A DNA stretch of 41,897 nucleotides, taken from Magnetococcales bacterium DCbin2. Lineage in GTDB: Bacteria; Pseudomonadota; Magnetococcia; Magnetococcales; UBA8363. This document shows, in pieces, positions 1 through 41,897 of this stretch (position 1 is its first letter; each line of letters begins with the position of its first letter). A model generated the notes under the pieces. The model was not told where the DNA came from and made no database searches. It saw only the letters and a program-made list of their open reading frames with translations. The stretch is from NCBI GenBank assembly GCA_002753615.1, contig PEAO01000013.1, positions 1 to 41,897 of the forward strand, given 5' to 3'. The position numbers and the translations under genes were made by a program.

Positions 1-2771
1 GCGTTCATGAAAACCATGCTGCCACCATCGCTGATGCTCCACAGGGTGGATAATACCGCCTTGGCTCCCGCTTCCTGAAAAGCACGTTGTAGCCCATAAA
101 CGCCCTCCCCGTTGCGAACATCACCAACGCCCGTTTGGCAAGCGGACAACATCACCAAGTCAGTTCCTCCCAGATCCAGGTTAACCGCCTCGCCAGCGGT
201 CAGAATACCGTCAGTCCCCTCCGCATTGCCGATCCCCTGCACACCGGCGTTGGCACCCGCAAAAGCCAGTCCAGCCCTGTTCATGGGATCAACGGAAACC
301 AGACCACCTTGCGGTTTTTTTCCCCTGTCGATAGAGTTCATTATGGATACAGAGGAACGCCCTTTCTCCTCTGGCAACGGGACGGTATCGTCTTCTGACT
401 CCTTGACCATTGTATCCAGGAAAAATCCGTGTGTTGCCAAATGCAAAATACGGGGAGCCTTAACCCCGGATACCCTCTTTTCCGTCGCCTCAGCTTTTGT
501 CATCAACACAGGCTCCGTCCCTTGTTGGCGCATCTTTTTGGCGATTATTTCCCCCTCCTTCAAGGCCCCAGGCAAAGGGGGAAAATAAAGATCGGACACA
601 TGGATACCACCCGTCTTTGTTTCCCTGTTGGCAGAGGCTTTCTCGGTCGTCAACCCCACAGAATAATCGGGGTCAGCAACCACAATCGGCGCGGTCGCAT
701 CCCCGGTCAATGGTGGCAACACCACATCACGCGCCGAAGAAAGGGTAACCAACCGGGTTGTTTGTCCCAAATACCGTCCCTGCTCATCCATCAAAGCCTT
801 GAAAGGGAGCAGATGAAGTGCCCCGTCCGGGATCAAATACACCATTTCCTTATTCGCCAACAAAGGCTGCAAAGGCTTCCATAAAGAGGCATATATTTTT
901 TTTGCCAACATATCCATCGGTTTGCCAGCGTCGGATTCTTCCATGGCTTCTCGGTAGGATTTGATCTGTTCGGCAATAGGATCCATCGCCCCAATCTTCA
1001 CCATACGTACTTTCGGTTCTCCCTGGGGATCGGTGACAATGGCGATGATTTGCCAATTTTTATATTTCAGTGACTTCAAATCACGTTCATGAAATACCAG
1101 AAAATCCACCAGCACCTGACCAGGTTGCAACACGTCAAGTACCTTGTCTGGAGTCACCTCGGTCTTGGCCCGGCCAAGAGCCTGCACCTTGCTGCCCAAG
1201 TCCGACTCCAGATCATAAACAGCCTTGTTGAGTGTTGCAATTCGGTTTTTCTGGTCGGATCCGCTGAACAGCAATTGCGCCAATGCTTTCTTGAGTGTAC
1301 CCAATGCTTCCGCCTTTTCCTTTAACGCAGGATGCTCACCACTGCGGGCTATTGCATTCACTTCGGAAGCGATGCGCAGGAGAAGACCTTTTCTACTCAA
1401 AGAATAAAATGATGCCTCATTGGCTGTTTCATCATTATCCATGGCACTCAGCAAGGAGATATAGGTATTTATGGTATCATCCTGTTGCCTCATATATGAC
1501 TGTCTAGTTTTATCCCCCGTACCCCAAATGACCTGCTCCAGAAAGGAATTGGTCGCACGAAAACCACGTTTAAAGAGTGGAAGGGCTTTCTGGTACTGGC
1601 CTTGAGTCTGATACAGTATCGCCAAGTTGTTCAGGCTTAAAGCCACATCAGGATGTTCCGGCCCCAGAGCTTTCTCCATAATCGCCAAAGCGCGTTTGTT
1701 AAGTGACTCCGCTTGAGCGTATTGGCCTTGTGTTTTATACAATTCCGCTAAGTTGTTCAGGCTGGTAGCCACACCAGAATGTTCCGGTCCCAGAGCTTTC
1801 TCCTTAATCGCCAAAGCACGTTTATAAAGCGGCTCCGCTTGGGCGTATTGGCCTTGAACCCGATGCAGTGCCGCCAAATTGTTCAGGCTATAGGCCACAT
1901 CAGGGTGTTCCGGTCCCAAAGCTTTTTCCCAAATTGCCAGAGAGCGTTTGTAAAGCGGCTCCGCTTGGGTATAATAGCCTTGGGTTTCATACAGTAACGC
2001 CAAGTTGTTCAGACTGGTAGCCACACCAAGATGTTCCGGTCCCAGAGCTTTCTCCATAATCGCCAAAGCGCGTTTGTAAGACGGCTCCGCTTGGGCGTAT
2101 TGGCCTTGGGTTCTGTACAGTTCTGCCAAGTTGTTCAGGCTTATAGCCACATCAGGATGTTCCGGTCCCAGGACTTTCTCACGAATCGCCAGAGCGCGTT
2201 TGTAAAGCGGCTCCGCTTGGGCATAATGACCTTGATCGTCATAGAGTGCCGCCAAGTTATTCAAGCTTTGAGCCACATCAGGATGTTCCGGTCCCAGAGC
2301 TTTCTCACGAATCGCCAAAGAGCGTTTATAAAACAGCTCCGCTTGGGCATACTGGCCTTGGGTTCTATACAGTTCCGCCAAGTTGTTCAGACCTAAAGCC
2401 ACACCAGGATGTTCCGATCCCAAGGTTTTTTCCCAAATCGCCAGAGAGCGTTTGTAAAGCGATTCTACTTGGGAGTACTGGCCTTGAACCTGATACAATA
2501 CCGCCAAATCATTCAGGCTTGAGGCCACATCAGGATGCTCCGGTCCCAAGGACTTGACTGTGAGATTCAACAATTTTTCCGCAATCTCAATAGCCTCTTT
2601 ATATCTTCCGGCTTGATAGTGTTGTACAACCTTCTGGTTAAGATCGGTAAGTTCCTGTTCCACTGTTTTGGCTTCGTCCGTTTCAGCCTGTAATAGCTGA
2701 AACCCTGGCCACCCGCCAAAGACCAAAAGAAAAACAAAAACAGCCCATGTGATTTTAGATTCGCTTTCCAC
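1..2771 (-). CDS. TPR-CHAT protein, membrane-anchored, 3' end outside the window
   Basis: About 923 codons lie in the window and the reading frame is still open at base 1, so the C-terminus is missing. I chose the GTG at 2771 because GGAG lies 9 nt upstream; an in-frame stop lies further upstream and there is no better ATG. A hydrophobic stretch at residues 8-20 looks like a signal anchor. Eight tandem 42-residue TPRs (consensus ALGPEHPDVA-SLNNLA-LY) span roughly residues 74-409. They are followed by a helical linker and a CHAT domain with the caspase-like pair: His about 781 in HLATHGFF and Cys about 878 in LSACQTG. CHAT domains belong to the caspase/separase-like cysteine peptidases; TPR-CHAT proteins are usually proteases activated by a partner. 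No substrate gene is visible here. The family call is firm, the biological role is unknown. Confidence 0.88.
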   Translation of the reverse strand, partial: MESESKITWAVFVFLLVFGGWPGFQLLQAETDEAKTVEQELTDLNQKVVQHYQAGRYKEAIEIAEKLLNLTVKSLGPEHPDVASSLNDLAVLYQVQGQYSQVESLYKRSLAIWEKTLGSEHPGVALGLNNLAELYRTQGQYAQAELFYKRSLAIREKALGPEHPDVAQSLNNLAALYDDQGHYAQAEPLYKRALAIREKVLGPEHPDVAISLNNLAELYRTQGQYAQAEPSYKRALAIMEKALGPEHLGVATSLNNLALLYETQGYYTQAEPLYKRSLAIWEKALGPEHPDVAYSLNNLAALHRVQGQYAQAEPLYKRALAIKEKALGPEHSGVATSLNNLAELYKTQGQYAQAESLNKRALAIMEKALGPEHPDVALSLNNLAILYQTQGQYQKALPLFKRGFRATNSFLEQVIWGTGDKTRQSYMRQQDDTINTYISLLSAMDNDETANEASFYSLSRKGLLLRIASEVNAIARSGEHPALKEKAEALGTLKKALAQLLFSGSDQKNRIATLNKAVYDLESDLGSKVQALGRAKTEVTPDKVLDVLQPGQVLVDFLVFHERDLKSLKYKNWQIIAIVTDPQGEPKVRMVKIGAMDPIAEQIKSYREAMEESDAGKPMDMLAKKIYASLWKPLQPLLANKEMVYLIPDGALHLLPFKALMDEQGRYLGQTTRLVTLSSARDVVLPPLTGDATAPIVVADPDYSVGLTTEKASANRETKTGGIHVSDLYFPPLPGALKEGEIIAKKMRQQGTEPVLMTKAEATEKRVSGVKAPRILHLATHGFFLDTMVKESEDDTVPLPEEKGRSSVSIMNSIDRGKKPQGGLVSVDPMNRAGLAFAGANAGVQGIGNAEGTDGILTAGEAVNLDLGGTDLVMLSACQTGVGDVRNGEGVYGLQRAFQEAGAKAVLSTLWSISDGGSMVFMN
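1546..2553 (-). repeat. Eight tandem 126-bp TPR-coding repeats
   Basis: Eight consecutive 126-bp units each encode one 42-residue TPR of the NNLA/GPEHPDVA (TPR_10/TPR_12-like) type. The units keep exact length and are highly alike at DNA level, for example the repeated words for GPEHPDVA and for YKRALAI. This suggests recent duplication or homogenisation. Repeat number could vary between strains by slippage or recombination. Confidence 0.85.
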
Positions 2772-2841
2772 CCTATTTATCTCCAGACATCGGGTTCTTA
2801 ATGAAAATAATCATCATAAAAATAAAATGAAAAGTCAATGA

Positions 2842-3114
2842 TTAAACATCATTATACCGGATCTCCGAATACCGCCCTTGTTCCTTATCTGGCGTCGATG
2901 GCCGCGCATAGATAGTTTTCCCCTTGACACCTTCACCAACATTCAAATCAAGCATCTCCTGGCGTGCGAAATGCATGAAATTAATGTCGGATCGTTTCCA
3001 AAAAACAGTCCAAAATCCTTCCCTGGACCGTGACGCTAATTGAAATAAATTATATATATTTTTCAATGAGATAATCTTTGGAACAGCCCCGTTAAAAAAA
3101 AATTGTGTTCCCAT
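2842..3114 (-). CDS. Doubtful 90-residue ORF of unknown function
   Basis: An ATG-started ORF in the gap upstream of the aminomutase gene. Its C-terminal half (ending QGRYSEIRYNDV) has a protein-like composition with mixed charged and hydrophobic residues, whereas the start follows a long T/A run (FFFN). I do not recognise a family. No clear Shine-Dalgarno site stands out. It may be chance, or the degraded 3' part of a former gene. Confidence 0.2.
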   Translation of the reverse strand: MGTQFFFNGAVPKIISLKNIYNLFQLASRSREGFWTVFWKRSDINFMHFARQEMLDLNVGEGVKGKTIYARPSTPDKEQGRYSEIRYNDV

Positions 3115-3126
3115 GAAAGAAAAAAC

Positions 3127-3155
3127 TTGTCAACCCCCCGATGTTGACTTATACG
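3127..3155 (+). promoter_or_regulatory. Candidate sigma-70 promoter for the kamA-like operon
   Basis: TTGTCA (3127-3132) and TATACG (3150-3155) are separated by 17 bp and match the TTGACA/TATAAT consensus at 5/6 and 4/6 positions. The predicted start near 3162 gives a leader of about 80 nt before the ATG at 3243. Inference from consensus only. Confidence 0.4.
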
Positions 3156-3242
3156 TAAGCCAGAATTCGGGGTACTGCTTTTGGAAGGCAGCGGATTCTC
3201 TTTATGAAGAAAACCTGTAACTTGAAATAAAAGGATCGCAAA

Positions 3243-4601
3243 ATGAGCCAAGCCAGTGTCACCCTGCCGATCCACCAGACTTCACACCGTGGTTTGTTTG
3301 ACGGAAGCGAGGGCTATGGTGGCGATGACGAACCTTCGGGCGACCAGGAAGATAAACCTCCTGAAAGTCGCTATTCCCCCCTGCCCCACTCGTCCAAACA
3401 TCTCTCTGGATTTTGCCACGCCCTGCCTGGCCTCTCCCCAACGTTCCCCGAAAATGAACGTAGTCAACAGTTTCGTAGCCGCCATTATCCCGATGTCACG
3501 GCGCAACAATGGAATGATTGGCGTTGGCAACTGAAAAACCGTATTCATCGGTTAGAAGATCTGCAAAGACTGTTTTATCTGACGCCCGAAGAGTTAAACG
3601 CTTTTCGCCGTGGTGAACCCAAACTTCCCATGGCCTTGACCCCCTATTATGCGTCATTGATGGACCCGGAAAATGGTGCCGATCCCCTGCGGCGGACACA
3701 TATCCCCGTGGGCGGCGAGCGCGTCGTGTCACAGCAGGAGCTGATCGATCCCCTGGGAGAGGAAGATCGAACGGTCGTCCCCGGCCTCGTTCATCGCTAT
3801 CCCGACCGGGTGTTGCTCATGGCAACCAAACAGTGTGCCACCTATTGCCGGTATTGCACCCGCTCACGCATGGTAGGCACCCAACCCCAGGAAAAAATAC
3901 AAGGCTTTCGGCAACATTGGCGGCAAGCGGTCGATCATATCGCTGGCGATGATCGGATACGCGATGTCGTCATCTCCGGTGGCGACCCCCTGACCCTGGG
4001 CGATGAAGAACTCGGCGTGTTGTTGCAACGTTTGGCGGAAATTCCCCATGTGGAAATTCTCCGTATCGGAACCAAAGTTCCCATGGTCCTACCCATGCGG
4101 ATCACCCCCGCGTTGGCGGCCCTGCTCAGCCGGTTTAAATCATTGTGGATCAATATCCACTGCACCCATCCCGACGAACTGACCCCCGAAGCATCGGTCG
4201 CGCTGGGTCGTCTGGCCGATGCCGGCTTGCCGTTGGGGGCGCAAACCGTATTGCTGGCGGGAATCAATGATGATGCCCAAACCCTCAAACGGCTCTATCA
4301 CGGTCTGCTGCGCCATCGGGTCCGCCCCTATTATCTCTACCAGTGTGACCCCATCCCTGGATCGTCCCATTTTCGTACCCCGGTGACCAAAGGGTTGGAA
4401 ATTATTAAACAACTGCGTGGATTCACTTCCGGTTTGGCAATACCCAGCTTTGTTATCGATGCCCCAGACAATGGCGGCAAGATTCCCCTGTTGCCCGGTA
4501 TGCCCCTCAACCGAGAAGAGGGTGATCTGTTGTTGACCAACTACCAAGGTCGGACTTGCCGTTATCCCGACGGGGTGGCTGGCGATTCTCCATCCACTTG
4601 A
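3243..4601 (+). CDS. kamA: Lysine 2,3-aminomutase (KamA-type radical SAM/PLP enzyme)
   Basis: 452 residues; ATG preceded by AAGGA 8 nt upstream. The radical SAM cluster motif is C198-x3-C202-x2-C205 (CATYCRYCTRSRM), with Arg207 matching the substrate-carboxylate arginine of lysine 2,3-aminomutase. The PLP lysine is K413 in GGKIP. The two aspartates that hold the lysine epsilon-amino group in the clostridial enzyme (Asp293, Asp330) correspond to D369 (YQCDP) and D406 (VIDAP). Their 37-residue spacing and the 7-residue step to the PLP lysine are preserved. Glutamate 2,3-aminomutase has Lys and Asn at these positions, so lysine is the expected substrate and beta-lysine the product. The protein has a long N-terminal arm but ends soon after the barrel, lacking the Cys-containing C-terminal segment of the clostridial enzyme. 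EpmB is shorter, and no epmA or efp gene lies nearby. Two ATP-grasp genes follow at once. Confidence 0.88.
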   Translation: MSQASVTLPIHQTSHRGLFDGSEGYGGDDEPSGDQEDKPPESRYSPLPHSSKHLSGFCHALPGLSPTFPENERSQQFRSRHYPDVTAQQWNDWRWQLKNRIHRLEDLQRLFYLTPEELNAFRRGEPKLPMALTPYYASLMDPENGADPLRRTHIPVGGERVVSQQELIDPLGEEDRTVVPGLVHRYPDRVLLMATKQCATYCRYCTRSRMVGTQPQEKIQGFRQHWRQAVDHIAGDDRIRDVVISGGDPLTLGDEELGVLLQRLAEIPHVEILRIGTKVPMVLPMRITPALAALLSRFKSLWINIHCTHPDELTPEASVALGRLADAGLPLGAQTVLLAGINDDAQTLKRLYHGLLRHRVRPYYLYQCDPIPGSSHFRTPVTKGLEIIKQLRGFTSGLAIPSFVIDAPDNGGKIPLLPGMPLNREEGDLLLTNYQGRTCRYPDGVAGDSPST

Positions 4602-4621
4602 AGTCCATGGAGAAAGCCCCT

Positions 4622-5593
4622 ATGCGTGTTGGCTTTGTTTACGATCTGCGCGACGACTACCTGCGTGAAGGTTATAGCGCGGAAGATGTGGTTGAATTCG
4701 ATACCGGTGCCACCTTGGATCATATCGACGGTGCCCTGACCCGGTTGGGACATTCGGTGGAACGGATCGGCAGGGGGCAACAGTTGGCCCGCCGGTTGGT
4801 CGAAGGGACGCGCTGGGATCTGGTTTTATCCATCGCGGAGGGGCTACATGGACGGAGCCGAGAAGCCCAGGTTCCGGCGTTGTTGGAAATGTTTGGGCAA
4901 CCCTATTTATTTTCCGATCCGCTAACCATGGCCTTGACGTTGGATAAGGCCATGGCTAAGCGGGTCATCCACACCGCCGGGATTCCGACGGCACCCTGGT
5001 GTGTGGTCAACTCCCTGGATGACATTGCCCAAATCAATCTCCCCTTTCCCTTGTTTGTCAAACCGTTGTGGGAAGGGACGGGAAAGGGGTGTGATCTGCA
5101 ATCCCTGGTACGGGACAAAAAAGAGTTGCCCGGGATCGTTGCCGCCAAACTGGAACGGTTTCGCCAACCCGTGTTGGTAGAAACGTTCTTATCGGGACGG
5201 GAGTTCACCGTCGCCTTGATCGGTAATACCCCCGATATTCGTCCGTTGGGAATCATGGAAATCTTCCTCAACGACCAAGCCGACGCCGAAATCTACACCA
5301 TGACCAACAAGGAACTCAGTGAAGCGCGGGTCACGTATCAATTGGCGAAAGATTCGGTCGGGGATCGGATCGTGCAACTGGGACGTGAAGCGTTTATGGC
5401 GTTGGGATGCCGCGATGTCGCCCGCATCGATTTTCGCTGTGATGCGGCAGGTCATCCCTATTTCCTGGAAGCCAACCCGCTACCGGGATTGCATCAAACC
5501 CATTCCGATCTTCCCATCATCGCCGGTCTTGTCGGGGTCGCTTATGACGACATGCTGGGGATGATCCTGGAAGCGGGCCGGAAACGGTTGTGA
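4622..5593 (+). CDS. ATP-grasp ligase, D-alanine-D-alanine ligase family (first copy)
   Basis: 323 residues from the ATG at 4622, chosen because GGAG lies 9 nt upstream and the product then begins MRVGFVYDLR, a typical first beta strand; an in-frame ATG at 4607 is possible. The gene starts 20 nt after the aminomutase stop. An N-terminal Rossmann-like half contains AEGLHGRSREAQVP. It is followed by the ATP-grasp fold, with the ATP lysine K147 (FVKPLWEGTGKG) and the metal ligands D270 (ARIDF), E283 and N285 (FLEANPLPG). Family members join a carboxylate to an amine through an acyl phosphate. The family resemblance is clear. True D-Ala-D-Ala ligase activity is doubtful, given the context beside an aminomutase and a second, divergent copy, so the substrate is unknown. 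Confidence 0.85.
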   Translation: MRVGFVYDLRDDYLREGYSAEDVVEFDTGATLDHIDGALTRLGHSVERIGRGQQLARRLVEGTRWDLVLSIAEGLHGRSREAQVPALLEMFGQPYLFSDPLTMALTLDKAMAKRVIHTAGIPTAPWCVVNSLDDIAQINLPFPLFVKPLWEGTGKGCDLQSLVRDKKELPGIVAAKLERFRQPVLVETFLSGREFTVALIGNTPDIRPLGIMEIFLNDQADAEIYTMTNKELSEARVTYQLAKDSVGDRIVQLGREAFMALGCRDVARIDFRCDAAGHPYFLEANPLPGLHQTHSDLPIIAGLVGVAYDDMLGMILEAGRKRL

Positions 5594-6606
5594 CCGCCGC
5601 ATCAGTAGACAACACCCCCTCCTTGAACCAGGGTGACGTTGTTGCGGTGGTGCATGGTGCCTGGGGTGACTCACTGGATGAGGAAGATACCCGTATTCAG
5701 GCATCGGAGGTCGCCGAAAGCCTGACGCGCCTGGGAATGACCGCTCCTATTGTCGCTTTGGGGCCGGACCTGGAACAACTATCCGCTATCTCCCAGCACA
5801 ACCCCAAAGTTATTTTTAATCTGGTAGAAGGGTTGGGTGGTTTGGGTCGGCGTGCCCATGAGGCGGCGATACGTTTGGCCCAGATGGGTATCCCCATAAC
5901 CGGGGTGTCGGGTGGACTCCAGGAGGTGGTCAACTCCAAGGTCTCTTGCAAACTGGCGTTGCAGGCAGCCGGTTTTCCCACCCCGCCATGGACGACGACT
6001 GGCACGGATGTTTCCGGGGATGATCTGTGGATCGTCAAGCCCGTGTGGGAACATGGATCGCTGGATATGGATGAGAGTTCGGTCGTCAAAGGGTCGGAAG
6101 TCGCCGCCGCCTTGGCGAAACGCCGTGTTATTTCACCCCACGACCATTTTGCCGAACGGTATGTGGCGGGTCGGGAATTCAACTGCTCGGTTGTAGCGGG
6201 TCCAACGGGGGGGCAGGTGTTTGGGGCGGTAGAAATGTTGTTTGTGGACTACCCCGATCAGGGGGTGCGCATCATCGATTATGCCGCCAAGTGGGATGCC
6301 GCCAGTTTTGGATACCACCATACGCCACGTCGGTTTGAGTTTTCGCCATGCGATGAGCCGCTATTAAAACGGTTGCAGACCATCGCTTTGGACGTGTGGC
6401 AGATGTTTGCGTTGGAGGGGTATGTTCGGGTTGATTTTCGCGTCGATGCCGAAAATCAGCCGTGGATCCTGGAAGTCAATGCCAACCCATGTTTATCTCA
6501 TGATGCCGGCTTTGTGGTCACGGTTTTGCGGTCGGGGATCAACTACGATGCCTTGATCTGGCGTTTGGTTCAGGCCGCACTGGGTTGGACAGCTTTGGGA
6601 TCTTAG
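5590..6606 (+). CDS. ATP-grasp ligase, D-alanine-D-alanine ligase-like (second copy)
   Basis: 338 residues from GTG at 5590, which overlaps the preceding stop in GTGA and implies translational coupling. The ATP-grasp landmarks are K150 (WIVKPVWEHGS), D282 (VRVDFRVD), E295 and N297/N299 (ILEVNANPCLS). The N-terminal half has FNLVEGLGGLGRRAHEA, parallel to the AEG..GR.REA segment of the first copy. The two proteins are therefore paralogues, but have diverged well beyond a recent duplication. They could act in sequence, each adding one residue or one acyl group, or form a heteromer. The substrate is unknown; beta-lysine is the obvious candidate because of the upstream aminomutase. Only 10 nt separate its stop from the hsdR start. 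Confidence 0.83.
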   Translation: MTAASVDNTPSLNQGDVVAVVHGAWGDSLDEEDTRIQASEVAESLTRLGMTAPIVALGPDLEQLSAISQHNPKVIFNLVEGLGGLGRRAHEAAIRLAQMGIPITGVSGGLQEVVNSKVSCKLALQAAGFPTPPWTTTGTDVSGDDLWIVKPVWEHGSLDMDESSVVKGSEVAAALAKRRVISPHDHFAERYVAGREFNCSVVAGPTGGQVFGAVEMLFVDYPDQGVRIIDYAAKWDAASFGYHHTPRRFEFSPCDEPLLKRLQTIALDVWQMFALEGYVRVDFRVDAENQPWILEVNANPCLSHDAGFVVTVLRSGINYDALIWRLVQAALGWTALGS

Positions 6607-6616
6607 GGCTGGAGTG

Positions 6617-9595
6617 ATGACGACATCAGAACACCAAATCGAACAAGACCTCATCGACAAGCTGGGCGAGCTTAAATACATCGCACGCCCCGACATCCGC
6701 GACCGTGCCGGACTGGAGGCCAACTTTCGCGTCAAGTTCGAGGCCCTCAACCGGGTCAAGCTCACCGAAAAAGAATTCGCACGCCTCCTGGGCGGCATCA
6801 CCGTGTCCGACGTTTTCAATGCCGCGCAAATACTGCGCAGCATCAACGCTTTTGAACGCGACGATGGTACCCCACTCAACTACACACTCGTCAACCTTAA
6901 AGATTGGTGCAAAAACACATTCGAGGTAGTCAACCAGCTTCGCATCAACAACCACAGCAGCCACCACCGCTACGACGTGGTACTACTCATCAATGGCGTG
7001 CCGGTGGTGCAGATTGAGATGAAAACCCTTTCTGTCAGCCCGCGCCGCGCCATACAACAGATCGTCGATTACAAAAACGACCCCGGCAACGGTTATGGCA
7101 ACACGCTCTTGTGCTTTATCCAAATTTTCATCGTCAGCAACCGCACCGATACCTGGTACTTCGCCAATAATAACACGCGGCACTTCAGCTTCAACGCCGA
7201 CGAACGCTTTTTGCCCGTTTACCAGTTCGCAGACGCAGACAACAAGAAGATCACCCATCTCGATGCCTTTGCCGAAAAGTTTCTCACCAAATGCACCCTG
7301 GGTGAGATGGTCAGTCGCTACACGGTATTGGTGGCCAGCGAGCAGAAATTGGTGATCATGCGTCCGTACCAAATCTATGCCGTCCAGGCCATCGTGGACT
7401 GCATCCACCAAAACTACGGCAACGGCTACATCTGGCACACCACCGGCAGCGGCAAGACACTCACCTCGTTCAAAGCCTCCACGTTGCTCAAAGATAACCG
7501 GGACATCGACAAATGCCTGTTCGTGGTGGACCGTAAAGACCTCGACCGCCAAACCCGCGAGGAATTCAACCGCTTTCAGGAAGGCTGCGTCGAAGAGAAC
7601 ACCAACACCGAGACCCTGGTGCGTCGGCTGCTCTCAGATGACTATGCCGATAAGGTTATTGTCACCACCATCCAGAAGCTAGGTCTGGCACTCGATGGTA
7701 CAAACAAGCGCAACTACGTTGTGCGCCTGAAGCCGCTCCGCGACCAGCGCATGGTCTTCATTTTCGATGAATGCCACCGCTCCCAATTTGGCGAGAACCA
7801 CACGGCGATCAAAGAATTTTTCCCTAACGCCCAACTCTTCGGTTTTACCGGCACCCCTATTTTCGAGCAGAACGCCAGCTACCGGCAAATTACAGGCGAG
7901 GTGGCCAGCCGCCGCACCACCGACGACCTGTTCCAACGCTGCCTGCATCAGTACACCATCACCCACGCCATCGAAGACAAAAACGTCCTACGTTTTCACA
8001 TCGACTACTACAAGCCCGAGGGCAACAACCCGCCCAAACCCAGTGAGGCACTGGCCAAAGAAAAGGTGATTGAAACCATCCTCGCCAAGCACGATGCCGC
8101 CACCAGTGATCGCAAGTTCAACGCCATGCTGGCCACCGCCAGTATCAACGATGCCATCACCTATTTTGATGCCTTCCAACGGATTCAGGCCGATAGGCAA
8201 ACCGAAGACCCTGAATTCAGGCCGTTGAACATTGCCTGCGTCTTTTCGCCGCCCGCCGAGGGTAACAAAGACGTGGCGCAAATCCAGGAAGACCTGCCGC
8301 AAGAAAAGATCGATAACGAACAAGATCCTGAGGGCAAGAAAGCCGCGCTCACCCGCATGATCGCCGACTACAACAAGTGCTACGGCACCAACCACCGCAT
8401 GGCCGATTTCGACCTGTATTACCAGGACGTGCAGAGGCGCATCAAAGACCAGCAATACCCCAATGCCGACCTGCCTCATGCGCAGAAGATTGACCTGACC
8501 CTGGTTGTGGACATGCTGCTCACCGGCTTTGATTCCAAGTACCTCAACACCCTGTACGTCGATAAAAATCTCAAGCACCACGGCTTGATTCAAGCCTTCT
8601 CGCGTACCAACCGCGTACTCAATGACAGCAAGCCCTACGGCAACATCATTGACTTCCGCCAGCAGCAAGCACCGGTGGAAGAGGCCATTACCCTGTTTTC
8701 GGGCGAGAAAACCGACAACCCGCGCAAAATTTGGCTGGTGGACGCCGCCCCCGAAGTCATCAACAAGTTCCAGACCGCCATGCAGCAACTGGAAGATTTC
8801 CTGCGCTCGCAGGGCCTGGAGGCCAAACCCGAAGAAGTGGCCAACCTTAAGGGCGACGCGGCGGACAGCCAGTTTGTCAATCTGTTCAAAGAGGTGCAAC
8901 GCCTAGCCACCCAACTCGACCAGTACACCGACCTCTCTCTGGAACAGAAAAAACAAATCGACACCATCGCCCCGCCCGATACCCTGCAAAGCTTCCGTGC
9001 CCAGTACCTGGAAACCGCCCGCCAACTCAAGAAAAAGCAGGACAAGGACGACACCATCCCCGAGGTACAGCAGCTTGATTTTGAGTTCGTACTCTTTGCC
9101 AGCACCGTCATCGACTACGACTATATCATGGGCCTCATCGCCCGTTTGACCCAGCAGAAACCCGGCAGGCGCACCATGAACCGTGAGCAGTTGATCGGCC
9201 TCATCCGGTCGGATGCTAAATTTTTGGACGAGCGCGACGACATCGCCGATTATATCCGCAGCCTGCCGGTGGGACAGGCACTGGATGAAAAGAACATCCG
9301 CGAAGGTTTTGATCACTTCAAGGCGGAGAAGAAAGCGCAAACCATCACCGATCTGGCCGCCCGCCACGGGCTGGAGGCGCAAGCCCTGCAAGGCTTTGTC
9401 GATGAGGTGCTGCGCCGACGCATCTTCGACGGCGAACGCCTTTCCGATCTCTTTGCCCCTCTGGGCTTGGGCTGGAAAGTGCGCACCCAGGCCGAACTAA
9501 AACTCATGGATGAACTTGCCCCCCTGCTGCACAAGCTGGCCCAGGAGCGGGAGATTGCGGGTTTGGCCGTCTATGAAGAGGAGCGCACAGCATGA
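6617..9595 (+). CDS. hsdR: Type I restriction enzyme, R subunit (HsdR)
   Basis: 992 residues from ATG 6617; a GTG directly before it (6614) is an alternative. The N-terminal nuclease domain has the PD-(D/E)XK residues D120, E134 and K136 (DVV...VQIEMK). The superfamily 2 translocase follows, with Walker A HTTGSGKTLTS (about 273-283), DECH box FDECHRSQFG (about 383-392) and FGFTGTPIF. A helical C-terminal domain for subunit contact closes the protein. It cuts unmodified DNA after ATP-driven translocation, in complex with HsdM and HsdS. It is the first gene of a five-gene run in which every stop overlaps the next start. Leucine is mostly CTC/CTG here, whereas the upstream genes use many TTG codons, in line with horizontal acquisition. 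Confidence 0.96.
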   Translation: MTTSEHQIEQDLIDKLGELKYIARPDIRDRAGLEANFRVKFEALNRVKLTEKEFARLLGGITVSDVFNAAQILRSINAFERDDGTPLNYTLVNLKDWCKNTFEVVNQLRINNHSSHHRYDVVLLINGVPVVQIEMKTLSVSPRRAIQQIVDYKNDPGNGYGNTLLCFIQIFIVSNRTDTWYFANNNTRHFSFNADERFLPVYQFADADNKKITHLDAFAEKFLTKCTLGEMVSRYTVLVASEQKLVIMRPYQIYAVQAIVDCIHQNYGNGYIWHTTGSGKTLTSFKASTLLKDNRDIDKCLFVVDRKDLDRQTREEFNRFQEGCVEENTNTETLVRRLLSDDYADKVIVTTIQKLGLALDGTNKRNYVVRLKPLRDQRMVFIFDECHRSQFGENHTAIKEFFPNAQLFGFTGTPIFEQNASYRQITGEVASRRTTDDLFQRCLHQYTITHAIEDKNVLRFHIDYYKPEGNNPPKPSEALAKEKVIETILAKHDAATSDRKFNAMLATASINDAITYFDAFQRIQADRQTEDPEFRPLNIACVFSPPAEGNKDVAQIQEDLPQEKIDNEQDPEGKKAALTRMIADYNKCYGTNHRMADFDLYYQDVQRRIKDQQYPNADLPHAQKIDLTLVVDMLLTGFDSKYLNTLYVDKNLKHHGLIQAFSRTNRVLNDSKPYGNIIDFRQQQAPVEEAITLFSGEKTDNPRKIWLVDAAPEVINKFQTAMQQLEDFLRSQGLEAKPEEVANLKGDAADSQFVNLFKEVQRLATQLDQYTDLSLEQKKQIDTIAPPDTLQSFRAQYLETARQLKKKQDKDDTIPEVQQLDFEFVLFASTVIDYDYIMGLIARLTQQKPGRRTMNREQLIGLIRSDAKFLDERDDIADYIRSLPVGQALDEKNIREGFDHFKAEKKAQTITDLAARHGLEAQALQGFVDEVLRRRIFDGERLSDLFAPLGLGWKVRTQAELKLMDELAPLLHKLAQEREIAGLAVYEEERTA

Positions 9596-10848
9596 GTGGG
9601 AATGGGAAGAGTACCCTAGTGCCACAGCTGCGGTTTGGGGAGTTTCGGGAGGCGGGGGAGTGGGAAAACAAACCACTAGGAGAATTGGGCGATGTGTTGA
9701 TGTGCAAAAGAATTTTTGCGGATGAGACTAACGATACTGCGGGTGTGCCGTTTTTCAAGATTGGCACACTTGGCGGCAAACCTGATGCCTTTATCAGCAG
9801 AAATCTGTTTGAAAGCTATAAAGATAAGTACAAATATCCTCGGAAGGGCGAGATATTAATTACATGCAGCGGGACGGTTGGCAAGTGCCTACCCTATGAC
9901 GGGGAAGATGCGTATTACCAAGACTCGAATATAGTTTGGATTGACAATTCAAAACTTAAGATTAGCAATGAATTTCTTTACACTGTTCTGCTGAATGTAA
10001 ACTGGGGAAGGCTAAACTCTACAACAATCACTCGAATATACGGCTCAGATTTGCGGGGGATAATAGTCTCATTTCCAATACAAAGTGAAGAACAACAAAA
10101 AATCGCCGACTGCCTGTCATCGCTGGACGAACGGATCACGGCGGAGGCGAACAAGATCGACACCCTCAAGGCCCACAAGAAGGGCCTGATGCAGCAGCTA
10201 TTCCCGGCTGAGGGCGAAACCGTGCCACGGCTGCGGTTTGGAGAGTTTCGGGAGGGGGGGGAGTGGGAGGAGAAAACACTGGGAGGCGTGACTGAGTTTG
10301 CATCTGGCGGCACGCCTTCAAAAGACGTACCCGAGTATTGGGGCGGCACTATTCCTTGGATCAGCGCGTCTTCAATGTACGAGACGACGCTATGCAAGTC
10401 AGTTTTAAACATTACTGATCTTGCGATCAAGGAGGGTGCAAGAATTGCAAAAAAAGGAACAATCCTGATCCTCGTCAGGGGAAGTATGCTCTATAACAGA
10501 GTCCCTATGGGGATCGCGTCCATTGATGTTTCATTCAACCAGGACGTTAAAGCACTAACCATCAAGCAGGAAATTCACGCATATTTTCTTTTATATCAAC
10601 TGCTATCCTACGAGTCACGTATTTCTATTGACAAAACAGGAATTGGTGCTGGAAAGATTGAGACGGATGAATTGAAGGATCTTGGAATTTATATTCCCTC
10701 TCCATCAGAACAACAAAAAATCGCCGACTGCCTCTCCTCCCTCGACGAACTCATCACCGCCCAGGCGCAAAAGCTTGAGATCTTGAAGCGTCACAAAAAG
10801 GGTTTGATGCAGCAGCTTTTTCCCACGCAGGACGAGGAATCGGCATGA
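9592..10848 (+). CDS. hsdS: Type I restriction-modification specificity subunit (HsdS)
   Basis: 418 residues; its ATG overlaps the hsdR stop (ATGA). The protein has two halves, each made of a target recognition domain (about residues 20-160 and 225-365) and a conserved helical spacer. The spacers read EQQKIADCLSSLDE...HKKGLMQQLFP in both halves. The entry to each half is also repeated (PQLRFGEFREAGEWE and PRLRFGEFREGGEWE). The two recognition domains differ, so the DNA target should be bipartite and asymmetric. It directs both methylation and cleavage by the HsdM/HsdR complex. The repeated DNA segments are listed separately. Confidence 0.95.
   Translation: MSGNGKSTLVPQLRFGEFREAGEWENKPLGELGDVLMCKRIFADETNDTAGVPFFKIGTLGGKPDAFISRNLFESYKDKYKYPRKGEILITCSGTVGKCLPYDGEDAYYQDSNIVWIDNSKLKISNEFLYTVLLNVNWGRLNSTTITRIYGSDLRGIIVSFPIQSEEQQKIADCLSSLDERITAEANKIDTLKAHKKGLMQQLFPAEGETVPRLRFGEFREGGEWEEKTLGGVTEFASGGTPSKDVPEYWGGTIPWISASSMYETTLCKSVLNITDLAIKEGARIAKKGTILILVRGSMLYNRVPMGIASIDVSFNQDVKALTIKQEIHAYFLLYQLLSYESRISIDKTGIGAGKIETDELKDLGIYIPSPSEQQKIADCLSSLDELITAQAQKLEILKRHKKGLMQQLFPTQDEESA
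9619..9665 (+). repeat. Direct repeat 1a in hsdS (47 bp)
   Basis: This segment and 10222-10268 match at 44 of 47 positions by direct reading. They encode the entry to each recognition domain. Such repeats allow recombination between hsdS halves. Confidence 0.85.
10089..10115 (+). repeat. Direct repeat 2a in hsdS (27 bp, exact)
   Basis: Identical over 27 bp to 10707-10733. Both copies encode the start of the helical spacer (EQQKIADCL). The copies lie 618 bp apart. Confidence 0.88.
10222..10268 (+). repeat. Direct repeat 1b in hsdS (47 bp)
   Basis: Second copy of the segment at 9619-9665, with three mismatches. It marks the start of the second half of HsdS. Confidence 0.85.
10707..10733 (+). 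repeat. Direct repeat 2b in hsdS (27 bp, exact)
   Basis: Second exact copy of the segment at 10089-10115, in the C-terminal helical spacer of HsdS. Confidence 0.88.
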
Positions 10849-11861
10849 CGCAACTCATCCTCTATACCAGCGAAGACGGCCAAAGCCGCATTCAATTGTA
10901 TGCCAACAGGGATACTGTTTGGCTGACGCAGCGTGAGATGGCGGAGCTTTTCAACGTCAGCACGGACAACATCGGGCTGCATCTCAAACACATTTATACT
11001 GATGGTGAACTGGTTTGGCAAGCAACTACCGAGGAATCCTCGGTAGTTCAAACCGAGGGTGCCCGCGACGTGCGCCGCTCGGTCACACTCTACAATCTCG
11101 ATGCCATTCTGGCCGTGGGCTACCGCGTGCGCTCACCGCGTGGGGTGCAGTTTCGCCGCTGGGCCAGCACGGTACTGGCGGAATACCTGCGCAAGGGTTT
11201 CGCCATGGACGACGAGCGGCTCAAGAACCCCGATGGCCGCCCCGATTATTTCGACGAGATGCTGGCGCGCATCCGCGACATTCGCGCCTCGGAAAAGCGG
11301 TTTTATCACAAAGTGCGCGACCTGTTTGCCCTGGCAACCGATTACGATAAGTCCGACCAAGCCGCCCAGCAATTCTTTGCCACCGTGCAAAACCTGCTGC
11401 TGTATGCCGTCACGCAACAAACCGCTGCCGAGATCATCCTGACTCGCGCCAACCCTGCGGATGCACACTTTGGCTTGCTCAGTTGGAAAGGTAAGCAGGT
11501 ACACAAGCAAGATATTCTGATTGCCAAGAATTATTTGACCGAAGATGAAATCGACACCCTCAACCGGCTGGTGGTCATCTTTCTGGAAACCGCCGAATTG
11601 CGTGCCAAACGGCAAACCATCACCAGCATGGCCTTCTGGCGCGAGAACGTTGGGCAAATCATCACAGCCAACGGTTTCCCCTTGCTGGCAGGTGCGGGAT
11701 CGGTCAGCCATGCCCGCATGGAGCAGCAGATTGCCCCAATGTTTTTGCACTACGACCAGCACAGCAAAACCCAAGAGGCACAAGCGGCGGACGCGCAGGA
11801 CGAAGCCGAGCTAAAAGCACTGGAAAACAAGATCAAACATCGCAAAGGGACAACATCATGA
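10845..11861 (+). CDS. RhuM-family protein in the restriction operon
   Basis: 338 residues; ATG overlaps the hsdS stop. It belongs to the virulence protein RhuM family, named for a Salmonella pathogenicity-island gene and often found inside type I restriction loci; its biochemical role is not established. The N-terminal third carries a helix-turn-helix-like segment (LTQREMAELFNVSTDNIGLH, residues 28-47), then the family block RRSVTLYNLDAILAVGYRV and FRRWASTVLAEYL. The C-terminal half is helical and contains HFGLLSW, ending in a charged tail (about 305-338) that may form a coiled coil. Its fixed place between hsdS and the ATPase gene suggests a regulatory or accessory defence role. Family assignment is confident, function is not. 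Confidence 0.85.
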   Translation: MTQLILYTSEDGQSRIQLYANRDTVWLTQREMAELFNVSTDNIGLHLKHIYTDGELVWQATTEESSVVQTEGARDVRRSVTLYNLDAILAVGYRVRSPRGVQFRRWASTVLAEYLRKGFAMDDERLKNPDGRPDYFDEMLARIRDIRASEKRFYHKVRDLFALATDYDKSDQAAQQFFATVQNLLLYAVTQQTAAEIILTRANPADAHFGLLSWKGKQVHKQDILIAKNYLTEDEIDTLNRLVVIFLETAELRAKRQTITSMAFWRENVGQIITANGFPLLAGAGSVSHARMEQQIAPMFLHYDQHSKTQEAQAADAQDEAELKALENKIKHRKGTTS

Positions 11862-13039
11862 AAACATCCCAAACCTTTGCTGATCTACCAACCTTGGCCG
11901 GTCATCTGCGCGGCAAGTTGGAAAGCAAAAAATACATCCTGCTCTACGCCTACAACGGCATAGGCAAAACGCGGCTGTCCATGGCCTTCAAGGACATTGG
12001 TAAGCGTGTCGTAACAAGCCCACTAACGACAGAATCCGGCGACGCTTTGGTGACAGAAAACGGAGATGCAATCGTAGGTGACGTTGTTCAGAGGGACACG
12101 CTCTACTTCAACGCCTTCACCGAAGATCTGTTTCATTGGGAAAACGACATGGAGGGCGATAGCGACCGTTGGCTCACGTTCAACGCCCGCTCGCGCTTTT
12201 TTTCTGGTCTGGATGAGTTTGAAATGGACAACCGCATCCGCCCGCTGTTACACCGCTATGCGGATTTCGACTTCCGCATCGACACGCAAAAACAGGCGGT
12301 ACACTTCTCGCGCACGATAAATGGGCGGATCCTCGACAATATCAAAGTCTCGCGTGGCGAGGAAAACCTATTCATCTGGTGCTTTTTCCTCGCTATTGTC
12401 CAGTTGGCAATGGACCCCGATATCGAGGCTTACCGCTGGGTAAAATACCTCTACATCGACGACCCCATCTCGTCGCTGGACGAGCACAACGCCATTAGTG
12501 TGGCGACCCATCTCGCGCAACTGCTCAAGCAAGACAACAAACTCAAGACCGTTATCTCAACGCACCACACGCTATTCTACAATGTGCTGAGCAACGAGAT
12601 GAAGAAGGAAAAAATACTCAAGTACTTCGTCAGCAGACCAGCAAGCAGCAGCAACTACACCCTGCAAGTGCAACAGAGCGACACGCCGGTCTTCTACCAC
12701 GTTGCCGCCTTGACCGAACTGTGTCAGGCCGAGAAAAAAGACTGTTTGTTTACTCACCACTTCAATATGCTGCGCACTATTCTGGAGAAGACGGCAAGTT
12801 TTCACGGCCATAAGCACTTTTCGGTCTGCATCGAGCAGCAGGATGACAACTCTGACGGCATCCTGCACGCCCGCCTGCTCAATATCCTGAGTCATGGCAA
12901 TTATTCGCTCTTCGAACCCTATCAAATGCTGGAGGAAAACAAAAAGCATTTTCGAAATATCCTGGATGTCTTCTTGAAAAACTACCCTTTCACTCTCAAT
13001 TTATTCCCTCAAGCTCCTGAGCCAGAAGATACACCATGA
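11858..13039 (+). CDS. ABC-type ATPase, candidate PrrC-like anticodon nuclease
   Basis: 393 residues; ATG overlaps the rhuM-like stop. The N-terminal ATPase has Walker A NGIGKT (33-38), an ABC signature-like SRGEEN (165-170), Walker B and D-loop YIDDPISSLDEHN (199-211) and an H-switch STHHT (about 234-238). The C-terminal part (about 285-393) lacks ATPase motifs but has R306-x3-E310 and H346 (LSHGN). Escherichia coli PrrC is 396 residues, sits in a type I restriction locus, and has a reported nuclease triad Arg320, Glu324, His356. Overall length, order and spacing (4, then 36 here against 32) agree well. PrrC is held silent by the restriction complex and cleaves a tRNA anticodon loop when a phage disables that complex. 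The PrrC-like call is inference; the ATPase call is firm. HEPN-type RNase of other target is the main alternative. Confidence 0.7.
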   Translation: MKTSQTFADLPTLAGHLRGKLESKKYILLYAYNGIGKTRLSMAFKDIGKRVVTSPLTTESGDALVTENGDAIVGDVVQRDTLYFNAFTEDLFHWENDMEGDSDRWLTFNARSRFFSGLDEFEMDNRIRPLLHRYADFDFRIDTQKQAVHFSRTINGRILDNIKVSRGEENLFIWCFFLAIVQLAMDPDIEAYRWVKYLYIDDPISSLDEHNAISVATHLAQLLKQDNKLKTVISTHHTLFYNVLSNEMKKEKILKYFVSRPASSSNYTLQVQQSDTPVFYHVAALTELCQAEKKDCLFTHHFNMLRTILEKTASFHGHKHFSVCIEQQDDNSDGILHARLLNILSHGNYSLFEPYQMLEENKKHFRNILDVFLKNYPFTLNLFPQAPEPEDTP

Positions 13040-14652
13040 CTGAATTTGAAAAACAGAAGCTGGGCAAAATCCTCTGGGCTATTGCCGACCAATTGCGCGG
13101 GGCGATGAATGCCGACGATTTTCGCGATTACATGCTGGCTTTTCTGTTCCTGCGCTATCTATCCGACAACTTTGAAGCGGCGGCACAAAGGGAACTTGGG
13201 CCTGACTATCCCACACTACCCGAAGGCGACCATCGTGCGCCACTGGCGGTGTGGTATGCGCAAAACCCGGACGATACGACGCAGTTCGAGAAGCAGATGC
13301 GTCGCAAGGTGCATTATGTGATCCGCCCGGAATACCTGTGGACGAGCCTGGCTGAGATGGCACGCACGCAAAACGGGGAGTTGTTGGACACGCTGAAAAA
13401 GGGCCTCGACTACATCGAGAACGAATCCTTCAACAGTACCTTCCACGGGCTGTTCTCAGAGATCAATTTGGCCTCGGATAAGTTGGGCAGAACCTATGCC
13501 GACCGCAATGCACAACTGTGCAAAATCATCAGCGAGATTGCCCAGGGGCTTGCCGCTTTTTCCACCGACAGCGATACCCTGGGCGATGCCTATGAATACC
13601 TGATCGGCCAGTTTGCCGCCGGTTCCGGCAAAAAGGCGGGAGAGTTTTACACGCCACAGGAGATTTCCAGCATCCTTTCGGGAATCGTTACCCTGGACGG
13701 CCAGGAACCTGCCACCGGGCAACGCAAGCAGATGGAAAGCGTACTCGATTTTGCCTGCGGATCCGGCTCCCTGTTGCTCAATGTGCGCCACCGTATGGGG
13801 CCACACGGCATCGGCGAAATCGTCGGGCAGGAGAAGAACATCACGACCTATAACCTGGCCCGCATGAACATGCTGCTGCACGGGGTGAAGGATTCGGAGT
13901 TCAACATCTTCCACGGCGACACGCTGACCAACGATTGGGACCGACTGCGCGAGACCAACCCGGCCAAAACGCCGAAATTCGACGCCGTGGTGGCCAATCC
14001 GCCGTTTAGCTACCGTTGGGAGCCTACGGACGCACTCGCTGAGGATGTACGTTTCAAAAACCATGGCCTCGCGCCAAAATCGGCAGCAGACTTTGCCTTC
14101 CTATTGCACGGGTTCCGTTTTTTAAAACAAAACGGGGTGATGGCCATCATCCTGCCGCACGGCGTGCTGTTTCGGGGTGGTGCCGAGGCACGCATCCGCA
14201 CCAAGCTGCTGAAAGACGGCCACATCGACACGGTGATCGGCCTGCCGGCCAACCTGTTCTTCTCCACCGGCATCCCGGTGTGCATCCTGGTGCTGAAGAA
14301 ATGCAAAAAGCCGGATGATGTGTTGTTCATCAATGCAAATGCAGCCGAATATTATGAGAAAGGCAAGCGGCAAAACCGTCTCTTGCCCGAACACATCGAC
14401 AAGATCATCGACACCTACCGGCACCGCAAAGAAGAAACCCGTTACTCGCGGCGCGTATCATTGGAGATCATCGAGAAAGAACATGATTTCAACCTGAATA
14501 TCTCGCGCTATGTAAGTACAACCAAGGCGGAGGAAGAGATCGATCTTGCCGCAGTACACGCAGACCTCATGGCCGCCGAGGAAAAAATCGGCGAAGCCAA
14601 ACAACGCCACAACCAGTTCCTCGCCGAATTGGGCCTGCCATTGCTGCCGTGA
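13036..14652 (+). CDS. hsdM: Type I restriction-modification methyltransferase subunit (HsdM)
   Basis: 538 residues; ATG overlaps the preceding stop. An N-terminal helical HsdM domain (KLGKILWAIADQLRGAMNA) is followed by the N6-adenine methyltransferase core. S-adenosylmethionine motif I is DFACGSGSL (238-246) and the catalytic motif is NPPF (321-324). The order with NPPF after motif I is the gamma class usual for HsdM. It modifies adenines in the target set by HsdS and is needed for restriction. It is unusual in being the last gene, after hsdR, hsdS and two accessory genes; hsdM most often comes before hsdS. It has no obvious terminator directly downstream. Confidence 0.96.
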   Translation: MTEFEKQKLGKILWAIADQLRGAMNADDFRDYMLAFLFLRYLSDNFEAAAQRELGPDYPTLPEGDHRAPLAVWYAQNPDDTTQFEKQMRRKVHYVIRPEYLWTSLAEMARTQNGELLDTLKKGLDYIENESFNSTFHGLFSEINLASDKLGRTYADRNAQLCKIISEIAQGLAAFSTDSDTLGDAYEYLIGQFAAGSGKKAGEFYTPQEISSILSGIVTLDGQEPATGQRKQMESVLDFACGSGSLLLNVRHRMGPHGIGEIVGQEKNITTYNLARMNMLLHGVKDSEFNIFHGDTLTNDWDRLRETNPAKTPKFDAVVANPPFSYRWEPTDALAEDVRFKNHGLAPKSAADFAFLLHGFRFLKQNGVMAIILPHGVLFRGGAEARIRTKLLKDGHIDTVIGLPANLFFSTGIPVCILVLKKCKKPDDVLFINANAAEYYEKGKRQNRLLPEHIDKIIDTYRHRKEETRYSRRVSLEIIEKEHDFNLNISRYVSTTKAEEEIDLAAVHADLMAAEEKIGEAKQRHNQFLAELGLPLLP

Positions 14653-14813
14653 TCACGCATCGCACCGGGTGAAGGGGTACCAGATTCTAGGAAGCCTTGC
14701 CCGTCATACAATTTCCGTGGAAGAATCAAAAAGTTCCAAAACTAAACCCATTGGTCCTGGGTTCGGAGAGATCCAGTCATTGTGAAAATAGGTATTTTGG
14801 AGGATGATCCGCC

Positions 14814-15320
14814 ATGATTCACCAAGGTGGTGCAAATGTTTTATTCGATACGGTTGCAGTCCCGGAGGACATGGACCGGGTTCGTGATCTGGTAACCCGA
14901 AGTGGTAATTTTACCCCGGAAGAGGTAGAAATGGCGGTGGAATTGGTGGAAGCCAGGCTCACCATGGGAGATAAAAGCGGATATTTTTTCTTGTTTTCAC
15001 GAGAACCTTCCGGGCAGCTATCCGGTTATGCCTGTTACGGCCCCATCACGGCGACAGATGGACGTTTTGATTTCTACTGGTTGGTCGTCGTGCCGAAATT
15101 GCAGGGGAGCGGTCTGGGTCAACGCCTCCAAGAGGCCGCAGAAGCCGCCATGAAACACGCAGGGGCCAAACGGATCTACCTGGAAACCTCATCGACCCCC
15201 GGATATTTGCGCGCCCGGGGGTTCTATGCCAAAACAGGTTATCACATTCAGTGTATTCTCGAAGACTATTACCGCGCAGGTGATGACAACCTGATCTATA
15301 TGAAATCGTTGTCGGAGTGA
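14814..15320 (+). CDS. GNAT-family N-acetyltransferase
   Basis: 168 residues; a GGAGG motif lies about 11 nt upstream of the ATG. The acetyl-CoA site is YWLVVVPKLQGSGLGQRL (motif A, Q/R-x2-G-x-G/A), followed by ETSSTPGYLRARGFYAKTGY, the usual beta6/beta7 region. A single GNAT fold, cytoplasmic. The substrate cannot be read from sequence. The gene lies just beyond the restriction cassette and in the same direction as the aminomutase/ATP-grasp genes. Pairing of an aminomutase with a GNAT is known from AblA/AblB (N-epsilon-acetyl-beta-lysine), although AblB is larger. I infer that this gene may have belonged with the aminomutase cluster before the cassette arrived. Confidence 0.85.
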   Translation: MIHQGGANVLFDTVAVPEDMDRVRDLVTRSGNFTPEEVEMAVELVEARLTMGDKSGYFFLFSREPSGQLSGYACYGPITATDGRFDFYWLVVVPKLQGSGLGQRLQEAAEAAMKHAGAKRIYLETSSTPGYLRARGFYAKTGYHIQCILEDYYRAGDDNLIYMKSLSE

Positions 15321-15393
15321 TCCAAAATGGGTAATGACACGGGTTTTTTGATGTCTCAACCACCGTTCCAACAAAAAACCAATACCCCAACCC

Positions 15394-16824
15394 ATGCCCC
15401 ATAAACAACGCTATACCGCACCGGTCGTTTTGGTCGATGATGAGGAAGAATTATTATTCTCCTCCATGGTGTTGTTGCGTAACCATGATATTTCACCTGT
15501 GGTCACCTATCCCGATAGCCGTGAACTCATCCGCCAATTGGAAATCCATGGGGCATCGGTCATTCTGCTGGATCTGATGATGCCCAATCTCACAGGTCGG
15601 GAACTCCTTCCCCAAATTCGGCGTTTCTTCCCCGACATCCCCGTAATTATCATGACGGCGGTGCATGATCTGGATACCGCAGTCTCCTGCATGAAAGAAG
15701 GTGCTTTCGACTACTTGGTCAAACCGGTGGATGAAAATCGCTTCATTTCCAGCGTGCAACGGGCCATGGAACGCCATCATCTCCAGTTGGAAATCGGACG
15801 TCTCAAACACCATCTGCTATCGGACCGGGTTGAACACAATCCCGCCTTTTCCGAAATCATCACCCAAAGCCGAAAAATGCACGCCATCTTTAAATATATC
15901 GAAGCGGTGGCCGATGCGGAAGAGCCGGTTTTAATCATGGGCGAGACGGGGGTTGGCAAAGAACTCATGGTGGAGGCGACCCATCGTTTAAGTGGTCGCG
16001 AAGGGCCGTTGGTTGCTGTCAATGTGGCAGGTATCGATGATAATATGTTCTCCGATACCCTCTTTGGCCACCGTCGCGGGGCCTTTTCCGGGGCCGATCA
16101 GCATCGTGAAGGGATGATTGCCACCGCTAAAAATGGAACGTTGTTCCTGGATGAAATCGGTGATTTGGGACAGGCATCGCAAGTCAAACTGTTGCGTCTG
16201 TTGCAGGAGAAAAAATATTACCCCCTGGGAAGCGATCTCCCCATCAAAACCAGTGCCCGTGTCATTTGCGCCACCAATCGTAACTTGGCACAAGCCATGG
16301 AAACCTCCGGTTTTCGCGCCGATCTTTATTTTCGTTTGGCCGCGCATCATGTCATGATTCCTTCCTTACGGGAACGCAAAGAGGATATCAAACTGTTGCT
16401 GAACCATTTTTTGGCTGAAATATCAGAGACACGAAAACATCCTGTTCCAACACCCCCTCCCGAAATTTTTAAATTATTGGAATCCTACCATTTCCCAGGA
16501 AATATCAGGGAGTTGAAAGGGATGACCATGGATGCTATGGCCCATCATGAAGGGGGCATGTTATCCATGGATCTTTTTAAACGGCATATTTTCTCCAAGT
16601 CTGGATTGACCGTGGCCGAACCACAACGTCATGACAATGATGAAGGAATATTCCGCGACCATCCCGATCCCCTGCCAACCATCCAGACCGCCACCGATCT
16701 ATTGATCCAGGAAGCGTTACGCCGATCTGGAAATAATCAAGGGATTGCCGCAGCATTACTGGGTATCACCCGACAAACATTAAACCGCAGAGTGCAGACA
16801 AAAAAGAAAGATGGTTCGATCTAA
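15394..16824 (+). CDS. NtrC-family sigma-54-dependent response regulator
   Basis: 476 residues with three domains. The receiver (about 10-125) has the acidic pair in LVDDEEE, phosphoacceptor Asp in ILLDLMMP, Thr in IMTA and Lys in VKP. The AAA+ domain (about 145-370) has Walker A GETGVGKE, Walker B GTLFLDEIGD and the sigma-54 contact loop GAFSGA in place of the usual GAFTGA. A C-terminal Fis-type helix-turn-helix (NNQGIAAALLGITRQTLNRR) binds DNA. It should activate RpoN promoters when phosphorylated. No histidine kinase gene is adjacent, so the partner is unknown. It begins 73 nt after the GNAT stop. Confidence 0.93.
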   Translation: MPHKQRYTAPVVLVDDEEELLFSSMVLLRNHDISPVVTYPDSRELIRQLEIHGASVILLDLMMPNLTGRELLPQIRRFFPDIPVIIMTAVHDLDTAVSCMKEGAFDYLVKPVDENRFISSVQRAMERHHLQLEIGRLKHHLLSDRVEHNPAFSEIITQSRKMHAIFKYIEAVADAEEPVLIMGETGVGKELMVEATHRLSGREGPLVAVNVAGIDDNMFSDTLFGHRRGAFSGADQHREGMIATAKNGTLFLDEIGDLGQASQVKLLRLLQEKKYYPLGSDLPIKTSARVICATNRNLAQAMETSGFRADLYFRLAAHHVMIPSLRERKEDIKLLLNHFLAEISETRKHPVPTPPPEIFKLLESYHFPGNIRELKGMTMDAMAHHEGGMLSMDLFKRHIFSKSGLTVAEPQRHDNDEGIFRDHPDPLPTIQTATDLLIQEALRRSGNNQGIAAALLGITRQTLNRRVQTKKKDGSI

Positions 16825-16859
16825 AACGGGTTGAAGCGGAGGAAAAAATTAAAACGACC

Positions 16860-16888
16860 CTTGCGGAATCGATTGGTCGTCCCCATAT
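16860..16888 (+). promoter_or_regulatory. RpoH (sigma-32) heat-shock promoter of htpG
   Basis: CTTGCGG at 16860-16866 and CCCCATAT at 16881-16888 are separated by 14 bp (17 bp counted from CTTG). The -10 element matches the sigma-32 consensus CCCCATNT completely, and the -35 keeps CTTG. The site lies about 50 bp upstream of the htpG start, and htpG is a classic heat-shock gene. Confidence 0.8.
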
Positions 16889-16938
16889 CTGCCAACGACA
16901 GTTTTTTTTCTGAACGCTAGACCATTTTGAAGGGGTTG

Positions 16939-18876
16939 ATGGCCACCATGAGCAATGTTGAACATAAAGAGACACATGCCTTCCAAACCGAAGTGACCCA
17001 GCTTCTCCACCTGATGATTCACTCCTTGTATAGCAACAAGGAAATTTTTCTCAGGGAGCTGATTTCCAACGCCTCGGATGCGGCGGATAAACTCAGATTC
17101 CAAGCGGTATCCAACGCCAGTTTGTACGAAAATGAACCCAACCTGGAAATCCGCATCACCTGCGACAAAGAGGCCAAGACGGTTACCATCACCGATAACG
17201 GTATCGGGATGGACCGGGATGAGGTGATCAGTAACATCGGTACCATTGCCCGGTCAGGGACCAAAGAATTTTTAAAATCTTTGACCGGTGACCAAGCCAA
17301 AGATGCCAATCTGATTGGCCAATTTGGCGTCGGATTCTATTCGGCATTTATTATCGCCAAAAATGTCACCTTGACGACCCGTAAAGCCGGCCTTCCCAAA
17401 GAAAGCGGAGTCCGCTGGCAGTCTTCTGGGGATGGTCAATACACCATCGAGATGGTGGACGTAGAAAAACGGGGTACGGAGATTGTTCTGTACTTAAACG
17501 ATGACCAAACCGAATTTCTCGATGATTGGCGACTCCGTTCCATCATCCGTAAATTCTCCGACCATGTTCCCTGGCCCATCCTCATGGTCAAACCCGATTA
17601 TTCCAAGATAGATCAAGACAAGGAAGCGGACAAACCGGAGGAGGTCAAGCCCCCCGAATGGGAGACCGTCAACAAGGCATCGGCACTGTGGACTCGAAAT
17701 AAAAGTGACATCAAAGATGAAGAATATAAGGAATTCTACAAACATATCTCCCACGATTATGAAGAACCCCTGACCCATCTGCATGTCCGGCTGGAAGGAA
17801 AACAAGATTATACCCTTCTGCTTTATGTTCCCAAAAAAGCACCCTTCGATCTTTGGGATCGCGATGGTAAACATGGCGTCAAACTTTATGTGCGCCGGGT
17901 GTTTATCATGGAAGGGGCAAAAGAGTTGATGCCGCGTTATCTGCGGTTCATCCGGGGAGTCATCGATTCCGCCGATCTGCCGCTCAACATCTCCCGGGAA
18001 ATATTGCAAAATAATCCCATGGTCGAAGCGATGCGCAAAGGGGCCGTGGGGAAAGTTTTTGGCCTGTTTGAAGACATGGCGGCACAAGAACCGGACAAAT
18101 TCAAAGAATTGTGGAAAACCTTTGGGTTGGTACTCAAAGAAGGGGTGATCGAGGATTTCAGCAATAAAGAACGTTTGGCGAAGATTCTCCGATTTTCCAC
18201 AACCCACAACGATACCGCCGATCAGGAAGTTTCCCTCGCCGATTATGTGAGCCGGATGAAGCCGGATCAGGAAAAAATCTATTATGTCACGGCTGAAAAC
18301 TTTGCTGGCGCAAAAAACAGTCCACACCTGGAAATTTTCCGCAAAAAAGGGATTGAAGTATTGTTGCTCAGTGACCGGGTGGATGAATGGTTGATTTCGC
18401 ATCTTACCGAGTTTGAAGGCAAATCGTTGCAATCGGTCGCCAAGGGGGGATTGGACCTGGGCAAGTTGGAAAATGAGGATGAGAAAAAAGAGTTGGAAAA
18501 GAAAGAGGGGGATTTCAAAGATTTGGTGGAACGGGTGAAGAAAAATCTGGGAGAAATCGTCAAAGAGGTACGATTGACCCATCGGCTGACCGATTCCCCC
18601 GCCTGCTTGGTCAGTGACGAACACGACATGAGTTCCACCATGGCGCGTATCCTCAAAGAGGCGGGACAGAGTGTCCCTGGAACGCTGCGCATTCTGGAAC
18701 TCAACCCCAGCCATCCCCTGGTGGAGCGTTTGCGCAACGAAAGCAACGAGGAACGATTCAACGATTTGGGCCGTATCTTGTACGATCAGGCCATGTTAAG
18801 CGAAGGTGGACAATTGGATGATCCTCCAGGGTTCATCCGCAAGCTCAACAAGCTACTTTTGGAAATGGCTTCCTGA
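16939..18876 (+). CDS. htpG: Chaperone HtpG (bacterial Hsp90)
   Basis: 645 residues from ATG 16939 (GAAGG 5 nt upstream); ATG 16948 is an equally reasonable start. The GHKL ATPase domain shows NKEIFLRELISNASDAADKL, TDNGIGM, the GTIARSGT lid and GQFGVGFYSAF. The middle domain contains RGVIDSADLPLNISREILQ and the C-terminal dimerisation domain ends LLLEMAS. Full length for the family. A dimeric, ATP-driven cytosolic chaperone for late folding of client proteins. Regulation by heat shock is supported by the RpoH-type promoter just upstream. Confidence 0.97.
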   Translation: MATMSNVEHKETHAFQTEVTQLLHLMIHSLYSNKEIFLRELISNASDAADKLRFQAVSNASLYENEPNLEIRITCDKEAKTVTITDNGIGMDRDEVISNIGTIARSGTKEFLKSLTGDQAKDANLIGQFGVGFYSAFIIAKNVTLTTRKAGLPKESGVRWQSSGDGQYTIEMVDVEKRGTEIVLYLNDDQTEFLDDWRLRSIIRKFSDHVPWPILMVKPDYSKIDQDKEADKPEEVKPPEWETVNKASALWTRNKSDIKDEEYKEFYKHISHDYEEPLTHLHVRLEGKQDYTLLLYVPKKAPFDLWDRDGKHGVKLYVRRVFIMEGAKELMPRYLRFIRGVIDSADLPLNISREILQNNPMVEAMRKGAVGKVFGLFEDMAAQEPDKFKELWKTFGLVLKEGVIEDFSNKERLAKILRFSTTHNDTADQEVSLADYVSRMKPDQEKIYYVTAENFAGAKNSPHLEIFRKKGIEVLLLSDRVDEWLISHLTEFEGKSLQSVAKGGLDLGKLENEDEKKELEKKEGDFKDLVERVKKNLGEIVKEVRLTHRLTDSPACLVSDEHDMSSTMARILKEAGQSVPGTLRILELNPSHPLVERLRNESNEERFNDLGRILYDQAMLSEGGQLDDPPGFIRKLNKLLLEMAS

Positions 18877-18901
18877 AACATCCTGCGTAACTACTTGAAG
18901 T

Positions 18902-18945
18902 TTGGCTTGAAGTCTGGACCAAGAGTGTCCAGACTTCAAGTCCAA
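18902..18945. terminator. Long hairpin between convergent htpG and CheZ-like gene
   Basis: A perfect 14-bp stem (18906-18919 with 18927-18940) has a 7-nt loop. It is extended by TTGG/CCAA (18902-18905 with 18942-18945) across one bulged T. There is no T-run, so Rho-independent activity is uncertain, but its place between two convergent stops suits a bidirectional transcription stop or mRNA end protection. Confidence 0.55.
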
Positions 18946-18995
18946 GTCGCGTAGGCTGGAAACGGTCGTTAAAACTAAAGACTGAGGATCCTGAT

Positions 18996-20729
18996 TTAGA
19001 ACAGTTCAATCTCGTCGTCTGAACTGGATGGCTCGCCAAAAAGGTCGGTATCTTCACCGAGGGCGTCCCCGTGGGCGCGACGCTCGCTGTCCATGGTATA
19101 CATGGAAGCCAAGTCTTCAAATTCACGGGCCATTTCATGGAGGTCACCGCCGAGTTCGGTCGCCAAAGAACCAGTCGCCACTTTCTCTGTGGTCGTGGTC
19201 AGTTGTTCCATAATCTGGTTGATTTCACCCTCGATTTTTGTGTGAAAATCCATCTCCGCCGAAAGCAACATGATCTGGATGCCAACCGTCCGAGACCCCG
19301 ACAAATTTTCATTCATCATGGCGCGAATGTCGTTATTGGTCGATTCAATCTGTTGCAGCAACATGGGAAGGCGACGCAACAAACTATGCGTCCGCATGAC
19401 CTTCGGGGTTGTTTTTTCGGAAAAAAACATGGTAATCGCCTGAAGCTTGTCTACCGCCTGCATCAGTTGGGTGTGGCGTTCCTTCCCCTCTTGTTTGACG
19501 ATCATGGCAATGGCCGATACGGAACGGGCTAGATTTTCCAAGCGACCGTTGCGGCTGGTATCCAGTCCCATCACCAGATGTTCCAGCCGTTCACAAGTCA
19601 TAGAAAGCACATCCAAGGCACGTTTGGCTTGGAAAACGGCATTTTCCGCTTTGGAAAGGGTTTTGAGAACATCGCTGGAAAGGTTTTCGTCGAACACACC
19701 CAAGCGCAATAAGATATGAAGGTGATAACTGATTTCGGCGCAATCCTTACGCAATTCCATGCTGAGACCCTGCGCTGCCGAAACGGATTTCTTTTGCCCT
19801 TCGGCGACATCGGAAATGCGCGTCAGGTGATGGTGCATATCATTGACCGCAGCCACCAAATCGGTATTAATCCCGCGCAGTTGCTCACCACAAATGCGGA
19901 TGACCAGGATAAACCAACGCAGGTTGGTTTGAGGATCCTCAGCGGTACCAAGGGATTGAAGCTTCTCAATGGCCCGTTCCAACGCAGTGATGACATGGCT
20001 GATGCGTTGGGATGAGATATCATCGTACTGCATGGCCTGGATCATCTCAAAGATAATTTCATTAACGCTGTCGGATTGACTTTCCACCAGGGTACAATTC
20101 TTGAGGAGGTTTTGGACCCCCGAAGACATCCGTTTCAAAGTCGATGCCGTATGGCCTTTGAGGACAGTAAGGCTATGATTGGAGGTGTCAAGATCGGCGA
20201 TAATGCGTCGGGTCAGGTGATTCATGATATCGCTGGCTTCCTGGGTACAGGAAGAAACCTCATGAACCAACGGTCGCATTTGCCGCATCAGGCTATCAAT
20301 GATGGCGGCGAGGGTTTGGCGTTCAAGTTCTTCTTTCCCCTGACCGCGCACCTGGTCCACCATCAGCGGCAAATGAGCATCCTGTTCCAGGCGCAACCCC
20401 CAATCAGCGATTTGTTCCATGCTTGAGGAAAAAGCCTCCTTGTCTTTCACCAAGGATTTGATCGATTGAAACACCCCAGTGATTTCGCGATAGATCTGGC
20501 GCAAGTTGTGACGGAGATCAGTCAAACCCAGTTCACTGTCGTTGACACCGATGCGCTCACGAATCGTGATGGCGCGACTGGCTCCCGAGGCAAAACTGGC
20601 GGAAAAATCCCCCATATGGTCAGCTATGTTCATGAATCCCGCTTTGGTAATGTTGGGGATGTCTCCCAACGCCCGAATGTGCTTTTGCAACAGTGCCAGG
20701 GATTCTTCGATAGGTTGAGACGGGGACAT
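18996..20729 (-). CDS. Long helical protein with a CheZ-like DxxxQ motif
   Basis: 577 residues from ATG 20729, preceded by GGAG at 6 nt; a GTG 12 nt upstream is less likely. The protein is almost wholly helical, without membrane segments, and looks like a coiled-coil bundle. The segment MIQAMQYDDISSQ (about 229-241) resembles the catalytic helix of the CheY-P phosphatase CheZ (AQDFQDLTGQ), with D237 and Q241 matching its Asp/Gln pair. The C-terminus is a flexible acidic tail ending SSDDEIELF, recalling the CheY-binding C-terminal peptide of CheZ. The protein is more than twice the usual CheZ length. I infer a role in chemotaxis or response-regulator signalling. Similar QDxxxQ helices also occur in chemoreceptor-like proteins, so a receptor-related scaffold is the main alternative. 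Confidence 0.6.
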   Translation of the reverse strand: MSPSQPIEESLALLQKHIRALGDIPNITKAGFMNIADHMGDFSASFASGASRAITIRERIGVNDSELGLTDLRHNLRQIYREITGVFQSIKSLVKDKEAFSSSMEQIADWGLRLEQDAHLPLMVDQVRGQGKEELERQTLAAIIDSLMRQMRPLVHEVSSCTQEASDIMNHLTRRIIADLDTSNHSLTVLKGHTASTLKRMSSGVQNLLKNCTLVESQSDSVNEIIFEMIQAMQYDDISSQRISHVITALERAIEKLQSLGTAEDPQTNLRWFILVIRICGEQLRGINTDLVAAVNDMHHHLTRISDVAEGQKKSVSAAQGLSMELRKDCAEISYHLHILLRLGVFDENLSSDVLKTLSKAENAVFQAKRALDVLSMTCERLEHLVMGLDTSRNGRLENLARSVSAIAMIVKQEGKERHTQLMQAVDKLQAITMFFSEKTTPKVMRTHSLLRRLPMLLQQIESTNNDIRAMMNENLSGSRTVGIQIMLLSAEMDFHTKIEGEINQIMEQLTTTTEKVATGSLATELGGDLHEMAREFEDLASMYTMDSERRAHGDALGEDTDLFGEPSSSDDEIELF

Positions 20730-20896
20730 CTCGTTCTCCACTCACAGATTAATAGTCACAATTCATGCACAACAAATTCATCACCCATAGTCCATCCTAC
20801 CTTGTCGGTGAATTCGGGTAAAGACTGGAAAAGAATTTGATGGTGGATTATGCTGACCTTGGATGTTGATACCATTATCATACTGAGGATTGAATT

Positions 20897-21196
20897 ATGG
20901 GTTTGAAAGTTATCGAAAATCAGGGAGACGGTTTACCCAAAGGGGAAGAACACTTTGCAGAGGGGGAAATTGCAGCCGACCAATTAATGCGTTTTATTGA
21001 TCGCATTGAGCGTCTTGAGGAGGAAAAGACGGAGGTCGCTTCCCAGGTGCGCGATGTCTATGCGGAAGCCAAATCACAGGGGTTCGATCCCAAGATCATG
21101 CGGCAGATTGTTCGCCTGCGTAAACGCGATCCCAACGAGATCGACGAAGAAGAGGCCATATTGCATCTCTATAAGCAGGCTCTGGGAATGCTTTAG
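20897..21196 (+). CDS. gapR: GapR-family nucleoid protein (DUF2312)
   Basis: 99 residues with GAGG about 9 nt before the ATG. The family block is nearly complete: AADQLMRFIDRIERLEEEK, then VYAEAKSQGFDPKIMRQIVRLRKRDP, then EEEAILHLYKQALGM. In Caulobacter, GapR is a small dimeric/tetrameric protein that encircles overtwisted DNA ahead of replication and transcription and helps topoisomerases. The gene is the best taxonomic marker in the window, since the family is characteristic of Alphaproteobacteria. An extra N-terminal stretch (about 25 residues) precedes the conserved region. Confidence 0.92.
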   Translation: MGLKVIENQGDGLPKGEEHFAEGEIAADQLMRFIDRIERLEEEKTEVASQVRDVYAEAKSQGFDPKIMRQIVRLRKRDPNEIDEEEAILHLYKQALGML

Positions 21197-21268
21197 AACA
21201 GATCCTCAAAAAAACAATGGCTCCGAGCGCGTCGTCATACGGCCAAATTTCGAGAGGTGGAGCATCAC

Positions 21269-22804
21269 ATGAAGGCATTGGGTGTCTATTCCGTAGAAAA
21301 TTTTTTTTCGATAGAAAAACCTCTCGATTGCGCCACAGAAGTACCCTTTGGGATTTCGATGATCCTGACTGGACTGGAGAGCGGAGGGCATGAGGTCGAT
21401 TTGCTTGTTCTGACCTCCGCCTCGCCCGTCAGAAAAATGCTTGACGATGAATTGCAACGGTTTCGTCCACAGATGCTGTGTTTAACGGCGGTCTCCACGC
21501 AATATCCGCTGATCAACGACGTTGCACGGATTGCCAAGGAGATTGATCCAACGTTATTCATCATCCTGGGGGGGCATCATGCCTCCCTGCAACCGGAAGA
21601 TGCCATCCTCAACCCCTCTCTGGATGCCATCTGCGTCGGCGAGGGTGACCGGGCTATTGTGGCGTTGGCTGATCAATTGAGCGCAGGGAAAACACCTTCG
21701 GGAATATCCGGGCTATGGATCAAGAGCAAGGGGGGTGATCGGGCGGAAAATATTGAAAAAAATCCTCAAGACCGTTTCCTGGATGATCTGGATCAACTTC
21801 CCTTTATCAATCGCAAACTGTGGTCACGGTGGATCTTTGATGAAAGCAAAATGCCCTCCGTATTGGTAGGCCGGGGATGTCCTTATCGCTGCACCTACTG
21901 TTCCAACCATGCCATGCAAAAATTGGCCAAAGGGAAATATGTCCGCTTCCGGTCTACAGATCATTTAATCGCAGAGATCGCCGCCATTGTAACCGATAAC
22001 CCCAAGGTTGAGGATATTTATCTGGAAGTCGAAACCATCGGTGTCTACCCGGAATATTGTCTGGAGTTGGGAGCAAAATTATTGGCGTTCAACAATACCC
22101 GGAAACGTCCCCTGTCGTTTGGGGCCAACATCGCCCCCACCAAACGTCTGCTTGCCAAGCCAGACCTTTTGGACGAAATTTTAGGGTTGTTTCATAAGGC
22201 GGGGGTCCGATTTTTAAATATTGGGTTGGAATCTGGATCAGAACGGATGCGCAAAGAAGTTCTCAAACGACCCGATCACAGCAATCCAGCCCTGATCGAT
22301 TTTTGCCTGCGTGCCAGATCCCACGGAATCGACATCAATCTTTTCATCCTTTTCGGTTTACCAACGGAGACCCCTGCGGAATACCTGGAAACTGTTCAGG
22401 TTGCCCGGGCTTGCAAGCCCAATCGGGTCTACCATTCCATATTCTATCCCTATCCGGGTACCGATCTTCATCACCACGCCATGGCCGACGGTTTAATAAC
22501 CAAAGATATATTGATAAACAACAAGGCTGAAAGATCCCGGCCCGTTCTCAATTCACAAACTTTTCCACGTTCACGTGTGATTTTTGAATATATTGTCTTC
22601 CCCATCCGTTGTTATCACGGGGATTGGCCTATTGGAAAAATAGCCTTTGCGACAATAAAAAATCTGATATCCATCTACCCGGGACTCTACGCCTGGGCAA
22701 GAAGATTCCTGGCCTCCTACAGCTTTACCAAGGCAATCTATACAAACTACAAAGCCAAATCATTTATCATGCGGCAAGAAATCGCCCAGGAGGTCAAAAA
22801 ATAA
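21269..22804 (+). CDS. Radical SAM protein with N-terminal B12-binding-like domain
   Basis: 511 residues from ATG 21269, with GGAG 6 nt upstream (a GTG at 21257 is less likely). The first ~140 residues form a Rossmann-like cobalamin-binding-type domain (ILGGHHASLQPEDAI), although I do not see the DxHxxG cobalamin ligand motif. The radical SAM core has C204-x3-C208-x2-C211 (GCPYRCTYCSNHAM) and continues through NIGLESGSERMRKEVLKR and LFILFGLPTET. This architecture is shared by BchE-like cyclases, methyltransferases and thioether-forming enzymes; the substrate is not predictable. A GT2 glycosyltransferase gene is convergent just downstream, so modification of a surface glycan or lipid is one possibility. 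Confidence 0.86.
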   Translation: MKALGVYSVENFFSIEKPLDCATEVPFGISMILTGLESGGHEVDLLVLTSASPVRKMLDDELQRFRPQMLCLTAVSTQYPLINDVARIAKEIDPTLFIILGGHHASLQPEDAILNPSLDAICVGEGDRAIVALADQLSAGKTPSGISGLWIKSKGGDRAENIEKNPQDRFLDDLDQLPFINRKLWSRWIFDESKMPSVLVGRGCPYRCTYCSNHAMQKLAKGKYVRFRSTDHLIAEIAAIVTDNPKVEDIYLEVETIGVYPEYCLELGAKLLAFNNTRKRPLSFGANIAPTKRLLAKPDLLDEILGLFHKAGVRFLNIGLESGSERMRKEVLKRPDHSNPALIDFCLRARSHGIDINLFILFGLPTETPAEYLETVQVARACKPNRVYHSIFYPYPGTDLHHHAMADGLITKDILINNKAERSRPVLNSQTFPRSRVIFEYIVFPIRCYHGDWPIGKIAFATIKNLISIYPGLYAWARRFLASYSFTKAIYTNYKAKSFIMRQEIAQEVKK

Positions 22805-22851
22805 TCTTCTCAACAGGCTAGACACTGTAGTCCAGATATTGGATACGCCGT

Positions 22852-23805
22852 CTATTCCAAAGCTTTCAGCAGCCGGGATGTCTCCTCTCTGGAGGGGCGT
22901 TCTTTAAGCCACAGGAGTAATCCCTGGGCGCGTCCTTTGGCACGATAAAGGATTTGCGCATCTCTGGAAATCACCCCTTTGGCGATGTCGGCCATGATAA
23001 AACCAAGCGTCATCCAGGTAAACAGCACGAAAGAAAGTTCGGGATGTCTACCCACAAAATGAATCCCCATCACCGTTTCCACCAGACCGTAAAAACTGCT
23101 TTCGGTGAGTTGATTGCTGGGAACGAACGTATGCTCATGCCGCACACGGCTGGCCTGACAGACAAAAAGGTCATACTTCCTGCCGATGGGATAGCTGAAA
23201 TAAACATCTTCCATGATAGCCCGGCGGATATCGATCTCCTTGTGGTGAAACTCCTTGATGACATCCTGACGCCAGAAGGTGACCCCTCCAGGCAACCATT
23301 GTGTCTGGATATTGGCAGAGACATTGCACAGAGACGTTGCGCGACCCGATGGCATGATCTTTCCGGGATTCATACCACCAATGCCAAAAAACAGTTTCAA
23401 CAGGCTGGGTGACCAAGCGGGAGCATTGGTAATGTTACAGGCAATTCCGGCAGTCTTGGGTCCAGTCTGGTTCCACAATGCCAGGATGTTTTCAACGGCA
23501 TCCCGTTCCAAAACAATGTCATCATCGAAAAAACCGACGATGGGTGTGTGTTCGTCCAGCAGAGAAATGGCCATGTTTCTTTGCCGGATCTGACCCGATA
23601 ACGGGCTATGGTGATAGCTGATGTTAAGCCGGTCGGCATAACGCATAACGACATCCTCGATACTTGTTCCGCTGGCAACGACAATAAAACGTCCACATTG
23701 CTGGGTTTGGGCGACGAAGCTGTCCAACAGTTTTTTCATATTGTCAGGCCGGTCTTTGGTGGGAACCAGGATGGCAATATCCTTGGAAGCATAATGATTG
23801 GGCAT
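22852..23805 (-). CDS. Family 2 glycosyltransferase
   Basis: 317 residues. The N-terminal GT-A fold begins IAILVPTKDRPDNMKKLLDSF and carries the nucleotide-sugar/metal motif in VGFFDDDIVLE (about residues 108-118). An acceptor-side region has LPGGVTFWR and MEDVYFSYPIGRKYD, the latter probably holding the catalytic ED. A moderately hydrophobic segment near residues 255-277 could associate with the membrane. It likely transfers a sugar to a cell-surface polymer. It lies convergent to the radical SAM gene, with only 47 bp between the stops. Confidence 0.87.
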   Translation of the reverse strand: MPNHYASKDIAILVPTKDRPDNMKKLLDSFVAQTQQCGRFIVVASGTSIEDVVMRYADRLNISYHHSPLSGQIRQRNMAISLLDEHTPIVGFFDDDIVLERDAVENILALWNQTGPKTAGIACNITNAPAWSPSLLKLFFGIGGMNPGKIMPSGRATSLCNVSANIQTQWLPGGVTFWRQDVIKEFHHKEIDIRRAIMEDVYFSYPIGRKYDLFVCQASRVRHEHTFVPSNQLTESSFYGLVETVMGIHFVGRHPELSFVLFTWMTLGFIMADIAKGVISRDAQILYRAKGRAQGLLLWLKERPSREETSRLLKALE

Positions 23806-24072
23806 TTTCGTTTTCCTAATCTCCTGCTAATAGAGGATTTGTGGTTCATCCAGCCGTCGCTCGCAGACAAGCGTTGATTCTACTTTGTCAGATTGGAAAA
23901 GAAAGGGCTTTTTCGTCGTAGAGGGAAAATACCGTTTTAAAAAACGCCAGTTCGCGCTATAGTGGGCGCAATTTTGGAAAAGATCCGTTATTCCAAATCG
24001 TGTGCTATGGACGCTTCTGGGGATAGTAGTGTGATATTTGTCCCGTTTTGGTCATTTGAGTGAGGAACCATC
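23806..24072. other. Divergent intergenic region, GT2 and CheY-like genes
   Basis: This 267-bp gap must hold the promoters of both flanking genes. A TATAGT word lies at 23958-23963 without a convincing -35 partner. I see no RNA gene, hairpin terminator or repeat in it. Confidence 0.35.
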
Positions 24073-24471
24073 ATGAGAATCCTGATCGCTGACGACGATG
24101 ATAGCTGCCGGCACTTGCTTAAAGATATACTTGCCCCCTATGGCGAATGTACATTGGCAGAAAATAGCAGCCAAGCGTTGGACATGTTCCGCAATGCCTA
24201 TGATGATGAAGCCCCTTTCGAACTGGTATGTCTGGACATCATGATGCCTGACCTGGATGGCAAAGAGGCACTCGCTCAGATGCGTGGCATCGAAAAAAGG
24301 TTGAAAGTCTCCCCCAATGATCAAAGCATTATCTTCATGATCACGGCCCTCAATTCCATGCAAACCGTGGTTTCGTCTTTTGAGGGAGGTGGTTGCAATG
24401 CCTACCTCACTAAACCAATCACCAAGCGTTCCTTGCTTGAGAAAATCAAGAAATATGGGTTGATTGACTGA
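24073..24471 (+). CDS. CheY-like single-domain response regulator
   Basis: 132 residues, one receiver domain and no output domain. All switch residues are present: acidic pair D7/D8 (LIADDDD), phosphoacceptor Asp in VCLDIMMPDLDG, Thr in FMITAL and Lys in YLTKPI. GAGG lies about 7 nt before the ATG. Such proteins act as diffusible phospho-signals, for example to a flagellar switch, or as phosphate sinks. No cognate kinase is adjacent; the CheZ-like protein and the chemoreceptor in this window are possible partners. Confidence 0.93.
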   Translation: MRILIADDDDSCRHLLKDILAPYGECTLAENSSQALDMFRNAYDDEAPFELVCLDIMMPDLDGKEALAQMRGIEKRLKVSPNDQSIIFMITALNSMQTVVSSFEGGGCNAYLTKPITKRSLLEKIKKYGLID

Positions 24472-24530
24472 CATTGACATCGGAAGATGGACCAACCATT
24501 CGGGAACGCAGAGGGTAATCAGATTCCGCC

Positions 24531-25121
24531 ATGCCCAAACAAACAAAAACATACACCAAAATCCTTGAGGCAGCGTTGCCACTATTTGCGGCGTTTGGCT
24601 ACAAGGGTGTCGCCATGCGCGATATCGCCAACACCGTTGGAATTACGGCGGCAGCATTGTATAACCATTTCCCAAACAAGGAAGGTTTATACCTCAAGGC
24701 ACTGGAATATGCCTTTGAGGCCCAGGTGGTGGGGTTGTCGGAAACACTCGGAAAAGCGCGAACGACACACGAACGGCTCACCGCCTTTGTCGGGTTTTGG
24801 GTAGAAACCTTTGGCAGTGATGTCATTCTTCGTGCCCTGTTGCAAAGGGAAATGACCGATGCCGACGAAACCCGATTAGCCTTGTTGGTTCAGCATGTTT
24901 TTCAACCGATCTATGCTGAAGCTGAAAATTTCTTGGTCTCTCTTTCTGGACGATATGACCCTCTGATGTTGTTTACTTCCATAGCCGGATTGGTCATGTA
25001 CCACTTTGAGACCGCCCCTATACGAAAACTTCTTTCTGGTTTTCATCCTGGCCAAGACGAGCATGAAACGCTTATCAAACATGTGACGACACTTTTGGAA
25101 CTAGGAGTTGATATCGCCTAG
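24531..25121 (+). CDS. TetR-family transcriptional regulator
   Basis: 196 residues. The N-terminal DNA-binding domain is typical: ILEAALPLFAAFGYKGVAMRDIANTVGITAAALYNHFPNK split over residues about 11-50, with the helix-turn-helix at MRDIANTVGITAAALYNHF. The C-terminal ligand-binding domain (about 60-196) is all-helical and not diagnostic; it contains FETAPIRKLLSGFHP, seen in regulators of fatty-acid or efflux genes. The regulated genes are not evident: the next gene is a diguanylate cyclase in the same direction, 79 bp away. Confidence 0.9.
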   Translation: MPKQTKTYTKILEAALPLFAAFGYKGVAMRDIANTVGITAAALYNHFPNKEGLYLKALEYAFEAQVVGLSETLGKARTTHERLTAFVGFWVETFGSDVILRALLQREMTDADETRLALLVQHVFQPIYAEAENFLVSLSGRYDPLMLFTSIAGLVMYHFETAPIRKLLSGFHPGQDEHETLIKHVTTLLELGVDIA

Positions 25122-25200
25122 ACTCCCTCCAGTATGGTGAACACAAACCCAAAGGTGGATCGCTTTGCCGTTAATTAACTGAATATTATATGGTTTTTCA

Positions 25201-26187
25201 ATGCGCATACTGGTTATTGACACGCTGACGGATAGTCGGAAATCGCTCGTAGAAATATTGAATTCCATCGATCATTTTGAAGTTACACAAGCTGGGTCTG
25301 CCCAGGAGGTCTATGACCTTTTAGGGATTGGAAAAGATACCGTAGCCCAGATCCCATTGGATCTGATCGTTTTGGATATGGAACTTTCACCACCTGGGGG
25401 ACTTGCAGCCTGCCGTATCATCAAGGAGTCGAACCATCTTAAGGATATCCCCATCATCATACTGATCGGTGATCAGGGTGTGGACAGCCTTGCTTCCGCT
25501 TTTGCGTTTGGAGCCATCGACTATGTGAGAAAACCCGTCGAGAAAATGGATCTATTAACTCGGGTTCATTCGGGGTTGCGCTTGAAAGAGGAAATAGACA
25601 TTCGAAAAGCGCGAGAGCAGGAGTTGTTGGAAGTTACCAAAAAACTGGCATCTGCCAATCAAATTCTGCGGCGTATGGCTTTTTTGGATGGTCTGACGGG
25701 CATTGCCAATCGACGGTTCTTTGATGAAATTTTCCAAAAGGAATGGCGACGAGCCGCACGGTCGCAAAGCACGATCGCCTTGATTTTGATCGACATCGAT
25801 TTTTTTAAATTGTTCAACGATATTTATGGCCACCAAGCTGGAGACGAATGTCTGAAGCAGGTTGCCAAAACCCTTGAGGCTTCTCTGAAGCGGCCTGGAG
25901 ATCACGCCATCCGCTATGGCGGCGAAGAGTTTGCCGTCATTTTAGCCGAAGAAACCAACCTAGAAGGGACATTGAAAGTGGCAGAGAACTTGCGGATCAA
26001 TGTCGCAACCCTTGAAATTCCTCATTTGGGAAATCCTGCCCATGGTCATGTAACCATCAGTGTTGGCGTTGCCCTGGTACAACCTGAAGATGGGACATTA
26101 CCACAATCCCTGGTGATGCACGCCGACAAAGCCCTCTACGAGGCCAAACACCAGGGCCGTAATCGCGTCATCGTCGCTGCGGACTAG
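25201..26187 (+). CDS. Receiver-GGDEF diguanylate cyclase
   Basis: 328 residues. The N-terminal receiver (about 1-125) keeps the phosphoacceptor Asp (IVLDMEL) and the Lys (VRKP). It has only one residue of the usual acidic pair (LVIDTLTD) and Ile-Gly where the switch Thr/Ser is expected (ILIGDQ), so phosphorylation may be weak or absent. A short coiled coil (about 130-155) leads to a GGDEF domain with active motif YGGEEF and the product-inhibition I-site RPGD placed five residues before it. It should make cyclic di-GMP from two GTP with feedback inhibition, in the manner of WspR/PleD. No convincing Shine-Dalgarno site precedes the ATG. A strong terminator follows. Confidence 0.93.
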   Translation: MRILVIDTLTDSRKSLVEILNSIDHFEVTQAGSAQEVYDLLGIGKDTVAQIPLDLIVLDMELSPPGGLAACRIIKESNHLKDIPIIILIGDQGVDSLASAFAFGAIDYVRKPVEKMDLLTRVHSGLRLKEEIDIRKAREQELLEVTKKLASANQILRRMAFLDGLTGIANRRFFDEIFQKEWRRAARSQSTIALILIDIDFFKLFNDIYGHQAGDECLKQVAKTLEASLKRPGDHAIRYGGEEFAVILAEETNLEGTLKVAENLRINVATLEIPHLGNPAHGHVTISVGVALVQPEDGTLPQSLVMHADKALYEAKHQGRNRVIVAAD

Positions 26188-26212
26188 AGTCTATTGCTTA
26201 AATAAAATCATT

Positions 26213-26258
26213 AAAGAAAAAGGGGGTTGTGGAATTATCCCAGGCCCCTTTTTTCTTT
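26213..26258. terminator. Bidirectional Rho-independent terminator
   Basis: An A/G-rich arm (26213-26226, AAAG-A5-G5) pairs with a C/T-rich arm (26245-26258, C4-T6-CTTT) around an 18-nt loop. The T-run on one side and A-run on the other let it serve both the diguanylate cyclase gene (plus) and the convergent chemoreceptor gene (minus). Confidence 0.8.
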
Positions 26259-26271
26259 CAATCACAGAGAC

Positions 26272-26292
26272 ACCGGGGGATCATCCCCCGGT
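26272..26292. repeat. Perfect 10-bp inverted repeat around one central base
   Basis: ACCGGGGGAT (26272-26281) and ATCCCCCGGT (26283-26292) flank a single C. It lies between the terminator and the chemoreceptor stop. It could add a second hairpin to termination on the minus strand, or be a protein-binding palindrome; there is no T-run. Confidence 0.6.
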
Positions 26293-26341
26293 CCACCAAA
26301 ATCACATCGCCAAGCACGACCGCACCAACGATCATTCCAAC

Positions 26342-28405
26342 TCAAAAACTTTCAAATTCATCATCTCCAGACTTTCCGTGGCCCAGATCCAAGTTGGCCC
26401 CTCCAGAGTGATGCGCAACCGAAGTCAACTTCCTCGCCCCACTTTTCGCCCCAACCTTCGAGGAATGCGCAACTTGTACCCTTCCCTGCGACTTCTTGAT
26501 CGACGAATGCCGGTCAACCGCTGGACGCTGCGCACCAATATTAAAATAAGACATCGATTGATTCATCAACTCAGCCTGCGCACTCAACTCCTCCGCCGTC
26601 GCAGCCATCTCTTCAGAGGCCCCCGCATTTTGTTGAATCACCTGATCCAGTTGTTGAATCGCCGTGTTGATCTGGGACGCCCCCTGGTTTTGTTCCTTGC
26701 TGGATATGGCGATCTCCTGAATCAGTTCCGCTGTCCTCTTGATGTCCGGTACCAGCTTCCCAATGATGCTACCCGCCCTTTCAGCCACACCCACGCTTGT
26801 CGTCGATAGTTGGCTGATTTCCCCCGCTGCCGTCTGGCTCCGCTCCGCCAGCTTGCGAACCTCGGCGGCAACCACCGCAAAACCCTTGCCATGCTCACCC
26901 GCACGCGCCGCCTCAATGGCCGCATTCAACGCCAACAAATTAGTCTGACGGGCAATTTCTTCGATGATGCCAATCTTGGAAGCAATTTCCTTCATGGCGC
27001 GTACCGTCTCGCCAACCGCCACCCCACCCGCCTCAGCATCCTTGGCGGCATTGCTGGCAATCGTCTGCGTTTCCGTCGCATTATCGGTATTCTGTTGGAC
27101 ATTGGAAACCATCTGTTCCATCGCCGCAGAAGTCTCCTCGATCGATGCCGCCTGTTGCGTCGATCTTTGGGAAAGATCTTGCGAAGAATCCGAAATCTGT
27201 TTGCTCCCCGTCGCCACCTGATCGGACGCATTACTCAACTCACCGATCACATGTTTCAGATGCTCCACCATCTTGTTCATCGCATGGACCAACTGCCCCA
27301 CTTCATCTTTCTGATTCAACTCCAACGTTTGCGTCAAATCACCCTGCGCAACCTTCTCCACAAACCCAAGACCCATGAGAACGGGCCGTACCACCGACCG
27401 CGGAATCACAATGGTCAGGAAAATCCCAATGAATATCGCCAACAAAGTAACGGTCATCACGATGGACTTGGTGTGGATCGCCCCCTCCAACATGCTCTTT
27501 TCAGACAAAATGTTCTCGGAGGTCTTAGTAATGACCTCTTCAAAGATTCCTTTGACTTCCTTGAGGGCAACCTGGGTTTCGGCAGCAAAAATGTTTTCCG
27601 CTTCCTTTTTCCCCTCCAAGTTCTCACGCGCCTTGGTCTGCATCTTATCCAAAATACCCCGAACCTCAGCCAGGGAGGGTACTACCAAATCCTGATAAAG
27701 CTTGAGGGCGGTTTCACGGTCGCCTGCTTTCAATGCCACATTGATCTTTTCCCCGGCACCATGAAGCTTGTTATGCGCTGGTTCGGCAGCATCCAGCAAA
27801 TTCCCCAGTTCCCCATCCGATTGGCGCATCCCTTTTCCGGCGGCCCCGTACATAAACTGACCTAATCCACACTTGGTCGGGTCGAATTGCACCTTGACTT
27901 CATTTTGTCCCAATAAAATCGATTCCTGAACCTTGCCAACCCAGACCAAATGATCCACAACCCTCTGACTCAAAAACTCAGGTAGCTTGGCGTCGGCCCG
28001 TTTGAATACCTTGGCAATTTTATCCGCCGATTCATGCAGCATCTGGTGCGGCTTCTCGACGGCTGCCAGTAAAGGTGCCAAAATAGGGACCAGCTCCTCC
28101 GCTTTCTTCCGCCCCTCCCCATAGTACCACTTGCCAAAACCACACTGTTTGGGGTCCAACTGTACATCCAAATCCTTAACGGTGGGGTCATTGATAAAAG
28201 CACTCACCTTGTTGACCCAGTTCAGATGGTCCACTTCACGTTGAAGAATTTCACCACGAAGCCTGTTACCCTCAGCAACCACCATGCCGTTACCGACGAT
28301 CTCACCAATGCCACTGACGGACCATGCCCCAGTCATAATGATCAGTAATAAAACAATACCTATCCCTATACCAACTTTCTTCCCGATTGAAAGATTTTTC
28401 CACAT
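26342..28405 (-). CDS. Methyl-accepting chemotaxis protein with tandem CZB domains
   Basis: 687 residues; AGGGG lies 8 nt before the ATG. TM1 is at 12-30 and TM2 at about 315-335, then a HAMP domain and a cytoplasmic signalling domain with the hairpin tip [22 protein letters not shown]. The region between the membrane segments holds two copies of a chemoreceptor zinc-binding (CZB) domain. Copy 1 has H60, C88 ([12 protein letters not shown]), H120 and H124; copy 2 has H152, C179 ([10 protein letters not shown]), H211 and H215. This is the 3-His/1-Cys ligand set of known CZB domains. The C-terminus ends EFESF, matching the aromatic-x-x-aromatic pentapeptide that tethers CheR/CheB. CZB domains are mostly cytoplasmic, so this placement is unusual. 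Zinc or hypochlorous acid sensing is the likely role. Confidence 0.93.
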
Positions 28406-28546
28406 AGTAATCCCCTAAATGACAAAATAGCACCATGATCCATCCCCCGGTAAAGGGAAGAATAACACAACCACAGCCCCAGTAAACGCCCTATGCCATC
28501 GGAAACGAAACTTGTTGAAAATAAAAGTCCTGACAAACACTCCCCA

Positions 28547-29191
28547 TTATCCAAGAATTTCGGCCACAGGTTTAAAAGTACGCCGATGATGCGGGGTCAC
28601 GCCATAGGCAAGCAAGGCTTTTCGATGCCCCTGAGTTGGGTAACCCATGTTGCGCTCCCAACCGTACCCAGGACATTCTTCAGCCAAAGTGCGCATAATG
28701 CGATCACGAGTCTCTTTGGCAACCACGGAAGCGGCGGCAATACTCGCGGAAATACCATCGCCACCCTTCAACGCCATGGCGGGGATGGGACATAATTCCA
28801 GCAAGTCACGACCATCAATCAGGAGAAAAGAAGGGGATAACGAAAGTGCCTCCACGGCACGTTTCATCGCAAGGAGACTGGCGCGGCGTATGTTAAGATT
28901 ATCGATTTCGGTCACATCCGACTGACCCACACCCACGGAGACCGCGACCTGGTAAATCATCGCCTCCAACCGACCCCGTTGATCCGAAGTCAACCGTTTG
29001 GAGTCATCCAAACCAGGGAGATTCAAAGCCAAAGGCAAGTCCGGTGGCAAAATCACCGCCGCCGCCACCACCGGTCCCGCCAAAGGCCCACGGCCCGCTT
29101 CGTCTATACCACAAACGTGAGCGTTTCCTGCACGCCAAAGACCAACCTCAATGTCCAGGTCTGGCCTCTTTCTTACAGCCACACGTTCCAT
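28547..29191 (-). CDS. rnhB: Ribonuclease HII
   Basis: 214 residues. The family signature CGIDEAGRGPLAGPVVAAAV supplies the first Asp and Glu of the catalytic DEDD set. The others are the Asp of LIDGRD and an Asp/Glu in the VVAKETRDRIM region. It removes ribonucleotides from DNA and RNA from RNA-DNA hybrids in the cytoplasm. It follows rplS at a short distance on the same strand, a common arrangement in Proteobacteria. The chemoreceptor gene lies 141 bp downstream. Confidence 0.95.
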   Translation of the reverse strand: MERVAVRKRPDLDIEVGLWRAGNAHVCGIDEAGRGPLAGPVVAAAVILPPDLPLALNLPGLDDSKRLTSDQRGRLEAMIYQVAVSVGVGQSDVTEIDNLNIRRASLLAMKRAVEALSLSPSFLLIDGRDLLELCPIPAMALKGGDGISASIAAASVVAKETRDRIMRTLAEECPGYGWERNMGYPTQGHRKALLAYGVTPHHRRTFKPVAEILG

Positions 29192-29247
29192 ATGGTATCA
29201 TCCGTACAGGCGGCAAAATACCGCCGCCCATCGACAAAACATGGAAC

Positions 29248-29595
29248 CTACCAATCACGTTTTTCCTTGATGCGCGTCGCTTTGCCGGTACGATCGCGGA
29301 GATAATACAGCTTGGAGCGGCGCACATCCCCCTGACGAACACGCTCAATTTTGGCCAGCTTGGGAGAATGCAGGGGAAACACCCGCTCCACCCCCTCGCC
29401 AAAAGAAACTTTGCGTACCGTAAACGTGGAACGAAATCCCGCGTTGTGACGCCCGATGCACACACCTTCAAAAATCTGCACCCGCGCACGTCCACCTTCC
29501 TCAACCTTCACGTGAACACGAAGCGTGTCCCCGGGACGAAAAACTGGGGGGCTGGTTTTGGTTTGGGCTTGTTCAAACTTCATCATTTCATTCAT
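29248..29595 (-). CDS. rplS: 50S ribosomal protein L19
   Basis: 115 residues from ATG 29595, chosen because AGGAA lies 5 nt upstream and the N-terminus then aligns with the usual L19 start; an in-frame GTG at 29613 is less likely. Diagnostic blocks are [34 protein letters not shown] (read in two parts) and [12 protein letters not shown], with [18 protein letters not shown] at the end. It sits at the 30S/50S interface of the ribosome. It is part of the rpsP-rimM-trmD-rplS operon. Confidence 0.97.
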
Positions 29596-29695
29596 GGCTT
29601 CCTGTCCCGCCACTGCCGACCGTTGATCTTATCCGCATAACTCCATGAAAAGAGGGTCCGGCACTGCTTTTCATTTCGGAATTCAAGTTCATACC

Positions 29696-30517
29696 TTACA
29701 CACTTTGCTCTTTTCCATCCGGGAGTTCTCCCTCCCGCACATCCCATTGTGCCACATCCTGCTTCAAAGCCATCCACAGACGGCGTTCTTCTTTGGTCAA
29801 CCGCGCCGATTCCAGCAGATCAGGCCGACGAACCCAGGTACGTAACATCGCCTGCCGTCTGCGCCAACCGGCAATCGCCCCATGATTCCCAGACAACAAC
29901 ACCTGCGGTACATCCATCCTCTCCGTCTTTTCCCCACTTCCACCACGTCCACCCGCACCACGCCAGGAGGCTGGCCGGGTATAGTGGGGATGGTCCAACA
30001 ACCCATGGTAAAACGAATCGTTGCGGTAGCTCTCCGCATCGCCCAAGACCCCAGGGACCAACCGAGCCGACGCATCCAATACCGCCATGGCGGCAATTTC
30101 TCCACCGGTCAGGACAAAATCTCCCAAAGAGATTTCCTCATCCACATACCGCGTCACAAACCGCTCATCCACCCCCTCATAATGACCACAAACCAAAACC
30201 ACATGGCCATAGCCACCCAGACGAACGGCATCCCCCTGACCAAACCGGTTCCCCTGGGGCGACAGATAGACGACTCGCGCTTCGCGCCAGCCCTCGATGC
30301 TCAACAGGGCATTCTCCAACACATCCGCCTTGAGAACCATCCCCGGACCACCACCAAACGAGGCATCATCCACCGTCCGATGCCGGTCACCAGCAAAATC
30401 GCGCAGGGCAACCAGGGCAATCTCCAAATGACGATTCTTCACCGCCCTGCCCAGTATGGAATGGCCCACAACCCCAGAAAACATCTCCGGGAAAAGGGTC
30501 ACGATACTAAACCGCAT
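29696..30517 (-). CDS. trmD: tRNA (guanine37-N1)-methyltransferase TrmD
   Basis: 273 residues from ATG 30517; a GTG directly before it is the alternative. The trefoil-knot SPOUT fold shows FSIVTLFPEMF, DDASFGGGPGMV, LVCGHYEGVDERF and SLGDFVLTGGEIAAM, followed by PQVLLSGNHGAIAGWRRRQA in the C-terminal domain. It methylates G37 next to the anticodon and prevents +1 frameshifting. The C-terminal tail after residue 250 is longer and more acidic than in many homologues. A 101-nt gap to rplS contains a small hairpin. Confidence 0.97.
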   Translation of the reverse strand: MRFSIVTLFPEMFSGVVGHSILGRAVKNRHLEIALVALRDFAGDRHRTVDDASFGGGPGMVLKADVLENALLSIEGWREARVVYLSPQGNRFGQGDAVRLGGYGHVVLVCGHYEGVDERFVTRYVDEEISLGDFVLTGGEIAAMAVLDASARLVPGVLGDAESYRNDSFYHGLLDHPHYTRPASWRGAGGRGGSGEKTERMDVPQVLLSGNHGAIAGWRRRQAMLRTWVRRPDLLESARLTKEERRLWMALKQDVAQWDVREGELPDGKEQSV

Positions 30518-30542
30518 CACCTTGACCCCACGGACACGCCCC

Positions 30543-31169
30543 CTAAATCATACCAGGGAGAGGATTGACGGTAATGACCCTGCGTTCATCATCCACGGCA
30601 TCGACAAACTCGCCGACGAAGGGGACCAACACCTCCTGCCCCGCTTCATCCACGATGGCCATGACATCCTGGGCACCGGTTTCAAACAGATGATCCACGC
30701 GGCCCAAAAGATGACCCGCCCGATCAACCACCGTCATCCCCACCAGATCAGCCCAATAATAATGATCCTGGTCACACGCAGGCAGTTGCTCCCTAAGTAT
30801 CCAGATGGGAGACCCGGCCAGTGCTGCCGCTTGATCACGGTCGGCGACATCCCGCAGGCTGGCAATCAAACCTTTCCCATGGGCTTTGCACCAAAGAACC
30901 TCACGGGCAATTTTTTCGCCCTCCGCACCCCCCAACCACCACGTATCCCACCGACCCAAATCCACAGGATCGCTCATGGCGGAATAGACCTTCATCGCCC
31001 CCTGCACACCAAACGGGCCGACGATTTGCCCCACCTTCAACCATCGTTCACCAAGCGGTGCGCCACGGGAACCAGACTGAAACCCGGAGGCCACCACCGG
31101 CGACCGCCGCGAATCCGACACGTCGAAAGATACCCGAGGAGACGCCAAAAATCTTTGGGGATCGTTCAA
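30543..31169 (-). CDS. rimM: 16S rRNA processing protein RimM
   Basis: 208 residues if it begins at the TTG at 31169, which overlaps the rpsP stop as TTGA and would couple translation. The N-terminal RimM barrel starts only at WLKVGQIVGPFGVQGAMKVY (about 43-62). The first 40 residues are therefore an extra, Ser/Arg-rich extension; a downstream GTG may be the real start. The PRC-barrel half is DHYYWADLVGMTVVD and LVPFVGEFVDAVD. RimM binds S19 and helps mature the 30S subunit. Confidence 0.92.
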   Translation of the reverse strand: MNDPQRFLASPRVSFDVSDSRRSPVVASGFQSGSRGAPLGERWLKVGQIVGPFGVQGAMKVYSAMSDPVDLGRWDTWWLGGAEGEKIAREVLWCKAHGKGLIASLRDVADRDQAAALAGSPIWILREQLPACDQDHYYWADLVGMTVVDRAGHLLGRVDHLFETGAQDVMAIVDEAGQEVLVPFVGEFVDAVDDERRVITVNPLPGMI

Positions 31170-31420
31170 GCCGGGGCCACGGCTTCAGTGCCCACTTTCA
31201 ACAGCTTGGCCATTGGCGGCGAAGGTTGCGCCCCCACACTCAGCCAATGGTTGACCCGATCCATGTCCAGATCAAGCCCTCCCGCCTCCTTGTGGGGATC
31301 AAACGTACCCAGCTTTTCCAAAAAGCGACCATCCCTGGGCATCTGGGAGTCCGCCGCGACGACCGCGTAAAAGGCCCTTTTCTTTGAACCCCGACGTTGC
31401 AACCTGATACGTACCGCCAT
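31166..31420 (-). CDS. rpsP: 30S ribosomal protein S16
   Basis: 84 residues, the full length expected. It begins MAVRIRLQRRGSKKRAFY and contains DGRFLEKLGTFDP, both diagnostic for S16. It is the first gene of the rpsP-rimM-trmD-rplS run and has its own sigma-70-like promoter between it and ffh. Confidence 0.97.
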   Translation of the reverse strand: MAVRIRLQRRGSKKRAFYAVVAADSQMPRDGRFLEKLGTFDPHKEAGGLDLDMDRVNHWLSVGAQPSPPMAKLLKVGTEAVAPA

Positions 31421-31508
31421 GTTATCAATCGTCCTCTCAATAGTGCCGGTCCCCGCAATGGATACCGTGAAGTTTCAAACAAACTGAAATAAGGTACAAA
31501 AACGTCGC

Positions 31509-31537
31509 ATTATGTTGACAGTAACTCAGAAAGTCAA
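31509..31537 (-). promoter_or_regulatory. rpsP: Sigma-70-type promoter of the rpsP operon
   Basis: On the minus strand TTGACT (31537-31532) and CATAAT (31514-31509) are separated by exactly 17 bp, each matching consensus at 5/6. The site starts just after the ffh stop (31540) and lies about 90 bp before the rpsP ATG. It would drive rpsP-rimM-trmD-rplS apart from ffh. Confidence 0.7.
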
Positions 31538-31539
31538 GC

Positions 31540-32946
31540 CTATCTCTTTGGCCCCAATCCCGGAAGCTTCAGTCCTCCAAGCCCCCCCAGGTTCAAGCCT
31601 TTGGGTAACCCCAACCCGGAGAGCGCACCACGCAGCCCCCCTTTGCCACCCATCTTACCAAGCGTTTTCATCATCTTCTGCATTTCCACAAATTGCTTGA
31701 GCAATCGGTTGATATCCTGCACACTCGTCCCCGAACCCATGGCCACGCGCCGTTTTCGGGATGCATTGAGCAATTGATGTTTGCGGCGTTCCTGGGGTGT
31801 CATCGACAAAATAATGGCCTCAATGTGCTTGAGCTGGTTTTCATCACCATCCATCGCCCTCCCCTTCATCGCCTGCTTGACCCCTGGAATCATCGCCATC
31901 AGATCGCTCAACGGACCCATCTTTTTAATCTGCTGCAACTGCACCAGGAAATCATCCAACGTAAAAGATGACGACAACATCTTCTCCTGAAGCTTGGCTG
32001 CCTCCAGGAAATCGACCTTTTCCATGGCCGTTTCCACCAGACTGACCACATCACCCATCCCCAAAATACGCGATGCAATCCGATCGGGATGAAAAGGTTC
32101 CAAACCCGACAAGGTTTCCCCCGTACCCAAAAACTTGATAGGTTTTCCGGTCACATGCCGGATGGACAAGGCGGCACCACCACGCGCATCACCATCGGTC
32201 TTGGAGAGAATCACACCCGTGATATCCAGCCGTTCATTGAAACTACGGGCGATCCCTACGGCATCCTGACCCGTCATCGCATCGGCCACCAATAAAATCT
32301 CCAGTGGATCCAGCAACCTCTTAATATCTTCCAGCTCCTGCATCAGGTCATCATCCACATGCAAACGACCTGCGGTATCCAAAAACAAAATATCCTGACC
32401 ACCGCGCCGCGCCGCTTCCAAAGCCTGTTGGGCGATATCACGCGGATCGGCATCGGGCCGTCCGGGAAAGACATCGACCCCCGCCTCCCGGCCCACCGTC
32501 GCCAATTGCTCCATGGCCGCCGGTCGGTAAACGTCCAGCGAGGCCAACAAACTTTTTTTCTGGTGCCGATCCAACAACCGCTTGGCAAGCTTGGCCGTTG
32601 TCGTTGTTTTCCCCGATCCCTGCAACCCCACCATCATCACCACCACCGGTGGTTGCGCCGCCAAGTTCAACTGTTCGTTGCGCTCCCCCATGATGGCGAC
32701 CAATTCATCATGCACTACCTTGATGACCTGCTGACCCGGCGTTAAGGAATTGAGTACCTTCTGCCCCGAAGCCTCATCCTTGACCCTGGCGATAAACGAT
32801 TTAACCACCGATAAATGGACATCCGCCTCCAACAAGGCACGCCGCACCTCACGCAGGGCATCCTCCATGTTTTTTTCACTCAAAGACCCCTGACCCTTCA
32901 ATGTTTTGAAGACTTGATCCAGTCGATCTGAAAGCGCATCAAACAT
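31540..32946 (-). CDS. ffh: Signal recognition particle protein Ffh (SRP54)
   Basis: 468 residues with the full N, G and M domain order. GTPase motifs are GLQGSGKTTTTAKLAKR (G1), DTAGR (G3) and SKTDGDARGG (G4). The methionine-rich M domain begins near residue 325 and includes GSGTSVQDINRLLKQF, the helix-turn-helix that binds 4.5S RNA. The C-terminus is a Gly/Leu-rich tail with repeated GLGGL-type words. It binds signal sequences of nascent membrane proteins and hands the ribosome to FtsY. It stands directly upstream of rpsP, the standard gene order in Proteobacteria. Confidence 0.97.
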   Translation of the reverse strand: MFDALSDRLDQVFKTLKGQGSLSEKNMEDALREVRRALLEADVHLSVVKSFIARVKDEASGQKVLNSLTPGQQVIKVVHDELVAIMGERNEQLNLAAQPPVVVMMVGLQGSGKTTTTAKLAKRLLDRHQKKSLLASLDVYRPAAMEQLATVGREAGVDVFPGRPDADPRDIAQQALEAARRGGQDILFLDTAGRLHVDDDLMQELEDIKRLLDPLEILLVADAMTGQDAVGIARSFNERLDITGVILSKTDGDARGGAALSIRHVTGKPIKFLGTGETLSGLEPFHPDRIASRILGMGDVVSLVETAMEKVDFLEAAKLQEKMLSSSFTLDDFLVQLQQIKKMGPLSDLMAMIPGVKQAMKGRAMDGDENQLKHIEAIILSMTPQERRKHQLLNASRKRRVAMGSGTSVQDINRLLKQFVEMQKMMKTLGKMGGKGGLRGALSGLGLPKGLNLGGLGGLKLPGLGPKR

Positions 32947-33002
32947 GTTTGTATCTCCCTATACCCCAACAAAACCCAACCGCGCACAAAAAAAGGTCCA
33001 AC

Positions 33003-33854
33003 TCAAGCGTCCTGCGTCACTGGCAGCCCCAACACACGCCACTCCGCTATGGACCCATCGTAAAGCCGTACCTTCTTATATCCAAGATGCAGCAGCAACA
33101 ACCAAGTGTGGGCGGCACGATGTGCCGTTTCGCAATACAAAACCACATCTTTGTCCACATCCGAGATCCCAAGACGACGTAACGGCTCCGTGATGCCATC
33201 CAGTTTTTTGAGCCATAGATCCTTGGGACCCGCAAGACTTTGGGTCCAATCATAGTGAACCGCCCCCCGAATATGTCCCCTGGGGCCACGCAGCGTCAAA
33301 CCCTGATATTCCTTGGATGATCGGGTATCCACCAGAATGGCCTCCTGCCGTCCCTCGGAAATGGCCAAAACCTCTTCATATTCCGCCAACCACCGCGTAT
33401 CCAAAGAGCCATGGAACGTGACCCCGGCAACACTGACCGCTCCCGATTCTCGCGGACGATTCTGAGAATACCAAAGCGACAAACCACCATCCAATACCCC
33501 TTTGAATCCGGTATGCCCCAAAGAGGCCAACGTCCACAAAAGACGGGCCGCATCCAAACCGCCTGTCAAATCATAAGCAACCACCGGGGTCGTGGCATCG
33601 ATTCCCAAGCGGCCAAACTCACGCGCCAAATCGACCGGATCCGCCATGACCCCCGGAACGTCATTGCGCTTGGTCACCAGTTTGCCATAGGCAATCTGCA
33701 ATGCGCCGGGAATGTGAACTTGGTGATAATATTGTTCCCCATCCACCTGTACCACGCGCAATCGGGGATCTCCCAAGACGGTTTCCAACCAATCGGCGGT
33801 TACAAACCCCATGGTCGCTGGATAGGAATATTCGGCATCAACTGTGGTCGTCAT
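33003..33854 (-). CDS. Sulfurtransferase with two rhodanese domains
   Basis: 283 residues from the ATG at 33854; a further in-frame ATG at 33932 would add 26 residues without family resemblance. The first rhodanese domain (starting MGFVTADWLETVLGDP) has YDLTGGLDAARLLW where a catalytic loop would be and no Cys, as is usual for the structural half. The second domain has the active Cys in VLYCETAHRAAHTW. This arrangement is that of thiosulfate or 3-mercaptopyruvate sulfurtransferases. The loop CETAHRA differs from the CGSGVTA or CG(T/S)GVTA of mercaptopyruvate enzymes, so the sulfur donor is uncertain. It lies 56 bp before ffh on the same strand. Confidence 0.88.
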   Translation of the reverse strand: MTTTVDAEYSYPATMGFVTADWLETVLGDPRLRVVQVDGEQYYHQVHIPGALQIAYGKLVTKRNDVPGVMADPVDLAREFGRLGIDATTPVVAYDLTGGLDAARLLWTLASLGHTGFKGVLDGGLSLWYSQNRPRESGAVSVAGVTFHGSLDTRWLAEYEEVLAISEGRQEAILVDTRSSKEYQGLTLRGPRGHIRGAVHYDWTQSLAGPKDLWLKKLDGITEPLRRLGISDVDKDVVLYCETAHRAAHTWLLLLHLGYKKVRLYDGSIAEWRVLGLPVTQDA

Positions 33855-33980
33855 AGATCGTTCAATTCGGTAGGAATCGGCAATGATGGACTCTCGATGG
33901 CCGTGGTCATGGCTGAAAAAGTAACCAAACATTCACCATGCACCATACGGATCTTAAGTTTGGAGGGAGTAACCTACACT

Positions 33981-34006
33981 AAAAAATCGCCCTTGTCGGG
34001 GATTTT
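33981..34006 (-). terminator. Rho-independent terminator after the DUF3369 regulator
   Basis: On the minus strand AAAATCCCC pairs with GGG(C)GATTTT around a short loop, followed directly by a run of T. The site lies 38 bp beyond the regulator stop at 34045. The stem contains one bulged base. It would end the binding protein-kinase-regulator transcript. Confidence 0.78.
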
Positions 34007-34044
34007 ATCTTGAATAGTCAAAAATTCCGGTATCATCACCCTGG

Positions 34045-35013
34045 TTAAAGACTGCGAAAAGCCAATGCCACCTTGGCCATGAACATGCCCGATAAAGATT
34101 TATCCAGACCGTTAAGGTTAAATTTATTTTCAAAATAAATGAGTTGCCGACTACGGAACCGTCCCGGGAACATCGTCACCATCCGGTTGGACTCAAAAAC
34201 GGGTTGTTGCCCGGAACGCCATATCGATGCCACCATGGCCAGCACCTCCCGGGAGACACAGGCCTCCAAGTTCTCCCCTACCATGAAACCATAGTGACCC
34301 TGACCCGCATAAATCCGCCATACCCCTTCTTCCTCCCGCGCTGCAAATCCCACCGGTGATCGTTCACCGTGACCTTCCGCCGTAAGAAAAATGATCGCCA
34401 AACTCTTCAACACCGCATCGGCCAATGTTTTCTCCGAACGCAGTCCAAAAAGGCTGCCGGTAGCCTCCACCACCGTTTCCAACCCCATTTTATGTTTACC
34501 AATCTCGGTCAAATCACGAAAAGAACGCAATCCCGTAACGATGGCGGTGAGCAATTTTTCCTGAGTCAGTTCGGTCTTTTCACGATAATCATTGATATCA
34601 TACTGGGTGATGACATCCAACGCCGGTGCTACCCCCGGCTGCCCCGTGCGCAAAATGATCCGTACCTGACGGTTCTGCAACCCCTCCCGGACAAAACGGA
34701 CGACATCCAGACCGGCATGTTCCCGCTCCATCACCACATCCAACAATAAAATCGCCGTATCTGGATGCTGCTGCATCAATATCTGAGCCTCACCCCCAGA
34801 ATACCCCGAAACCAAATCAAGCCCCCTCCCCTCAAACTGAAAACGCCGCAAAACCATCGATGTCAGTTCATGAACCCCCAGATCATCATCAATGATCATG
34901 ACCTTCCACAAATCCTTCGGGGACGAATTCCCGCCATTGTCCCCTCCCACCAAATTATCCTCTGGAAAAAACAACGGCACATCCTCTTCCTCGATAACAG
35001 TGACATTATCCAT
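34045..35013 (-). CDS. Response regulator, receiver plus DUF3369
   Basis: 322 residues from ATG 35013, which overlaps the end of the kinase gene by 8 nt; an upstream in-frame start would bury most of an extra 56 residues inside the kinase gene. After a 35-residue acidic leader, the receiver has KVMIIDDDLG, phosphoacceptor D92 (AILLLDVVM), Thr in ILRTGQPG and Lys in YREKTEL, all intact. The remaining 170 or so residues form DUF3369, a GAF-like domain that follows receivers in this protein family; no DNA-binding or enzyme motif is seen. The output may be protein-protein signalling or binding of a small ligand. It is surely the partner of the overlapping kinase. Confidence 0.9.
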   Translation of the reverse strand: MDNVTVIEEEDVPLFFPEDNLVGGDNGGNSSPKDLWKVMIIDDDLGVHELTSMVLRRFQFEGRGLDLVSGYSGGEAQILMQQHPDTAILLLDVVMEREHAGLDVVRFVREGLQNRQVRIILRTGQPGVAPALDVITQYDINDYREKTELTQEKLLTAIVTGLRSFRDLTEIGKHKMGLETVVEATGSLFGLRSEKTLADAVLKSLAIIFLTAEGHGERSPVGFAAREEEGVWRIYAGQGHYGFMVGENLEACVSREVLAMVASIWRSGQQPVFESNRMVTMFPGRFRSRQLIYFENKFNLNGLDKSLSGMFMAKVALAFRSL

Positions 35014-36949
35014 TAAAAGATTCCTCGTGTGCCTGAAATTCCATGATGAACGATACGCCGTTACCCGGACTACTTTGGCAATCGATGCTCCCCCCCAAGG
35101 TTTGCGTAACCAGATTATACACAATATGCAACCCCAATCCGCTACCACCTTTCGTCCTTGCCGTCGTAAAAAAAGGTTCAAAAATACGCTTCATTGCATC
35201 TTCAGAGATTCCCCGACCCGTATCACTGTAGGTCAAACGAATTTTATCCTGAAACGGTTCGACACGCACATCTATTTTCCCCGATTCCTGTTCATCGAAC
35301 CCATGTTTCAGCGAATTTTCCACCAAATTGGTAATAATCTGCGATAAAACACCAGGGAGACCATAATACTGCAAGTCTTTCGGACATACCGTGGAAATCA
35401 AAATCTTTTTATTTTTAAGCCGCGGTTGAAGGCTTTTAAATATATGATTAATATAATCATTAATATTAAAACGCCTTTTTTCTTCATTGCTTTGGTCGAT
35501 GGCAACCTGCTTAAAACTACGAATCAACTCCGCAGCCCTTTGCAAATTATTCAATACCATCTCCGATGATTCCCGCGCCTCACCGACAAAAGCGGTCAAA
35601 TCCGATTTTTTCATCGTTCCAGATTCACACAAAGCATCAATATCACGGCATTTTTTCTCAAGAAAGGAGGCCGCTGTAATCCCTATCCCCACCGGGGTGT
35701 TGATTTCATGCGCCACACCCGCCACCAAACTTCCCAGATAGGCCATCTTTTCCGATTCAAACAACTTTGACTGCGCCCGTTTGACCATCACCAACGATTC
35801 CCACAATGATTTATTGGCCATCGTCAATTCCCGTTCCCGTTCTTCCAAACGTTTCCGCCCTGCAATGATGGCCCCCTTCATCAAACGAAACCGATCTCCC
35901 ATGACAGTCAAATGGTCACGCCCCGACCCTTGGGTCGGTTCCAAACCCAGATGTTCCTTGGCAAACGTTGACATCTCGCTGGTAAATGCCTTGATTCGCC
36001 AAATCAACCCGTGAACGACGCCAAAAAACAATACCAGTAATGCCCCAAATCCCACCGCCCGCGCAGTGCGATCAATCCCATCCACCCGCTGGTCCAGGTA
36101 GATGATCCGGTCTAGCGAAACCAGGGTCGCCAAATGAAGCCGGGTCGTGGATGGAGAATAATGACCAAAAATAATTTGCTTCTGCAAGAGGTATTTTTGC
36201 GCCAACACTTCAATCAAACTTCCCGATGGCACCAGATCGGGCCGACTCGAGGCCAAAACACGACGCCCATCCTGATGGACAAACGCCATGATGACATCCG
36301 GGCCAGTCTCCTTTTGCAAGCGAACAAGAAATGATTCATTCAAGGGGGTCAACACAATCAGGAAAGCCTTCGCCATACCGGCAGGATCAACCACCTTGGC
36401 ATTGACCGACAGATAAACCCCATCACCCGACGCAAAAACCATCTCCGAATCATTTCTGCTGATGATATCACGGAGAATATCGGGTTGCAGTATGTCCGAA
36501 ATATCAGGACCGCCCTCGTGGAAAGTTTCGCGCAGCACACCACCCGCGTCAACAAGGAGAACATGTGATCCTGGCGTCAAGCCATGCGAACCATTCTGTT
36601 CAGCGAGCCACTTGGGAATCTCCCGATGATGGACGGGAACACCGACCGGTTTACCGATTCCCGGTTGATCCCAGTACAAGGTCAAATAGGATAACAAAAC
36701 ACCCCGTTGCCCAAGCAACCTAGCAAACCGATCCTGAGTCCGCAGATAATCGTCAAACCTTTCCTGGTTCACCACCGCAGTCTGCCGCAATTCCTGCCGC
36801 AAAAAATCCTTGAACACACCATCCAGACTACGCTGGTGTATCCAGTCACAAACAAACCAGACCACCACGCTAAAACTTATGATCAGTACGACAATCTTCA
36901 ATGTCAGTGGCAGTTTTCTCAGATCATTGCGTAGCGTTTTATGAATCAT
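35006..36949 (-). CDS. Membrane histidine kinase
   Basis: 647 residues. TM1 at 17-34 and TM2 at about 298-318 enclose a periplasmic sensor of about 260 residues that looks like a double Cache-type domain. The cytoplasmic part has a coiled coil (about 365-400), a HisKA dimerisation domain with phospho-acceptor H414 (GVAHEINTPVGI), and an HATPase_c domain with N-box NLVENSLKHG, DTGRGIS, and GGSGLGLHIVYNL. The gene starts 70 bp after the binding-protein gene and overlaps the regulator gene. That order suggests the periplasmic domain reads the state of the binding protein, though it could also bind a ligand itself. Confidence 0.93.
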   Translation of the reverse strand: MIHKTLRNDLRKLPLTLKIVVLIISFSVVVWFVCDWIHQRSLDGVFKDFLRQELRQTAVVNQERFDDYLRTQDRFARLLGQRGVLLSYLTLYWDQPGIGKPVGVPVHHREIPKWLAEQNGSHGLTPGSHVLLVDAGGVLRETFHEGGPDISDILQPDILRDIISRNDSEMVFASGDGVYLSVNAKVVDPAGMAKAFLIVLTPLNESFLVRLQKETGPDVIMAFVHQDGRRVLASSRPDLVPSGSLIEVLAQKYLLQKQIIFGHYSPSTTRLHLATLVSLDRIIYLDQRVDGIDRTARAVGFGALLVLFFGVVHGLIWRIKAFTSEMSTFAKEHLGLEPTQGSGRDHLTVMGDRFRLMKGAIIAGRKRLEERERELTMANKSLWESLVMVKRAQSKLFESEKMAYLGSLVAGVAHEINTPVGIGITAASFLEKKCRDIDALCESGTMKKSDLTAFVGEARESSEMVLNNLQRAAELIRSFKQVAIDQSNEEKRRFNINDYINHIFKSLQPRLKNKKILISTVCPKDLQYYGLPGVLSQIITNLVENSLKHGFDEQESGKIDVRVEPFQDKIRLTYSDTGRGISEDAMKRIFEPFFTTARTKGGSGLGLHIVYNLVTQTLGGSIDCQSSPGNGVSFIMEFQAHEESFNG

Positions 36950-37019
36950 CTAAAATAACCAATATTCTGTAATAATCATAAAAAAAGGGGGAAAAAGAGT
37001 CCCATCGCCAGCAAAGATA

Positions 37020-38033
37020 TCATCGGTTGTTGCCAATCAATTCATCCCCCTCAAAACGCCACCCATTTTTCCTGAGCCATTCCGACGAAACAATCCTGTA
37101 GTTGTTCTTCAACACCGGTGCATTCTCACCCAGATAGGCCACCAGACTGGCAGCGGCACTGTTTTTTGTCCCAGGAGAGTCCCATGATGTGATATTGGAG
37201 ACTTGGTAAAAAGGATACCGCCCCTCCGCCACAGCCTGATCGTCTTCGGGTGAAACCCCGTCTACCCGGACAACCTTGACCAACCCACCGCGATCAAACC
37301 GTTCCCGATTCCACAATACATCATAACCAATGGCCCCCTGGTTTCCAGCGACCGAGGCAATCATATCGGGAACAGTTCCAACTTCGACGAGTTGTGCCGA
37401 AAACGCATTTTCATCGGGTAACAAGGTTCGCCAATGTCCTGGACGCAGCTTGCAATGCAAACGACCAACGGCCCTTATGGGAAAATCCCATCCCCCCCGC
37501 TCCTGGACGCCACTCACCTGGGACCAATGGGTAATGCGCCCGGAAAAAATGGCGCGAAGCTCCGCAACCGTCAAATTTTGTACCGGGTTGCCATGATGAA
37601 CAAGAATCGCCAGTGCCGAAATCCCCAAGGTATGAAAGCGAACGCCGGGGAGACGATCCGTAGTCGCGGGGGGGCAACAAAACCCGGCAATATCCACCTG
37701 TTTTTTATCCAACATCGCCTCCGATGTGCCACATGTCCCCTCGACAACAGAAACGCGCAGACCGCTTTTCATGGAGAACGTTTGAATGGTCTCCCGAAGG
37801 GCAGCATACTGGTGCTGATCCAGGGTTACGGCAATATCGGCATTTTGCGCCCAGGAATCATACCGGATGGGACGGGCCTGCCATTCTTCCGAGCGTGGAG
37901 ATTTTTGGGCAGGATCGGAAAACTCCAGGGCAGACATCTCCTTCTGGTTCATAGCCTGCGTCGGATTGGCCATCGATGACGACACACAGCAGAATATCGC
38001 CACAAAAAATCGGATCGAACCACTGATTTTCAT
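37020..38033 (-). CDS. PstS-like periplasmic binding protein with cysteine-bearing pocket
   Basis: 337 residues from ATG 38033 (GGGGG about 8 nt upstream). A signal peptide ends near SSSMA-NP (residue about 22). The fold resembles the phosphate-binding PBP-like-2 family: TIQTFSMKSG, VDIAG, LTVAELRAIFSGRITHWSQV and NQGAIGYDVLW. Where PstS has Ser/Gly/Arg anion ligands, this protein has GTCGTSE (C101), GFCCPP (C119, C120) and GRLHCKLRPGHW (C194). The ligand is therefore probably not phosphate; a metal, thiol or redox-active ligand is possible. There is no ABC permease or ATPase gene nearby. It stands before a histidine kinase, so sensing is more likely than transport. Confidence 0.82.
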   Translation of the reverse strand: MKISGSIRFFVAIFCCVSSSMANPTQAMNQKEMSALEFSDPAQKSPRSEEWQARPIRYDSWAQNADIAVTLDQHQYAALRETIQTFSMKSGLRVSVVEGTCGTSEAMLDKKQVDIAGFCCPPATTDRLPGVRFHTLGISALAILVHHGNPVQNLTVAELRAIFSGRITHWSQVSGVQERGGWDFPIRAVGRLHCKLRPGHWRTLLPDENAFSAQLVEVGTVPDMIASVAGNQGAIGYDVLWNRERFDRGGLVKVVRVDGVSPEDDQAVAEGRYPFYQVSNITSWDSPGTKNSAAASLVAYLGENAPVLKNNYRIVSSEWLRKNGWRFEGDELIGNNR

Positions 38034-38084
38034 GGCAACGCCCCCTGCATTTTTAAACGGTAACACCATTTCGTATCGAGACCA

Positions 38085-38666
38085 TCAATAAAAAATAACA
38101 CCCGCCTGCTCCAACATACGGCATAATCGGATCAGGGGTAATCCAATGAGTGCTGAAGGATCTTCTCCCTCAATTTTATCAAATAGCGTCACCCCCAACC
38201 CCTCCGATTTGAAAGATCCTGCACAATCCAACGGGAGATCCCGGGCAACATAGCGGCAAATTTTATCTTCATCCAATGTTTGAAACGTCACACGGGTCGT
38301 GACAACATCAACTTGGCACGCCCCAGACCCCAGCAAACAACAAACACCCGTATAAAAAACCACTTGGCGTCCCGATGCCTGCCGCAACTGCGCCACCGCA
38401 TTGGCAACCGTCCCCGGTTTACCCACAATATTCCGGTCCAACACCGCCACCTGATCCGATCCAATGATCACCGCCTCCGGGTGGTCTGTCGCCACAGAAC
38501 GCGCCTTGGCCTCAGAAAGTCTGACCACCAGCGCAGCCCCCCCCTCACCCATCAAAGGGGCCTCGCAAACATCTGGTTTGACACAATCAAAATCTAACCC
38601 AAGACGCATCAAAAGCATTCGCCGATACGTGGAGGTGGATGCCAGAATGACTTTGGGACCACTCAT
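38085..38666 (-). CDS. yceF: Maf-family nucleotide pyrophosphatase, YceF type
   Basis: 193 residues, full length. It starts VILASTSTYRRMLL and has IIGSDQVAVLD with the catalytic Asp, then CAGSFKSEGLGVTLFDKIEG, which is the hallmark of the YceF subgroup. YceF hydrolyses 7-methyl-GTP and similar modified nucleotides to monophosphates. The ATG overlaps the stop of the upstream membrane-protein gene (ATGA), so the two are coupled. The binding-protein gene follows 51 bp after its stop. Confidence 0.93.
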   Translation of the reverse strand: MSGPKVILASTSTYRRMLLMRLGLDFDCVKPDVCEAPLMGEGGAALVVRLSEAKARSVATDHPEAVIIGSDQVAVLDRNIVGKPGTVANAVAQLRQASGRQVVFYTGVCCLLGSGACQVDVVTTRVTFQTLDEDKICRYVARDLPLDCAGSFKSEGLGVTLFDKIEGEDPSALIGLPLIRLCRMLEQAGVIFY

Positions 38667-39487
38667 GGGACAAAATGATAGGACTGAACCAGCACGGCCA
38701 CCTGCCCCTTCCAGGAAGCGGGAAGATCGGAGGCATCCACCTGGAAGATACGACTGTCTCCCGGCTGAAGGGTTTGGATTCTATCGCCAAAAAGTCCCCC
38801 CGAAATCACCAATGGATTAATTTTCCGCGATATCACAACCCCGCCATCCGGTTGCGTAAAATCCAACAAGGCGGTGACCCGCGATAAACTTTGACGCCCA
38901 TAATTCACAATTCTCCCCCGAGCAGTCCGACCACCAAAATCATCGGTAACAACTTGCAAGCGGTCCACCACCACAGTCCCGGCATCCTTCCCTTCCGCCC
39001 CAAGCCACTTTTTTTCCCCTTCGGAATAGACGACATCCCCTTTGGCAGTACGCTCCACATCCTCATCATCCGCTCCCTGGGCAGGTGGATGCGACGAGAC
39101 GGCCTTCTCCCCCCCACCCGTTTTCCCCCCAGAGGCGGTATTTTTTCCAACACCCGACGCCCCCCCCTTGGAGACATACTTGGATTGGTACGCCAAAGGT
39201 GGCAAAGCGGGAATCCTCTCGGCAAACCAGTGGCCACGAACGACTATTTTTCGCGCCAGTTTTTTTTCCTCCTTAAGCTGTTCCATTTTTTTCTTGGCTT
39301 CATTCTTGTCCACAGCCTCGGTTTTAAAGAAAACCTGATAAACACCGAAAGCGACGAACTCCAGAACAAGAGTCACGATGACAATCAACACCATTTTTCT
39401 TTTCCGTCTATTTTTCTGGTCCTGCGCACTCTCTTGCGAAGACCCCTCCCGATCGTCTTCCAATCCCTCGTCATCATCCATTGGCAT
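38663..39487 (-). CDS. Single-pass membrane protein, unknown function
   Basis: 274 residues from ATG 39487, preceded by a strong GGAGGTG; ATG 39481 is also possible. An acidic N-terminus (EDDREG) and a basic patch (NRRKRK) precede one membrane helix at about 32-54. A charged helical stretch, a Gly/Ser-rich linker (about 110-140) and a C-terminal beta-rich domain (about 175-274) follow. That domain (GRIVNYGRQSLSRVTALLDF) resembles FxLYD/DUF3426-type modules of exported proteins. The predicted topology is N-terminus inside and C-terminal domain in the periplasm. It is not recognised further. It lies between purL and maf, overlapping maf by 4 nt. Confidence 0.75.
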   Translation of the reverse strand: MPMDDDEGLEDDREGSSQESAQDQKNRRKRKMVLIVIVTLVLEFVAFGVYQVFFKTEAVDKNEAKKKMEQLKEEKKLARKIVVRGHWFAERIPALPPLAYQSKYVSKGGASGVGKNTASGGKTGGGEKAVSSHPPAQGADDEDVERTAKGDVVYSEGEKKWLGAEGKDAGTVVVDRLQVVTDDFGGRTARGRIVNYGRQSLSRVTALLDFTQPDGGVVISRKINPLVISGGLFGDRIQTLQPGDSRIFQVDASDLPASWKGQVAVLVQSYHFVP

Positions 39488-39561
39488 GTTCACCTCCACA
39501 AACCAAAACGCTCGCAATCCCTCCTAAGTTCCCATGGCGTTTCATGCTGCTCCCTTCCACC

Positions 39562-41897
39562 TTATCCAACCCATCCCAATGCATTACGGAACAAACGAAG
39601 CCATGGTCCCTCTTCACCCCAAGAATCGGGGTGCCAACTGTTGGCCACGCTACGAAATACCCGTTCTGGATGCGGCATCAGGATGGTTGCCCTGCCGTCA
39701 CGACTCGTCACCCCCGCGATACCGGCAACCGATCCATTAGGGTTATTGGGGTAGCTCTGGGTTGGTACACCATACCCATCCGCATAGCGGGCGACGACAA
39801 GATTTTGGTCAAGACAATATCCCGCCATTTCTCCCTTTTCAAAAACCGCCCTCCCCTCGCCATGGGCCACCGGCACCGGCAAAATCGACCCTTCCATCCC
39901 CGAAAAAAGGACCGACGGATTGGGGGGGATCATCAAGGAGACAAACCGCGCCTCAAAGCGGGCACTGACATTATTTTTAAAGACCGGCCAATGTTCAGCC
40001 CCCGGAATAAGCCCCTTGAGATGACTCAACATTTGGCAACCGTTACACACACCCAAAGTGAACGTCTTGGGATGATGAAAAAAGGCCCCAAAAGCCTCCT
40101 GCAAATCGGCATGAAATAAAATGGATTTTGCCCATCCCACCCCCGCCCCCAACACGTCTCCATAAGAAAAACCACCGCAGGCGGCTAGACCATCAAACCC
40201 TTGCAGCCTCTGAGGTTTTTCCAAAAGATCGGTCATCGTGACATCCACCGCCTCAAAGCCTGCCCGATGAAACGCCGCCGCCATCTCCACATGGCCATTG
40301 ACCCCCTGCTCTCTCAGGATGGCCACCCTGGGGGATCGATTCCTCCCCATTTCGGTCCGTCGTAGCACCGCCGGCTTGGACGGATCAAACGTCAGACGAA
40401 CCGTCATGCCCGGATCATCCGCCTTCAGCAAAGCATCATATTCCTCCTGGGCGGTGGCGGGATTGTCCCGCAGGGAACGCATACGCCAACTGGTCTCCGA
40501 CCATAAACGGTGCAAGGCGGTGCGAGAAGCCTTGTATAACATCCGAATACTCGAACGAATCTCGATGGAATCCCCCACCACCGGTTTTCCCACCCAGGCC
40601 ACATGACCAATCCCCGCCAACACCGACAACACCGCTTCCCGCTGGCTGACCTTCGATTGGATGACGGCACCCGGTTCCTCATTGAAGAGTGCCCCCATCC
40701 AATCATCCCCCAGGGATTCGACATCAATCTGCAATCCACAATGCCCCGCAAAAGCCATTTCCAATAACGTCACCACCAGCCCCCCATCGCTTCTGTCGTG
40801 GTAGGCCAGCAACAACCCCTCCCGATTCAACGTTTGGATGGCAGCAAAAAAACGTTTTAAATCATCTGGATAATCCAAATCGGCAGGGTGACCACCCACT
40901 TCTCCATGGACCTGGGCCAATGCCGAGGCCCCCAGGCGATGACGCCCCCGCCCCAGATCGATCACAATCAGATCGGTTTCCTCATCCAAAGAGACCAATT
41001 GCGGCGTCACGGTTCGGCGAATATCGCTCACCGGGGCAAAGGCGGAGATCACCAGAGAAACCGGTGCCGTCACCGATTTTGCTCCCCCTTCCGCCTGCCA
41101 TACCGTCTTCAATGAGAGAGAATCCTTACCCACAGGGATTCCGATCCCCAAGGCAGGACAGAGTTCCAACCCGACCGCAGCCACCGCGTCAAACAGATTG
41201 GCATCCTCCCCCGGATGCCCCGCCGGTGCCATCCAATTGGCCGATAATTTGATCAAGGACAAGTCATCGATCCGCGCCGCAGCGATGTTGGTAATCGCCT
41301 CCGCCACCGCCAGACGGGCCGAGGCCGCAGCATGAACCAAGGCCACGGGGGACCGTTCCCCCATCGCCATCGCCTCTCCCACCACCCCTTCATAGCCTCG
41401 CGCCATCACCGCCACGTCGGCCACCGCAACCTGCCAGGGAGAGACCATCGGATCACGGCATACCAATCCCGTCACCGAACGATCACCGATGGTAATCAAA
41501 AATCCCTTGTCCGCCACCGTCGGCAACCGCAAAACCCGCCTTACCGCCTCATCCAAATCCAACCAAGGGCGAAATTCGGATGCTACCACAGGTTTATGGG
41601 TCACCACCCGATGCATACGGGGCGGTTTGCCAAACAATAAGTCCATAGGCATTTCAATGGGTAATGTCCCCCCGCGCCCATCGGAAAGTACCAAAATTTC
41701 TTCCGCCGTCGCATACCCCAAGATCGCCCAAGGACACCGCTCCCGATGGCAAAATTGGGCAAAACGGTCACGATCTCCTTCGGCAATGGCCAGGACATAA
41801 CGTTCCTGCGCCTCATTGCACCAGATTTCCATGGGTGACATCCCCGGATCCGCATTGGGAATGGCGGTCAACTCAAATCGCCCCCCCCTGCCCGCCC
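39562..41897 (-). CDS. purL: Phosphoribosylformylglycinamidine synthase PurL, 5' end outside window
   Basis: The frame is open to the right edge (about 778 codons seen), with RFELTAIPNADPGMSPMEIWCNE near the start; the complete long-form enzyme has about 1290 residues. The visible part covers the second ATP-binding synthetase half (IGIPVGKDSLSLKTVW, YHDRSDGGLVVTLLEM) and the glutamine amidotransferase domain. The latter has FSYGDVLGAGVGWAKS, nucleophile Cys in GVCNGCQML and HPER near the C-terminus. It makes FGAM from FGAR, ATP and glutamine in purine synthesis. This is the fused proteobacterial type, not the PurL/PurQ/PurS set. Its neighbour downstream is an unrelated membrane protein gene, 74 bp away. 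Confidence 0.96.
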   Translation of the reverse strand, partial: AGRGGRFELTAIPNADPGMSPMEIWCNEAQERYVLAIAEGDRDRFAQFCHRERCPWAILGYATAEEILVLSDGRGGTLPIEMPMDLLFGKPPRMHRVVTHKPVVASEFRPWLDLDEAVRRVLRLPTVADKGFLITIGDRSVTGLVCRDPMVSPWQVAVADVAVMARGYEGVVGEAMAMGERSPVALVHAAASARLAVAEAITNIAAARIDDLSLIKLSANWMAPAGHPGEDANLFDAVAAVGLELCPALGIGIPVGKDSLSLKTVWQAEGGAKSVTAPVSLVISAFAPVSDIRRTVTPQLVSLDEETDLIVIDLGRGRHRLGASALAQVHGEVGGHPADLDYPDDLKRFFAAIQTLNREGLLLAYHDRSDGGLVVTLLEMAFAGHCGLQIDVESLGDDWMGALFNEEPGAVIQSKVSQREAVLSVLAGIGHVAWVGKPVVGDSIEIRSSIRMLYKASRTALHRLWSETSWRMRSLRDNPATAQEEYDALLKADDPGMTVRLTFDPSKPAVLRRTEMGRNRSPRVAILREQGVNGHVEMAAAFHRAGFEAVDVTMTDLLEKPQRLQGFDGLAACGGFSYGDVLGAGVGWAKSILFHADLQEAFGAFFHHPKTFTLGVCNGCQMLSHLKGLIPGAEHWPVFKNNVSARFEARFVSLMIPPNPSVLFSGMEGSILPVPVAHGEGRAVFEKGEMAGYCLDQNLVVARYADGYGVPTQSYPNNPNGSVAGIAGVTSRDGRATILMPHPERVFRSVANSWHPDSWGEEGPWLRLFRNALGWVG

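Follow-up and report, generated by a model that had tools for sequence, protein, structure and literature searches.

A widespread bacterial operon encoding an aminomutase and two ATP-grasp ligases, with a possible role in the synthesis of beta-lysine-based small molecules

Organization of the locus

The window (the whole stretch of DNA analysed, 41,897 nucleotides, contig PEAO01000013.1 of Magnetococcales bacterium DCbin2) contained the following features:

3243..4601, + strand: KamA-family radical-SAM/PLP aminomutase (KamA), 452 aa, probable lysine 2,3-aminomutase (NCBIfam AblA, 2a5h, D369/D406)
4622..5593, + strand: ATP-grasp ligase 1 (ATPg1), 323 aa, start ATG at 4622 (Ddl fold; operon core gene)
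5590..6606, + strand: ATP-grasp ligase 2 (ATPg2), 338 aa (Ddl-like model; present in 64/80 loci)
6614..14652, + strand: type I restriction-modification island with HsdR, HsdS, RhuM, AAA_13 and HsdM (Pfam matches for 5/5 proteins)
14814..15320, + strand: GNAT acetyltransferase, 168 aa, displaced fourth gene of the operon (gene order in relatives; 52/80 loci; 2r7h)

The KamA stop codon is followed after 20 nt by the ATG of ligase 1, and the two ligase genes overlap by 4 nt. When the coordinates were re-checked, the three genes, their order, strand and spacing were all as an earlier sequence-only reading of this DNA had described them. Pfam and NCBIfam searches agreed with its family calls as well, namely a KamA-family radical-SAM enzyme and two ATP-grasp proteins of the D-Ala-D-Ala ligase (Ddl) type. 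A search for riboswitches in the first 20 kb of the window and in 15 loci returned tRNAs only, and a scan for sigma-70 promoters found 0 vs. 2.5 expected by chance.

Substrate of the aminomutase

The best equivalog for the window KamA was NCBIfam AblA (TIGR03820), with a score of 420.8 bits that lies below the cut-off of 525.4; arginine 2,3-aminomutase was its third-best family (348 bits). The match to the clostridial lysine 2,3-aminomutase 2a5h had an E-value of 2.9e-112, and D369, D406 and K413 aligned to chain residues 293, 330 and 337 of that structure, which bore out the two lysine-type aspartates and their 37-residue spacing as first read from the sequence. The two aspartates of lysine 2,3-aminomutase bind the epsilon-amine of lysine. 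In the residue alignment of KamAs from ligase 1 loci, both were kept in 84/84 proteins, as was the PLP lysine K413 (84/84), while the cysteines of the CxxxCxxC cluster (C198, C202, C205) were found in all 83 rows with letters at those positions. The two aspartate positions were occupied by Asp/Asp in 6/6 canonical AblAs and by Lys/Asn in 11/11 glutamate 2,3-aminomutases, a difference that ruled out a glutamate aminomutase and supported the earlier proposal of a beta-lysine-forming enzyme. From these residues we strongly infer that the window KamA would turn L-lysine into beta-lysine. KamAs of ligase 1 loci formed no single clade separate from AblA, and in other genomes five KamAs whose genes lie close to one of the ligase 1 type exceeded the curated NCBIfam cut-off for lysine 2,3-aminomutase.

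The earlier statement that EpmA and EF-P are missing held within the window but not for the genome, in which EpmB, EF-P and EpmA-like genes lie together on contig C54. This separate set ruled out the window KamA as a gene of the EF-P pathway; its score against the EpmB model (TIGR03821) was 243.3 bits vs. a cut-off of 369.3.

Two divergent Ddl-like ligases

Predicted models of ligase 1 and ligase 2 had pLDDT values of 95.5 and 93.8, respectively. Among the top 50 Foldseek matches listed for each model, all were D-Ala-D-Ala or D-Ala-D-lactate ligases, and the first two gave query TM-scores of 0.78 and 0.80 for ligase 1 and 0.72 and 0.74 for ligase 2. Both proteins share the fold, the ATP-grasp domain and the conserved active-site Arg and Asn with Ddl, but their best curated Ddl matches (151.6 bits for ligase 1 and 86.4 bits for ligase 2) fell far under the family cut-off of 243, and a Lys-Tyr pair of Ddl is replaced by Lys-Glu or Lys-Trp. 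They also differ in the LHG motif: its His was present in 9/9 aligned Ddls and was replaced by Glu in 94/95 ligase 1 rows and 66/68 ligase 2 rows. The Glu in both ligases would suit a cationic substrate. The genome has its own Ddl on contig C61, adjoining a MurB-like gene, which excluded a housekeeping Ddl identity. With separate genes present for Ddl and for the EF-P pathway, the ligases are distinct from both, as had been proposed.

Distribution of the operon

We selected 80 loci by ligase 1, from many phyla, and scored their flanks for KamA, ligase 2 and GNAT, which were detected in 71, 64 and 52 loci, respectively; KamA lay less than 1 kb from ligase 1 in 67/80. In an independent sample of 198 genomes from another phylum, ligase 1 occurred in 71 genomes, and 53 of these had a KamA start within 6 kb. 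Adjacency of KamA and ligase, for which the sequence-only reading had suggested a search across genomes, is thus conserved, and the recurrence in 71/80 loci and 53/71 genomes indicated that the gene order is not due to chance. Where KamA was not beside ligase 1, it was encoded elsewhere in 5/6 such genomes tested. Only 5/80 ligase 1 loci had no partner gene in their flanks; for one of them, from Phyllobacterium (G252), no KamA match was found genome-wide.

The ligases were the most constant part of the operon and were retained where GNAT was missing. The two ATP-dependent steps proposed earlier fit the presence of two ligases, but the steps appear separable, since KamA and ligase 1 occurred without a clear ligase 2 in eight genomes (four of Nostoc and four of one Magnetococcales family).

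GNAT, deacetylase and restriction island

In four relatives, GNAT follows ligase 2 directly with no gene between them. In the window it lies 8 kb away behind the restriction-modification island, with its reading frame intact, and the near-identical genome G026 has RhuM alone at the island position. The island is an insertion that splits the operon in the window genome and stands outside the pathway. The window GNAT profile matched 2r7h, a putative D-alanine N-acetyltransferase, with an E-value of 2.3e-54.

A GNAT-deacetylase protein was encoded in 19/80 ligase 1 loci. In the examples scanned, it occupied the 1.8 kb that separate ligase 2 from GNAT, where an asparagine-synthetase-like gene, considered by analogy with N-acetylglutaminylglutamine amide (NAGGN) synthesis, was absent. 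Its deacetylase part was nearest to acetylpolyamine amidohydrolase (E-value 2.9e-71). As that enzyme acts on small acetylated amines, the deacetylase supports a soluble amine as product. The sequence-only reading had included neither the GNAT gene nor the GNAT-deacetylase of other lineages. Literature on salt in Desulfovibrio and on a locus tag associated with 2r7h gave nothing useful.

Proposed pathway and alternatives

We propose, with roughly even confidence, that the operon makes a soluble beta-lysine-based small molecule. The product would probably be a beta-lysyl di- or tripeptide that is acetylated and resembles a polyamine. KamA would very probably supply beta-lysine from L-lysine. Judged by its fold and context, ligase 1 would then use ATP to activate a carboxylate as an acyl phosphate and form a beta-lysine-containing amide, and ligase 2 would form a second amide. 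GNAT would presumably acetylate an amine of the product. In some lineages the GNAT-deacetylase may both add acetyl groups and remove them, and capping is thus probably adjustable. Among the three products named in the sequence-only reading, a small peptide, here acetylated, best fits the additional GNAT and deacetylase genes; a peptidoglycan component has some support from neighbouring murein ligases, and a compatible solute gained none. A reserve, stress or compatible-solute role of the product would be a guess.

Modification of the cell wall is the first alternative: the Ddl-like ligases would attach beta-lysine, alone or within a dipeptide, to precursors of peptidoglycan or to recycled muropeptides. 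The Ddl fold of both ligases is in line with this, and Mur-ligase family proteins were encoded near 6/94 clustered loci. In L109 an Mpl gene begins immediately after GNAT (409.9 bits vs. a cut-off of 388.7), and in L080 the opposite strand carries a MurC gene roughly 1.2 kb away from KamA (440.9 bits vs. 335.1), with an additional Ddl-like match in the vicinity. In the other four, all from one Magnetococcales family, the Mur ligase lies several kb off; the one scanned was Mpl (477.4). A 2018 paper on lichen Nostoc also proposes, in its accessible text, that a related extra ligase modifies the peptide moieties of peptidoglycan (PMC5987646). The operon described there likewise has an extra Ddl-like ligase besides DdlA, and lysine 2,3-aminomutase is among the paper's abbreviations (PMC5987646). 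Its ligase is likely to be ligase 1. The KamA-ligase 1 pair was present in three Nostoc loci of our set. Nostoc differs, however, from the operon studied here in the four genomes without a clear ligase 2, three of which gave GNAT matches that were only weaker, at about 90 bits. Against a role in the wall, six loci of 94 are few and four of them have the chromosomal context of a single family in common, both GNAT and the deacetylase of acetylpolyamine type indicate a soluble amine, and the window genome's Ddl adjoins its MurB-like gene elsewhere. Given the Mur ligases near these six loci, we hold the soluble product at even confidence and regard the wall reading as unlikely.

KamA-type enzymes provide the beta-lysine of EF-P, and ATP-grasp ligases are able to modify proteins, so beta-lysine or a beta-lysyl peptide could be placed on a protein in an EF-P-like manner, with acetylation being regulatory. 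We consider this quite improbable, because the EpmB, EF-P and EpmA-like set already exists on C54 and the ligases resemble Ddl, a small-molecule ligase. Moreover, 36 families recurred among the neighbouring genes, each in 4 loci or more, and the representatives annotated, from some of these families, comprised regulators and envelope proteins, a transporter, and Mur ligases. EpmA/EpmB beta-lysylation likewise draws beta-lysine from a KamA-family enzyme, but the present operon uses ATP-grasp ligases in place of EpmA.

The combination of KamA and GNAT also matches ablAB, described in the available part of its source as a salt-dependent osmolyte operon in which a gene for a GNAT acetyltransferase comes after that for lysine 2,3-aminomutase (PMC1224877). 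A variant AblA/AblB route to N-epsilon-acetyl-beta-lysine, with the ligases on a side path, nevertheless appears still less probable. As far as that source describes ablAB, the present operon differs in its two intervening ligases, its other GNAT family and its optional deacetylase. AblB (TIGR03827) had no match at an E-value of 0.001 in the window genome, which is 78% complete, and an ablAB operon was rejected on this ground. The operon GNAT matched RimI-like models and 2r7h but no AblB model (at 1e-3), one genome (G434) has a canonical AblA besides the present operon, and the ligases persist without GNAT. Finally, the sub-cut-off AblA score and the arginine-family match would allow an aminomutase acting on arginine or an already modified lysine, with a product free of beta-lysine, but AblA as best equivalog, the aspartates in all 84 KamAs and the scores above the lysine cut-off in some such loci make this the least probable reading.

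Relation to known systems

No characterised pathway of this exact composition was found in the literature, in agreement with the sequence-only reading; a 2018 paper does mention the related operon with its ligase, as far as the accessible text shows (PMC5987646). A report of such a beta-amino-acid metabolite was not found either. An earlier prediction of the operon is possible in a 2009 survey of ATP-grasp amidoligases, which is probably the source of the name MXAN_4097-like amidoligase. That name occurs in the accessible text of the Nostoc paper (PMC5987646). We tentatively suggest a common, undescribed metabolite class, in which acetylated beta-lysyl peptides from a modular operon, present in many phyla and in about one third of the genomes sampled in one phylum, would have their charge tuned in a polyamine-like way by paired acetylation and deacetylation. 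If so, many environmental bacteria would produce a peptide-like beta-amino-acid metabolite, and one pathway would combine the chemistry of aminomutases with peptide ligation by ATP-grasp enzymes and with reversible acetylation in the style of polyamines. The reading would also improve annotation, as the ligases match Ddl models weakly and the solved relative of GNAT is named a putative D-alanine N-acetyltransferase. Being apparently small and soluble, the enzymes lend themselves to direct testing of the pathway.

The NAGGN pathway similarly joins ATP-grasp peptide ligation to GNAT acetylation and yields a small capped peptide. It differs in that the present operon would first make a beta-amino acid, and in the asparagine-synthetase-like gene, of which none was noticed here in the ligase 2-GNAT gaps or among the annotated neighbours. 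In the present operon GNAT and ligase are also mostly separate genes; in one genome (G251), the ligase 2 and GNAT matches fell in the same 618-aa frame.

Gene organization and conservation of the operon

The window carries KamA, a radical-SAM/PLP aminomutase that is probably a lysine 2,3-aminomutase, two ATP-grasp proteins (ligase 1 and ligase 2) and, farther along, an acetyltransferase of the GNAT type:

3243-4601, KamA, assigned by NCBIfam and by a structure match to 2a5h
4622 (ATG) to 5593, ligase 1, starting 20 nt after KamA
5590-6606, ligase 2, overlapping ligase 1 by 4 nt
6614-14652, type I restriction-modification island (HsdR, HsdS, RhuM, AAA_13, HsdM)
14814-15320, GNAT, past the island

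The sequence-only reading had described a three-gene set with this 20-nt spacing and 4-nt overlap; the coordinates agree and all three genes are present as placed, but the GNAT was overlooked. In four relatives (L032, L033, L036 and L038) the GNAT match lies 43-235 nt 3' of the ligase 2 match. Since the GNAT directly follows ligase 2 in relatives and the island separates them in the window, the window operon is the broken one, its fourth gene displaced. In G026 (locus L031), a genome near-identical to that of the window, RhuM alone occupies the island site, with both flanking parts missing, and the alignment with the window breaks at window positions 6591/10844 and 11844/14651. The island with RhuM and AAA_13 is polymorphic inside this one close lineage. 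Elsewhere in the window, positions 1593-2548 hold 7.6 copies of a 126-bp tandem repeat, tetratricopeptide-type on the minus strand by eye; no long minus-strand frame is listed there, so the array may be a decayed gene. A radical-SAM protein, B12-binding type by eye, is encoded at 21257-22804 and adjoins a glycosyltransferase-like gene on the opposite strand.

A ligase 1 profile scan with one genome per species gave at least 582 stretches, at least 569 of them confirmed, from which the best 80 loci were taken. Among these best-scoring loci, whose fractions are therefore not population estimates, 71 had KamA in the flank (67 of them no more than 1 kb from ligase 1) and 64 had ligase 2, in one case as a match of just 68 residues; the operon GNAT was present in 52 and GNAT1 with a deacetylase in 19; the order KamA-ligase 1-ligase 2-GNAT without deacetylase occurred in 34. 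Five loci from genomes already sampled (L050, L051, L052, L056 and L094) are included in these counts and were excluded from the neighbour clustering and the ligase residue alignment. By record title, carriers among the best 80 loci included Alphaproteobacteria, Deltaproteobacteria, Bacteroidetes, Planctomycetes, Acidobacteria, Nostoc, Spirochaetales, WOR-3 and others. A second, separate sample covered 198 genomes of one phylum, that of G249, which was among them; G249 carries locus L081 and is titled Desulfonema. Ligase 1 was found at 1e-60 in 71 of them; KamA started within 6 kb of it in 53 (within 2 kb in 47), lay elsewhere in the genome in 14, and was lacking among the matches listed in four (G278, G316 and G368 have lower-scoring KamA-family matches; G261 gave no KamA-family match at 1e-80). 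The adjacency of KamA and ATP-grasp genes, which the sequence-only reading had proposed to look for, thus recurs in both samples, and the operon is real and widely conserved.

Substrate specificity of KamA

The window KamA matched the clostridial lysine 2,3-aminomutase 2a5h with an E-value of 2.9e-112, and D369, D406 and K413 align in a gap-free stretch to chain residues 293, 330 and 337 of that structure. Its best NCBIfam match was AblA, of the acetyl-beta-lysine osmolyte route (420.8 bits, below the cut-off of 525.4), followed by glutamate aminomutase (378.9), arginine aminomutase (348) and, well behind, EpmB (243.3). Residues were compared across 84 KamAs from ligase 1 loci, six canonical AblAs (>750 bits), 24 further KamAs (nine with a ligase 1-type gene nearby), this genome's EpmB, and a comparison set of 11 glutamate 2,3-aminomutases, 10 over the family cut-off and one just below. 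The positions of D369 and D406 were Asp/Asp in all 84 KamAs from ligase 1 loci, all six AblAs and all 24 other KamAs, Lys/Asn in all 11 glutamate enzymes and Asp/Glu in EpmB, which, with the 2a5h alignment, bears out the claim that both lysine-type aspartates are kept with the clostridial spacing.

In a quick KamA tree of 83 rows, a branch with support 100 separated 43 of the 61 ligase-linked rows from the other 18, which grouped with AblA; the ligase-linked label changed four times, against a shuffled mean of 19.5. Because ligase-linked KamAs occur on both sides of this branch, the operon apparently draws on at least two KamA lineages. The curated lysine cut-off is exceeded by five KamAs encoded close to a ligase 1-type gene (L165, L166, L169, L170 and L172), a point in favour of lysine as the common substrate. 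At L185, the one of these five loci inspected in detail, KamA adjoins a weaker second ligase 1-like gene, the stronger copy lying ~5 kb off.

Ligases and acetyl enzymes

Both ligases belong to the D-Ala-D-Ala ligase (Ddl) type, with scores far below the Ddl cut-offs listed. Confident AlphaFold2 models (pLDDT 95.5 for ligase 1 and 93.8 for ligase 2) have a Ddl-like fold, all 50 Foldseek hits shown per model being D-Ala-D-Ala or D-Ala-D-lactate ligases, in line with their earlier description as two divergent Ddl-like proteins. Profile alignment with nine Ddls, drawn from the window genome and others, showed the Ddl core kept in both and site residues altered. The invariant His of the Ddl LHG motif is Glu in 94 of 95 ligase 1 rows and 66 of 68 ligase 2 rows, and the Ddl Lys-Tyr pair is Lys-Glu in 18/18 Magnetococcales ligase 1 rows and Lys-Trp in 66/66 ligase 2 rows. 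Given the roles of these residues in Ddl, a negative charge at the LHG-His site would suit a cationic substrate.

Among solved structures, the GNAT profile matched 2r7h, named a putative D-alanine N-acetyltransferase, far ahead of all others (E 2.3e-54, against 1e-7 for the runner-up). The window genome, 78% complete, yielded no AblB. The accessory protein, exemplified by L102:2215-4467 (750 aa), combines a Pfam histone-deacetylase domain with a C-terminal GNAT, and its N-terminal part was GNAT-like in two scanned relatives. The deacetylase portion of this protein has acetylpolyamine amidohydrolase (6phr, E 2.9e-71) as its closest match, with histone deacetylases ranking lower, and the final portion is closest to 2r7h. 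The available text of PMC11532494 on bacterial deacylases contains no mention of a GNAT-deacetylase fusion.

Proposed product and alternatives

We give roughly even chances to a soluble, acetylated beta-lysine di- or tripeptide as the product: the ligases would take beta-lysine as substrate, two amide bonds would be formed, and the product, capped by an acetyl group, would be soluble. The ablAB osmolyte route is described (PMC1224877, PMC3543383) and ablA is tied to a sodium riboswitch (PMC9337991); no riboswitch was found in the first 20 kb of the window or in 15 operon loci. No description of the operon's product was found in the literature searched; the operon itself may have been predicted earlier. 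A related operon is mentioned in PMC5987646, a 2018 lichen-Nostoc paper that ascribes its ligase to peptidoglycan and whose abbreviation list includes lysine 2,3-aminomutase.

Apart from overlapping antisense frames, non-operon families each occurred in at most 15 of the 94 clustered loci. Sensor kinases and sigma-54 activators were the commonest annotated neighbours, besides an ABC transporter and two envelope proteins. Addition of beta-lysine to peptidoglycan precursors or muropeptides appears unlikely; in its favour, Mur-ligase family members lie near six of the 94 loci, namely four of one Magnetococcales family, L109 (10057-11496, above the Mpl cut-off and starting directly after the GNAT) and L080 (5945-7354, a MurC on the opposite strand, ~1.2 kb away from KamA). 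These neighbours count against the soluble-peptide reading, and the odds given to the wall reading were raised for that reason. A housekeeping Ddl role for an operon ligase was rejected, as the genome encodes its own Ddl on contig C61, beside a MurB-like gene (named by eye). KamA was likewise rejected as an EF-P pathway gene, given a separate set on contig C54 of an EpmB-like gene beside EF-P-like and EpmA-like genes (the latter two named by eye); the reported absence of EpmA and EF-P holds for the window but not for the genome.

Modularity and variant loci

Ligase 1 was searched against 249 genomes of the window's phylum and matched 31 at 1e-25. Nineteen of these, including the window genome, have orthologues of at least 45% identity (one partial), all in the window's own order; the remaining 12 (33-36%) appear to be Ddl or a remote relative. 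Larger stretches were compared for 18 relatives and one distant homologue. KamA, ligase 1, ligase 2 and GNAT were together in five of the 19 stretches, and the first three without an adjoining GNAT in three (G018 has a GNAT ~20 kb away; another contig stops within ligase 2). Nine had KamA and ligase 1 only, one ligase 1 alone, and one was the distant homologue. In the single-contig genome G102, L048:8496-10748 encodes an M20 peptidase domain joined to a distant homologue of ligase 1 and adjoins gamma-glutamyltranspeptidase and N-formylglutamate amidohydrolase genes, forming another ATP-grasp cluster.

Modularity was assessed in 13 genomes: six with ligase 1 lacking an adjoining KamA, six with KamA-ligase 1 pairs, and the three-gene G018. 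Twelve carry KamA somewhere, among them five of the six where it does not adjoin ligase 1; a genome-wide search in Phyllobacterium (G252) found none. Three (G018, G249 and G251) have a clear-cut ligase 2 (303-433 bits); in the other 10 the best hit reached 113-143 bits and, where placeable, fell on ligase 1 itself. GNAT matches were strong in G018 and G251 and weaker (~90 bits) in three of four Nostoc genomes. On this presence pattern, KamA and ligase 1 look like the core, to which ligase 2 and GNAT seem added as an extension, with the GNAT-deacetylase optional. On contig C27 of G251 (~8652-10157), the ligase 2 match adjoins the GNAT match and a 618-aa frame is given for each, so the two look fused there.

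In G453 (L186:2973-7256), two ligase 1-like genes and a GNAT are immediately preceded by genes for agmatinase and pyruvoyl-dependent arginine decarboxylase, which may indicate a polyamine link, at this one locus only. At L185 (G396), two ligase 1-like genes flank KamA and sensor/response-regulator genes (the latter by eye) over ~7 kb, and by coordinates G367, G301 and G263 have a similar arrangement.
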